The notes beneath the pieces are model-generated. The model had not been told where the DNA came from. It did not search any database and was given only the letters and a program-made list of their open reading frames with translations. From NCBI RefSeq assembly GCF_006937785.1, contig NZ_SJEE01000040.1:1-48225 (forward strand): a DNA stretch of 48,225 nt. The letters run 5' to 3'. Positions 1 through 48,225 of this stretch are shown here, in pieces. Position numbers and translations under genes: made by a program. Origin of the DNA: Pseudanabaena sp. UWO311 (GTDB lineage: Bacteria; Cyanobacteriota; Cyanobacteriia; Pseudanabaenales; Pseudanabaenaceae). The first letter of the stretch is position 1. Each line of letters begins with the position of its first letter.

Positions 1-37
1 TGGTTTCTACTAATCTAGCTTGCTCTGGATTCATCAT
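1..37 (-). CDS. 5' end of a truncated minus-strand gene
   Basis: Reading the minus strand from position 37 gives two adjacent Met codons and then N-P-E-Q-A-R-L-V-E-T with no stop before the window edge. The region just upstream is AT-rich and carries no good ribosome site. Only about 12 codons are visible, so the product cannot be identified. The open frame may be chance, although its position facing away from the repeat-rich spacer fits a gene start. Confidence 0.3.
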   Translation of the reverse strand, partial: MMNPEQARLVET

Positions 38-110
38 ATTTCTTTATAGGAGTATTTCTACTTTTACTAATCAACAGGACTTGCGTAAAATCGCGTGGGC
101 TTCCTATTCT

Positions 111-207
111 ACCAAAGCACAAAATGGAGTAGCCATTTTGTGCTTTTAAAACCCTTGCTGGGTTTGTTTTTAATCCACAAAAGTGTCGTCACACTTTTGT
201 GGATTGG
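111..207. repeat. Two-hairpin dispersed repeat, copy A
   Basis: This ~100-bp unit has two stems: an AAAGCACAAAATGG / CCATTTTGTGCTTT arm pair, an AAACCC..GGGTTT linker stem, and an AATCCACAAAAGTGT / ACACTTTTGTGGATT arm pair. The same architecture recurs near 839, 16591, 17537 and 20433, in both orientations. It lies between the truncated left gene and the small exported protein. Confidence 0.8.
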
Positions 208-217
208 GATTCTACAA

Positions 218-243
218 TAGAGGCAATTCATGAATTGCCTCTA
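218..243. repeat. 26-bp perfect palindrome, copy 1
   Basis: The sequence TAGAGGCAATTCA is followed immediately by its own reverse complement. The same 26 bases recur at 39339-39364, about 39 kb away. Here it sits downstream of the exported-protein gene on the minus strand and could help end its transcript, but there is no long T-run. Confidence 0.75.
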
Positions 244-275
244 CATCTAATTCGATTTGTAAATCTTAATTAAGC

Positions 276-629
276 TTAACGAGCTGAGAGAGTAAGTGTA
301 TATAGCTGGTTCTTAACTGCGGCGATATAGGAATCATTCGTCAAGAACGCAGCAGGTAAGCGCTTATCGTTGACTGCAGCTTTTACAAGTTGAGAAGCGG
401 TGATCGTACCATCATTAAAACCTTTCATCAGACCTTCGGAATCAGGAATACCTTGGCTTGTAAAATAACCTTGATGCGCTAGGTAAGCGAGATTGAAGGG
501 TGTCAAGGTGATTCTCATTTTTACTTCTACGGAAGGCATTTGCATAGCATCTTGAGCCTTGGCAGCAGGAACTGTAGCAGTTGCAGAGACTAAGAGAGCA
601 GGCAAGAAAGCTAGAAGTAATTTTTTCAT
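276..629 (-). CDS. Small exported protein of unknown function
   Basis: The 117-residue product starts with Met-Lys-Lys and a hydrophobic stretch, ending in a likely signal-peptidase site near VPAAKAQ (about residue 26). The mature part is about 90 residues. It contains a NLAYLAHQGYF segment and an ITASQLVKAAV helix-like segment. That style is familiar from unnamed cyanobacterial exported proteins, but I cannot give it a family name. No cysteines or catalytic motif stand out. It is monocistronic, with repeat copy A downstream and copy B upstream. The export call is good and the function is unknown. Confidence 0.75.
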   Translation of the reverse strand: MKKLLLAFLPALLVSATATVPAAKAQDAMQMPSVEVKMRITLTPFNLAYLAHQGYFTSQGIPDSEGLMKGFNDGTITASQLVKAAVNDKRLPAAFLTNDSYIAAVKNQLYTLTLSAR

Positions 630-838
630 GGGTTTATCTCTCGATATAGAATTTATTGTTTTAGAGAACTAATTAATGAACTAGTTCTTTTTGACTTGAT
701 CTAAGTATTAACCCTTAGCCTGAAGTCACCCTGATGTGAAAATGAGAGAATGATTAATTATGCCTGAGAAGATATAATTGTTTAATAAAGAACCAGTTTT
801 TTGGATAGTCCTGCAAAGGAAAGGATTTATAAAGGTAA
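630..838. other. AT-rich spacer upstream of the small exported gene
   Basis: Apart from the repeat and terminator listed separately, this spacer has no convincing coding potential. At 785-799 it holds a second, unpaired copy of the AAAGAACCAGTTTTTTG arm found in the hairpin at 981-1021, which suggests a partly lost or rearranged palindrome. The promoter for the minus-strand exported gene must lie here but is not obvious. Confidence 0.4.
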
Positions 839-937
839 TACCAATTCACGAAAGTGTGGCTACACTTCTGTGAATTAAAGACCAAACCCTGTGAGGGTTT
901 TAAAAGCACAAAATGGCATAGCTATTTTGTGCTTTGG
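839..937. repeat. Two-hairpin dispersed repeat, copy B
   Basis: The unit runs in the opposite orientation to copy A. The stem AATTCACGAAAGTGT / ACACTTCTGTGAATT comes first, then CCAAACCC..GGGTTTT, then AAGCACAAAATGG / CTATTTTGTGCTTT. The first base pairs of the stem are changed on both arms relative to copy A (AATCC/GGATT to AATTC/GAATT), so pairing is kept. Confidence 0.8.
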
Positions 938-980
938 CATAAGGATGTGCGGCGCGAAGCGATGAAAATCCTTATGACTA

Positions 981-1021
981 CAGTTTTTTGTGGCGTGGCT
1001 TCGCCACGCCACAAAAAACTG
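981..1021 (-). terminator. Hairpin terminator of the GMC/SDR operon
   Basis: A perfect palindrome with arms CAGTTTTTTGTGGCGTGGC and its complement around a TTC tip (GGC-TTC-GCC). It lies 17 bp after the last gene of the minus-strand operon, and the A/T-rich outer arm can supply the U-run. It is the natural end of the six-gene transcript. Confidence 0.75.
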
Positions 1022-1037
1022 GTTCTTTATTTTGCTG

Positions 1038-2585
1038 CTAGTCCCTAATACGCTCAAGCAGATGATCGCCAACTCGTAAAGCATTGGCAATAATCGTTAA
1101 TGTGGGATTGACAGCGGCACTAGAAGGGAAAAAAGAACTATCAACAACATAGAGATTATCAACATCATGGGCGCGGCAATTAACATCTAAAACCGAATCT
1201 TGTGGGTCTTCACCAAAACGGCAAGTTCCATTTTGATGTGCTACCGCCGCGATCGCTAATTTTTTCCGAAAATATAGAGAGAGAGGCAAAATGCGATCGC
1301 CACAGTTAATTGATTTCAATACTTGCGTCCAGCGATCCATTAAGCGATCAAAAGCAATCGTGTTATTTTCGGTGTAACTGATATGTACCGTGCCATTTTT
1401 GACGGTGACGCGATTGTTGCGATCGGGTAAGTCCTCGGCAGTGACAAACCAATCAACTGAGTGCTGAGCCACCTGATCTAGAGCTATCCCTGGAGCAAAA
1501 GCTGGAGCATCAAGGGCAATCATGTCTTTATTCACTTTGCCTAATAATTGGATCAGTCCCATCGGGTAGTTAAAGCCCTCTTCACCCCAATAGTAGTCGA
1601 GGACAGCGAGAGTCTTTTGGAACTCGCTATGATTCGGTTTAGGCGTAATTCCAACGATCGCACCATGTTGATGTTTCATAAAGTTTCGCCCCACTTGGTC
1701 AGAGCTATTAGCCAAGCCATTGGGATGCTTATCATTAGCAGATTTCAACAACAAGACAGCAGAATTAATCGCTCCACAGGCTACCACCACAATATCGCCA
1801 GAGAAATTAAGAATTTGATCATCCAATTTCACTTCAACGCTGGTAATTTCTCTGCCAGATGGACTTGTATGCAGGCGCAGTACCTCCGCCTCGGTGAGCA
1901 AGGTGATGTTATCTTTAGCGATCGCAGGACGTACACAATTTATATCAGAGTCTCCTTTGCCATTGACTAAGCATGGGAATCCATCACAGGTGTTACAGCG
2001 AATGCAAGCTCCTAAGCGACGATTGACTTCATTGAGCTTGATTGCCAAAGGCAGGTTAATCGGATTTAAGCCTTGTTTTACTAAATCATCATGAATTTCT
2101 TGGATGCGCGGCTCATGGGAAACAGGGGGGAATGGGAATGGCGAGTGAGTTGGCGGTTCGGTGGGGTCTTGACCGCGTTGTCCATGTACATCATAGAGTT
2201 TTTCTGCTTCGGTGTAGTAGGGTTCAAAGTCTTGGTATTTCAACATCCATGCTGGTGAAATACCGCCATGATGTTCTACGAGATCGAAGTCCCTTTCCCG
2301 CAAACGGAATAAGGCTCCTCCATAGACTTTAGTGTTACCACCGACCCAGTAGCCAGTACCTGGATGAATCTTACTGCCATCGCGATCGTCAATCCATGTC
2401 TCAGCAGTGTGATAGCGGTCTTTTTTATAGACTTCTACCGTATCCCAATTCTGTTTCTCTTGAGGCAAAAATGCACCTCTTTCTAAGATCAAGATCTTCT
2501 TTCCACTAGAAGCAAGGCGATAAGCTAAGGTTCCACCACCTGCACCAGTTCCGATAATAATGACATCATAATGTTCAGTAGGCAT
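1038..2585 (-). CDS. GMC-family FAD oxidoreductase (paralog 1)
   Basis: This 515-residue flavoenzyme belongs to the glucose-methanol-choline family, which oxidises alcohol, sugar or choline-type substrates. The FAD motif GTGAGGG lies at residues 12-18. A cysteine cluster C194-x2-C197-x2-C200-x4-C205 (CIRCNTCDGFPC) sits mid-protein. The C-terminal catalytic region has AHQNGTCRFG, with the expected His, and VNPTLTI, with the expected Asn. It is closely related to the gene at 5575-7170, but the loop before the catalytic His is about nine residues shorter. An AGGAAAA ribosome site precedes the ATG. It is the last gene of the operon, and the substrate is unknown. Confidence 0.9.
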   Translation of the reverse strand: MPTEHYDVIIIGTGAGGGTLAYRLASSGKKILILERGAFLPQEKQNWDTVEVYKKDRYHTAETWIDDRDGSKIHPGTGYWVGGNTKVYGGALFRLRERDFDLVEHHGGISPAWMLKYQDFEPYYTEAEKLYDVHGQRGQDPTEPPTHSPFPFPPVSHEPRIQEIHDDLVKQGLNPINLPLAIKLNEVNRRLGACIRCNTCDGFPCLVNGKGDSDINCVRPAIAKDNITLLTEAEVLRLHTSPSGREITSVEVKLDDQILNFSGDIVVVACGAINSAVLLLKSANDKHPNGLANSSDQVGRNFMKHQHGAIVGITPKPNHSEFQKTLAVLDYYWGEEGFNYPMGLIQLLGKVNKDMIALDAPAFAPGIALDQVAQHSVDWFVTAEDLPDRNNRVTVKNGTVHISYTENNTIAFDRLMDRWTQVLKSINCGDRILPLSLYFRKKLAIAAVAHQNGTCRFGEDPQDSVLDVNCRAHDVDNLYVVDSSFFPSSAAVNPTLTIIANALRVGDHLLERIRD

Positions 2586-2615
2586 AGATTTTCCTATAGA
2601 TTTGAGAAAGAAGGT

Positions 2616-3605
2616 TTACTTAGACAAGAATTTTTGGAGAAAAGACATGAACCTTTTAGGTACAGGGGCAGTCGAGTCCTCTACCTTGGCGACCTTAGGT
2701 GGACTTCCCTGCATCCCAGTAATTTCATAGACCTTAAACTCGATTTTGCCTAGGTTGAGATTACCGTTGCGATTGATAATCGCTTTGTCTTTGATTTGGT
2801 TGTAGACTGATTCTGAAACCAACAAATCACTCCCAACCTCTTTATTCGCTGCTTCAATTCGACCGACAGAATTCACAATATCGCCCAAAGGGGTAAGAAC
2901 ATTGGGCTTGCTAGGATCTATCGGAATTAGGACGGCAGCACCATAGTGAATGCCGATGCTCACATTTAGTGGGTTATAAGATAATTTTTTTAAGAAAACA
3001 TTCAATTCAGCTATAGTCTTAAGCAATTCCAATCCTGCCCACACTGCTCTTTCTGCGGCTAAACTACTGTTTTTCTCAAACCCAAATACTGCCATAACTC
3101 TTACGCCCATAACGTTGGGGATCGTGCCGCCATATTGACCCACCACCTTCTGGACTCGATGGAAATAGCGACTCATTATATAGACAATATCGTAGTGGAA
3201 GTTTACCTCATCAAAGTTATTTGCTCCGCGAATTGTGGCAACTAGCAAAGCGACATTGCGATCGCTATTCACAGTACCAGTGGCAAGCTGACCTTCAAGA
3301 ATGTCAATATCCTCATTGTCAATTACCATGCGGCGGATCGAAACATCGCCTGTAACCTTAGTTTGGCAAGCAAGACGGACATGTACCGGGAAATCCAGCT
3401 TTTTTGCTAAAGCTCTTTCAGCGCTAGTTGGAGGACTACAATTTTGCACTCCATCTAAAATCATGATTCGACAAGTAGAACAATAGGCATTCCCACCGCA
3501 TACATGGGTATGCTCGATTCCATTTGCTAACAAAGCCTCTAAAACCGTATCGGATTTGTTGATTTCTATGGAACGCTTATCAGGGAGACAACTAATTTTT
3601 GACAT
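2616..3605 (-). CDS. Ferredoxin-class III cyclase fusion lacking metal-binding Asp residues
   Basis: I start at the second Met (position 3605) because GAGG lies eight bases upstream; an in-frame ATG at 3623 is the alternative. Residues 1-100 are a 2Fe-2S ferredoxin domain with C36-x5-C42-x2-C45 and C80. Residues 115-290 are a class III adenylate/guanylate cyclase fold. The usual first metal Asp (ADIRGF) is Thr124 (ATIRGA), and the second (GDG) is Val168 (GVRVMAVFG). The GDIVN..GR element with Asn245 and Arg249 is retained. Known chemistry needs both Asp residues, so I infer a non-cyclising redox sensor or scaffold. It is the fifth gene of the operon. Confidence 0.85.
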   Translation of the reverse strand: MSKISCLPDKRSIEINKSDTVLEALLANGIEHTHVCGGNAYCSTCRIMILDGVQNCSPPTSAERALAKKLDFPVHVRLACQTKVTGDVSIRRMVIDNEDIDILEGQLATGTVNSDRNVALLVATIRGANNFDEVNFHYDIVYIMSRYFHRVQKVVGQYGGTIPNVMGVRVMAVFGFEKNSSLAAERAVWAGLELLKTIAELNVFLKKLSYNPLNVSIGIHYGAAVLIPIDPSKPNVLTPLGDIVNSVGRIEAANKEVGSDLLVSESVYNQIKDKAIINRNGNLNLGKIEFKVYEITGMQGSPPKVAKVEDSTAPVPKRFMSFLQKFLSK

Positions 3606-3624
3606 AAGTTTAACCTCATTCAAT

Positions 3625-4455
3625 CTAATTCAATAGTTCTTTGCAAAAAGCGATCGCAGATTTTAAAAAGGCGTTAACTTGATCAACACTTGCCTTAGGA
3701 TCACCAAATTGAGAAGCAGTAAGCACTGCCCCAACCCAATGTTCTGTATGCCAAAACCCATCGCCATATAGCGTAGGTAAATTACTACGATCTTCGGGGT
3801 AAGGATAGGGAGTTACATACCAGTAAGGCTCGTTATAGCCGTCATCACCTGGAGATAGTCCGACACCTACGGATTTCTCTTGTCCATTTATTTCATCTGG
3901 GATGGAAATTAACATTGCAATATCGAAATGATGTGGCCAGATGCGAACATTAGATGCCATAGATTCTTGCTGGACTATATCTTGGAGAAGTTGATCTGAG
4001 ATCGCATAATATTCTGCTAAATCTGAAGTTAAATGCTTGAGTTGGAAAGTTTTCCCACGGGCAAGTTCACTTTCAGGGAAGTCGTTAGGTGGATAGGAAA
4101 TTGGGGTGATTAGATCTCCCTCACCGCCCAATCCATTAACGATCGCCTTCATCCAGACAAATGCTTCAGCTAATGTACGATCGCCTAAGGAAAACGAAGA
4201 AATAATTTGATCGCGATCGGTTAAAAAATTTAGAGTTAATGTGATCGGTTCGAGAGCAAGTCGATACGACTTAATAGAATTAATTTCGCGGGTTATGAAT
4301 CCTAGCTGATCGTCCCAGAATAATCCTTTATTACCCGAATCTGCTAGAGCATTTGAGATAGCTGCTAAAGGCTGGATGGCATAATGAAGCTGGATTCTCA
4401 CTTCAGCAAGTTGCTGTAGATCTAATGTAAACGATGGCTTGTCAGGAATATTCAT
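3625..4455 (-). CDS. Conserved protein of unknown function with WPHHFD motif
   Basis: This 276-residue soluble-looking protein has no signal peptide or membrane segment. Conserved-looking blocks are RIWPHHFDIAML (about residues 169-180), GVGLSPGDDGYNEPYWYVTP (about 195-214) and FWHTEHWVGAVL (about 235-246). They look like a metal- or ligand-binding pocket rich in His, Asp, Trp and Tyr. I recall similar unnamed bacterial proteins but know no biochemical role. Its stop codon is one base short of the first possible start of the cyclase-like gene, so the two are very probably co-translated. No ribosome site is obvious before its ATG. Confidence 0.7.
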   Translation of the reverse strand: MNIPDKPSFTLDLQQLAEVRIQLHYAIQPLAAISNALADSGNKGLFWDDQLGFITREINSIKSYRLALEPITLTLNFLTDRDQIISSFSLGDRTLAEAFVWMKAIVNGLGGEGDLITPISYPPNDFPESELARGKTFQLKHLTSDLAEYYAISDQLLQDIVQQESMASNVRIWPHHFDIAMLISIPDEINGQEKSVGVGLSPGDDGYNEPYWYVTPYPYPEDRSNLPTLYGDGFWHTEHWVGAVLTASQFGDPKASVDQVNAFLKSAIAFCKELLN

Positions 4456-4490
4456 GATTATAGGGCTAAAGATTTTGATTTGACGTTCGC

Positions 4491-5573
4491 TTATTTTTCG
4501 ATAATCCGCAGGGCATGACCGTCGGGATCTCTGACTAAAAATCCACTCTTAAACCCAAAAGAACGGGAAGGGATTTCAATTACATCGGGCGAGATGAAAA
4601 TTGTACGGGAACTTCGCAGTTTTTGCGCGATCGCTTTAGCATCATTGACAACCAAAGTAGTCTGCCAATACAGCAAATCATTGGTTCGTGCGTCAGAGGG
4701 GTAAGGCTTGCCATCGCTTGGAGACAAGTAATCGAGAAACTCAATCCCTAAACCTGATGGTGCTTTTAATCCACTAATGCGTAACTTGGCTCCAAACACA
4801 TTATTGAGATGCTCCTGTTCGGTGCCGAAGTTTTCACTTTCGCCCGCCAGTTTGAGTCCTAGAACATCGCGATAAAACTTCAAGCTAGCATCAGTATTGC
4901 TAACAACGATCGCCGTATGGTCAATTCCTAAAAAGACTGACTGAGAATTCTCCTGCCATTTCGGATCGCCTTTACCTTTAGGGAAATAAATGATTTCTAA
5001 ATTATGTCCGTCAGGATCTTTGAAGTAGAAAGCGCGAATTCCTGCGGCGGCTTTATTCGTATCAGGAATCCTTTGCGGTGCTGTCGAAGCATGTTGCACC
5101 TTAAATTTGCGAAGAGTTTCATAGGCTTTATCCATGTCGCTGACTGCGATCGCAATATGTTGAAACCAACGATCGTTACTGCGCGAATCGACAGGAATCG
5201 GTCTGCCCTTCGGCGTGAGAAATTCCGTTAATTCGAGAATCTCTCCGCCTAGTCGCATTTTTACTACTCTCAAATGCACACCAAATAAACCTTGGAGGCG
5301 TTCATATTCAGAGCCTAAGACCTCGACATCAGATATTTTTTGAAAGGATAAAACCTCAGAGTAAAACTGAATGGCTTTGTCCATATCTGAAACTGTAATA
5401 CCCACAGAGTCAACCGCAGTTAAAGTAACTGGCTGAGCTTGCGCGATCGCCCAAGTGTTCGCATAGGGCGATCGCGCTGATAAAGGCTTTAAGATTGCCG
5501 CCTCTTGGGCAAAGACTCCTAATACTAAAGAGAAGGCAATCAGAAAGACTCTTTTTTGGAATTTAATAGCCAT
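4491..5573 (-). CDS. Exported protein with two VOC (glyoxalase-fold) domains
   Basis: The ATG at 5573 is preferred over the upstream ATG at 5627, because GAGG precedes it and it lies one base after the GMC stop codon. The 360-residue product begins with a signal peptide (KRVFLIAFSLVLGVFA, with AIAQAQ as a possible cleavage site). Two repeats of the vicinal-oxygen-chelate fold follow, at about 50-190 and 205-360, each with an F/Y-xx-DPDGH-xL-x-I ending. VOC proteins are glyoxalases, dioxygenases or binding proteins. Which one applies cannot be read from the sequence. It is the third operon gene, with a periplasmic location inferred. Confidence 0.85.
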   Translation of the reverse strand: MAIKFQKRVFLIAFSLVLGVFAQEAAILKPLSARSPYANTWAIAQAQPVTLTAVDSVGITVSDMDKAIQFYSEVLSFQKISDVEVLGSEYERLQGLFGVHLRVVKMRLGGEILELTEFLTPKGRPIPVDSRSNDRWFQHIAIAVSDMDKAYETLRKFKVQHASTAPQRIPDTNKAAAGIRAFYFKDPDGHNLEIIYFPKGKGDPKWQENSQSVFLGIDHTAIVVSNTDASLKFYRDVLGLKLAGESENFGTEQEHLNNVFGAKLRISGLKAPSGLGIEFLDYLSPSDGKPYPSDARTNDLLYWQTTLVVNDAKAIAQKLRSSRTIFISPDVIEIPSRSFGFKSGFLVRDPDGHALRIIEK

Positions 5574-5574
5574 A

Positions 5575-7170
5575 CTATGCCTCAAGTCTTTTGATGAGAT
5601 GTTCGGCAACCCGCAAAGCATTAGCAATGATAGTCAAAGTCGGATTGACGGCTCCACTCGAGCAGAAAAAACTGCCATCAACAACATAGAGATTGTCAAT
5701 ATCGTGGGTTTGGCAATTAAGGTTCAATACAGAGGTTTGGGGATCTTCGCCAAAGCGACAAGTCCCAACTTGATGTCCGACTCCTTGCAAAGGAAGTTTC
5801 CCAGTGAAATAGTTAGTGGAACCTTTGACAAAATAACTATCATGAGACAGAATGCTCTCGCCACAATCAATTGATTTAAGAATCTCAATCCACTTCTGTT
5901 CCAATCGGGCATATGGTTCGGTATTATTTTCGGTATAGTCCAAAATAATGCGATCGCCATCAACACGAACACGATTGTTGGATTCGGGTAAATCTTCTAC
6001 AGTCAGCCACCAATCTACAGAGTGACTTGCCACTTCTTCAGGAGTGCGAGGAGCGTAGGCAGCAGTATTGCCTTCGATCATTTCCTTATTGACTTTACCA
6101 AGGGTTTGAATTTGTCCCATCGGGTAGTCGTAACCATCTTCGCCCCAATAGAAATCGTTGATCGATAGAGTCTTTTGGAATTTGGTGGAATTTGGCTCCT
6201 TAGTTACCCCAATAATGGAACCGAGCACATGTTTCATAAAATTGCGCCCTACCAAATCAGAGCTATTTGCCAAACCATTCGGGTGTTGGTCATTATGCGA
6301 TCGCAGCATGATCGTAGATGAGTTCACCGCTCCACAGGAAAGAACGACTATTCCACCCGAAAAGTACTTAATCTCATTATTGATGCTTACTTCAACCGTA
6401 GTAATCTCCTTGCCAGAATCACTGGTATGGAGTTTCAACACCTTAGCCTCTGTCAATAGCGTCAAATTAGGATGCTGTATTGCTGGCAAAATCCCAGTCA
6501 CCTCAGCATCAGATTTAGCATGAACTAGGCAGGGAAATCCATCACAAGTATTACAGCGAATGCATTCACTTAGATGTTGCTGGACTTCATTTAGCCTAAT
6601 ACCCAGAGGCGTATGATATGGATGTAGTCCCTTCTGTTGGAGTGAGTTGCTAACAGATTCCATTCGCGGCTCATGGCTGACCGCAGGATAAAAATAATCA
6701 TGACTACGAGGCGGTTCAGTCGGATCGATGCCCTGATTGCCATGAACTTGATATAGCTTTTCAGCTTCAGTGTAGTAGGGTTCAAAGTCTCGATATTTTA
6801 GGGGCCAAGCTGGAGAGAGCCCATCCTTATGCTGATAGGCTTCAAAATCTTGCTCGCGCAGCCGAAATAAAGCGGCTCCATAAATCTTGGTATTCCCGCC
6901 AACAGAGTAGCTCATGCCAGGATGTAATTCGTTGCCATCGCGATCGTACCAAACCTCATCATTATGATAGCGGTTGCTCTTGAACGCTACTTTAGTATCC
7001 CAGTTTTCCTTCTCTCTAGGCATAAAAGAGCCGCGCTCTAGCACCAAGATGCTTTTACCAGTAGGAGCTAGCTTGTAAGCGAGAGTTCCTCCTGCTGCAC
7101 CAGTACCGATAATAATGATGTCATAGTGTTCAGTAGCCAAAAGTTCCGTAGACAAGTTATCTATTGACAT
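5575..7170 (-). CDS. GMC-family FAD oxidoreductase (paralog 2)
   Basis: The start at 7170 has an AGGAAAAAAG ribosome site and leaves 10 bp after the SDR gene; an upstream in-frame codon at 7215 would overlap it. The 531-residue product has the FAD motif GTGAAGG (22-28), the cysteine cluster C203-x2-C206-x2-C209-x4-C214, a full-length substrate loop, then GHQVGTCRFG and VNPTLTI with the catalytic His and Asn. It is strongly similar along its whole length to the GMC gene at the operon end, which points to an old duplication. It oxidises an unidentified alcohol or sugar-type substrate. It probably works with the SDR encoded just upstream. Confidence 0.9.
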   Translation of the reverse strand: MSIDNLSTELLATEHYDIIIIGTGAAGGTLAYKLAPTGKSILVLERGSFMPREKENWDTKVAFKSNRYHNDEVWYDRDGNELHPGMSYSVGGNTKIYGAALFRLREQDFEAYQHKDGLSPAWPLKYRDFEPYYTEAEKLYQVHGNQGIDPTEPPRSHDYFYPAVSHEPRMESVSNSLQQKGLHPYHTPLGIRLNEVQQHLSECIRCNTCDGFPCLVHAKSDAEVTGILPAIQHPNLTLLTEAKVLKLHTSDSGKEITTVEVSINNEIKYFSGGIVVLSCGAVNSSTIMLRSHNDQHPNGLANSSDLVGRNFMKHVLGSIIGVTKEPNSTKFQKTLSINDFYWGEDGYDYPMGQIQTLGKVNKEMIEGNTAAYAPRTPEEVASHSVDWWLTVEDLPESNNRVRVDGDRIILDYTENNTEPYARLEQKWIEILKSIDCGESILSHDSYFVKGSTNYFTGKLPLQGVGHQVGTCRFGEDPQTSVLNLNCQTHDIDNLYVVDGSFFCSSGAVNPTLTIIANALRVAEHLIKRLEA

Positions 7171-7180
7171 TGCTTTTTTC

Positions 7181-7987
7181 CTACTGCTCTTGATAGTTCC
7201 AAAGCAAACCACCATCTACAACAATGGTGGAACCTGTAATGTATCGAGACTCGTCTGAAGCTAAAAAAGTCACCACAGAAGCGACATCTTCAGGTTGTCC
7301 CAAACGACCGAGAGGAATATTTTTTAGCAAAGGCTCCAATTTAGAAGGATCGTTGAGAAGTGCCTTGTTAATTGGAGTTTCGATCGCACCAGGAGCGACA
7401 TTATTGATAGTGATGCCAAGTGCGCCAAGTTCAACTGAGAGATTGCGTGTCATCATCTTCAAAGCGCCTTTGCTGGCACAGTAAGCCGTGAAATGGGGAA
7501 ATGGCAATTCTTCGTGAACGGAGCTAATGTTAATAATGCGTCCATTGCGCTTGCCTTCGCTAATTTGATGTTTAACGAAAGATTGGGTGGCAAAGAAAAC
7601 GCCCTTAAAATTGATATTCATTACCGCTTCAAAGTCTTTTTCGGTAACATCCCAGAAATCTGCATGTTTTTCAATCCCTGCATTGTTGACTAGAATGTCT
7701 AGAGTACCAAAATGCTTGATGCTCTCATCGATTAATTTGCGAACGTCATCAACCATTCCCAAATCAGCACCAATACTATAGCCGCGATCGTTGTCACAGA
7801 AGCCCTCAGCCATCATGCAATCTCCACCAGTTGCTTTGATCGCATTTAAAGTTTCTTCAGCACCTTGAGGATTAGAGCGATAGTTGACCACAACCTTAGC
7901 GCCTTCCTTTGCCAATCGAATCGCAATACCTTGACCGATGCCGCCACTGCTTCCAGTAACTAGGGCAACTTTTCCATCTAGTTTCAT
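7181..7987 (-). CDS. Short-chain dehydrogenase/reductase, glucose 1-dehydrogenase-like
   Basis: This 268-residue classical SDR uses NAD(P) for carbonyl/alcohol interconversion. It has TGSSGGIG (11-18) for the dinucleotide, NNAG (101-104), the catalytic Ser near 155, and Y169-x3-K173 (YCASK). The C-terminus ([15 protein letters not shown]) is typical of the glucose 1-dehydrogenase-like group. A stretch around residues 62-72 ([10 protein letters not shown]) looks like an insertion compared with usual relatives. It is the first gene of the operon, with about 180 bp of upstream DNA for the promoter. The true substrate is not known. Confidence 0.9.
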
Positions 7988-8172
7988 AAATTTTCACCGC
8001 AGTAAAATTTGCAATTATTTTGGAGAGAAATCCTCGACGGGCTAAGACCATTGAGAAAACATTGCTTTATTCTGCTTGAGTAGTTACTAAATAGAGTTAG
8101 CGAGATATAAAAAGTATATTGAAATTAGCTGATACTTCGGGAATATTTTTTAAGTGATCGCTCAGCAAATCC
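7988..8172. promoter_or_regulatory. Presumed promoter region of the SDR-GMC operon
   Basis: This 185-bp AT-rich spacer separates the first operon gene from the PIN toxin end, and both genes read on the minus strand. It must contain the operon promoter unless transcription comes through from the toxin. No clear -35/-10 pair could be assigned by eye, and no hairpin is visible after the toxin gene, so read-through is possible. Confidence 0.3.
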
Positions 8173-8595
8173 TCATTTTAGGATTCTATTGCTTAAAGTA
8201 AACTGCTCAACAGATTGTATTTGTATTGAGCGAAATGGATTAAGAACCAATAGATCTTTATCTCCACTGATGATCAAATCAGCTTTACCGCTAAGAGATA
8301 ACTCTAAAATCTTGTCATCTTTCGGATCACGGCACTCCTTGACAACATCTACTACTTTAATCAATATTCCCCTATCTATGAAGCCATCTAAAAATTCTTC
8401 TCTCTCTTCATCTGTGATATATTTTCTGAATTTTGCACGACTGAGAACTTCGTCAAGCTCTTCTAGTAGTTCTAATGAGAACAAGATGTTGCCGTTTTGG
8501 AGTGCATACCTAATTGCTAAGTCAGGCTTACTACCCTCAAATAGCACTGAGCTAATAATCACGTTGGTATCAAAAACGTATCGCACTTTATTCAC
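8173..8595 (-). CDS. PIN-domain toxin of a toxin-antitoxin pair
   Basis: This 140-residue PIN-domain protein belongs to the COG1569-like family. It has the N-terminal VFDTNVIISSVLF strand with the first metal Asp, the mid-protein DPKDDKILELSL segment with acidic residues, and ADLIISGDKDLL with the last acidic pair. PIN toxins are Mg/Mn-dependent RNases. The gene overlaps the upstream antitoxin gene by 8 bp, the usual arrangement for coupled translation. All expected acidic residues look present, so it is probably active. Confidence 0.85.
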   Translation of the reverse strand: MNKVRYVFDTNVIISSVLFEGSKPDLAIRYALQNGNILFSLELLEELDEVLSRAKFRKYITDEEREEFLDGFIDRGILIKVVDVVKECRDPKDDKILELSLSGKADLIISGDKDLLVLNPFRSIQIQSVEQFTLSNRILK

Positions 8596-8812
8596 TTAAC
8601 AAATTATTCAAAATTTCTGGAGTTAAGCCTCTAGCTTGTGCTTTACGACTGATATCACTCATTACAGCCTCTAGTGGTCGGCGTTTTCTGGCAAACTCTC
8701 TCAGTCTCAAGCTGAGCAGAGCATCAAGCTTTTGTCGATCAGCAAATATAGCCGACTCATAAATTTTTGCTGATTCTGCATCAACACAGATTTTAATTTC
8801 TTTAACGTCCAT
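8588..8812 (-). CDS. Small antitoxin partner of the PIN toxin
   Basis: This 74-residue charged protein lies directly before, and overlaps, the PIN toxin. It starts MDVKEIKICVDAESAKIYE and continues with a helical, Arg/Leu-rich middle (LLSLRLREFARKRRPLEAV). That is consistent with a small antitoxin that binds DNA and covers the toxin. No named antitoxin family was recognised with certainty, and the assignment rests mainly on position and size. Confidence 0.7.
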   Translation of the reverse strand: MDVKEIKICVDAESAKIYESAIFADRQKLDALLSLRLREFARKRRPLEAVMSDISRKAQARGLTPEILNNLLSE

Positions 8813-9205
8813 AGCTTTTACATACCCAAGAATGTTTCCAAACTATCTAAAATCCCATTATCGCTGAAATCACCATCGATCGCACTTAATAATTATTTGT
8901 CTTTGCGATCGCCGACAACTTTCTGGAACTCCACTAACGAAGTAAACCATTTTTGCTTACCTAATCTCGGCTAGAAACAGACAACCTTAAGGAGCATATC
9001 GGTTTTGGTATAACGTCATCTGCATCAGTGGACAGCGTTGCAAAATAAGCATCGTCTTATCGGTTTGAGCCGTTCTGTTGCATGCATTAGTTAGACATAT
9101 GCAGTGGAGCAATCTAAATCATTGAAGCTATTTTAGGGTTAACTTCAATATCGACTTTAAACCTAGTATTAATTGGATATTTTACCAAATCTAGACTGAT
9201 TCTGA
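8813..9205. other. Gene-free spacer with a possible coding remnant
   Basis: No gene is supported in these ~390 bp. On the minus strand at about 8899-8973 an open stretch reads RLGKQKWFTSLVEFQKVVG and ends at a stop. It is closed upstream by another stop, so it may be the decayed end of an old gene. The promoter for the antitoxin-toxin pair should lie near 8813-8870. Confidence 0.35.
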
Positions 9206-9748
9206 CTAATGTATACGAAAAGGAACAACAAAACTACCTCCACCGTTTCCGTAAGCATAAAGATTAAGTTCAACAAGTTGCAAGCCTGTACCTTGTTTTG
9301 GCGCACCATTAAAAATTATGTCTAACCTAACTATAGTGTCAGGATAAAGATACGCTTCGGCACTACGCAAAGATGTAGAACTTCCAAGTGTTGCAGATGA
9401 TGCAGTAACTTGTTGACCATCTTTATCAAGAAATATCGTATTACCCCTATATGAGTCATAAGTGCGAATAGCCAGCTTTCTTCGTGAGCTTTGCAAGTTT
9501 TTCACATAGAAACTGCATCGAAGTTTTCTTGAAAACTCTTGAAGAACGTTACATCCAAGCATCTCAAATGCAAATCCCTTTTCAACTACTGGGGGAATTT
9601 GATCTTTTGGCACGATATTTTGTGCCAAAAGACTAGGCCTATTCAAAGATTCACCAAGACCAACTGAAATACTTGGACTAAATAAGCTGCTGAGTGACTG
9701 GGTATTAGTGCCAAAACTTAAGATGAGTAACAAAGCACTTTCAAACAT
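9206..9748 (-). CDS. Exported beta-rich protein of unknown function
   Basis: The 180-residue product has a short hydrophobic N-terminus (ESALLLILSF) and a possible processing site at SLLAQN near residue 43. Its C-terminal ~120 residues (FAFEMLGCNVLQEFSRKLRC, TYDSYRGNTIFLDKDGQ, SATLG) match a beta-sandwich pattern often seen at the ends of cyanobacterial kinases and caspase-like proteins, though I know no name for it. Two cysteines (GCNV and LRCSF) are typical of that pattern. The adjacent gene on the same strand also encodes a membrane-anchored extracytoplasmic protein. Confidence 0.65.
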   Translation of the reverse strand: MFESALLLILSFGTNTQSLSSLFSPSISVGLGESLNRPSLLAQNIVPKDQIPPVVEKGFAFEMLGCNVLQEFSRKLRCSFYVKNLQSSRRKLAIRTYDSYRGNTIFLDKDGQQVTASSATLGSSTSLRSAEAYLYPDTIVRLDIIFNGAPKQGTGLQLVELNLYAYGNGGGSFVVPFRIH

Positions 9749-9943
9749 AATAGAGGTTCCAATGACTACTTATGGGGAAAATATTCGAATTGAGTAAGAC
9801 TAAACGAACTACTGTGAGGTGTCAACTTAAGGCGAGACAGCTTGCACAGAAAGGATTTAGGCATTTAGTTTGTAAAACCGATTTTACAGTCATATCAGTT
9901 AGACGTTCGTTGCCCAAAAGTGTTCCGCCTTAAGCTGCATCCT

Positions 9944-10666
9944 CTACTGCACAGTCTTCAAATCACCAGACAATCGAGGATGCTGTTTCGGTTCTAGGTC
10001 AATATTATTCGGGATAGGATTGAAGCTTTCAAAAGTTTCAATCGATCTAAGTTTTGGCTTGGAAGCAGTCTTAGGTTGTGGATGAATGTTAATACTTTCA
10101 CTATCTGTTGTATCAGACCGTGAAATAGAATGATTTTCTGCTTGGCTATTATCATTTTGAGCTAATGAGGGAGAAGGGAGTGGCTCAGGCATTGTTGAAG
10201 GTTTTGGAGAAGAGACGGAAGCTTGTGGTGAGCTTGAAGTTAATTTCTTTAGCTGATAAGTTCTTGTTCTATTAAAATCATTCTCTAAATTTATAACCAA
10301 ACGTAAAGTCTCAAAATCCTTTCTAGACAAAATAACCTCTATATCGCCTCTACTAGGGATTCGCAGTCTTGTATATCCATTACTATCAGTGAGCCTAACT
10401 TCGGGAGCGCCTTTAGTTATAAAACGAACCTCAACTTTTTCTAAAGGTGCAAACTGTTCAGTTTGTACGATTAATTCAAATTCAGTACTTGGGGCAATTG
10501 AGGGATTTGGAGTTACTGAAATTGAGGGTGATGGTGCCACACTAGAATTTTGGGTAGGAGCATAAGTCGCATGGATAGTGTATCCCAATGCAGCTATTGT
10601 AGCTAAACCTGCAAAAGCACTTAAAATAACGATAGCAGGGTGATCTCCCCAGTTTTTCCACGACAT
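9944..10666 (-). CDS. Membrane-anchored protein with a beta-sandwich and a proline-rich tail
   Basis: The 240-residue product has one N-terminal membrane segment (about residues 11-30, IVILSAFAGLATIAALGYTI) and a Ser/Pro-rich linker. A compact beta domain follows (about 62-145, FELIVQTEQFAPLEKVEVRF and later GYTRLRIPSRGDIEVIL) that resembles carboxypeptidase-regulatory or Ig-like folds. A low-complexity Ser/Pro/Asn tail ends it. It is probably anchored in the plasma membrane with the domain outside. Function is unknown. It may be co-transcribed with the exported gene 195 bp downstream. Confidence 0.65.
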   Translation of the reverse strand: MSWKNWGDHPAIVILSAFAGLATIAALGYTIHATYAPTQNSSVAPSPSISVTPNPSIAPSTEFELIVQTEQFAPLEKVEVRFITKGAPEVRLTDSNGYTRLRIPSRGDIEVILSRKDFETLRLVINLENDFNRTRTYQLKKLTSSSPQASVSSPKPSTMPEPLPSPSLAQNDNSQAENHSISRSDTTDSESINIHPQPKTASKPKLRSIETFESFNPIPNNIDLEPKQHPRLSGDLKTVQ

Positions 10667-10972
10667 ATAGTTAGGAGGTTAATAAATAAGGCTGATCGAT
10701 CTATAGGTTACCTAATTATATATTATCTTGAAGATTACAGGATAAATACTTGTATGAAATAAATATCACACAACTAGTCAGATAAAGCAACCAATAAGAG
10801 TAAGAACAAACTTTTTGCAGCGGAACATACCTGAATAGAGTTTTACCGATCGCTATGCAGCATAACATTCCTAAACCAGTGCTAAAAAATCATGCACCTA
10901 TACCAGTCTTCAACTAGAAAGCTACGCGATCGCATTTAATTTTATTGCTCCATCACAAAATATATTCAAGTA
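10667..10972. other. Divergent promoter spacer
   Basis: This ~305-bp spacer lies between the divergent membrane-anchored protein and EamA transporter genes. It is AT-rich with two HIP1-like sites and no coding potential that I can support. Both promoters should be here, but no convincing -35/-10 pair was chosen. Confidence 0.35.
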
Positions 10973-12001
10973 ATGGCTCAAGAATTTTCTGGAATTCCTA
11001 ACTCTCAAGATCGGGTTATCGGTAGGTGGTTACTCGCGATCGCTACTATCATATTTGGTGCTTCTAATGCGATCGCTAGCAAGTTGCATGATCTTGGTGA
11101 TACGCATTTGATTGATGGCAGAAATCCCATCTCTTTTTGCAATAGCCTATTTGTTGGAGATATATGCGAACTGGGCATCTTAATATTCATATATTATCGA
11201 GAGTGGAATATCAAAGAAATTAAAAAGATCAAGTTTAAAAGTTGGATTTTTCTAACAATTGTTGCTGTTTTGAGTGGTGCATTAGCTCCCGCTTTGATAT
11301 TTACAGCTCTAGATAGAACTCCGATCAACAACGTGATTTTAATTGGTAGAATTGAGCCAGTAATGGTTTTAGCTTTATCAATTTTAATAGTCAAATCTAA
11401 AACAAGCTTTTGGAATATTACTGGAGCGATCTCGACTTGTATCGGTGTAGCTTTGGTGATTTTTCTTCAGCAGACAGTTAGTTTAAACTTTAGTAGCGGC
11501 GAAGTTCTAACTATCATTGGATCAATTGCTTTAGCGATCGCCTCCACAATCAGTGATGTTCAATTGTTCAATATTCCCATAGGCTTTTTTAGGGTTTTTA
11601 GGACATTAATTGGCACTTTTGTCTTTGGTACGATAGTGATCGTGCTGTTCGGCTTTGAACATTTTATCGATGTTTTTTCACCTTTCTTATGGCAATGGAT
11701 TTTGATTTATAGTGTGGTAATTGTAGGATTTGGGCAGTTATGTTGGATCAATGCTTTAAAAAAATCTACTTCTATCGATATTACTTTAGCCAGTGCTTTT
11801 AATACAATTGCTGGAATTTTATGTTCCTATTTTATCGTGCAGCAAGCTCCAAATACTGCTCAGTATATTGGTGGTATTTTTATTCTGATTGGGATCGTAC
11901 TTGGGGATGTAGGAGATTGGATGCAGAACAAAAAAATGAAAGGGAAACAAGCTCATTCGGCGATCGCTATCGATATGGAGTCTGGATTTAAGGGCGTATA
12001 G
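10973..12001 (+). CDS. EamA-family (DMT superfamily) transporter
   Basis: This 342-residue integral membrane protein has about ten hydrophobic helices in two five-helix halves, the layout of EamA/RhaT drug-metabolite transporters. The first helix carries IIFGASNAIASKLHDLG. The ends of the halves show GALAPALIFTALDRTPINN, a typical EamA re-entry region. Such carriers export amino acids or other small metabolites; the substrate cannot be deduced. The gene stands alone, convergent with the aquaporin gene 10 bp downstream. The cytoplasmic C-terminal tail is polar. Confidence 0.85.
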   Translation: MAQEFSGIPNSQDRVIGRWLLAIATIIFGASNAIASKLHDLGDTHLIDGRNPISFCNSLFVGDICELGILIFIYYREWNIKEIKKIKFKSWIFLTIVAVLSGALAPALIFTALDRTPINNVILIGRIEPVMVLALSILIVKSKTSFWNITGAISTCIGVALVIFLQQTVSLNFSSGEVLTIIGSIALAIASTISDVQLFNIPIGFFRVFRTLIGTFVFGTIVIVLFGFEHFIDVFSPFLWQWILIYSVVIVGFGQLCWINALKKSTSIDITLASAFNTIAGILCSYFIVQQAPNTAQYIGGIFILIGIVLGDVGDWMQNKKMKGKQAHSAIAIDMESGFKGV

Positions 12002-12011
12002 TTCAAGATTA

Positions 12012-12794
12012 CTATAATTTACACATCTGACAGCAGACTGGACTAATGCATCGAGTCGTACTATTGGGACAAAGCTTGCAGCATAACTCGGCGCGGCTTT
12101 TCTTTTTGCCTATCATTCGCAGATAAATTTCTGAGGCGATGATCATTCCTAGGGGAGGCGCAACACAATATATCCAAAAGCCATGCCATGCTTGGGCGGG
12201 AATTGCCGAACCTAGAGAACGTGCAGGATTCATGCTCATTCCCGAAATTGGTGCTGCGATCGTAATGTAAACCACCAGCAACATGCCACAAAACACTCCT
12301 GTCAATTGAGATAGCTTCGGATGATTTGATATCTGTAGTATCAAAGTCATCATTCCTAATGAGAGTAAAAACTCAACTAAAAAAGCTCCCAACTCACCAG
12401 CAGAACTGGGAACTGTAGCGATGTAATTTACCGATGGATCAGCGATCGCCATACCGAGTAAAATTCCAGCAAACCAAATGCCTGAAATTGCGCCCAGAGC
12501 CTGTGCCAAGATATAAAAGCAAGCATCTATTGAGCGAATTTTCTTAAGTCGCCAGAAGGTCAAGGTCACAGAAGGATTCAGATGAGCGCCCGATCGCATT
12601 CCAAATGGGGAATAAACTATCGACATTGCAGTTAATGCAATTACTACAGCAATAAAAAAACGCCGTAACAGAGGATCTGCGATCGCTTGATGAATAGGAG
12701 AGCTAGGAAGCTGAAAAATGGCTGTAACTATGGTTGCTACAACCATAAATGTCCCTAAACAAATAGCCTCGATCGCATATTCGATTATATTCAT
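12012..12794 (-). CDS. Aquaporin / MIP-family channel with a cysteine-rich tail
   Basis: This 260-residue channel has six predicted helices. The two half-helix signatures are HLNPSVTL, where the usual NPA is NPS, and MNPARSLGSAIPA. MIP channels pass water, glycerol or small uncharged molecules such as metalloid acids. The C-terminal 25 residues contain seven cysteines (CCKLC, C, CC, C), an unusual soluble tail that could bind metal or a metalloid. The gene reads away from the reductase group and converges on the EamA transporter. Channel identity is secure and the substrate is not. Confidence 0.9.
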   Translation of the reverse strand: MNIIEYAIEAICLGTFMVVATIVTAIFQLPSSPIHQAIADPLLRRFFIAVVIALTAMSIVYSPFGMRSGAHLNPSVTLTFWRLKKIRSIDACFYILAQALGAISGIWFAGILLGMAIADPSVNYIATVPSSAGELGAFLVEFLLSLGMMTLILQISNHPKLSQLTGVFCGMLLVVYITIAAPISGMSMNPARSLGSAIPAQAWHGFWIYCVAPPLGMIIASEIYLRMIGKKKSRAELCCKLCPNSTTRCISPVCCQMCKL

Positions 12795-12841
12795 TATCCA
12801 AATTTATGACTATGCTCTAATGGCATAACTAAGTAGTTTAT

Positions 12842-12892
12842 AAAACTAGAGATTGAGTCGCCCGCGTAGTGGGCGACTCAATCTCTAGTTTT
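12842..12892 (-). terminator. Terminator hairpin after the FAD/2Fe-2S reductase gene
   Basis: Long arms (AAAACTAGAGATTGAGTCGC and its complement) surround a GCGTAGT region. The hairpin begins 6 bp after the minus-strand reductase gene ends and separates it from the aquaporin gene. Confidence 0.75.
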
Positions 12893-12897
12893 GGGTT

Positions 12898-14241
12898 TTA
12901 GATATCTAGAACTACCCTTGCAGTTTTAGGCTTAGAGATGCAAATGAGAACCGAATCACCATCAACAGAAGCAGTTGGTGCTTCCGCATACTCAACTTCT
13001 CCTTCAGAAATTTTGCACATACAAGTACCACAAACACCAATACGGCAACTATGATCGGGATAGATATCATTTGCTTCCGCAAACTCTAAAATCGTGCCAT
13101 CGTTAGGACTCCAGCTCAGAGTTTTACCAGACTTCCCGAAAACTATTTCGATAGAATCATGTTTTTGGGATAGATCTTGGGCTGGTTCTGACTTTTTGGG
13201 CTTAGCTTTAGCAAATGATTCAAATAGAACCTTGTTGTCAGCTACACCCCACTCTCTCAATCCATCTCGGAGTGAATCCATAAATGATGGAGAGCCACAG
13301 AGAAAATATTCTGCATCCGTCGAACCGCACAAGTTCTGCATCTCAGGTGCAACTACATTCTTGATCAAAGCAGCATCCACATAGCCTTTATGTTGATAAT
13401 TGCCTTCATCAGTTAAGCTAGGGCGGCTATAGCAATAAACGATATGTAAATTAGGATTGCTAACTGCGATCGCATTTACTTCATCGCGAAAGGCATGGAG
13501 ACTACTATCTCTCGCCCCATGGAGAAACCAAATATGTCGTTGTGGATTAAGCAAGCTAACAGCTTTTGCCATGCTAATCATGGGCGTAATACCAACACCA
13601 TTACTGATTAAGACAGCAGGTTGCGAACTATTCACATCTAACACGAACTTTCCAGCAGGAGGCTTTACCAAAATTACAGAGCCTTCATGAACATGATCAT
13701 GCATGAAGTTTGAGGCAATTCCCGCAGGTGCGATCGCGTCAGGAGGCGCAGGTTCGCGCTTAATCGAGAGCCGATAGTAAGAACCTGATTGTATATAATC
13801 AGAAAGAGAATAGGTACGGATTACAGATTTCGACTGCTCAGGAATATCTAACTGAATCGTGAGAAATTGTCCAGGAATAAAATCAGGAATGTTCCCTTCA
13901 TCTAATGGGCGCAAATAAAAAGATGTGATGCTTTCGCTCTCTTTAACTTTGCGATCGATCACAAATTTACGCCAATCTTTCCAATTGATATCGTTACTCA
14001 TCTCAACTGATAGGTTTGATGATGTTGCGGATTTACTTTTGCCAGCCGCAAGCCCTCCCACTGCGCCAACTGTAGCACTAGCTATTGAGGCGTATAAGAT
14101 GAATTTATAAGCAGATTCATTCTTGAGGTTTACTAAATAAATTGCCGCTGCCGCAGGGATGGTTACCAAAGAGCTGAGAAACAATCCAGAAGTTATTGCC
14201 CTTACAAAGGGATTTGAGATTTGTCTAATATCTTCTAACAT
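12898..14241 (-). CDS. Membrane-anchored FAD/NAD reductase with C-terminal 2Fe-2S domain
   Basis: I start at the Met at 14241 because the longer frame from 14322 would run through the terminator of the preceding gene. The 447-residue product has two N-terminal membrane segments (about 15-35 and 48-70) and an FAD-binding domain with RTYSLSDY. An NAD-binding domain follows with SNGVGITPMIS and the YFLCGSPSFM ending. The plant-type ferredoxin domain has CRIGVCGTC (C-x4-C-x2-C) and a fourth Cys in VLICIS. This order resembles ferredoxin-fused oxygenase or hybrid-cluster-protein reductases. It should pass electrons from NAD(P)H to a partner at the membrane, perhaps the neighbouring DUF4079 protein. 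Confidence 0.85.
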   Translation of the reverse strand: MLEDIRQISNPFVRAITSGLFLSSLVTIPAAAAIYLVNLKNESAYKFILYASIASATVGAVGGLAAGKSKSATSSNLSVEMSNDINWKDWRKFVIDRKVKESESITSFYLRPLDEGNIPDFIPGQFLTIQLDIPEQSKSVIRTYSLSDYIQSGSYYRLSIKREPAPPDAIAPAGIASNFMHDHVHEGSVILVKPPAGKFVLDVNSSQPAVLISNGVGITPMISMAKAVSLLNPQRHIWFLHGARDSSLHAFRDEVNAIAVSNPNLHIVYCYSRPSLTDEGNYQHKGYVDAALIKNVVAPEMQNLCGSTDAEYFLCGSPSFMDSLRDGLREWGVADNKVLFESFAKAKPKKSEPAQDLSQKHDSIEIVFGKSGKTLSWSPNDGTILEFAEANDIYPDHSCRIGVCGTCMCKISEGEVEYAEAPTASVDGDSVLICISKPKTARVVLDI

Positions 14242-14291
14242 TGATTTTACTTTTTCAATAATAGGGAAATCATTATCACTTTCGATCCATT

Positions 14292-14328
14292 GAAAGTATG
14301 GGCGGCGCAAAGCGCCACCCATACTTTC
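14292..14328 (-). terminator. Terminator hairpin after the DUF4079 gene
   Basis: A stem of 17-base arms (GAAAGTATGGGCGGCGC and its near-complement, one mismatch) surrounds an AAA tip. It directly abuts the stop codon of the minus-strand DUF4079 gene. If efficient, it would make the reductase gene depend on its own promoter or on read-through. Confidence 0.7.
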
Positions 14329-15042
14329 CTATTTAACAGTACCGATTTGTGGACAAGTTTTATTCGTAAAGTCACATTTAGATAGGTAGGAAGCTTGCCA
14401 GCTATAGGGGATGGATAACAAATCTCTTGCACCAGTCATGCTCTGCCCTAGAAACAGGATAGTCGCAAAAATATTCAGTAAAATATGCACAGTTCGCCAG
14501 CGATTTTTGCGGTCTTGGTAAATATCCTGCACGATCGCCATTGAAAAAATCATCAATAAAGCTGCGGCTATTCCATAGTAGTAGTGAGAGAAAAACCATT
14601 CTTTATCGCGACGAAAGACCTCTGGTTGAGCACCTAAGATAATTAATCCCACTCCAGATAGAGTCGCAAAAATACCACGCCATAACTTGCTTGTAGCCCG
14701 ATAGAGAAATACCATCGAAGCCGTAGAAGCAATAAACAAGATCACCACAAAGGCAACCCTTGATGGCTCTTTGGTTAAAATATCTCGTTCGATCATCTTA
14801 GAAAAAATTGGGAAAGCCATGCCCAAAAGTGCTACTCCCACAACCGAGCCGCTTAGCCAGTAACCGATCGCTAAATGCTCGGAGCCAACACTTGGAGGAA
14901 TCTTACTCTTCTCTCCATTTGTGGCTTGCAGACGACGTTGACGAGTTAGCCAAGAACGATTGATGACGATACCAATCAATGGGAATACAAATGCAATCGC
15001 GATCGCAGGATGTAGTAAAGCTAGAGTATCTTTTAGATCCAT
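14329..15042 (-). CDS. DUF4079 family polytopic membrane protein
   Basis: This 237-residue protein has an N-terminal LLHPAIAIAFVFPLIGIV helix with a conserved His, four or five further hydrophobic helices, and the EWFFSHYYYGIAAALLMIF segment. That set matches the DUF4079 proteins common in cyanobacteria. Several His residues in helices (LHPA, FSHYYYG, RTVHILLN) could bind heme, as in ferric-reductase-like membrane domains; this is inference. It lies between a small exported protein and a membrane-anchored FAD/2Fe-2S reductase on the same strand. That grouping suggests a membrane electron-transfer unit. Confidence 0.8.
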   Translation of the reverse strand: MDLKDTLALLHPAIAIAFVFPLIGIVINRSWLTRQRRLQATNGEKSKIPPSVGSEHLAIGYWLSGSVVGVALLGMAFPIFSKMIERDILTKEPSRVAFVVILFIASTASMVFLYRATSKLWRGIFATLSGVGLIILGAQPEVFRRDKEWFFSHYYYGIAAALLMIFSMAIVQDIYQDRKNRWRTVHILLNIFATILFLGQSMTGARDLLSIPYSWQASYLSKCDFTNKTCPQIGTVK

Positions 15043-15086
15043 ATGATTGGTCGGTGCAAATAATTTTAGTAAAAAACAACCAATTT

Positions 15087-15113
15087 GCCCCCTCTCAATG
15101 TCAGAGCGGGGGC
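15087..15113 (-). terminator. Possible terminator after the small exported gene
   Basis: On the minus strand, GCCCCCGCTCT pairs with GAGAGGGGGC (one bulged base) around a short loop and is followed by a T-rich run near 15070. It lies 38 bp after the exported-protein gene and upstream of the DUF4079 start. Confidence 0.55.
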
Positions 15114-15151
15114 TGAGAGTGAGTGTAAATATTCGCTCTACGAAATATCAA

Positions 15152-15553
15152 TTATTTGACTTCTTTAGCAGGGAATGTAACCACCCGACCTTTTTTCACA
15201 GCGACTACTACATCATAGGTAGCACAGTAAGAGAATGTAACATCGTTAGCTTTATTGTAGAGACTAACTACCATGCCAGCTCCACCTGGCTGCACTCCCA
15301 AAGGCATAAGATCGCCGAAGAACCAGCGACGTAACTGATCGCCTCCACCAATCTGTCCTTTGTTTTTGGTAATGATTTCAATATGCTTCTCTGCCTCTGT
15401 CTTTTCCGCTTGGGCTGTTTTAGAAGGCATTGACTCAGCGATCGCTACGGATTGAAATTGAGGAGAGAATGAGCGCACTGCTACATCACCAACGCCGATA
15501 AAACCTGCTAACGCGACACTTGTAAGTAGAGGGCTGAGGGACTTGATATTCAT
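15152..15553 (-). CDS. Small exported protein of unknown function
   Basis: This 133-residue protein has an N-terminal hydrophobic segment (about residues 8-22, LLTSVALAGFIGVGDVA) and an Ala-rich stretch (VAIAES, TAQAEK) fitting a signal peptide. The mature part includes GGGDQLRRWFFGDLMP and a single cysteine in FSYCATYD. No family was recognised. It sits first in a minus-strand group with the DUF4079 protein and the membrane reductase. It may therefore be a periplasmic partner, though a hairpin after it allows separate transcription. Confidence 0.65.
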   Translation of the reverse strand: MNIKSLSPLLTSVALAGFIGVGDVAVRSFSPQFQSVAIAESMPSKTAQAEKTEAEKHIEIITKNKGQIGGGDQLRRWFFGDLMPLGVQPGGAGMVVSLYNKANDVTFSYCATYDVVVAVKKGRVVTFPAKEVK

Positions 15554-15754
15554 CTTAATATGCTCCTAAATTTGCTAGCTCAAACTACGATAATCAGAGA
15601 TATCTGCTAAATCAGCTAATCTCTACTTCTCAATAATCGCCGAGCGCAATGATACGAAGCTGAAATCAAGTTATGGGTTGTATAAGTTTAAAATTAAAAA
15701 TAATTAGGTCAAAACTCATCGTTTACTCAGTTAGAGCGCAAAGTGCTCAAATCT

Positions 15755-15813
15755 GAACCAATAAAACTTTTGAGAGGGCTGCAAAGCAGCACTCTCAAAA
15801 GTTTTATTGGTTC
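15755..15813 (-). terminator. Long terminator palindrome after the response regulator gene
   Basis: Arms of 28 bases (starting GAACCAATAAAACTTTTGAG) are almost perfectly complementary around an AAA tip (CTGC-AAA-GCAG). An outer GAGCGCAAAGTGCTC-like segment flanks it at 15734. The same outer sequence and layout recur after ppsA at 46577-46659. Confidence 0.75.
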
Positions 15814-15836
15814 GGGTGCTCGAAAATTGCTGTAAT

Positions 15837-15883
15837 TATACCAATCCATAAAAGTGTGAAGATACTTTTGTGTCTTGGTATTA
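15837..15883. repeat. Half copy of the two-hairpin repeat (copy F)
   Basis: Only the AATCCATAAAAGTGT / ATACTTTTGTGTCTT stem is present, flanked by ATACCAA and TTGGTAT ends. It touches the stop codon of the response regulator gene. It may be a partial or single-stem derivative of the family. Confidence 0.6.
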
Positions 15884-16561
15884 CTTACTAAGACGCAGAA
15901 CGTAGCCAATACCGCGAACAGTTTGGATTAGTCGGCAAGTATTATCAATTTCCAACTTTTGCCTGAGAGTACGAACATAAACCTCAATCACATTAGAATC
16001 ACCGCCAAAATCATAACCCCAAACATTTTCTAAGATCTGATCGCGAGTCATAACCTGCTGGGGATGAATCATGAGATATTCCAACAACTCAAACTCTCGC
16101 ACCGTCAACTCGATCGCTTTTCCAGCTCGCAAAATTTCGCGCGTGCGGAGATTTAGACTTAAGTCTTCAAATTGGAGCGTGTCACTATCTTCTGCTTTAG
16201 TTCGACGTAAATTAGAACGGATTCTGGCAAGCATCTCTTCAATACTAAAAGGCTTGATTACATAATCATCAGCCCCAGCATCCAAACCCGCCACGCGATC
16301 GCTAATATCATCCTTTGCCGTAACTAAAATGATCGGAACTTTACTCCCAGTCGCTCGCAACCTTCGACAAATCTCTACCCCCGATAATCCTGGCATCATC
16401 CAATCCAAAACTACTAAATCAGGTTGTTCCTGTCTAGCTTGAGTTAGCCCATCTAACCCATTGTGAGCCATGCTCACCTGATAGCCCTCGCAAGTTAATT
16501 CCATTTCAATAAACTGGGCTAGTCTGACATCATCTTCTATTAAAAGGATTTTAGTTGACAT
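15881..16561 (-). CDS. OmpR-family two-component response regulator
   Basis: The 226-residue product has a receiver domain with the acidic pair EDD (9-11), phospho-acceptor D53 (VVLDWMMPG), the switch Thr and Lys in VTAKDD, and a C-terminal winged-helix DNA-binding domain ending RGIGYVLRLSK. Proteins of this type bind promoters as phosphorylated dimers. The histidine kinase upstream on the same strand is the obvious partner. A two-hairpin repeat now lies between the two genes, so the pair may be transcribed together or partly uncoupled. It resembles cyanobacterial RpaB/NblR-like regulators, but I would not name it. Confidence 0.9.
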   Translation of the reverse strand: MSTKILLIEDDVRLAQFIEMELTCEGYQVSMAHNGLDGLTQARQEQPDLVVLDWMMPGLSGVEICRRLRATGSKVPIILVTAKDDISDRVAGLDAGADDYVIKPFSIEEMLARIRSNLRRTKAEDSDTLQFEDLSLNLRTREILRAGKAIELTVREFELLEYLMIHPQQVMTRDQILENVWGYDFGGDSNVIEVYVRTLRQKLEIDNTCRLIQTVRGIGYVLRLSK

Positions 16562-16590
16562 AAATTTCTAAGTATATTAAACATAATGAG

Positions 16591-16696
16591 TAATACCAAA
16601 ACACAAAATGGCTACGCTATTTTATATTTTTAAAATCCTTACAGGGTTTGGTTTTTAATCCAAAAAAGTGTGACAAAACTTTTTTGGATTGGTATT
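16591..16696. repeat. Two-hairpin dispersed repeat, copy C, inside a two-component gene pair
   Basis: The order is the same as copy A: AACACAAAATGGC..GCTATTTTATATTT, CC..GGGTTTGG, then AATCCAAAAAAGTGT..AAACTTTTTTGGATT. Relative to copy A, the second stem changes C to A on one arm and G to T on the matching position of the other, so pairing is kept. TAATACCAA and TTGGTATT form inverted ends. It fills most of the 155-bp gap between kinase and regulator. Confidence 0.8.
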
Positions 16697-16716
16697 CGAT
16701 GCGAGTGGCTTAGACA

Positions 16717-17469
16717 TCAAGCAATACTCACGAGAGATTTGAGAATAATCTTAAAGATACTACCTTCACCTAGTTGAGAATACACATTGAGAGTTCCTCC
16801 CATACCTTCTACCAAAACTTTAGCGATCGCTAAACCCAAGCCTGCTCCGCCCGTGTCACGATTTCGAGAGCGATCAACTCGATAAAAAGGGCTAAAAATA
16901 TTGAGTTGATCTTGAAAGTCAATACCACAGCCACGATCACAGATACTAATCGCTACACAATCTCCTGACTTTCCTAATTTAATCGTAATTGCAGTATCCG
17001 AATACTTCACAGCATTATCAATCAACCTTAATAAAACTTGTTTGAGTCGATCAGCATCAGCTAGCACTAAAATGTTTAACTCCTCAGATTCAACGATGAT
17101 TTCACGCGGTTTGACCTGCTGAAAAACAGCGATCGCTTCAGATATTAATCCATGCAATGGTACTGGTTCGCGGCGCAAGCAAATAGCGTGACATTCTAAC
17201 CTCGCTAGATCAAGAGATTCTTGTAATAATTGAATAGTATGCTTCATTTCAAACATGGCGATCTCCAAGGCATTCTTTTGGAGATCGGTAAGGTTTTCAT
17301 TTCGGCGGTGTATGCTTTGCATATAACCATAAACCAGCGTTAAGGGCGTTCGCAACTCATGGGAGAAGTTTCTAATTAGTTGTATTTGCTGAGCTTGCAC
17401 TTCATCAAGACTGACCATCTGATGGTTTGCAGATGCCTCATGCGCAGTGGTCAAAGTAAAGTCACTCAT
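16717..17469 (-). CDS. Short soluble sensor histidine kinase
   Basis: This 250-residue kinase has almost no sensor region. The H-box begins at NFSHELRTPLTLV with phospho-acceptor H37. The ATP-binding domain has the N-box RLIDNAVKYS, G1 CDRGCGID, F-box FSPFYRVDRS and G2 GAGLGLAIAK. No membrane segment is present, so it is cytoplasmic and must receive its signal through its short N-terminus or a partner protein. It should phosphorylate the response regulator encoded next on the same strand. Confidence 0.9.
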   Translation of the reverse strand: MSDFTLTTAHEASANHQMVSLDEVQAQQIQLIRNFSHELRTPLTLVYGYMQSIHRRNENLTDLQKNALEIAMFEMKHTIQLLQESLDLARLECHAICLRREPVPLHGLISEAIAVFQQVKPREIIVESEELNILVLADADRLKQVLLRLIDNAVKYSDTAITIKLGKSGDCVAISICDRGCGIDFQDQLNIFSPFYRVDRSRNRDTGGAGLGLAIAKVLVEGMGGTLNVYSQLGEGSIFKIILKSLVSIA

Positions 17470-17536
17470 TTCAAATCACGGTATTACAAAAAAATTAGCG
17501 ATCGCGATTGCTCGCTATCTCTCCTCAATCATTAAT

Positions 17537-17637
17537 CCCAATCCACAAAAGTGTCATCACACTTTTGTGGATTAAAAGCCGAACCTAGCAAGGGTTTAAA
17601 AAGCACAAAATGGTGTGACTATTTTGTGCTTTGGTAT
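17537..17637. repeat. Two-hairpin dispersed repeat, copy D
   Basis: The orientation is the same as copy B: AATCCACAAAAGTGT..ACACTTTTGTGGATT, then GAACCTAGCAAGGGTTT, then AAGCACAAAATGG..CTATTTTGTGCTTT, ending in TTGGTAT. It lies between the divergent short kinase and GAF-PAS kinase genes, where it could influence either promoter. Confidence 0.8.
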
Positions 17638-17813
17638 AGGCTGAAGCATATAAAGCATGGAAAAGTTCCTGATCCTGAACATAAAATAGAAATTGCTAAT
17701 ATCAAAAAAAATTATATTTATATAAATAATTATTACTCCTCTAAATCGTTTCAATATGATTTACCTTTAAGTAATTAATTAGTTGACGCTGAGTTTTAGC
17801 TGAGTATATTTTT

Positions 17814-19526
17814 ATGAAATACCTGAACCGCCTTTACATCTCCATACTGAAGGTCGTTAAAGTATTTCTAAATGGGATTAAACACAATATTTCAGCTTTG
17901 ATGCCTCAGTATCGAGCTAACATCAAAAGACAACAGCGAACCTTAGAAGTATTATCATCACTCAGTTATCGTACAGGCGAGTTGAAAGGATATCTCCGAC
18001 TTGTAGCAAGTAGCGTTAGTGAATTACTTGACTTGGACTGGGCAATTGTCACCTTAAGTCGCGAGGGATTTGGTGGAGTCGCAGCCAGTTCTATTGACTT
18101 AGGTGATGCAGCAGAACAGCAATTTGAGCTTCATGGCACGCTCTCAGAAAGTGTTATGAATTCTGGTCGATGCCTCTTTGTAGAAAATACATCTATTTTT
18201 AAAGATTTAGGTGAAACACCAGAAGGATATTTAGCTTATTTAGGTGCACCATTGAGACTACCCAATGGAGAAATTATTGGTACAGTCTGTTCGTTTAACC
18301 GACGACCACGCAAATTCACGCGCGAAGAGATGAGCTTGGTGGAGATTTTTGCTGAACGCGCTGCGACAGCTATTGACAACTATAATCTCTACCAAAAGCA
18401 ACAAGAAATTAATCTAGCGTTACAATCTGAGATCAATGACCGACAAGAAGCAGAACAAGCATTAAGGAAAAGTGAAGAGCAATTACGCTTGATAGCCGAA
18501 AATTTGGAGCCGCTAGTATGGCTATATTCTCATGATGGCAAGCCAATTTACATGAGTCCCATGTTTGAGAAAGTATGGGGAATTCCCGTCGAACAATGGT
18601 ATGAGGATGGCTCAGTTTGCTTAAATGCAGTTATTTCTGAAGATCGAGAAATGGTATCAATAGCATTCAAGAACTTGTTTTTAGATAGTAGTAGTTACGA
18701 TCTTGAATATCGGATTATTCGACCAGATGGAGGTATCAGGATTATTCGAGATCAAGCCTTTCCGATTATTGATAAAAATGGGCAAATCTATCGAGTCGCG
18801 GGAATCGCAGAAGACATTACCCATCGACAACAAGAGCAACAGCGCACAATTAAAGCGATGGAAAGACTCTCCGAGATTGGCGAACTAGCAACCACAATCA
18901 TCCATGAAGTCCGTAATCCCTTAACCACAGTGTTAATGGGGTTAAACTACTTTTATCGAATGGAATTGCCTGAAAGCGCGAGGAAGAGATTGACACTAGC
19001 CTTAGATGAAGCAGAACGTCTTAAGCGACTTTTAAATGAGATTCTGCTCTATGCAAAACATGAGGTTATTCAGCCCGTTCCAGTTGATATGAACAAACTA
19101 GCTATGGAGTATATAGAAAATATTTCTAGTGCGCCAGTTGCCATTGGCAAGCAAATAGTTTTTGAGCCAATGCCTGAATCCCTGATAGTCTTCGGAGATA
19201 AAGATAAATTAACTCAGGTCTTGATCAATCTATTGCAAAATGCCTGTGAAGCAGTACCAGCAGGAGAAAAAATTTCTGTAAGTTTTTCCTCTTTGACCAG
19301 TTCTCGCCAAATTTGTTTACAAATTCAGAATAGAGGCACACCTATTCCATCTGACATTTTACCCAATTTAACCAAACCTTTTATGACGACTAAACCCGAT
19401 GGCAACGGATTAGGTTTAGCGATCGTCAAAAAAATTGTAGAAGCTCATGGCGGCAAGTTAGAAATTGAATCTTCAGCGATCGCAGGCACGATCGTTAGTG
19501 TTTTATTACCGATGGATACAAATTAA
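17814..19526 (+). CDS. Soluble GAF-PAS sensor histidine kinase
   Basis: This 570-residue kinase has a GAF domain at about 45-190 (DLDWAIVTLSREGFGG and ERAATAIDNYNLY), a short coiled linker, and a PAS/PAC domain at about 217-345 (LEPLVWLYSHDGKPIYMSP and GIAEDITHRQQEQ). The kinase core has H364 in HEVRNPLTTVL. The N-box is LLQNACEAV and the G-box GNGLGLAIVKKIV. There are no membrane segments. No response regulator lies downstream, so its partner is elsewhere. It is divergent from the short kinase, with repeat copy D between them. The GAF domain lacks an obvious bilin-binding Cys context. Confidence 0.9.
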   Translation: MKYLNRLYISILKVVKVFLNGIKHNISALMPQYRANIKRQQRTLEVLSSLSYRTGELKGYLRLVASSVSELLDLDWAIVTLSREGFGGVAASSIDLGDAAEQQFELHGTLSESVMNSGRCLFVENTSIFKDLGETPEGYLAYLGAPLRLPNGEIIGTVCSFNRRPRKFTREEMSLVEIFAERAATAIDNYNLYQKQQEINLALQSEINDRQEAEQALRKSEEQLRLIAENLEPLVWLYSHDGKPIYMSPMFEKVWGIPVEQWYEDGSVCLNAVISEDREMVSIAFKNLFLDSSSYDLEYRIIRPDGGIRIIRDQAFPIIDKNGQIYRVAGIAEDITHRQQEQQRTIKAMERLSEIGELATTIIHEVRNPLTTVLMGLNYFYRMELPESARKRLTLALDEAERLKRLLNEILLYAKHEVIQPVPVDMNKLAMEYIENISSAPVAIGKQIVFEPMPESLIVFGDKDKLTQVLINLLQNACEAVPAGEKISVSFSSLTSSRQICLQIQNRGTPIPSDILPNLTKPFMTTKPDGNGLGLAIVKKIVEAHGGKLEIESSAIAGTIVSVLLPMDTN

Positions 19527-19627
19527 AAATTGAGGGAGTACCCTTACATTGAGTACCTGTCTCTCGCAAGTTGCATATTAATTCATCCAATAGCGATCGC
19601 ACTTCGTACTACTTATAAAGATCCCTA

Positions 19628-20350
19628 ATGTTAAAATTCCTAAAAGAGTCTATGAATATGTTTCAGCGAAGTTTATATGTTTGTGGCGCTATTGTCGGTA
19701 GCCTCGCGATCGCTTCTTTGTTTCTAAACTCTCTTGTTTCGGGAAAGTCGATTAATACTGAGCCTAGAACTACTCAAACCTCTACTGCTGCTATGCCTAC
19801 TATTAATCAGAAAGGAATGAAGACTGCTGTATTCGCTGGAGGTTGTTTTTGGGGGACAGAGGCAGTATTTGAGCATCTAAAAGGAGTTTCCAATGTTGTT
19901 TCTGGCTATTCTGGCGGAAGCGCTGCAACAGCTAATTATGAAGCTGTCGGTTCTGGACGAACGGGACATGCTGAATCCATCCGAATTACCTATGACCCTT
20001 CCCAAATATCCTATGAAAAGCTGCTTGAAATCTACTTTTATGTAGCCCATGACCCAACCCAACTAAATCGACAAGGTCCTGATATTGGTACTCAATATCG
20101 TTCGGCTATATTTTTCACCAATAGTGAGCAACAGCAGATCGCAGCAGCCTATATTGAACGGCTCAACCAAACTAAAAGTTTTTCTAAGCCTGTTGTGACT
20201 CAGTTAGTACCTTTAGAGAATTTTTACGCAGCAGAAGATTACCATCAAGATTTTATTGTTCATAATCCTAACTATCCCTATGTAGTTGCTCATGATCTTC
20301 CAAAACTTGCCCAGTTAAGAAAACAATTTCCTGAAATATATAAGGAGTAA
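19628..20350 (+). CDS. msrA: Membrane-anchored or exported peptide methionine sulfoxide reductase A
   Basis: MsrA reduces methionine-S-sulfoxide in oxidised proteins. The signature GGCFWGTEAVFE carries catalytic Cys73, followed by GVSNVVSGYSGG and the HDPTQLNRQGPDIGTQYRSA segment typical of the family. Unlike the common cytoplasmic form, this one has an N-terminal hydrophobic segment (about residues 16-40, SLYVCGAIVGSLAIASLFLN) that should anchor or export it. No extra C-terminal recycling cysteines are seen. Repair of thylakoid-lumen or periplasmic proteins is inferred. A strong hairpin follows the stop codon. Confidence 0.92.
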   Translation: MLKFLKESMNMFQRSLYVCGAIVGSLAIASLFLNSLVSGKSINTEPRTTQTSTAAMPTINQKGMKTAVFAGGCFWGTEAVFEHLKGVSNVVSGYSGGSAATANYEAVGSGRTGHAESIRITYDPSQISYEKLLEIYFYVAHDPTQLNRQGPDIGTQYRSAIFFTNSEQQQIAAAYIERLNQTKSFSKPVVTQLVPLENFYAAEDYHQDFIVHNPNYPYVVAHDLPKLAQLRKQFPEIYKE

Positions 20351-20367
20351 AGTTTAACCTATTAATC

Positions 20368-20422
20368 AAAGAACCAATTTTTGGTGGCGGGGCTTCGCCC
20401 CGCCACCAAAAATTGGTTCTTT
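20368..20422 (+). terminator. Terminator palindrome after msrA
   Basis: AAAGAACCAATTTTTGGTGG continues into GGGGC-TTC-GCCCC and a fully complementary right arm ending TTGGTTCTTT. It resembles the hairpin after the GMC operon (981-1021) in its outer arms and TTC tip. Confidence 0.75.
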
Positions 20423-20432
20423 ATTTTACCGT

Positions 20433-20536
20433 TATACCAATTCACGAAAGTGTGGCTACACTTTTGTGAATTAAAAACCAAACCCTACAAGGGTTTTAAA
20501 ACACAAAATGGCTATGCCATTTTGTGTTTTGGTATT
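20433..20536. repeat. Two-hairpin dispersed repeat, copy E
   Basis: ATACCAATTCACGAAAGTGT..ACACTTTTGTGAATT, ACCAAACCC..GGGTTTT, and ACACAAAATGGC..GCCATTTTGTGT, ending TTGGTATTA. It is the best-preserved full copy with matching inverted ends. It lies directly after the msrA terminator and about 115 bp before the deaminase gene. Confidence 0.8.
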
Positions 20537-20652
20537 AGTCCATAGGTTACAACGATGACAATTAATTACTAAACTCTAGGGTAGAAATCAAAGGTCAGTT
20601 CCCAGCACTTTGCTCTGACAAAAAACTCCCATTCTGAATTTTAGCTAAATCC

Positions 20653-22011
20653 ATGCCCACACTGCTAGTCAAAAATATCCATACCTTAGTCACCATGGAT
20701 CGCGATCGCCGCGAACTCCATAATGCAGCTATATTTGTCAGAGATAATGTGATTGAGCAGGTGGGACTCACCAACGAACTACCTCAAACTGCCGATGAGG
20801 TGCTGGACTTACAGGGCAAACATATTGTTCTCCCAGGATTAGTTAATACTCATCATCATTTTTATCAAGTTCTCACCAAGGTTATCCCCGCCGCCCAAGA
20901 TTGCACTTTGTTTAATTGGTTGCAGGCTCTTTATCCTATTTGGGGAAGGCTCACGTCTGAGAGTATTTATATCAGCGCTCAGATGGCAGCCGCCGAACTA
21001 ATTCTCTCTGGTTGTACAACAGCAAGTGATCATCTTTATATCTATCCCAATGATTGCAAACTGGATGATGAGATTGCCGCAATCCAAGAGATTGGAATGC
21101 GATTTCATGCTAGTCGAGGTAGTATGAGCGTCGGCGAAAGCCAAGGTGGACTTCCCCCTGATGCTTTAGTTGAGAAGGAAGTTGATATTCTCAAAGACTC
21201 GCAAAGACTGATCGAGGAATATCATGATCCTTCGCGCTTTGCCATGTTACGGATGACTTTAGCTCCATGCTCTCCATTCTCTGTATCCCCAGACTTGATG
21301 ATCGAGTCAGCAAAAATGGCGCGATCGTATACCAGTGTGAGATTGCATACGCATCTAGCCGAGAATAAATCAGATGTAGACTATAGCCTCGCCAAATTCG
21401 GCAAAATACCTGGAGACTATGCTGAGTCTGTTGGCTGGCTAGGTGATGATGTCTGGCACGCCCATTGTGTAAAGCTGAGTGATGACTCGATCGCACAATT
21501 TGCCCGCACGGGGACAGGTGTAGCACATTGTCCTTGTAGTAATACTCGTCTTGGTAGTGGCATTGCCCCAATCAGGAAAATGCTGAATCAGGGAGTGCCT
21601 GTGGGCTTGGGTGTAGATGGTTCGGCTTCAAATGATACTGGCAATCTTTTACAAGAAGCTCGCACTGCTTTTTTATTGGCGCGGGTGAATGAGTGTGATC
21701 CCACAACCATGAGTGCTAGAGAGATTTTGGATGTTGCTACATTGGGTGGCGCTAAGGTTTTGGGTAGAGACGATATTGGCGCGATCGCACCAAATATGGC
21801 AGCGGATTTTATCGCGATCGATATTGAGCGATCGCAATTTGCAGGCGCACATCATGATCTAGTTGCAGCTTTAATATTTTGTCCAGTGCCATCAGTGGAC
21901 TACAGCTTTATCAATGGTCGGAAGGTCGTTGATCGCGGACAGTTAACAACACTTGATTTACCAACTCTGATCGAGCGCACAAATAAAATTGCACGTAAGC
22001 TAGTTGATTAG
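20653..22011 (+). CDS. Amidohydrolase, 8-oxoguanine deaminase-like
   Basis: This 452-residue metal-dependent hydrolase of the cytosine-deaminase/AtzA-TrzN subgroup has PGLVNTHHHFYQ with the metal HxH (about residues 66-70), THLAEN with the third His (about 230), WHAHCVKLSD with the fourth, and GLGVDGSASND with the catalytic Asp. The segment AAQDCTLFNWLQALYPIW closely recalls the proteins known to deaminate 8-oxoguanine to urate. This would help clear oxidised guanine. It follows an oxidative-damage gene (msrA) but is separated from it by a terminator and a repeat. The substrate is inferred from family resemblance. Confidence 0.85.
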   Translation: MPTLLVKNIHTLVTMDRDRRELHNAAIFVRDNVIEQVGLTNELPQTADEVLDLQGKHIVLPGLVNTHHHFYQVLTKVIPAAQDCTLFNWLQALYPIWGRLTSESIYISAQMAAAELILSGCTTASDHLYIYPNDCKLDDEIAAIQEIGMRFHASRGSMSVGESQGGLPPDALVEKEVDILKDSQRLIEEYHDPSRFAMLRMTLAPCSPFSVSPDLMIESAKMARSYTSVRLHTHLAENKSDVDYSLAKFGKIPGDYAESVGWLGDDVWHAHCVKLSDDSIAQFARTGTGVAHCPCSNTRLGSGIAPIRKMLNQGVPVGLGVDGSASNDTGNLLQEARTAFLLARVNECDPTTMSAREILDVATLGGAKVLGRDDIGAIAPNMAADFIAIDIERSQFAGAHHDLVAALIFCPVPSVDYSFINGRKVVDRGQLTTLDLPTLIERTNKIARKLVD

Positions 22012-22051
22012 AGCTAAGAAGTGGGGTGCAATGCACCCCACTTCTTAGCTC
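22011..22051 (+). terminator. Terminator palindrome after the deaminase gene
   Basis: GAGCTAAGAAGTGGGGTGC-AAT-GCACCCC and its full complement form 19-base arms that begin on the last base of the stop codon. Confidence 0.75.
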
Positions 22052-22075
22052 TGCGAGTGTTTTTTCGCAAAATAG

Positions 22076-22106
22076 TTGACTAAATGCGATCGCTATCTGC
22101 TATATT
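22076..22106 (+). promoter_or_regulatory. Likely promoter of tRNA-Val
   Basis: TTGACT at 22076-22081 and TATATT at 22101-22106 are separated by 19 bases. TG lies one base before the -10 hexamer, giving an extended -10. Transcription would begin near 22113, a few tens of bases before the mature tRNA. Confidence 0.45.
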
Positions 22107-22135
22107 TAATGAGGTCAAAAAAACAGACCAAGAGA

Positions 22136-22208
22136 GGGCGCTTAGCTCAGTTGGTAGAGCGTCTCGTTTACACCGAGAATGTCGGGGGTTCGAGTCCCTC
22201 AGCGCCCA
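22136..22208 (+). tRNA. tRNA-Val (anticodon UAC)
   Basis: The 73-base cloverleaf has acceptor arms GGGCGCT and AGCGCCC with A as discriminator. The D-arm is AGCTCAGTTGGTAGAGC, the anticodon loop TTTACAC (UAC, reading GUA/GUG valine codons) and the T-arm GGGGGTTCGAGTCCCTC. No intron is present and the 3' CCA is not encoded. A T-rich hairpin follows directly. Confidence 0.95.
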
Positions 22209-22210
22209 TT

Positions 22211-22255
22211 AAACAAAAAAGAACCCAGCTTTGAGTGATGGGTTCTTTTTTGTTT
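22211..22255 (+). terminator. Terminator after tRNA-Val
   Basis: AAACAAAAAAGAACCCA pairs with TGGGTTCTTTTTTGTTT around an 11-base loop. It starts three bases after the tRNA and ends in a T-run. Confidence 0.85.
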
Positions 22256-22299
22256 TACACAATTAGAAATTATTCAGATATATTTTTAAAGTATTATAA

Positions 22300-22416
22300 A
22301 TGATTCCAAATCAGTTACATCAAAAAAAAGATGATTATTATGTAGATAAAATCCTTGTTAGGTTTGAAGCCCCTCGCCGTCAAGAGCTTCTCCAAGATTT
22401 TAAATATGAATATTAG
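22300..22416 (+). CDS. Possible 38-residue small protein
   Basis: An uninterrupted frame from ATG at 22300 to TAG at 22416 encodes MIPNQLHQKKDDYYVDKIL and continues with a charged, helix-like VRFEAPRRQELLQDFKYEY. The composition is more protein-like than chance AT-rich frames. There is no good ribosome site, and it lies just beyond the tRNA terminator. It could be a genuine small gene or the tail of a decayed one. Confidence 0.3.
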   Translation: MIPNQLHQKKDDYYVDKILVRFEAPRRQELLQDFKYEY

Positions 22417-22548
22417 CTTATTATTTGAATGCGTAAACGAGCCAAAAAAATTTTTGAGCCCAAAAAAGTTATCAAAAGGTTATATAAAGTAATCTTTTTC
22501 CCATAAATCAGGTACTATCTGATATGTAGCTCAAGAGCAAGAATTTAT

Positions 22549-22776
22549 ATGTTGTTGAAGTCATACAAAGATATTCTGCCAGCTTCGGTTGCCTTCATCG
22601 GGGGAGTAGCACTTATTGTCGGCCAACCAGAATTCGCTTTGGCAAATGGTCAAGCTGGATTTACCCCAACTGATCGTCCTAAACCACAACGTACACAGGG
22701 TGGAGGCTCTCGCCTACACACAAATGTCGTGTTTACATCGTCTCTATCACTGCTTTTACAAAATTCCATTTTGTAA
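22549..22776 (+). CDS. Short exported peptide, possibly a truncated gene
   Basis: The 75-residue product has a convincing signal-like N-terminus (PASVAFIGGVALIVGQPEFA, cleavage near ALA) and then FTPTDRPKPQRTQGGGSR. That resembles the proline-rich start of cyanobacterial DUF928-type exported proteins, in which a long domain follows. Here the frame instead continues with an unrelated LHTNVVFTSSLSLLLQN tail and stops inside a small palindrome (22753-22777). It is probably the stump of a truncated gene; a functional short exported peptide is the alternative. Confidence 0.45.
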   Translation: MLLKSYKDILPASVAFIGGVALIVGQPEFALANGQAGFTPTDRPKPQRTQGGGSRLHTNVVFTSSLSLLLQNSIL

Positions 22777-23179
22777 ATATTTTTTTGCCCCGATTTAGAC
22801 TAAGCCTTCTACCTCTTTAAGCAAAAAGCTGTAGGGTCAACTACAAAGCAGTAAATATACTCATCAATACTGTAATTCCAATAGTAGATTAGTTCATTAA
22901 TAAACAAAGAGATACCGCCATAATGCTTAATTTCAAAAAAAAGAAGGACATGCTCAGCATGTCCTTCTTTTTTTTGTTTTATCAGTTGAAAATTAGCCCC
23001 AACTCATGTTCATATACGACAAAGAGCTTGCATACATCAAAGCATTAATTTGTTAGGATTAGAGCGATTTGATCAGTATTAAAACTTAGCGACTCCGACC
23101 TGCTCTTAGCTTGTAACTTCTTTAAGAATTACAGCAATAAATTAGGTTGAACGAAGCAAGTTCAAATAAACTTCTTTAA
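22777..23179 (+). other. Gene-free spacer upstream of the c-di-GMP gene
   Basis: No gene is supported in these ~400 bp. The only clear structure is the strong T-tailed hairpin at 22935-22975. It lies about 160 bp from the nearest upstream stop codon, so it may end a non-coding transcript or mark where a longer gene used to end. The promoter for the CHASE2 gene should lie between 22980 and 23179. Confidence 0.4.
22935..22975 (+). terminator. Strong orphan terminator hairpin
   Basis: AAAAAAAAGAAGGACATGC-TCA-GCATGTCCTTC is followed by eight or more T residues, a textbook intrinsic terminator that also works in reverse. No recognised gene ends directly before it on either strand. Confidence 0.75.
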
Positions 23180-25786
23180 ATGATCGCCATTAAAACTTTA
23201 AAGTCAAGTTGGGAAAAATTACCACTTAGATTCCAGCAGTGGGGAGGGTTTTTCCTGTCTAGTGGAAGTATCTACTTGTTAATATTTGGATTGCGCTGGT
23301 TAGGGTGGTTACAGCCTAGTGAATGGGCTGCCTTTGATCTATTTATCCAACTGCGACCAGCGGAGCCAGTGGACGAAAGAATTATTATCGTCGGGGTACA
23401 AGAGTCTGATATTCGTTATTTAGGCAAATGGCCCGCATCTGACAATATACTTGCCAAAATTTTGCGTAAAATCCGCGATCAAAAGCCCAAAGTTATTGGC
23501 TTAGACCTATATCGAGATATTCCTGTAGGTGATGGCTACGCAGAATTAGAGCAGGTATTCAAAACCACTCCCAACTTGATTGGCATCGAAAAAAGTATTG
23601 GCGATCGCTTTAGTCCAGTCATTAACCCACCACCCGCTTTAAAAGCATTAGGTCAAGTGTCGGCAAATGACATAATTATCGATCCTGATGGAAGATTGCG
23701 CCGTGCTTTACTGTATCCAATGCCTGAAGGTAATGAAGGATTGCCAAGCCTCGGTTTAGCGATCGCGCTTAGATATTTAAAAGATCAAGGTATAGAACCA
23801 CCGCCTTCAGAATCCAGATATTTACAACTTGGTAAAACGATTTTCCAACCTTTAGAACAAACTGATGGTGGATATATTCATGTTGATGCTGGTGGGTATC
23901 AAATTCTGATGAACTACCATGGCTCCTCTCAAAAGTTTCGCCATGTTTCCCTTGAAGATATTTTAGAAAATCGCATTGATCCACAACTAATGCGCGATCG
24001 CATTGTTCTGATAGGCCCTCAAGCATCTAGTCTCAATGATGTTTTTTATACTCCCTATAGCAGTAATTTTATAACCTCACCTGCTCAAATTTCGGGTGTA
24101 GAATTTCAAGCAAATATTGTCAAATTGATTTTGGGAGCAGTACTTGATAATCGACCTCTATTTAGAGTCTGGACAGATATTTGGGAAGAGCTATGGATTG
24201 CAGCTTGGGCGATCGCTGGAGCAGCAATTATTTGGATATTCTCGACTAGACGTTTGATTTTTCTCACTGGTGTTGTGCTCTCCTGTACAGGTTTTCTAAT
24301 TGGTGGGAGCTATTTACTATTTCTATCAGGTTGGTGGATACCAGTAGCGCCTGCTTTGTTTACTTATATCGGCTCCATGCTTGTGATGCAGAGCTATATG
24401 TATATTTCACGACTGCGGGAGCTGAATTCTGCACTTTCTGATTCAATCGAACTACTTGCCCATGATGCTTCCCATGATGCCTTAACAGGTTTACCAAATC
24501 GTAATCTATTTATGGATCGTGTAGAACATGCGATCAAATATAGTAAACGCCATTCTAATTATCTGTTTGCAATCTTTTTTATTGACTTAGATCGATTCAA
24601 AATGATTAACGATAGTCTTGGTCATAGTGTCGGTGACCTGTTTTTACAGGCGATCGCTGAACTTTTGCAAAGTTGCTTACGTTCAATCGATACAGTTGCT
24701 AGGCTTGGCGGTGATGAATTTACAATTCTCGTTGATGATATTCAAGATGTGGGAGAAGCATTAGTAGTAGCTGAACGCATTCTCAATAAGTTTCTCTCTC
24801 CCGTAATTATCAAAGGTGAGGCAATTTTTCCCAGTGCTAGTATTGGCATTGTGATTAGCACGCCCGATTATGATAATTGTGCTGATTTGCTGAGGGATGC
24901 TGATATTGCCATGTATCGGGCCAAATCTCTAGGCAAAGGACGTTATACGCTTTTTGATCAAGAGATGTATGAACAGACTCTTAGATTAACTCAGTTAGAG
25001 AGTGAACTGCATTACGCCCTTGAGCATCAAGAGTTTGAGCTTTACTATCAGCCAATAGTTTCTCTAATCACTGACGAGTTATCAGGATTTGAAGCGCTCA
25101 TCCGCTGGAAGAACCCCAAACGCGGTTTAATTTCGCCTATAGAGTTTATCCCTCTCGCAGAAGATACTGGATTAATTATTGCAGTCGGCGATTGGGTGTT
25201 AAAAGAAGCATGTCAACAACTAAAAACTTGGCTACAAAAATTTCCTGAAGCATCAAATTTGAAGATGAGCATTAATTTAGCTAGCCATCAGATTCGCGAG
25301 CCCAATTTGTTAGATAAACTCGATATTATTCTTTCGGAAACTGGTATTGATGGTGGTTCTATCCGTTTAGAAATCACGGAAAGTACGTTAATGGATCAAG
25401 GTGAGCAGACGATTAATAAATTGGCTCAATTGAGGGCGCGAAACATTCAACTAAGTATTGATGATTTTGGTCAAGGATATTCTTCCCTAAGCTATTTACA
25501 TCGTTTTCCAATTAATATTCTCAAAATTGATCGAGCCTTTGTGAATCAAATGACTGACGGCGGTGAGAACATCGAAATTGTTCGCACGATTACGATGTTG
25601 GCGCACACCTTGAATATGAGTGTTGTTGCTGAAGGAGTAGAGACCGAACAGCAGATGGAAATTTTAAAAAAATTAGGTTGCGAGTTTGGGCAAGGATATT
25701 TATTCTCTCGTCCTCTGCCTGCACCTGCCGCAGAGCAAGTAATCGCTAAAAGCTCGAAAGCGATCGCGCTCTCTCAATCAGACTAG
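23180..25786 (+). CDS. CHASE2-GGDEF-EAL cyclic-di-GMP protein
   Basis: This 868-residue membrane signalling protein makes and/or breaks cyclic-di-GMP. One N-terminal helix and a CHASE2 extracytoplasmic sensor (about 45-330) are followed by three helices (about 337-405). The GGDEF domain has an intact GGDEF (510-514) and an intact product-inhibition site RSID (501-504). The EAL domain has E638-A-L, LEITES, DDFGQGYSSLS, LKIDRAFV and AEGVET, all expected for phosphodiesterase activity. Both activities therefore look possible. It is monocistronic and convergent with the ABC ATPase gene. Confidence 0.93.
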   Translation: MIAIKTLKSSWEKLPLRFQQWGGFFLSSGSIYLLIFGLRWLGWLQPSEWAAFDLFIQLRPAEPVDERIIIVGVQESDIRYLGKWPASDNILAKILRKIRDQKPKVIGLDLYRDIPVGDGYAELEQVFKTTPNLIGIEKSIGDRFSPVINPPPALKALGQVSANDIIIDPDGRLRRALLYPMPEGNEGLPSLGLAIALRYLKDQGIEPPPSESRYLQLGKTIFQPLEQTDGGYIHVDAGGYQILMNYHGSSQKFRHVSLEDILENRIDPQLMRDRIVLIGPQASSLNDVFYTPYSSNFITSPAQISGVEFQANIVKLILGAVLDNRPLFRVWTDIWEELWIAAWAIAGAAIIWIFSTRRLIFLTGVVLSCTGFLIGGSYLLFLSGWWIPVAPALFTYIGSMLVMQSYMYISRLRELNSALSDSIELLAHDASHDALTGLPNRNLFMDRVEHAIKYSKRHSNYLFAIFFIDLDRFKMINDSLGHSVGDLFLQAIAELLQSCLRSIDTVARLGGDEFTILVDDIQDVGEALVVAERILNKFLSPVIIKGEAIFPSASIGIVISTPDYDNCADLLRDADIAMYRAKSLGKGRYTLFDQEMYEQTLRLTQLESELHYALEHQEFELYYQPIVSLITDELSGFEALIRWKNPKRGLISPIEFIPLAEDTGLIIAVGDWVLKEACQQLKTWLQKFPEASNLKMSINLASHQIREPNLLDKLDIILSETGIDGGSIRLEITESTLMDQGEQTINKLAQLRARNIQLSIDDFGQGYSSLSYLHRFPINILKIDRAFVNQMTDGGENIEIVRTITMLAHTLNMSVVAEGVETEQQMEILKKLGCEFGQGYLFSRPLPAPAAEQVIAKSSKAIALSQSD

Positions 25787-25793
25787 GAGTCTC

Positions 25794-25830
25794 TTTTGTT
25801 AAGGTGTGGCTCCACCACACCTTAACAAAA
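25794..25830. terminator. Bidirectional terminator between convergent genes
   Basis: TTTTGTTAAGGTGTGG and its complement surround CTCCA, with T-runs on both sides. It lies between the c-di-GMP gene and the ABC ATPase gene and can serve both. Confidence 0.8.
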
Positions 25831-25837
25831 TGCTTCT

Positions 25838-26794
25838 TTAGCTGGTTTGCTTATAGCCTAATTTCAAGAAAATATTTTCTAGAGTTTCTTGAGTACGATG
25901 GAAATTGGAAATAGGAATACCCGCTTCTATCAAAGACTTTAACAGCGCAGCACAGTCTTCAATACTGCCAACAAACTGAACTCGCACACTCGGAACACCT
26001 GATAGAGATTCTACCTCCTGTACCTGCTCCGATTTTCTTAAAGCGGTTTGTAAATCCTCAAGATTGCCTAAGGTCGAGATTAGTAATTGTTGCTGGTCTT
26101 GATTACTGCGATCGTAGAGTGCTTGCAGTTTTGAGCTTTCTACTAAATGCCCTAGCTCCATAATCCCAATCGAAGTACAAATTTCAGCTAGATCGCTCAA
26201 AATATGCGATGAAATCAGAATCGTCATCCCTTGCTGTTGCAGAGACTTGATAATATTGCGAACCTGAACCCTAGCAAGAGGATCGAGTCCCGATACAGGC
26301 TCATCCAATAACAACAAAGTTGGATTGTGAATAATACTTCGTGCAAGGCTAAGGCGTTGCTTCATACCTCGCGAGAGCGTCGCAATTAGTTCATTCTTTT
26401 TTTGTTCTAGCTCCACCAGTTCAATTACTTCATACAATCTTTGCGATCGCTGTGGATCTTTTAGAAAATATAAACGCGCAAAATAATCGAGATAATCCCA
26501 AACTGTTAGGTCATCATAAAGAGGAAAATCATCAGGTAAATAGCCTAATTGCCGCTTCAGTTCAGGGTTATTTTGACCACGCAAAAACCGCGCCCCATTG
26601 ATATAAATTTCGCCAGCGGTGGGCTCCTCAGCAGCAGCGAGCATCCGAATCAATGTTGTTTTACCTGCACCATTTGGTCCGATCAGTCCATAAACTTCAC
26701 CGCGATCGATCTGCAAATCGAGATGATTCACCGCGACGTGATTGTCAAACTGTTTTGTCAATCGGTGGGTGCGAACGGTCGGTACTGCTGTCAT
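25838..26794 (-). CDS. ABC transporter ATP-binding protein
   Basis: The 318-residue ATPase has Walker A GPNGAGKTT (39-47), the ABC signature as LSRGMKQRLS (about 143-152), Walker B LLLLDEPVSG (about 163-172) and the switch His (SSHILSD). A C-terminal ~80-residue regulatory domain follows. This type powers ABC-2 exporters of antibiotics, polysaccharide or lipid-linked compounds. No permease gene lies beside it in the window, and the next gene upstream reads on the other strand. It is therefore a stand-alone subunit, or its partner is encoded elsewhere. Confidence 0.9.
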   Translation of the reverse strand: MTAVPTVRTHRLTKQFDNHVAVNHLDLQIDRGEVYGLIGPNGAGKTTLIRMLAAAEEPTAGEIYINGARFLRGQNNPELKRQLGYLPDDFPLYDDLTVWDYLDYFARLYFLKDPQRSQRLYEVIELVELEQKKNELIATLSRGMKQRLSLARSIIHNPTLLLLDEPVSGLDPLARVQVRNIIKSLQQQGMTILISSHILSDLAEICTSIGIMELGHLVESSKLQALYDRSNQDQQQLLISTLGNLEDLQTALRKSEQVQEVESLSGVPSVRVQFVGSIEDCAALLKSLIEAGIPISNFHRTQETLENIFLKLGYKQTS

Positions 26795-26883
26795 GAGATT
26801 GCCACAAAAGTTATAGCCATGTTAACCTTCACATTGCAAATTGTGAATATATACTGCACAACTTTAAATATTAGGGAATATTA

Positions 26884-26924
26884 TATCAATCCTCAAAATA
26901 GCGTTGCTATTTTGAGGATTGATA
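26884..26924. repeat. Single perfect hairpin in the divergent spacer
   Basis: Arms TATCAATCCTCAAAATAGC and GCTATTTTGAGGATTGATA are perfectly complementary around GTT. The TATCAATCC..GGATTGATA ends resemble the ends of the two-hairpin repeat family, so it may be a single-stem relative. It lies between the ABC ATPase and pentapeptide genes. Confidence 0.65.
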
Positions 26925-26966
26925 TTAGAGTGATACATTGCTCCACTTATCCTCAGGATTATCAAT

Positions 26967-27794
26967 ATGAGCAGTCAGAACTACGACTACAAAGACCAAA
27001 ATTTGCAGGATCAATCTTTTGTTGGACAAGATCTGTCAGGGATAGATTTTAGTGGTACTGACTTACGGGGATGTGATTTTACGAGAGCAATTTTGGTTGG
27101 AGCGAATTTTGAGCGGGTTGTTACGGGACAAACTCAACAACAAATTAATACTGCCATTCTCTCTATAATTATGGGCGCGATCGCGATGATCGGCATCATC
27201 GCCATACTCAGCTATGTAGTAATAATGATTGACAATCAGTTGTTTCTTTTGTTTGGAGAAACTTATAGAAAGATTAGCGGTATTTTCTCCAGTATTCTTC
27301 TTTTTATGTTGTATTTCTTTCAGGGCAATATTTTTAAGTTGTTTCCCAAAACTTCTAGCTTTTTCGGTAACTCCAGCCTCAGTATTCTCTTCGCTCTAAT
27401 GCTTTTTCTCACATTAGGGCTTGCTGTCATCAGTTTTACTGGGGGTGGGGAATCATTTCTTTTGTTGATTCCGATGGTTATTTCTGCGATCGTGACCTTT
27501 AAAGTCTTCACATGGTTAATTGAATCTATTAAAAGTAGAATTGGAACTTCGTTTAAAAAAGCAAACTTAACCAATGCTAATTTTACTCATACTCTGATTG
27601 AGAACACGGATTTTTCCTTTGCTTTATTAACGGGAATCTGCATTGATGGGTGGATGCTGGATTCACATACTTTATTTGCAAACTCTCAATGTGACTATTT
27701 ATATTGGAACCCACAGCGAGAAAGATATCCGCATGACAATAATTTTCAAGCGGATGAATTGAAAAAGTTTTTGAGCAAATTTATAAAAAACTAA
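26967..27794 (+). CDS. Membrane protein with pentapeptide repeats at both ends
   Basis: The 275-residue product begins with pentapeptide repeats (about 10-50: NLQDQSFVGQDLSGIDFSGT and DLRGCDF). Four or five hydrophobic segments follow (about 58-85, 92-115, 130-160 and 165-185). A second pentapeptide block then appears (about 195-222: KKANLTNANFTHTLIENTDF). The tail CDYLYWNPQRERYPHDNNFQ is common in cyanobacterial pentapeptide proteins. The repeats form a quadrilateral beta-helix, usually for protein contacts. No catalytic function can be claimed. It stands alone on the plus strand. Confidence 0.8.
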   Translation: MSSQNYDYKDQNLQDQSFVGQDLSGIDFSGTDLRGCDFTRAILVGANFERVVTGQTQQQINTAILSIIMGAIAMIGIIAILSYVVIMIDNQLFLLFGETYRKISGIFSSILLFMLYFFQGNIFKLFPKTSSFFGNSSLSILFALMLFLTLGLAVISFTGGGESFLLLIPMVISAIVTFKVFTWLIESIKSRIGTSFKKANLTNANFTHTLIENTDFSFALLTGICIDGWMLDSHTLFANSQCDYLYWNPQRERYPHDNNFQADELKKFLSKFIKN

Positions 27795-27877
27795 AGGTCT
27801 TGTGAAGCAGTAAACCAACACTCAAGTGCTGGGTTTATTTATTTGCGTAAGTGCTAAAATTTCAAAATCAAGAAAAA

Positions 27878-28276
27878 ATGTGTTCGATGAAAAATGTGAT
27901 GTTTGTCTGTCAAGACAATACCTATGCTCAGATAGCTAAAGCTTGGATGTGCGATATTGTCGGGGAGCAAATTTTTGTTGAGAGTGCAGGATTAGCATTC
28001 GGTCAATGTAGTCCATACATCGCGCGGGTGATGAATGAAGTTGGTATCGACATTAGTGATAATAATCCTCAACTTCTCAGCGATTACGATCCATACAACT
28101 TTGATACTGTGATCTCATTATGCACGATGAGCATGAGGCTGCCAGAACAATGGATGATGTGTAGAAGCTTTGATGAATGGATTGTGCCTCAACCAAAAGA
28201 AGAATCATCGGAAGCATATCGATATATCAGAGACGACATTAGAGATAAAGTTGAAGTTCTTTTAAGCTATGCCTAA
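27878..28276 (+). CDS. ArsC-like low-molecular-weight phosphatase fold lacking the catalytic Arg
   Basis: A GTG at 27851 could extend the frame, but the family normally begins just before VMFVC, so I start at the first ATG. The 132-residue product aligns with cyanobacterial arsenate reductases from KNVMFVC to the C-terminal helix, including VGIDIS, DTVISLC and LPEQW. The P-loop reads CQDNTYAQIA where C-x5-R-S is required, so the Arg is missing and the loop looks one residue short. The second redox Cys pair (C-x-C after VISL) is reduced to one Cys. A true arsenate reductase or Tyr phosphatase is unlikely. It may be a binding protein. Confidence 0.75.
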   Translation: MCSMKNVMFVCQDNTYAQIAKAWMCDIVGEQIFVESAGLAFGQCSPYIARVMNEVGIDISDNNPQLLSDYDPYNFDTVISLCTMSMRLPEQWMMCRSFDEWIVPQPKEESSEAYRYIRDDIRDKVEVLLSYA

Positions 28277-28325
28277 ACCCAAAGTAGAGTTAAAGCACGA
28301 GTCGCTGTGACTCTACTTTGGGTTT
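28275..28325 (+). terminator. Terminator palindrome after the ArsC-like gene
   Basis: AAACCCAAAGTAGAGT pairs with ACTCTACTTTGGGTTT around a 19-base loop. It overlaps the stop codon. Confidence 0.7.
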
Positions 28326-28470
28326 ACAGGTTCGTTAATTAGTCAAGATTTTTATAAAAATTTTATGATCGCATAGGCAAATCACGAATAATGCCAGTCA
28401 CTAACGCATTAGCGGTTATCATAGAAAATGTTCAAAATCACGATTTTATAATCAAGTCTTCTCGAAAAAC

Positions 28471-30267
28471 ATGATGCGTAGTCACTATTGCGGTCACCTC
28501 AATGCCGAACAGATCGGACAAACAGTAAGCTTGTGCGGTTGGATCGATCGCAGACGGGATCATGGTGGCGTGATCTTTTTAGATTTGCGCGATCGCACAG
28601 GAATCTTGCAAATCGTCAGCGATCCCCAGCGCACTCCTGTCTCCTATGAACTCGCAGGGGAAATGCGAAATGAGTATGTAGTCCGAATTATCGGTAAAGT
28701 TTCTAAACGCCCAGATGAGTCACTCAATCCCAAACTTGCCACAGGTGAAGTCGAGATTTATGCTGAGTCGATTGAATTACTCAATGCTGTCAGTAAACCC
28801 CTACCATTCCTGATTTCTGAAGCAGACACGATTAAAGAAGAATTGCGTCTTAAATATCGCTACCTCGATATGCGTGGTGAGCGTCTATCCAGCAATCTCA
28901 AGCTCAGATTTGAGGTTGTTAAATCGATTCGGCGATTCCTTGAAGATGAATATGGCTTTATGGAAGTGGAAACACCGATTCTTTGTCGTTCTACACCTGA
29001 AGGTGCAAGAGATTACCTAGTGCCAAGCCGTGTGAATGCAGGACAATGGTACGCGCTGCCGCAGTCACCACAGTTATTTAAGCAATTGCTAATGGTGGGT
29101 GGTTGCGATCGCTATTATCAAATTGCGCGATGTTTCCGTGATGAAGACCTTCGCGCCGACCGTCAGCCCGAATTTACACAACTGGACATGGAAATGAGTT
29201 TCATGTCTCAAGAAGAAATCATCGAGCTAAATGAGAACCTGATTCGCTATATTTTCAAAACCGTTAAAGGTGTGGAACTTGGCGATTTCCCTCGTCTCAC
29301 CTACGCCGAGTCAATGGATCGCTATGGCTGCGATCGCCCTGATACTCGCTTCGGTATGGAATTAGTCAATGTCACTGATTTGTTTGCTAATTCAGGATTC
29401 AAAGTGTTTGCCAACACTGTCGCCAATGGCGGCATGATTAAAGTCCTGCCTGTAATTGGTGGAGATGCGGCGATTTCTAATACACGTATTAAACCAGGTG
29501 GTGACCTTGCCAATCTTGTTGCTCAATATGGTGCAAAAGGGCTAGCCTTTATCCGCGTCCGCGAAGATGGTGTCATTGATACGATTGGCGCTCTCAAAGA
29601 TAGCCTTACCGAAGAAGTTAAGAAGGAATTGCTAGAACGCACAGGCGCAACCGCAGGCACAATCCTGCTATTTGGTGCTGGCGAAAAGGCGATCGTGAAC
29701 GAATCTCTCTACCGTTTACGCCTAGCTCTTGGTCATGAGTTGGGACTGATTGATCACGATAAGTTGAACTTTGTCTGGATTACTGACTTTCCAATGTTTG
29801 AGTGGAATGCCGACGAGAAAAGATTAGAAGCCTTGCACCATCCGTTCACCTCGCCTCGCCCTGAAGATATCGCCGATGGTCAACCCATTGATGTCAATAC
29901 GATCGCACTAGCTTATGACCTCGTACTCAATGGTACAGAGATCGGCGGTGGTAGTATCCGTATTCATAAGCGCGAAGTTCAAGAGAAGGTGTTTGCTGCG
30001 ATCGGGTTAACCGATGAACAGGCAAAAGAAAAGTTTGGATTCCTAATGGAAGCCTTTGAATATGGAACTCCTCCTCACGGTGGCTTAGCTTTTGGTCTTG
30101 ATCGGTTAGTGATGTTGATTGCTGGAGCCGACTCGATCCGCGATGTGATCGCCTTCCCGAAAACTCAGCAAGCACGCGATCTGTTGACCGATGCGCCATC
30201 CAGTGTGGATGACTCGCAGTTAAAAGAGCTACATGTTAAGCTGTCACTACCTCCAGCTAAAAACTAA
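28471..30267 (+). CDS. aspS: Aspartyl-tRNA synthetase
   Basis: This 598-residue class II synthetase charges tRNA-Asp with aspartate. It has an N-terminal OB-fold anticodon-binding domain ([20 protein letters not shown]), motif 2 ([21 protein letters not shown]), the bacterial GAD insertion domain (about 300-420) and motif 3 near the C-terminus ([13 protein letters not shown]). The length is usual for bacterial enzymes. Whether it also charges tRNA-Asn cannot be read here. It is followed at once by a terminator, so it is monocistronic. About 140 bp of upstream DNA with two AT-rich stretches should contain its promoter. Confidence 0.97.
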
Positions 30268-30270
30268 AAG

Positions 30271-30297
30271 AAAAGGTGAGCAATGCTCACCTTTTTT
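30271..30297 (+). terminator. Terminator of aspS
   Basis: AAAAGGTGAGC-AAT-GCTCACCTTTTTT starts four bases after the stop codon and ends with a T-run. Confidence 0.85.
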
Positions 30298-30329
30298 ATT
30301 GCGATCGCTATCTTGAGATATTAGCGATC

Positions 30330-30515
30330 GCCCAAATCTATCATTACGAATTGATTCTTGCTGATCAGATTAAGAGTTTAGATTGGCAAGCGAGAAAGAT
30401 AGATTTTAATGAGAAGGCTTCTGAGAATATTATTGGTTTTAACAACTTTGTACTGCACCTTGCAAGTCCCTTACGAAGGGATATATATCCTTTCTCTAAT
30501 CTCGATCAACATTAA
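30330..30515 (+). pseudogene. C-terminal remnant of a MazF/PemK-type toxin gene
   Basis: An open frame ending at 30515 encodes YHYELILADQIKSLDWQARK and then IDFNEKASENIIG. The ADQIKSLDWQAR block is typical of the C-terminal part of MazF-family mRNA interferases. The N-terminal two thirds are missing: the frame runs upstream only into the aspS terminator and a HIP1-containing inverted repeat. The last 20 bases overlap the gvpF end on the other strand. No antitoxin lies nearby. I take it as a toxin gene fragment, not a working gene. Confidence 0.5.
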
Positions 30516-31248
30516 CAAAGTTATAGGGAGCAGTGAAATCGTTGTAGCGGATTCTGAGGCGATTCTCAAATTGGAGATCTAAAGCTTCAACAGCTGCGGC
30601 AAATTCAGGCTCTTTATCCCAATCGATTAGGAACGAACCATTATAAATCATGCTTTCAGTGAGTAATTCACCCTCAGCATAATCATGGGATAGCGGCTTG
30701 AGGGTATCCACAAAAGCATCAATGATGATTTGTTGACGTTGCTCGATCGCAGCTTCTAGTTCTTGCCCGATCGCGATCGCTTCATCCATACTCAGCACCT
30801 TCCCAACTAAAGCTTCGCGCCTTTGTTGCAAGCCTTTATTTTCAGCTACAGCCAAATTTAACTCTTCCGTTTGATTCCAAAACAGTTTGACACTAACTTC
30901 TCGTTTTCCGATTAAGTTATCGATCAGTTCTGTAAGTTTTGCCTCGAAAGGAATTAGCAAATCTTTTTCTACCTCTTCCCATTCTTCAACCACTAGCCCG
31001 AACTGCAAAGGCAAAGGCACTGCTTTATGCGGATCGATCGCTTTCATCAATGTTTCTAAAACTGTTTCGTGGGTAATCAGGTTGGCGCGGCTGGCGAGAT
31101 ATCTCTCCTGCTGAGATTCACTATAGACGATCGCAAAAGGAGGGAGCGGATAAAACTGCACGGGCTGAGCATTCATGCCTTTAAGATCGAGATCTTTAAC
31201 TAGATCGAGATGATCGGCTTGCAAAATTGCGTACAGGTATAAGCTCAT
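30496..31248 (-). CDS. gvpF: Gas vesicle protein GvpF/GvpL family
   Basis: This 250-residue protein belongs to the family of accessory proteins that contact GvpA and help start gas-vesicle assembly. The N-terminus MSLYLYAILQADH and the C-terminal LRIRYNDFTAPYNFVN are characteristic. Between them lie the charged helix EELNLAVAENKGLQQRREAL and PLPLQFGLVV. No other gvp gene (gvpA, C, N, J, K, G) is in the window, so it is separated from any main cluster. It overlaps the mazF remnant by 20 bp. The protein is full-length for the family. The F versus L choice is uncertain. Confidence 0.85.
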   Translation of the reverse strand: MSLYLYAILQADHLDLVKDLDLKGMNAQPVQFYPLPPFAIVYSESQQERYLASRANLITHETVLETLMKAIDPHKAVPLPLQFGLVVEEWEEVEKDLLIPFEAKLTELIDNLIGKREVSVKLFWNQTEELNLAVAENKGLQQRREALVGKVLSMDEAIAIGQELEAAIEQRQQIIIDAFVDTLKPLSHDYAEGELLTESMIYNGSFLIDWDKEPEFAAAVEALDLQFENRLRIRYNDFTAPYNFVNVDRD

Positions 31249-31268
31249 AGTAATTAATGGTTTAGCTA

Positions 31269-31309
31269 ATTTAATGTGAAGTGACGTGAAGAGTCACCTT
31301 ACATTAAAT
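31269..31309 (-). terminator. Hairpin at the end of the metallophosphatase gene
   Basis: ATTTAATGTGAAGTGAC and GTCACCTTACATTAAAT pair with two mismatches around a short loop and overlap the minus-strand stop codon. It lies before the gvpF gene start region. Confidence 0.5.
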
Positions 31310-32254
31310 GGTTTTAGTGATTATGGCGCGATCAAAAACTTTGCCATCAGTGGCGATCGCTTTAGTGATGATTTTATCTTGATAGACATCAAAAGTCATA
31401 AAGCTAAACTGCGAACTTACAAAAGCAGTTTGAGGTGATTTGCCAAAGCTATATAGTGGAGCACCTCCGCCGCCATTGACAATATAAGTTGTGCCATTAA
31501 TCGGGACAAATCTTTCATAGCCATGATCATGTCCACAAAGATAAAGTGAAACTTTGTACTTCGCAAATATCGGCGCAAGTTTGGCAGCTAATTTAGGATT
31601 ACTGCCATGTCGTCCTGATGAATATAAAGGATGATGTCCAAATACGATTTTCCAAGGAGCTGTACTATTAGCTAACTGACGATCGAGCCATGCAAGCTGC
31701 TCTAGCCAAGGAGCATTTTCATTAGTATCGATCGCAAAAAATTCAACAGTTGCCTCAGCAGTATTACCTTTTGTAAACGAATAATAGCGATCGCTCATAT
31801 TAAAAAGTGGATAATTAATCTGATCGAGTCCGTTATTGGTTTTGATAATGTCATGATTACCCAATACTGCATAAAATTTCACATTCTCTTTGAGCAATGG
31901 GGCATAGGGTTCTTCAAAATATGCTTTTGCTAAACTAATTTCACCGTAGGAATAAATATTATCGCCAGCCATCAGTACGAAGGGATAGGGCTTTTGCTGA
32001 TAGGTTTCCCACATGGACTTAGCGACAGCCATCTGGTCTGGACTTCCAAATCCGTTATCTGCGATCGCCGCAAATCTCACTAATGGTTCTTCAGTGGGAG
32101 CAGTAAAAGTAGGATTATTTTCGGGAGGATTACTGGCTGGAGACTTGGCTAAAACTGGCTCATATTGGTTTTTCGATTTGGCGATCGCCCCATAAATCAA
32201 TGAGCCAACTACAGGTACTCCCAATAATGTCAGTAAAAGTTGACGGCGTTTCAT
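31304..32254 (-). CDS. Exported metallophosphoesterase (purple acid phosphatase-like)
   Basis: The 316-residue product has an N-terminal KRRQLLLTLLGVPVVGSLI, which fits a Tat-type twin-arginine signal. The calcineurin-type metal motifs follow in order: IADNG (D66), AGDNIYSYG (97-99), LGNHD (132-135), FGHHPLYSSG and CGHDHGYER. These bind two metal ions and cleave phosphate esters. The layout resembles tartrate-resistant acid phosphatases. Export fits a role in phosphate scavenging outside the cytoplasm, but no Pho box was identified. It is probably monocistronic, with gvpF downstream on the same strand. Confidence 0.88.
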   Translation of the reverse strand: MKRRQLLLTLLGVPVVGSLIYGAIAKSKNQYEPVLAKSPASNPPENNPTFTAPTEEPLVRFAAIADNGFGSPDQMAVAKSMWETYQQKPYPFVLMAGDNIYSYGEISLAKAYFEEPYAPLLKENVKFYAVLGNHDIIKTNNGLDQINYPLFNMSDRYYSFTKGNTAEATVEFFAIDTNENAPWLEQLAWLDRQLANSTAPWKIVFGHHPLYSSGRHGSNPKLAAKLAPIFAKYKVSLYLCGHDHGYERFVPINGTTYIVNGGGGAPLYSFGKSPQTAFVSSQFSFMTFDVYQDKIITKAIATDGKVFDRAIITKTI

Positions 32255-32392
32255 AAATTACCAGCAAATATAATGCGAATTTACTATATCAATAAACTTA
32301 AGAAAGATCGGCAATAAGATCGGCAATAAAATTCAAATTAATTTGCAGTAACCTTTGCGAAGAGAGGACTAGAGCCGTCAAAAAGATCGGCA
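32255..32392. other. Spacer between divergent phosphatase and small ORF
   Basis: This AT-rich spacer contains GATCGGCAATA repeated at 32308-32318 and 32319-32330, with a third GATCGGCAATG near 32385. The repeats are short and could be operator half-sites or chance. No gene is supported. Confidence 0.3.
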
Positions 32393-32569
32393 ATGTCATT
32401 GAGGTATAGAGACAAAATCATTGATTTAATGGAGCTGCTTCTCAATACTTTGTGTAAAGAAGGATTTTTGATTTCTGACACACCCAAAAGCGCTGTAAGA
32501 ATTGGATTTCCATTAAAGGCTATAGATCGGATTTTTCCATCCTTATATCCTTCTCAGGCATGTTTGTAA
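32393..32569 (+). CDS. 58-residue small protein upstream of rlmN
   Basis: An open frame from ATG at 32393 to TAA at 32569 encodes [20 protein letters not shown] followed by [20 protein letters not shown] and [18 protein letters not shown]. The frame stays open for another 17 codons upstream of the ATG. Composition, an amphipathic N-terminal helix and the lack of rare-codon clusters make it look coding. I do not recognise the family. It ends 43 bp before rlmN on the same strand, so the two may be co-transcribed. It may instead be the 3' remnant of a longer gene. Confidence 0.5.
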
Positions 32570-32612
32570 GAAATTTGATAAAATCAATATTAGCCCCATT
32601 TGCCAATTTGTC

Positions 32613-33683
32613 ATGATAGCCAATACGTTAACCTCAGCATCTACTAAAGTCCTACCACTATTGGGGCGATCGCAATCTGAACTCACCGAATGGGTGGTAG
32701 CGCAAGGACAACCAAGCTATCGAGGGAAACAGCTCCATGACTGGCTATATAACAAGGGAGCGCGAAGTTTAGAAGATATTACGGTGTTCCCGAAGGCATG
32801 GCGCGAAGAATTTGCACAGAATCCGACTGTGGAAATCGGGCGATCGCAGATTCATCTCCACAAAACAACTCGCGATGGTACTGAGAAATTCCTGCTGAAG
32901 TTAGCCGATGGAGAAATTGTCGAAACCGTTGGCATTCCTACGAGTAAGCGCCTGACAGTGTGTGTTTCCACGCAAGTGGGCTGTCCGATGGCTTGCGATT
33001 TTTGTGCCACAGGTAAAGGCGGCTTTCGGCGCAACTTGGCAAAGCATGAAATTATCGATCAAGTGCTGACTGTGCAGGAAGTAATGCAGCAGCGCGTCAG
33101 CCATATTGTCTTTATGGGCATGGGCGAGCCATTGCTCAATTATGAAAACCTAGTTGGTGCGATCGCAGTCATCAACAAAGACATCGGTATTGGTCAACGT
33201 AATATCACCGTCTCCACCGTCGGCATTCCCAATCAAATCCCTCGCTTTGCAGAAGAGCATTTGCAAGTCACTCTCGCTGTCAGCCTCCATGCTCCGACTC
33301 AAGAAGTTCGCGCCCAAGTAATTCCTTCCGCCGATCGCTATCCATTGATTGCTTTGATGGATGACTGTCGTGAATATGTGGAAATTACTGGTAGAAGAAT
33401 TAGTTTTGAATATACATTGCTTGCTGGTGTCAATGACTCTCCTGAACAAGCTGAGGAACTCGCATATCTAATTCGCGGCTTCCAAAGTCACGTTAATTTG
33501 ATTCCCTACAATACTGTCAGTGATGCTGACTACAAGCGTCCAACCGAAAGAGCAATTCAAGCTTTTGTGCAAGTTTTGGAACATTATAAAGTTGCGGTGA
33601 GTGTACGACGCACAAGAGGACTTGAAGCAGATGCTGCTTGCGGTCAATTAAGAGGACAACATGAAAAGGCGTTAGCCAAATAA
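32613..33683 (+). CDS. rlmN: 23S rRNA (adenine-2503-C2)-methyltransferase
   Basis: This 356-residue radical-SAM enzyme methylates A2503 of 23S rRNA and A37 of some tRNAs. The cluster motif C124-x3-C128-x2-C131 (CPMACDFC) is preceded by [19 protein letters not shown] and [10 protein letters not shown] follow in the usual order. The C-terminal [10 protein letters not shown] carries the methyl-accepting Cys. The gene starts 43 bp after a small ORF and ends in a strong palindrome. All residues needed for activity appear present. Confidence 0.96.
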
Positions 33684-33728
33684 GATTATTTTTGAGAATG
33701 GTGCAAAGCACCATTCTCAAAAATAATC
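33684..33728 (+). terminator. Terminator palindrome after rlmN
   Basis: GATTATTTTTGAGAATGGTGC and its perfect complement surround AAA. The hairpin starts on the base after the stop codon. Confidence 0.8.
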
Positions 33729-33731
33729 GAT

Positions 33732-33774
33732 CCCAAAAAATAGGGGCGTGCTTAGCACGCCCCTATTTTTTGGG
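33732..33774 (-). terminator. Terminator palindrome after thiL
   Basis: CCCAAAAAATAGGGGCGTGC and its complement surround TTA. It lies three bases beyond the rlmN terminator, 33 bp past the end of the minus-strand thiL gene, so each convergent gene has its own hairpin. Confidence 0.75.
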
Positions 33775-33807
33775 TTTTATACAAATCATTTTTTCTTTGG
33801 TGTTCCC

Positions 33808-34821
33808 TTATGGTTGGAAATGTTGAAAAGCCGATCGCATTTCTAGCCCGTCAATTCGATCTCCATCGATAATCTCACCGATAATCACTGCGCCAGATAA
33901 TTGATTTACAAACTTCTCGGCTAAAGACAAAGGCATACATAAAACAAGTTCAAAATCTTCACCGCCATACAATACCCAATCTAAGGCATGATCGCCTGCC
34001 AAAGCCCTTACTGCTCGGTGAATTGGTAACGATCGCCAATGGATCTTTGCGCCAACTTTACTAGCACGACATATTTGGGCGATCGCATCGGCTAATCCAT
34101 CACTACTATCCATTCCTGAAACAGGAAAATCAGTTGGATGATTTTGTTGGTTGAGAATCTTATGCAAAATCGCGATCGCATCAAAACGAGGAATTGGTCG
34201 CTGATGGTAATGACAAATTGCTTGAACTAAATCCTCTCCCGCTAGAATCCGATTACCAATCCGCATCGGCGCTAATAACTCCTCTTTTAACTCTTCTTTA
34301 AGTAGAAGTTCTAAACCAGCCTTTGAGAGTCCATGTAAACCCGTCATCACAATCACATCACCAACTCGCGCCTTATGTCTCTGAATGACTTGAGTTTTTG
34401 GTACTTGACCAAAGGCAGTTACCGATAAAGTTCGCACAGGCGATCGCACTGTATCGCCGCCAACCAATTCAGTGCCATAGGTTTGTAAACATTCACTAAA
34501 GCCACGATATACGCCTTCAATCCAAGCAATCTCAGTATCAGGTGGTAATCCCACAGACATGACCAAACCCCAAGGCTTAGCACCCATCGCAGCAAGATCG
34601 GATAAGTTCACAGCAGCAGCACGCCAACCAACATCTTCAGGGCTAGTGGTGCGATCGCTAAAATGTACGCCATCGATCAACATATCTGTCGTCACCACCA
34701 TTTGGCGATCGGGCAAAGTTGCCCCCATGGGCGCTGCGTCATCCCCCACCACCGCACTACAATATTGCCGAAATATCTTCAGCAATCCTTGCTCACCCAA
34801 ACTTTTAACTGTTGATGTCAT
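33808..34821 (-). CDS. thiL: Thiamine-monophosphate kinase
   Basis: This 337-residue AIR-synthase-fold kinase phosphorylates thiamine monophosphate to the active cofactor thiamine diphosphate. Characteristic segments are GEQGLLKIF, VGDDAAPM, VVTTDMLIDGVHF (metal and nucleotide binding), LSDLAAMGAKPWGL, GMDSSDGLADAI and GGEDFELVL. Length and order are normal. It lies between convergent rlmN and the argC gene. An argC terminator follows argC, so thiL probably has its own short transcript starting near 34825-34868 or runs from argC by read-through. Confidence 0.95.
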   Translation of the reverse strand: MTSTVKSLGEQGLLKIFRQYCSAVVGDDAAPMGATLPDRQMVVTTDMLIDGVHFSDRTTSPEDVGWRAAAVNLSDLAAMGAKPWGLVMSVGLPPDTEIAWIEGVYRGFSECLQTYGTELVGGDTVRSPVRTLSVTAFGQVPKTQVIQRHKARVGDVIVMTGLHGLSKAGLELLLKEELKEELLAPMRIGNRILAGEDLVQAICHYHQRPIPRFDAIAILHKILNQQNHPTDFPVSGMDSSDGLADAIAQICRASKVGAKIHWRSLPIHRAVRALAGDHALDWVLYGGEDFELVLCMPLSLAEKFVNQLSGAVIIGEIIDGDRIDGLEMRSAFQHFQP

Positions 34822-34837
34822 ACATTAACAAAAAATA

Positions 34838-34857
34838 CAAGGGGCTTAAGCCCCTTG
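34838..34857 (-). terminator. Terminator between argC and thiL
   Basis: CAAGGGGCTTAAGCCCCTTG is a perfect palindrome. On the minus strand it is followed by TATTTTTTG, a T-run. It lies 11 bp after the argC stop codon. Confidence 0.8.
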
Positions 34858-34868
34858 TTCAGCTTAGC

Positions 34869-35927
34869 TTATGGATAGAATGTTAGCTTTGGTAAAGCCA
34901 TCGACTCTTCCCAGCCCATCATGATATTCATACATTGCACAGCTTGAGCAGCTTGACCTTTCATCAAATTATCGATCGCAGACACCACAATTACTCGCCC
35001 TGTGCGTTCATCGACTTCGACACCGAGATAGCAAAGATTAGTGCCTAAAGCCCATTTGGTTTGCGGGAAGATATTTTTGGGTAAAACTTGAACCCATTCG
35101 GAATTGCGGTAAAAAGACTTATAGATAGTCAGAATATCGTCTTTCACAAGTCCAGGGTCGCGCAGTTTGGCATAGACCGTCGAAAGAATGCCGCGAATCA
35201 TCGGAATTAAATGCGGGGTGAATTGCACCAGCACATCTTGACCAGCCATATCGCTACAGATTTGCTCAATCTCAGGAGTATGCCTATGACTAGCAATGCC
35301 ATAGGCAGCAAGAGAGCCATCTGCCTCAGCTAACAATAAATTGGTTTTAGGCTGACGACCACCACCCGATGTACCAGACTTAGCATCAATAATGATCGTA
35401 CTAGGATCGACCAAACCTTGCTTTAGCAAAGGCTGTAAAGCTAATAAACTAGCAGTAGGATAGCAACCAGCACAGCCAACCAAGTCAGCCGTAGCAATGC
35501 GATCACGATAAATTTCTGGTAATCCATACACTGCCTTGGAATTAACTTCTGCGTCAGTCCGCGCCTCTTTGTACCAAGATTCATAAACTTGCAGATCGGT
35601 GAAGCGATAATCTGCGGATAAATCAAGGACTTTGCAACCCTTAGCTAGAAGCCGTGGCGCAATTTTGCTGGCTAAACCATTTGGTAATGACAAGAAGACA
35701 ATCTTGCAACGATCAGCGATCGCTTCAGGTTCAAGGTTTTCGATGGGTAGGTTAACTGCATGGGCAATATGCGGATATAGATCGGCAAAATTTTGTCCTA
35801 CAGAGCCACTCCCACCCATGTACGTAATGTTCACCAATGGATGCTCTAGGAGCAGTCTGACCAATTGAATGCCACCATAACCCGAAGCGCCAATAATACC
35901 TACGGGGACTCGATCCTGTGCGCTCAT
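34869..35927 (-). CDS. argC: N-acetyl-gamma-glutamyl-phosphate reductase
   Basis: This 352-residue enzyme carries out the NADPH-dependent third step of arginine synthesis. It has the N-terminal nucleotide motif [17 protein letters not shown], the catalytic cysteine in [27 protein letters not shown], and [10 protein letters not shown] with a conserved His. The C-terminal [18 protein letters not shown] is typical of the family. Length and motifs indicate an active enzyme. No other arg gene is adjacent, as is common in cyanobacteria where arg genes are scattered. Confidence 0.96.
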
Positions 35928-36699
35928 ACCCTTACTCCATCAAAAAATATTGCAAATGCTTTTAGCGTTTGGGGTAACAACTTAGCATAAGCCAAGCCCT
36001 ATCCCAAACTAATGACCAAATTAATGCTGAAAACCAGAATATTATGACGATACTTTAGTTGGTTAATACTGACTAACCACAATAAACGCAAAGTTTATTT
36101 TATTTAGAAACATTAGAAACATTTGATACACATTTTTTACTATTGAACCCTTTGACAATGCTGTCTCTCTTCACAACTCGAAAAGCTCAAAACTAGCCTA
36201 GGAATGTTAAGGCATTTCATAGATCTTAAAATCGATAAATCACCTATATGGGTGAAGAAATATGGCTTTAATTAGTATGAAATTTTGATAAATAGTAATT
36301 AAGACTATTTTTTTATTGGTTATTTGCAAATATGACACTGACTGAGATTAGATAAAATAATGTTTAGTCAGAGTTGAGTGGCAATTAACTTAAAAATATC
36401 AATCTAAACCTTGTTAAAACTTTTGGACTAGTTAATCAGTTAAATCTTGTAGGCATTTATTTCGTATTTCCATGTATTTACCTAAACGCTCTGACATTGT
36501 TGAGTATATTTTTTTGAATTCCCTAGAAAAATTAAAAAATATTTGAAAATCTAAGCGAATATTTTGTTCAATATGTTAAAAAATGTACGAGAATAGAAAT
36601 GCAATTCTACGTGGGTTAAAATCCAAAGGTTTGCAAATTTTTCTTCTATTTTTAGAGAGAAATTTTCGATTTTGAAATCTTGAAATTTCTGATAATCCT
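35928..36699. promoter_or_regulatory. Long AT-rich divergent regulatory region of argC and cyabrB
   Basis: These 770 bp carry no supported gene in either direction. AT content is distinctly higher than in the neighbours, with many short A/T-runs, and GCGATCGC is absent. A short inverted repeat TGGTTAATACTGACTAACCA lies near 36059. A TTGACA at 36152 has no good -10 match at standard spacing. AT-rich DNA of this kind is what cyAbrB-type proteins are known to bind, so self-regulation of cyabrB is a reasonable inference. A small RNA here cannot be excluded. Confidence 0.45.
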
Positions 36700-37092
36700 A
36701 TGACAGACACTGTAACTTCTCCATTAACAGGAAAAGCGCTTCTTCAAAAAGCTAAAGAGCTAAATAACTTACCCAAGCGCGAGCAAGCTAAAAAATGTGG
36801 GTATTTCACTCGAGGAAAAGACGGAGTAGATCGCGTTAATTTGACAGAGTTCTATGAAGCAGTACTGGCTGCGAGAGGATTTGCAATTAATCCTGAACAG
36901 AATAAAGATGGTCGCGGTCGTGAACCCACGTTTCGAGTTAGCGTTCATAAAAATGGTCAAATTGTGATCGGTTCTACCTATACAAGGTCAATGGGGTTGA
37001 ATGAAGGTGATGAGTTTGAAATTAAGCTTGGATACAAGCATATTCATCTTATCCAGTTGAGCAACGAGCTATCGGAAGATAAAGCTGAGTAA
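36700..37092 (+). CDS. cyAbrB-type transcriptional regulator
   Basis: This 130-residue DNA-binding protein is specific to cyanobacteria. Its N-terminal half (PLTGKALLQKAKELNNLPKR, CGYFT, VNLTEFYEAVLAARGF) is the cyanobacterial-specific domain. The C-terminal AbrB-like domain contains FRVSVHKNGQIVIGSTYTRS and MGLNEGDEFEIKLG. Members control carbon and nitrogen metabolism and often bind many AT-rich promoters. The very long AT-rich leader fits complex or autoregulated control. A terminator hairpin lies at 37215-37263. Confidence 0.9.
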   Translation: MTDTVTSPLTGKALLQKAKELNNLPKREQAKKCGYFTRGKDGVDRVNLTEFYEAVLAARGFAINPEQNKDGRGREPTFRVSVHKNGQIVIGSTYTRSMGLNEGDEFEIKLGYKHIHLIQLSNELSEDKAE

Positions 37093-37214
37093 GTAAATAT
37101 ACATATCAAATCTCTGTTAAATTGGATCAAGAGTAAAAGTTAATAGTCAAAAATAAATTTTTAGGCGATAAGTTTTAGGGCTTGGCTATACAAATGATTT
37201 GATCAACCAATTTG

Positions 37215-37263
37215 AGCGAGAAAATTAATACGGCTTTGTGGGGGAGCGTTTAATTTTCTCGCT
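37215..37263 (+). terminator. Terminator after the cyAbrB gene
   Basis: AGCGAGAAAATTAA and TTAATTTTCTCGCT pair around a ~21-base loop and are followed by GTTTTTA. It lies about 120 bp after the stop codon and 54 bp before tatD. Confidence 0.7.
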
Positions 37264-37316
37264 GTTTTTATGCGTTGTACATTTCGACATGATTCTGATT
37301 TCTAAGGTTTCTTTTT

Positions 37317-38111
37317 ATGCAACTAGTAGACACACATGTACATATTAACTTCAAGGATTTTCAATCTGATCTTGAGGCAGTTCGCGATCGCTGGCTAAGT
37401 AATGGTGTAACGCGGTTAGTACATTCTTGTGTCAGCCCCGATGAATTTATGCAAATTCAAGCTATCGCCGATCAATTTCCTGAAGTGAGTTTTGCGGTTG
37501 GTCTACATCCTCTTGACAAAACCTTGAACACGACAGGTTGGAATCCCGAAATTGGCGATCGCATCAAGTCTTTAGCGACTAGCGATCACCGTGTTGTAGC
37601 GATCGGGGAAACGGGTTTAGATTTTTTTAAATCTGACAGTAAAACTGCTCAAATTGAAGCTTTTAAGTCTCAACTCCGAACCGCGCGATCGCTAAATTTG
37701 CCTGTAATTATTCATTCTCGTGAAGCCTCAGCTGCTACTCGTCAAGTCTTGCAAGAAATCAATGCAGAGTCACCGCAAGAGCCAGTTCGCGGCGTGATGC
37801 ATTGCTGGGCTGGTAATCCTGAGGAGACGCAATGGTTTGTAGATTTGGGGATGTATATCAGCTTTAGTGGTGTGGTCACTTTTAAGAATGCTCATGATTT
37901 ACATGAGTCCGCCAAAATTGTACCAAGCGATCGCATTTTAGTTGAGACAGACTGTCCATTTCTTGCTCCAGTCCCGAAACGTGGCAAGCGCAACGAACCA
38001 GCCTATGTGCTCCATGTAGCTGAGAGCGTAGCGAAGTTGCGCGATGTAGATTTGGAAACATTGGCAACACAAACCACAAAAAATGCGTGTGCGCTGTTTG
38101 CCCTTTCTTAA
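37317..38111 (+). CDS. tatD: TatD-family metal-dependent hydrolase
   Basis: This 264-residue TIM-barrel hydrolase belongs to the TatD group, whose members act as 3'-5' DNases or D-aminoacyl-related hydrolases. The metal ligands appear in order: DTHVHINF (HxH), [10 protein letters not shown] (Glu), PVIIHSREA (His), MHCWAG (His) and [10 protein letters not shown] (Asp). The gene has its own terminator and stands between cyabrB and the cysteine desulfurase gene on the same strand. The exact substrate is not set by sequence. Confidence 0.92.
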
Positions 38112-38124
38112 TTTTTGTTCACAT

Positions 38125-38173
38125 AAACCCAAAGAACAAAGGAGCGCAAAGCGCTCCTTTGTTCTTTGGGTTT
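38125..38173 (+). terminator. Terminator palindrome after tatD
   Basis: AAACCCAAAGAACAAAGGAGC continues to GC-AAA-GC with a perfectly complementary right arm ending TTTGGGTTT. It lies 14 bp past the stop codon. Confidence 0.8.
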
Positions 38174-38195
38174 GCGATTGTTATAAAATTGTTTT

Positions 38196-39341
38196 ATGCA
38201 AATATACCTAGATCATGGTGCTACAACTCCTACACGACCAGAAGTCATCGACTTGATGGTGGCGGTGATGCGATCGCAATGGGGCAATCCTTCTAGCCTG
38301 CATTGGTGGGGTGAACGTGCAACCATGACGATCGAGCGTTCGCGCCTGCAAGTAGCAAGTTTGATTAATGCAGATCCTGAAGGAATTATTTTTACGTCTG
38401 GCGGCACAGAGTCAGACAATATGGTGATCATGGGAATTGCAAGGCAATATCGCACGCCACAACACATGATCATTTCCTCCGTTGAGCATTCGGCAGTGCG
38501 CTTACCAGCCAATTATCTAGAACAACATGGCTGGGAAATCACACGATTACCTGTCAATCGTCAAGGACTTGTTGAACCAAATGATCTCGCCCGATCGCTA
38601 CGCCCTAATACCGTACTTGTATCGATTATCACTGCTCAAAATGAAGTGGGGACGATGCAACCAATTGAGAAACTAGGACAAATTTGTCGTAATGCTGATG
38701 TGCTATTTCACACGGATGCGGTGCAAGCGATCGGTAAGATGTCTATTGATGTACAAACTCTACCAATTGATTTGCTGTCCCTTTCGGCGCATAAGTTTTA
38801 TGGAACTCAAGGAATCGGGGTGCTGTATATTAACCCTCTGATGACTAAGAAGCGTTCGCTAATTCCGTTAATTCAAGGCGGTGGACAAGAACGTGGCTAC
38901 CGTTCAGGGACTCAGGCTGTCGCCGCGATCGCAGGTTTAGGTTTAGCCGCCGAGCTAGCCGAAAAGGAGCTACCGCTAGAATCTCTACGTTTAGCCAAGT
39001 TGCGCGATCGTCTATACGCATTGCTTGCAGATATACCCGAACTTGTTCCCACAGGGCTGATGGGATGTGGCAGGTTACCGCACCACCTTAGTTTTTATCA
39101 CCAACATATTGATGGTCGCCATCTTGTGCGCGAAATGAATTTCGCTGGTATCGCCATTAGCTCTGGTTCGGCATGTAGTAGCGGTGCGATCGAGCCGAGT
39201 TCAATCCTGTTAGAAATGGGATATTCGCAATCAGAAGCTCGAAATAGTATCCGCCTCACTCTAGGCAAATCCAACAATGAAGCTGATATTGAGTGGACAT
39301 CTTTAGCCATGCACCAAATTCTGAGCCGCGAAAAATCGTAG
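38196..39341 (+). CDS. Cysteine desulfurase (NifS/IscS type)
   Basis: This 381-residue PLP enzyme releases sulfur from cysteine for Fe-S clusters and thionucleosides. MQIYLDHGATTPTRPEV begins the typical N-terminus. HTDAVQAIG holds the PLP-stacking region and LSLSAHKFYGTQGIG the PLP lysine. SSGSACSSGAIEPS holds the mobile-loop catalytic cysteine. The sequence is of the IscS/NifS class, not the SufS class, judging by the longer Cys loop. No iscU or scaffold gene is adjacent. It starts 22 bp after the tatD terminator. Confidence 0.93.
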   Translation: MQIYLDHGATTPTRPEVIDLMVAVMRSQWGNPSSLHWWGERATMTIERSRLQVASLINADPEGIIFTSGGTESDNMVIMGIARQYRTPQHMIISSVEHSAVRLPANYLEQHGWEITRLPVNRQGLVEPNDLARSLRPNTVLVSIITAQNEVGTMQPIEKLGQICRNADVLFHTDAVQAIGKMSIDVQTLPIDLLSLSAHKFYGTQGIGVLYINPLMTKKRSLIPLIQGGGQERGYRSGTQAVAAIAGLGLAAELAEKELPLESLRLAKLRDRLYALLADIPELVPTGLMGCGRLPHHLSFYHQHIDGRHLVREMNFAGIAISSGSACSSGAIEPSSILLEMGYSQSEARNSIRLTLGKSNNEADIEWTSLAMHQILSREKS

Positions 39342-39365
39342 AGGCAATTCATGAATTGCCTCTAC
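39338..39365. repeat. 26-bp palindrome, copy 2, on the desulfurase stop codon
   Basis: The same TAGAGGCAATTCA palindrome as at 218-243, extended by one base pair on each side (GTAGAG..CTCTAC). Its first TAG is the stop codon of the cysteine desulfurase gene, so the element was either inserted there or the gene end evolved onto it. Confidence 0.75.
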
Positions 39366-39374
39366 AATTTTTCA

Positions 39375-39429
39375 CGACATCCAAAAATCAAGGGTGATGC
39401 TAAGCATCACCCTTGATTTTTGGATGTCG
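39375..39429. terminator. Terminator palindrome between convergent desulfurase and usp genes
   Basis: CGACATCCAAAAATCAAGGG continues to ATGC-TAA-GCAT with a perfect right arm. It lies between genes that converge and can serve both. A small GTCGCAAAGCGAC hairpin follows at 39426-39438. Confidence 0.8.
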
Positions 39430-39442
39430 CAAAGCGACTTTC

Positions 39443-39832
39443 TTACGGCACGACTAAGACAGGACAGGGCGAAAGATTAATCACTTTTTGGCTAACACTG
39501 CTGCCGTCAGGATGTTCTTCTGTCAGGCTCATTCCCCGCGAACCCATCACAATCAAGTCTGCATTAATTTCATCAGCAAAATCACAAATCACAAAAGCAG
39601 TTTTACCTTCAGCTATTTTGGCCTTAACCACAATGCCCACTTCCGCAAAGTAAGCCTCAATTTCTTTAATTAGCTCTTGTGATGAAGCGCGATCGCTATC
39701 ACTAGCCTCAGGATCATCAACTGACAATAAATATAGCTGCGCATGATATTTTTGAATCAGATCAATCGCTACGGCTCCAGCTTGGCGGGTTTCTTGACTT
39801 CTGTTTAAAGGAAATAAAACAGTATTAAACAT
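39443..39832 (-). CDS. Universal stress protein, ATP-binding type
   Basis: This 129-residue UspA-fold protein begins with the FNTVLFPLNRSQE strand and has the ADLIVMGSRGMSLTEEHPDG motif. The spacing G-x2-G-x9-G-S is the ATP-binding signature. The C-terminus SPCPVLVVP is typical. Such proteins bind ATP or related nucleotides and are induced under stress, though the exact task varies. It is monocistronic, and the ~270 bp upstream is shared with the divergent pnp gene. Confidence 0.9.
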   Translation of the reverse strand: MFNTVLFPLNRSQETRQAGAVAIDLIQKYHAQLYLLSVDDPEASDSDRASSQELIKEIEAYFAEVGIVVKAKIAEGKTAFVICDFADEINADLIVMGSRGMSLTEEHPDGSSVSQKVINLSPCPVLVVP

Positions 39833-40107
39833 AATTCCTACCTAGCACTGCAATTCGGATATTTGATTACGAATTCAAATTTTTTTGTTTTCTTGACTCT
39901 ATTTTAATAATCAAAACAGCCTAACAATCTTTAAATTTCTTAATTTTTAACATGTGATCACCTATAAGGGTAACCAGAGGTACGTAAAAAGCACTTATCT
40001 TCATTTTTTGCAGCGATCGCGCTTAACAAACGTCAGACCTTACTACATCAGTGCTAACATTGCGAGATATATAACGAAAAAAAAGTCAAAACGGAAGAAG
40101 ATTATAG
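39833..40107. promoter_or_regulatory. Shared upstream region of usp and pnp
   Basis: This ~275-bp spacer lies between the divergent usp and pnp genes. It contains a HIP1 site near 40013 and a GGAAGAAG ribosome site just before the pnp ATG. In many bacteria the pnp leader folds into a hairpin for RNase III-based autoregulation, but no long perfect stem is visible here. Confidence 0.35.
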
Positions 40108-42255
40108 ATGGAAGCCGTAACAAAAATCATCCCTTTTTATGGCAGGGAAATTAAATTAAGAATTGGCACGTTTGCGCCCCAAGCTGGCGGCTCAGTATTA
40201 GTCCAGTGTGGAGAGACAGCAATATTAGTGACAGCGACCAGAGGTCCTGCTCGTGACGGTGTTGATTTTGTGCCACTGCTTGTTGATTATGAAGAACGCC
40301 TATACGCAGCAGGTCGTATTCCTGGAGGTTTCTTACGTCGTGAAGGTCGCCCCCCCGAAAAAGCAACTCTTACTTGCCGCCTGATCGATCGCCCCATGCG
40401 TCCTCTTTTCCCCAATTGGTTGCGTGATGATGTGCAAATCGTCGCCACAACCATGGCGATCGATGAAAAAGTACCACCTGACGTTTTAGCCGTGACAGGC
40501 GCATCGATCGCCGCGCTAATTGCAGGACTACCATTCATGGGGCCCATGGCTGGCGTTCGTGTGGGTCTAGTTGGTGATGAATTTATCATCAATCCTACCT
40601 ATGCCGAAGTTGAAGCAGGTGACCTCGACCTAGTGGTTGCAGGTACAGCCGAAGGCATCATCATGGTCGAAGCTGGCGCAAATCAATTGCCAGAAGCCGA
40701 CATGATCGAAGCGATCGACTTTGGTTATGAAGCGGTGCTTGAACTAATCAAAGCTCAAATTGATTTACTGCAAGAGTTAGGGATCGCACTACCAGAAATT
40801 GTCAACCCCGAAACCGATTCCACTCTGGAAAACTTTATTGCCGATACGGTCAAAGATAAAGTTGCTCAAGTAGTGGCAAGTTGCGAAAAAGATCGCAATG
40901 TGCGCGATGCCCACCTTGATGCGATTAAGGCTGAACTCTTAGCTGCGATCGCGGCTTTACCCGATGAAGATCCTGTAAAACTAGTCGCTGACAAAAAAGT
41001 GATTAGTGCTACTTACAAGGAACTCACCAAAAAGCTGATGCGCTTGCAAGTAATTGAGCAAAGCGTTCGGATTGACGGACGCAAACTTGACGAAGTGCGC
41101 CCCATCTGGACAGAAGTAAGTGTCATTCCTCGCGTCCATGGTAGCGGTCTATTCAATCGTGGTTTGACCCAAGTATTGACGATCGCCACCCTTGGCACAC
41201 CTGGGGATGCTCAGGAAATGGACGATTTGCATCCTGACGCGAAGAAGCGTTATATGCATCACTACAACTTCCCGCCCTACTCGGTTGGAGAAGCCAGACC
41301 AATGCGATCGGCTGGTCGTCGCGAAATTGGTCACGGCGCATTAGCCGAACGCGCTCTTTTGCCCGTATTGCCATCTAAAGCGGAATTCCCTTATGTTCTG
41401 CGTCTAGTATCGGAAGTTTTGTCTTCCAATGGCTCGACCTCGATGGGATCTGTCTGCGGCTCGACCCTTGCGCTGATGGATGCGGGTGTACCGATTTCCA
41501 AACCAGTCAGTGGTGTGGCAATGGGCTTGATTAAAGAAGGCGATGAAGTTCGCATTCTTACTGATATTCAAGGTATTGAAGATTTCCTTGGCGACATGGA
41601 CTTCAAGGTGGCTGGTACAGACACAGGCATCACCGCTCTGCAAATGGACATGAAGATCACTAGCATCTCCATGGATACAGTCCGCTCGGCAGTAATGCAA
41701 GCTAAGACTGGTCGTGCTCACATAATGGGCAAGATGTTGGAATTGATCTCTGCGCCTAGACCTCAGCTTTCTCCCTATGCACCACGATTGCTCACGATTC
41801 GGATCGATCCTGAACAAATCGGCATGATTATTGGACCTGGAGGTAAGAACATCAAGGGAATTACTGAGGAGACTGGAGCCAAGATCGATATTGAAGATGA
41901 TGGTACTGTCATGATTTCCTCGATGAGTGGGGAAGGCGCACTCAAAGCCAAGCGCATCATCGAAAATATGACCCGTCGTGTTGGTTCTGGTGATGTTTAT
42001 CTTGGTAAGGTCACTCGAATTATTCCAATTGGTGCATTTGTGGAGTTCCTACCTGGTAAGGAAGGAATGGTTCATATTTCCCAATTGGCGGAAGGTCGTG
42101 TGGGTAAAGTGGAAGATGAAGTTGCTGTTGGCGATGAAGTCTTGATCAAGATTCGCGAAGTTGATAATCGTGGACGCTTTAACCTAACTCGTTTGGGTAT
42201 TCACCCCGACGAAGCCGCCGCCGCACGTACTGCTGCTGCTACATCTGCTGAATAA
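40108..42255 (+). CDS. pnp: Polynucleotide phosphorylase
   Basis: This 715-residue exoribonuclease degrades RNA 3' to 5' with phosphate and can add tails, a role it fills in cyanobacteria that lack poly(A) polymerase. It has two RNase PH domains (about 5-215 and 320-540). The [20 protein letters not shown] and [15 protein letters not shown] segments mark them. A KH domain ([15 protein letters not shown], about 570-620) and an S1 domain ([20 protein letters not shown], about 630-695) follow, then an Ala-rich tail. An upstream GGAAGAAG fits the start. Confidence 0.97.
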
Positions 42256-42259
42256 ATAT

Positions 42260-42300
42260 CAAAAAAGGGTGGATGCGCTTCGCGCATCCACCCTTTTTTG
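42260..42300 (+). terminator. Terminator of pnp
   Basis: CAAAAAAGGGTGGATGCGC-TTC and a perfect right arm end in TTTTTTG, four bases after the stop codon. Confidence 0.85.
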
Positions 42301-42340
42301 TGTTAAAAGCTAAAAAGTATTTTGGGGGTTCAAGAAAGTA

Positions 42341-43414
42341 ATGATTATTAAAGAACTTGATCGTATTGAAACAACTGATAAATTTGAACAAGCGGGATAC
42401 CGTGCAGAATCTCAGCTAGCTTTTTATCTGAGCCGAGAATTTAAAGATGATCCATGGTTTCTAGTTTTTAATAATCTGCGTTTTGAAAAAGTAGGGGATG
42501 CTTGTCAGATCGATCATTTAGTACTTCATCGCTTTGGAATTATAATCATTGAGAGCAAAAGCGTCACAACTCGCGTTGAGGTAAATGAACTCGGTGAGTG
42601 GAAACGTTGGTTTAATAATGATTGGCAAGGAATGCCTTCACCAATTTTACAAGCTCAGCGCCAAGGGAAATTTCTCAAGGACTATTTAGAAGATCATGTT
42701 GAGACGCTTCTGAATAAAATGCTTTTTGGCAAGCAATCCCATTTTACGAAAATGCCAATTGATGTGCTAGTTGCAATTTCTGATGCAGGAATTATCAACC
42801 GCCCAAAAAATGACAAGCTCGATATTGTTTGTAAAGCTGATCAAATTCCTGACAAAATTAAGGCAATCGCTACAGAATATCGAAAAAAAGATAGCTTGTT
42901 AAGCCTGAGTTTGGAGATTCCTTATGAGATTGCAAAAGACGAATTGCCGAGGATTAGTCAATTTTTATTAACGCACCACAAACCTGCAAAAATTAAGGGA
43001 GCTTCAATCAATACGAATATTAAACCAACAAATAATCCACCTCAAGCCATTTCAGAGAGTGAACTTCCTCCAGCCACAAATCAGATCGCATCTGTCAAAC
43101 CAATATCACCTCAGAAAAAGATTATTTCCGTCGTTCCTAACGATACGCAGAAACCAGACATTAAACTTAAGCCCGTCGTCAAAACCATAAATTCAGCTTC
43201 AACAAGCACCTGCTCCCATTGCCAAAGCCCAAATCTGACATTGCTTTATGTTCACAGTTATTTCTTTAAATGTAGCGATTGCGGTAAAAATACGGCGATT
43301 AAAAATATTTGTTCATCTTGTGGCGATCGCAAAAAAATTAGAAAAAGTGGCTTACAGTTTTTTTGTGAATGCGAAAAATGCGTTACTTCACAGTTGTTTC
43401 ATACTAATCCTTAG
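42341..43414 (+). CDS. NERD-domain protein with C-terminal zinc ribbon
   Basis: The 357-residue product starts with a nuclease-related domain (about 15-130). Its markers are AGYRAESQLAFYL, FNNLRF, DACQIDHLVLHRFGIIIIES (the D-x-E-x-K-like core of this nuclease fold), WFNNDW and PILQAQRQGKFLKDYL. A polar linker (about 215-285) follows, then a cysteine-rich end with CSHCQSPN, CSDCGKN, CSSCGD and CECEKC, fitting two zinc ribbons. NERD proteins are thought to act on DNA or RNA. No partner gene is adjacent. Confidence 0.85.
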   Translation: MIIKELDRIETTDKFEQAGYRAESQLAFYLSREFKDDPWFLVFNNLRFEKVGDACQIDHLVLHRFGIIIIESKSVTTRVEVNELGEWKRWFNNDWQGMPSPILQAQRQGKFLKDYLEDHVETLLNKMLFGKQSHFTKMPIDVLVAISDAGIINRPKNDKLDIVCKADQIPDKIKAIATEYRKKDSLLSLSLEIPYEIAKDELPRISQFLLTHHKPAKIKGASINTNIKPTNNPPQAISESELPPATNQIASVKPISPQKKIISVVPNDTQKPDIKLKPVVKTINSASTSTCSHCQSPNLTLLYVHSYFFKCSDCGKNTAIKNICSSCGDRKKIRKSGLQFFCECEKCVTSQLFHTNP

Positions 43415-43466
43415 ATAAATAGATGCTAATTCACAAAGACAAGAATCTTTTTGGCGAGAACTGAAG

Positions 43467-43838
43467 ATGCCCATCATGTCTACTCAAGATACAGGCTGCT
43501 CAATCGTTCCCTATTTCAAAATTGCTGAAGGCAAAACAGAAGAATTTAAGGCTATATGCGATCGCTTTGTAGAAAAGACTAAAACTGAACCGAAATGTCT
43601 CTACTATAGATTCAGCTTTTGGGAAGATGTTGCGCATTGTCGCGAAGCCTATGCAGACGCTGAGGGACTATTATTCCATTTAGAAAATGTGGGCAATATC
43701 TTGAATGAAGCCCTCCAAATAGCAGAATTAATTCAGTTGGAGATTCATGGCTGCGAAGCAGAACTAGCGAAATTGCGAGAGCCTTTAGCAGCACTGAACC
43801 CTAAATTTTTTGTCCTCGAATATGGATTTCGCAATTGA
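43467..43838 (+). CDS. Dimeric alpha-beta barrel (antibiotic-monooxygenase-like) protein
   Basis: This 123-residue protein shows the ABM pattern: SIVPYFKIAEGKTEEFKAIC, then a CLYYRFSFWEDVAHCREAYA segment, then a mid-protein AEGLLFHLENVG helix. Such folds include quinol monooxygenases and heme-degrading enzymes, but many members have unknown roles. The start could also be the Met three residues later. It is 52 bp after the NERD gene on the same strand and has no visible terminator between. Function is uncertain. Confidence 0.75.
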   Translation: MPIMSTQDTGCSIVPYFKIAEGKTEEFKAICDRFVEKTKTEPKCLYYRFSFWEDVAHCREAYADAEGLLFHLENVGNILNEALQIAELIQLEIHGCEAELAKLREPLAALNPKFFVLEYGFRN

Positions 43839-44131
43839 GAAAGATGACTCTTCACGACGCTTTTGCCTATTGCAAACGAGATTGCTAAGGAGAATGTCAA
43901 TCTTTGCAAAGCTTAGTAAATAAATGTAATGGGTAGTAAATTTAGTGCTTATAAGGTAGATATACTTAAGAAGTATCAAGGTTTTCAAGTTATTTACTAA
44001 GTTGTAAAAAACTTTGATATTGGAGCTTACTAATGCGTAAGTTATCGCATTTTTCTTGGTTAGACATTAAGGCTTCAAATCTTATCTTTGCATGGATCTA
44101 ATCACTAATGTGGTTAGGGAGTTAAATCATT
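43839..44131 (+). promoter_or_regulatory. Upstream region of ppsA
   Basis: This ~290-bp AT-rich spacer has no supported gene. The likely promoter of ppsA lies here, but there is no unambiguous -35/-10 pair. No terminator hairpin is visible after the preceding ABM-like gene. Confidence 0.3.
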
Positions 44132-46564
44132 ATGACTAGCTCAACTTTTGCCTCAGAACTATCCAGAACTGTTCCCAAAGAACAAGCATTAATACTTTGG
44201 TTTGAAGAAGTGGGAATTGCTGACATTCCCTTTGTGGGTGGGAAAAATGCTTCGCTGGGGGAAATGATTCGCCAGCTTCAACCCAAGGGAGTGAATGTTC
44301 CTAATGGATTTGCCACAACTGCTTATGCTTTCCGTCATTTCATTGAGAAGGCTGGCTTGGAAACAAAATTACGCGAACTATTTGCCGATCTTGATATTGA
44401 GGATATGAATAACCTGCGCGATCGCGGTCGTATGGCTCGTGCTTTGGTTCTTAGTACACCATTTCCTGAAGATCTGCAAATGGCGATCGCTATGTCCTAC
44501 CAGAAACTATGCGACTGCGAATTGTCCTGTGGTAAAGAAGCTGATGTTGCCGTGCGTTCTAGCGCCACAGCCGAAGATTTGCCCGATGCCAGTTTTGCTG
44601 GACAGCAGGAAACCTATCTCAATGTCTATGGTGCTAACGAAGTCGTGGATGCTTGTCATCGCTGCTTCGCCTCGCTATTCACTGATCGCGCGATTTCCTA
44701 TCGCACCATCAATGGCTTTGACCATTTCGATATTGCCCTCTCTGTCGGCGTGCAAAAAATGGTGCGTTCCGATCTCGCCTCCTCTGGCGTGATGTTCTCC
44801 ATTGACACCGAAACAGGCTTTAAAAATGCAGCACTGATTACTGCCGCCTATGGTTTAGGTGAAAACGTGGTGCAGGGCGCTGTCAATCCCGATGAGTATT
44901 TTGTATTCAAACCGACACTCAAACAAGGCTTCCGTCCGATTCTCGAAAAGCGCCTTGGCACAAAGGAAATCAAGATGGTCTATGACATTGGCGGCGGTAA
45001 GCTGACCAAGAATATTCCTGTCCCAGTTTCCGAGCGCGTCAAGTTTGCCATTACCGACGATGAGATTCTCAAGCTCGCAGAATGGGCTTGCATCATCGAA
45101 GATCACTATTCGGAAGTGCGTGGTAAGTTGTCGCCAATGGATATTGAATGGGCGAAGGATGGCAGAACTGGCGAATTGTTCATCGTCCAAGCACGTCCTG
45201 AAACCGTTCAATCGCAAAAATCAGGCAACATTCTCAAGAATTACAAACTGAATGGTTCCAGTGATGTCCTGATTACGGGGCGTGCTGTTGGTGAGATGAT
45301 TGGTCAAGGCAAGGCAAATGTAATTCTGGAAGTGCATAATATTGAGGATTTCCAAGCTGGACAAGTGCTAGTCACTAACAAGACCGACCCTGACTGGGAG
45401 CCAATCATGAAAAAGGCTAGTGCGATCGTCACCAATCAAGGTGGACGTACCTGCCATGCGGCGATTATTGCGCGAGAAATGGGTATTCCTGCGATCGTTG
45501 GTTGCGGCAATGCCACAGGTGTGATCAAGACAGGGCAAGAAGTGACGATTTCCTGCGCTGGCGGCGAAGAAGGCAAGGTTTACGATGGTCTAGTTCCCTT
45601 TGAAATTGTCGAGACTTCTCTCGATAATTTGCCCAAGCTTTCCACCAAGATTTTGATGAATGTTGGCAATCCTGAAGAGGCTTTTGGCTTATCTTCGATT
45701 CCCTGCGATGGCGTGGGCTTGGCGAGAATGGAATTTATCATTGCCAATCACATCAAGGCTCATCCTCTGGCATTGATGAATTTTGATACCCTTGAAGACA
45801 AGGCTGCGAAATGGGAAATTTCGCAATTGACTGCAAGGTATGAGAACAAAGCTGATTTCTTTGTTGATAAGCTTGCCCACGGCATTGGCACGATCGCAGC
45901 CGCTTTTTATCCTAAACCTGTCGTAGTGCGGATGTCTGACTTCAAGAGCAATGAATATGCCAATCTGCTCGGCGGTCGAGCCTTTGAGCCTGTGGAAGAG
46001 AATCCGATGATCGGCTGGCGTGGAGCATCGCGCTACTACGATCCGAAATATCGCGAAGCCTATGGCTTAGAATGCCAAGCCCTGAAGCGTGTCCGTGATG
46101 ATATGGGCTTAACCAATGTGATTCCGATGATTCCTTTCTGTCGCACGCCTGAGGAAGGTCGCAAGGTGCTTGCCGAGATGGCAAAGCATGGCTTGAAGCG
46201 TGGAGAGAATGGGCTCGAAGTCTATGTGATGTGCGAAATCCCCAGTAATGTGATCTTGGCGGATGAGTTCTCGCAGGTATTCGATGGCTTCTCAATTGGC
46301 TCTAATGATCTCACGCAGTTGACTCTCGGCTTAGATCGGGATTCATCTCTAGTCGCGCATATCTTCGATGAGCGTAACGAAGCCGTGAAATCGATGATTC
46401 GCACGATCATTCAACGAGCCAAGGCAAACCATCGCAAGATCGGGATCTGTGGTCAAGCACCCAGTGATTATCCAGAATTTGCGAAGTTCCTTGTCGAGCA
46501 AGGCATTGACTCAATCAGTCTTAATCCTGATTCTGTGCTGAAGACGATGCTGGCGATCGCATAA
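44132..46564 (+). CDS. ppsA: Phosphoenolpyruvate synthase
   Basis: This 810-residue enzyme makes PEP from pyruvate and ATP, releasing AMP and phosphate, and feeds gluconeogenesis. The N-terminal ATP-grasp domain includes VGGKNASLGEM and VRSSATAEDLPDASFAGQQ. The swivelling phosphohistidine domain has GGRTCHAAIIARE. The C-terminal PEP/pyruvate barrel has FCRTPEEGRKVL, CEIPSNVILA, FSIGSNDLTQL and CGQAPSD. Length and motif order match bacterial PEP synthase, not pyruvate phosphate dikinase. It stands alone and is followed by two strong hairpins. Confidence 0.95.
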   Translation: MTSSTFASELSRTVPKEQALILWFEEVGIADIPFVGGKNASLGEMIRQLQPKGVNVPNGFATTAYAFRHFIEKAGLETKLRELFADLDIEDMNNLRDRGRMARALVLSTPFPEDLQMAIAMSYQKLCDCELSCGKEADVAVRSSATAEDLPDASFAGQQETYLNVYGANEVVDACHRCFASLFTDRAISYRTINGFDHFDIALSVGVQKMVRSDLASSGVMFSIDTETGFKNAALITAAYGLGENVVQGAVNPDEYFVFKPTLKQGFRPILEKRLGTKEIKMVYDIGGGKLTKNIPVPVSERVKFAITDDEILKLAEWACIIEDHYSEVRGKLSPMDIEWAKDGRTGELFIVQARPETVQSQKSGNILKNYKLNGSSDVLITGRAVGEMIGQGKANVILEVHNIEDFQAGQVLVTNKTDPDWEPIMKKASAIVTNQGGRTCHAAIIAREMGIPAIVGCGNATGVIKTGQEVTISCAGGEEGKVYDGLVPFEIVETSLDNLPKLSTKILMNVGNPEEAFGLSSIPCDGVGLARMEFIIANHIKAHPLALMNFDTLEDKAAKWEISQLTARYENKADFFVDKLAHGIGTIAAAFYPKPVVVRMSDFKSNEYANLLGGRAFEPVEENPMIGWRGASRYYDPKYREAYGLECQALKRVRDDMGLTNVIPMIPFCRTPEEGRKVLAEMAKHGLKRGENGLEVYVMCEIPSNVILADEFSQVFDGFSIGSNDLTQLTLGLDRDSSLVAHIFDERNEAVKSMIRTIIQRAKANHRKIGICGQAPSDYPEFAKFLVEQGIDSISLNPDSVLKTMLAIA

Positions 46565-46576
46565 TTACAGCGCAAA

Positions 46577-46659
46577 GCGCTCAAACCCGAACCAATAAAT
46601 TTTTTAAAAGTGTTGCAAAGCAACACTTTTAAAAAATTTATTGTGGTTCGTTTGAGCGC
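46577..46659 (+). terminator. Long terminator palindrome after ppsA
   Basis: GCGCTCAAACCCGAACCAAT runs through a long A/T-rich stem to TTGC-AAA-GCAA and back, with few mismatches. Its outer CGCAAAGCGCTCAAA..GAACCAATAAA part is shared with the hairpin at 15734-15813, so the two are related. Confidence 0.75.
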
Positions 46660-46662
46660 AAC

Positions 46663-46699
46663 AAAAAAGCCGTCACCAGTTGGTGACGGCTTTTTTGTT
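46663..46699 (-). terminator. Terminator of rpsN
   Basis: AAAAAAGCCGTCACC-AGTT-GGTGACGGCTTTTTT lies 9 bp past the end of rpsN on the minus strand and has T-runs in both directions. Confidence 0.85.
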
Positions 46700-46707
46700 C
46701 CCAAAAA

Positions 46708-47013
46708 TTACCAGCTAGATTTAACTACGCCTGGCAATAAGCCTTGGTGAGCCATCTCACGCAAAACGTTGCGGCATAAGCCGAAATCTTTGTAATAGCC
46801 ACGAGGTCTACCAGTTGCCCAGCAGCGATTGCGGTGGCGAGTAGGGTTGGCATTACGAGGAATTTGTTGGATTTCACGGTGGACAGCAACTTTTTGTTGT
46901 TGTGTCAGTTCAGGACTGGCAAACTTTTCTTTAAGTGCTTCGAGTTTAGCTGCATACTTTTCAGCTAATTTGGTGCGCTTTTTCTCGCGCTCGATCATGC
47001 TTTTCTTAGCCAT
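46708..47013 (-). CDS. rpsN: 30S ribosomal protein S14
   Basis: This 101-residue S14 of the long, zinc-free type starts [20 protein letters not shown] and ends with [20 protein letters not shown] and [19 protein letters not shown]. It helps assemble the 30S head near the decoding site. The zinc-ligand CxxC pairs of the short form are absent. It stands alone, as is usual in cyanobacteria. Its promoter should lie in 47014-47149. Confidence 0.97.
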
Positions 47014-47149
47014 TGCTGTTCTATCAGGTGATGTAGAGGTAAAAGTCTAAAAATTTAATACAATTCGCGACAGTTACCGATCATAACCTAAATAGCCAAT
47101 TTATTGAGCATAATTTTTAATTTCATAATTTTTAGCCGATCACCCAGCC

Positions 47150-47183
47150 ATTAGAATGATCGAGATCGCGCGATCATTCTAAT
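47150..47183 (-). terminator. Terminator after hicB
   Basis: ATTAGAATGATCG and CGATCATTCTAAT pair around GAGATCGCG. It ends directly before the hicB stop codon on the minus strand. Confidence 0.65.
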
Positions 47184-47414
47184 TTATGCAGCTTGTAAAA
47201 CTGGAATTGCTTGAAACTTTTGGCGTTTGGGTAATGGTTCGCCTTTTTCTATGGCAGTTTCTACTAGCAGTTCAATCACTTCTTGAGCATTTTGAACTGC
47301 CTCTAAGTAAGTATTCCCATGTGTGCAAGGTTGCATCACATTCGTAAATTCGGGTAAAAAGACAACAAAGCAATTATCTTCATCAGACCATTGAATGAGA
47401 ATTGTGTATTGCAT
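47184..47414 (-). CDS. HicB-like antitoxin
   Basis: This 76-residue protein has the partial RNase H-like HicB fold: MQYTILIQWSDEDNCFVVFL, PEFTNVMQPCTHGNTYLEAV and QNAQEVIELLVETAIEKGEP. The usual C-terminal DNA-binding domain is absent, so this is the short type. It follows hicA by 5 bp and should neutralise it. The pair is in a toxin-first order, common for hicAB modules. Confidence 0.85.
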   Translation of the reverse strand: MQYTILIQWSDEDNCFVVFLPEFTNVMQPCTHGNTYLEAVQNAQEVIELLVETAIEKGEPLPKRQKFQAIPVLQAA

Positions 47415-47419
47415 AGTTT

Positions 47420-47632
47420 TTATTCCTCAGTATTTAGTTCTCTGATTTCTTCTAGGGCTTCATTGATCTGCTTTTCTAAGTAGGTTTTGGCATCACTCCC
47501 ATCTTTACCTGAAATAACAATTTTTCTTAACAATTTAGGGTGTGACCATTTGGAATGACTACCTTTTGCCGATTCGCTGGTAAATCCTGCCTTCAGCAAC
47601 ATACTTTTTAGTTCTCGAATCTTTTTTGGCAT
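47420..47632 (-). CDS. hicA: HicA-like mRNA interferase toxin
   Basis: This 70-residue protein with a double-stranded-RNA-binding-like fold has KKIRELKSMLLKAGF followed by KGSHSKWSHPKL. The GSHxKWxHP motif holds the catalytic His. HicA cuts mRNA during translation stress. The protein looks complete, and the downstream HicB gene would restrain it. The module lies next to a broken mcrC gene and an insertion sequence, in an accessory patch of the genome. Confidence 0.85.
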   Translation of the reverse strand: MPKKIRELKSMLLKAGFTSESAKGSHSKWSHPKLLRKIVISGKDGSDAKTYLEKQINEALEEIRELNTEE

Positions 47633-47777
47633 AAATGCTTATTTTTTAATCTAGGGATATTTTAGGCGATCGCACTGACATGAGCCAGATCTCGATCGCG
47701 AAGTTTTTAGATCAGTTACAGATATTTCAACTATTTACTACTAGGCTGTATTACAGAAACACTCAGTCAGAAAATTT

Positions 47778-48128
47778 GTGAAATTAGCATTGTTGGAGTA
47801 TGAGTTAAGCTGTGGCTTTGATTGGACTGATCAAGAGCAAGAGGCGATCGCCTATTTAGAGACAGTAATCGGAGATTGTCCGCTGGAAACTTTGATCCAC
47901 GATGGCAAACGAGAGCTAAAAGCGAGGCAATATGTGGGCGTATTTCGTTTAGGCGATCGCACAGTACAAGTTTTACCAAAAATGTATCGTTCCACTGATC
48001 GGGAAAACCAAAATCAGGAAGCAGTGCGAAATTTGCTATATATGCTGGAATATACCAACCAGTTAAGTGTCAAGCAATATTCATTGGCTTCTCTATCAGG
48101 CACTGGTCAGTTAAGACGTGAGAAGTAA
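47778..48128 (+). pseudogene. McrC-like restriction protein gene truncated by an insertion
   Basis: This frame starts at GTG 47778. LLEYELSCGFDW, ELKARQYVGVFRLGDRTVQV, LPKMYRS and EAVRNLLYMLEYTNQL match the N-terminus of McrC, the subunit that activates the McrB GTPase in methylation-dependent restriction. The family is usually over 400 residues, but this frame stops after 116. The last residues (GTGQLRREK) look foreign and probably come from the insertion that starts near 48099. No mcrB gene lies upstream; the neighbours there are hicAB on the other strand. It is a disrupted gene. Confidence 0.75.
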
Positions 48129-48225
48129 AATAAAGAGGCAGAGACAAGGAGAAAGGCATGGAATGTCCACACTGCCAAAGCGAAAAGATAGTCAAGAACG
48201 GCAAAGATTATCACCAAGACGGAAA
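48099..48225 (+). mobile_element. Left end of a putative IS1-family insertion sequence
   Basis: The mcrC-like frame changes character at about 48099 (GGCACTGGTCAGTTAAGACG). A transposase-like gene begins 59 bp later and runs off the window. The exact boundary and target duplication cannot be set without the right end. The family is inferred from the start of the transposase. Confidence 0.6.
48158..48225 (+). CDS. N-terminus of an IS1-type transposase (partial)
   Basis: ATG at 48158 follows AAGGAGAAAGGC, a good ribosome site. It begins MECPHCQSEKIVKNGKDYHQ and stays open to the window end. The CPHC-x-SE..KNGK start is the zinc-finger N-terminus of IS1-family InsA proteins as found in cyanobacteria. 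Only 22 codons are visible. Confidence 0.7.
   Translation, partial: MECPHCQSEKIVKNGKDYHQDG

Follow-up and report, generated by a model that had tools for sequence, protein, structure and literature searches.

What does a cell do with a nucleotide cyclase domain that has lost the residues needed to bind catalytic metal? The question is raised by a gene of Pseudanabaena sp. UWO311 in which a ferredoxin precedes a class III cyclase domain lacking both metal-binding aspartates. The stretch analysed here (the window) comprises 48,225 nucleotides, one contig of a 5.2 Mb genome, and the gene lies near its beginning. We asked whether the protein can still make cAMP or cGMP, how old the loss is, and what the cyclase part may be doing.

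A ferredoxin fused to a cyclase domain without metal ligands

The relevant features of the gene, all on the reverse strand, are as follows.

2616..3605, reverse strand: ferredoxin-pseudocyclase gene, 329 aa, ATG start (ORF listing, Pfam, alignment to relatives)
3351..3581, reverse strand: Fer2 domain, residues 9-85, adrenodoxin/NqrF-like, Cys 36, 42, 45 and 80 (Pfam; phmmer to E. coli Fdx 1i7h; NCBIfam nqrF and fdx_isc below cut-off; dN/dS 0.029)
2760..3263, reverse strand: cyclase homology domain of class III, residues 115-282, without the metal Asp (Pfam; AlphaFold2 mean pLDDT 86; VIA Z 25.8 to Cya2; dN/dS 0.064)
3234..3236, reverse strand: T124 codon, replacing the metal-1 Asp (sequence, residue table, phmmer to Cya2)
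3198..3215, reverse strand: FDEVNF, residues 131-136, directly after the former metal-1 loop, holding D132 and F136 (column conservation, 90-row count)
3102..3104, reverse strand: V168 codon, replacing the metal-2 Asp (sequence, residue table, phmmer to Cya2)
2625..2657, reverse strand: predicted C-terminal helix, residues 317-327, overlapping the tail motif RFMSFLQKF; pLDDT below 50 in the window model (AlphaFold2 model, tail pattern)

The ORF listing gives a longer frame (2616-3623, TTG start), but relatives align instead from the ATG at 3605 (MSKISC...). We therefore take the ATG as the start, and the interval 2616-3605 assigned in the original prediction is right. The closest named relatives carrying the same gene, among the best 80 of 94 loci, are Pseudanabaena species. 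Pfam recognizes both parts of the window protein above its cut-offs (Fer2, E 2.5e-11; Guanylate_cyc, E 3.5e-9). All four ferredoxin cysteines are there, as had been proposed (C36, C42, C45 and C80), and are spaced CX5CX2CX34C, in agreement with CX5CX2C...C, the spacing rule for adrenodoxin-type [2Fe-2S] ferredoxins; rules of this kind separate adrenodoxin-like from plant-type ferredoxins. The spacing is shared with E. coli Fdx (1i7h, phmmer 1e-9), putidaredoxin and the ferredoxin domain of NqrF, from all of which the window ferredoxin differs in being fused to a cyclase fold. Because of this spacing and of the best matches (E. coli Fdx, with the NqrF and isc models below cut-off), we consider the ferredoxin to be adrenodoxin-like and not of the plant type. 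Judged by its sequence, then, the window protein joins an adrenodoxin-like [2Fe-2S] ferredoxin to a cyclase domain of class III.

The nearest solved class III cyclase is Cya2 (2w01; phmmer E 4.3e-14). In the alignment to it, T124 (context ...LVATIRGANNF...) stands opposite the Asp of 'DLRGF' and V168 (context ...NVMGVRVMAVFG...) opposite the Asp of 'MGDGILVLFG'. The residue table agrees, and the predicted loss of both metal-binding aspartates is thereby confirmed. N245 and R249 are kept (context ...LGDIVNSVGR...), so that among the hallmarks of an active class III cyclase the window protein retains the fold and the transition-state Asn/Arg pair and lacks the two metal Asp. It also differs from Cya2 at the purine-Lys position, which is Asn here, as it is in 10 of the 15 intact cyanobacterial ferredoxin-cyclases.

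An AlphaFold2 model of the window protein, built from 46 sequences (mean pLDDT 86), aligns with Cya2 over 191 residues at Z 25.8 and rmsd 2.1 (Foldseek E 2.2e-14). We also modelled L094, a more strongly decayed member and one of two copies in which Pfam sees no cyclase at E 0.01 (the other being the G277 copy, in L075); this model has a pLDDT of 89 and matches Cya2 at Z 25.1 and rmsd 2.4. In both members for which a model was built, the cyclase fold is predicted to be retained. Since both model alignments (A2 and A3, each of 46 rows: the window protein plus 45 of the best 80 loci) contain intact relatives, fold retention is partly drawn from intact cyclases, and the models are support and not proof.

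Distribution of the fusion and age of the aspartate loss

At E < 1e-60 the full fusion occurs in 16 of 38 genomes searched in the order, comprising 8 of 26 in the genus of the window and 8 of 12 in the others. Across the phylum, where up to five candidates per genome were scored in 386 genomes at E 1e-40, 17 genomes carry the fusion at this threshold or better; nine of them encode a copy without the aspartates (a dead copy) and eight an intact copy only, with its catalytic residues. One of the nine (G155) and one genome from the order search (G006) each encode a dead and an intact fusion. Named genomes outside cyanobacteria that carry the fusion belong to Chloroflexota, Bacteroidota (Hymenobacter, Roseivirga), Thermodesulfobacteriota, Zetaproteobacteria, Gallionella-like betaproteobacteria, Spirochaetota and others. 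One of the two phylum searches and the search that returned the 94 loci used the same alignment (A1), which holds 15 rows of the dead clade described below. From the best 80 of these loci, proteins were extracted for 76 (L084-L159), the remaining four (L160-L163) matching over short parts only.

The residue table holds 109 extracted copies and the tree 90 distinct rows, 13 near-duplicates and six partial proteins (L133, L137, L143, L156, L158 and L159) having been omitted. Of these six, L158 stops short of the site and the other five have both Asp. L156, L159 and L137 have no readable set of ferredoxin cysteines in the extracted part, probably owing to frame or contig limits.

In the 90-row tree, both Asp are absent from all 25 rows of one cyanobacterial clade, the window protein included, and present in all 15 other cyanobacterial rows and in 49 of the 50 rows from other phyla. 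This dead clade is nested beside the 15 intact cyanobacterial rows with an SH-aLRT support of 99; it keeps 100/98 support when 12 diagnostic columns are removed (44 rows), and reaches an SH-aLRT of 94 on the ferredoxin domain alone. It is accordingly a pseudoenzyme clade, monophyletic and without catalytic metal residues in any of its 25 members, and the four ferredoxin cysteines are intact in every one of them. The sole exception among the 50 non-cyanobacterial rows is an acidobacterial protein (L148) with T and T at the metal positions and a C-terminal globin domain following its cyclase, which sits on a long branch in another part of the tree and therefore looks like a separate loss of the aspartates.

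On the sequences compared, the loss is old and common to the whole cyanobacterial clade. All eight Pseudanabaena fusion carriers have T plus V, M or L at the metal positions; orthologues with the same operon and both Asp, which by the original prediction would have spoken against it, were not found among these eight. Since the loss is common to a cyanobacterial group, the cyclase fold appears to be kept for a job other than messenger synthesis. Intact ferredoxin-cyclases share the order Fer2 then cyclase and are 30-47% identical to the window protein, but differ from it in carrying both Asp, with Asn and Arg kept, and in their tails, which are mostly short outside cyanobacteria.

Across the clade the metal-1 Asp is replaced by T, S, A, G, R, N or K and the metal-2 Asp by V, M, L, G, S, N, W, K, T, H or F, and the residue table reveals no common alternative metal ligand at the two positions. 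The Asn/Arg pair, which had been described as remaining, does so in the window protein and in 11 of the 25 clade rows in all (L009-L019), but Asn and/or Arg are gone from the other 14. Lys255, which we take to be the triphosphate-binding Lys, is Gln in six of the seven other Pseudanabaena copies. With both Asp absent clade-wide and further catalytic positions decayed, the sequences support well the proposal that the protein, as a homodimer, would no longer make cAMP or cGMP. An active cyclase using other metal ligands, or no metal, would be compatible with the window protein, in which the fold and both Asn and Arg persist, but the residues replacing the aspartates share no common ligand, and we regard this reading as very improbable.

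Constraint, newly fixed residues and the C-terminal tail

Pairwise comparison of seven Pseudanabaena copies, in pairs that are not independent, gives a mean dN/dS of 0.064 in the cyclase domain, 0.029 in Fer2 and 0.060 overall. The set consists of the window protein and copies 89-96% identical to it, dS to the eighth copy being saturated. The value of 0.064 indicates that strong purifying selection has maintained the dead cyclase domain after the loss, and it does so for these seven copies only. Over longer times, mean column conservation in the cyclase domain is 0.54 in 16 dead representatives versus 0.73 in 10 intact cyanobacterial rows, while that of Fer2 is equal (0.71 and 0.72), so that in the long run the dead cyclase part is under looser constraint than an active one. 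Fourteen positions that are fixed (at least 0.9) in the intact rows drop below 0.6 in the dead representatives, and eight of them (122, 124, 129, 168, 169, 242, 245 and 255) are catalytic or adjacent to catalytic positions. Y138, D139, R146, G160, F174 and G241 are still fixed in the dead clade.

The clade has also acquired residues of its own. D132, F136 and Y210 occur in all 25 dead rows, versus none of the 15 intact cyanobacterial and none of the 50 other rows; Q106 is found in 24 of 25 dead rows versus 13 of 65 others, and P303 in 24 of 25 versus 8 of 65. Because D132 and F136 directly follow the former metal-1 loop, the rim of the old active site seems to have been rewritten and not merely eroded.

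A tail of 30-59 residues follows the cyclase domain in all 40 cyanobacterial tree rows, dead and intact, and 42 of the 50 rows from other phyla have at most 12 residues there. A basic amphipathic pattern (RFMSFLQKF in the window protein) is present in 21 of the 25 dead-clade tails versus 0.11% of shuffled tails, a comparison in which the pattern was written after the tails had been seen and each near-identical Pseudanabaena copy counts as a tail of its own. The remaining four dead rows (L050, L051, L097 and L102) have a Trp-rich variant. Such a tail may bind a membrane or a partner.

Several non-cyanobacterial ferredoxin-cyclases carry additional C-terminal domains, namely Rieske (L112, L115), NAD_binding_1 (L127) and haem peroxidase (PF00141; L132, L157). 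The presence of such domains after the cyclase in some intact relatives shows that the ferredoxin-cyclase module is redox-linked, whatever its output.

Genomic neighbourhood and possible functions

The genes around the fusion are arranged in the window as follows.

1038..2585, reverse strand: GMC oxidoreductase 1 (GMC1), downstream neighbour (Pfam; co-occurrence)
3625..4455, reverse strand: conserved protein of 276 aa with no match in Pfam or NCBIfam, upstream neighbour (Pfam, NCBIfam, genus search)
4491..5627, reverse strand: VOC/glyoxalase-like protein, two matched stretches (Pfam)
5575..7215, reverse strand: GMC oxidoreductase 2 (GMC2) (Pfam)
7181..7987, reverse strand: SDR dehydrogenase, glucose-1-dehydrogenase-like (Pfam, NCBIfam)
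14329-15553 in the window, and 6326-9803 in locus L072: DUF4079 protein and small secreted-looking protein, further from the fusion in the window

The gene order in Pseudanabaena is SDR, (GMC2), VOC, 276-aa protein, fusion, (GMC1) and a small secreted-looking protein. Among the eight carriers of this genus an intact GMC1 lies beside the fusion in five, GMC2 lies upstream in three, and the VOC and 276-aa genes are present in seven. GMC1 and GMC2 are 62% identical, have a Cys-rich stretch in common (CIRCNTCDGFPCLV), and score far under the cut-off against choline, cholesterol and mycofactocin-linked GMC models.

The original prediction had cast the protein as a possible scaffold for the flanking flavoenzymes, and the wider comparison does not support this. 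In G019 and G020 no GMC gene was found in the 17-18 kb around the fusion, and G023 has fragments of GMC1 only. Conversely, the 276-aa protein occurs in 8 of the 26 genomes of the genus, which are seven fusion carriers and G021, and in G021 the operon stands without the fusion: one locus (L165) contains SDR, GMC2, VOC, the 276-aa gene and a contig-cut GMC1, a second (L164) contains SDR, the 276-aa gene and a contig-cut GMC1, and in neither does a ferredoxin-cyclase gene separate the last two. No full fusion was found in the G021 genome (best match 4.4e-14). The stretches examined around fusion copies from outside the genus yielded no GMC1 homologue at E 1e-8. Since each occurs without the other, the link between fusion and flavoenzymes is weak, and we reject a dedicated partnership with the flanking GMC operon as a general explanation. 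The fusion might still act in trans with the GMC paralogues (61-63%) that are encoded elsewhere in the G019 and G020 genomes.

Genes for a membrane protein of the DUF4079 family and for a small protein that looks secreted lie close to the fusion in three neighbourhoods of Pseudanabaena (G009, G011 and G020). In the distant G117 they adjoin it, the only case in which we found a neighbour conserved outside Pseudanabaena. No homologues of these two were detected at E 1e-8 in the rest of the 109 loci, some of which are duplicates and many short or ending early. An old linkage to the fusion is possible, and the indication is a weak one.

The reading that we favour, and to which we give about an even chance of being correct, is that of a conserved ferredoxin-pseudocyclase, a redox protein in which the cyclase fold would serve for dimerisation or as a platform for docking. 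The redox-controlled binding protein of the original prediction would fit this picture. The [2Fe-2S] domain would be reduced or oxidised; the pseudo-cyclase domains, still dimerising, would form a redox-responsive platform; and the paired domains would transmit or present the redox state, with D132 and F136 beside the old metal-1 loop and with Y210. The C-terminal amphipathic helix would engage a membrane or a partner. In this way the protein would work without making cAMP or cGMP, redox state being passed by contact.

The main rival to a contact-based redox platform draws on the mammalian case. The C2 domain of mammalian adenylyl cyclase and other metal-free cyclase domains have no metal Asp and keep Asn and Arg, a state resembled by the 11 clade rows in which N245 and R249 persist. 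These residues are the half of the active site that a metal-free partner would supply, and a C2-like pseudocyclase might lend them to a metal-bearing cyclase domain, giving one redox-regulated active site. Candidate partners exist in the 22 other Guanylate_cyc matches of the window genome and in the intact fusions that G006 and G155 encode in addition to dead ones. Mammalian C2, however, depends on a C1 domain of its own polypeptide, and no such partner is known for the dead clade; the window genome shows no second ferredoxin-cyclase (the next match, at E 4.6e-15, covers the cyclase part only), the pair is incomplete in the other 14 rows, and Lys255 has given way to Gln in most of the Pseudanabaena copies. 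We consider such a half-site rather unlikely.

We find it similarly doubtful that the protein is simply a modified ferredoxin, an electron carrier for a metabolic enzyme (a GMC enzyme in Pseudanabaena, for example) with the cyclase as a stabilising or dimerising appendage. Fer2 is indeed the most constrained part by both dN/dS and column conservation, and an intact GMC1 lies directly downstream in five of the eight Pseudanabaena carriers; yet the operon genes of G021 stand without the fusion, the fusions of G019 and G020 lack a nearby GMC, and in close copies constraint also acts on the cyclase domain, which has acquired invariant residues. The degenerate catalytic positions might also be taken for those of a decaying pseudogene, a recent mutation or a sequencing error, but both Asp are missing throughout the clade (25/25 rows), the listed fusion matches contain no stops and dN/dS is about 0.06; this leaves the explanation as a whole with a negligible chance and rules out recent mutation or error.

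Returning to the redox platform, we put forward a more specific version tentatively, as the less probable outcome: the whole cyanobacterial lineage may have become a nucleotide-independent redox switch, with a dimeric pseudocyclase, a new conserved surface by the old metal site, a tail that binds a membrane or partner, and signalling by contact instead of by second messenger.

The order Fer2 plus cyclase is already visible in Pfam terms, and cyclase domains that have lost activity are known from other contexts. A survey (PMC4886424) mentions two cyclase-like proteins of mycobacteria in which just one metal Asp is present, and does not settle what they do. Within the open-access literature, subscription papers lying mostly outside the scope of the search, we found no publication on the ferredoxin-cyclase fusion or on the dead clade.

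Class III cyclase domains are usually taken as makers of cAMP or cGMP, and here a whole clade would be mis-annotated. The dead clade constitutes a natural pseudocyclase series, from nearly intact members that keep Asn and Arg to largely rewritten ones, and because this graded series stands beside intact paralogues in G006 and G155, a non-catalytic role of the fold is directly testable. Signalling may be coupled to redox state across the broad ferredoxin-cyclase family, in which some proteins also carry a Rieske, peroxidase, globin or NAD-binding domain.
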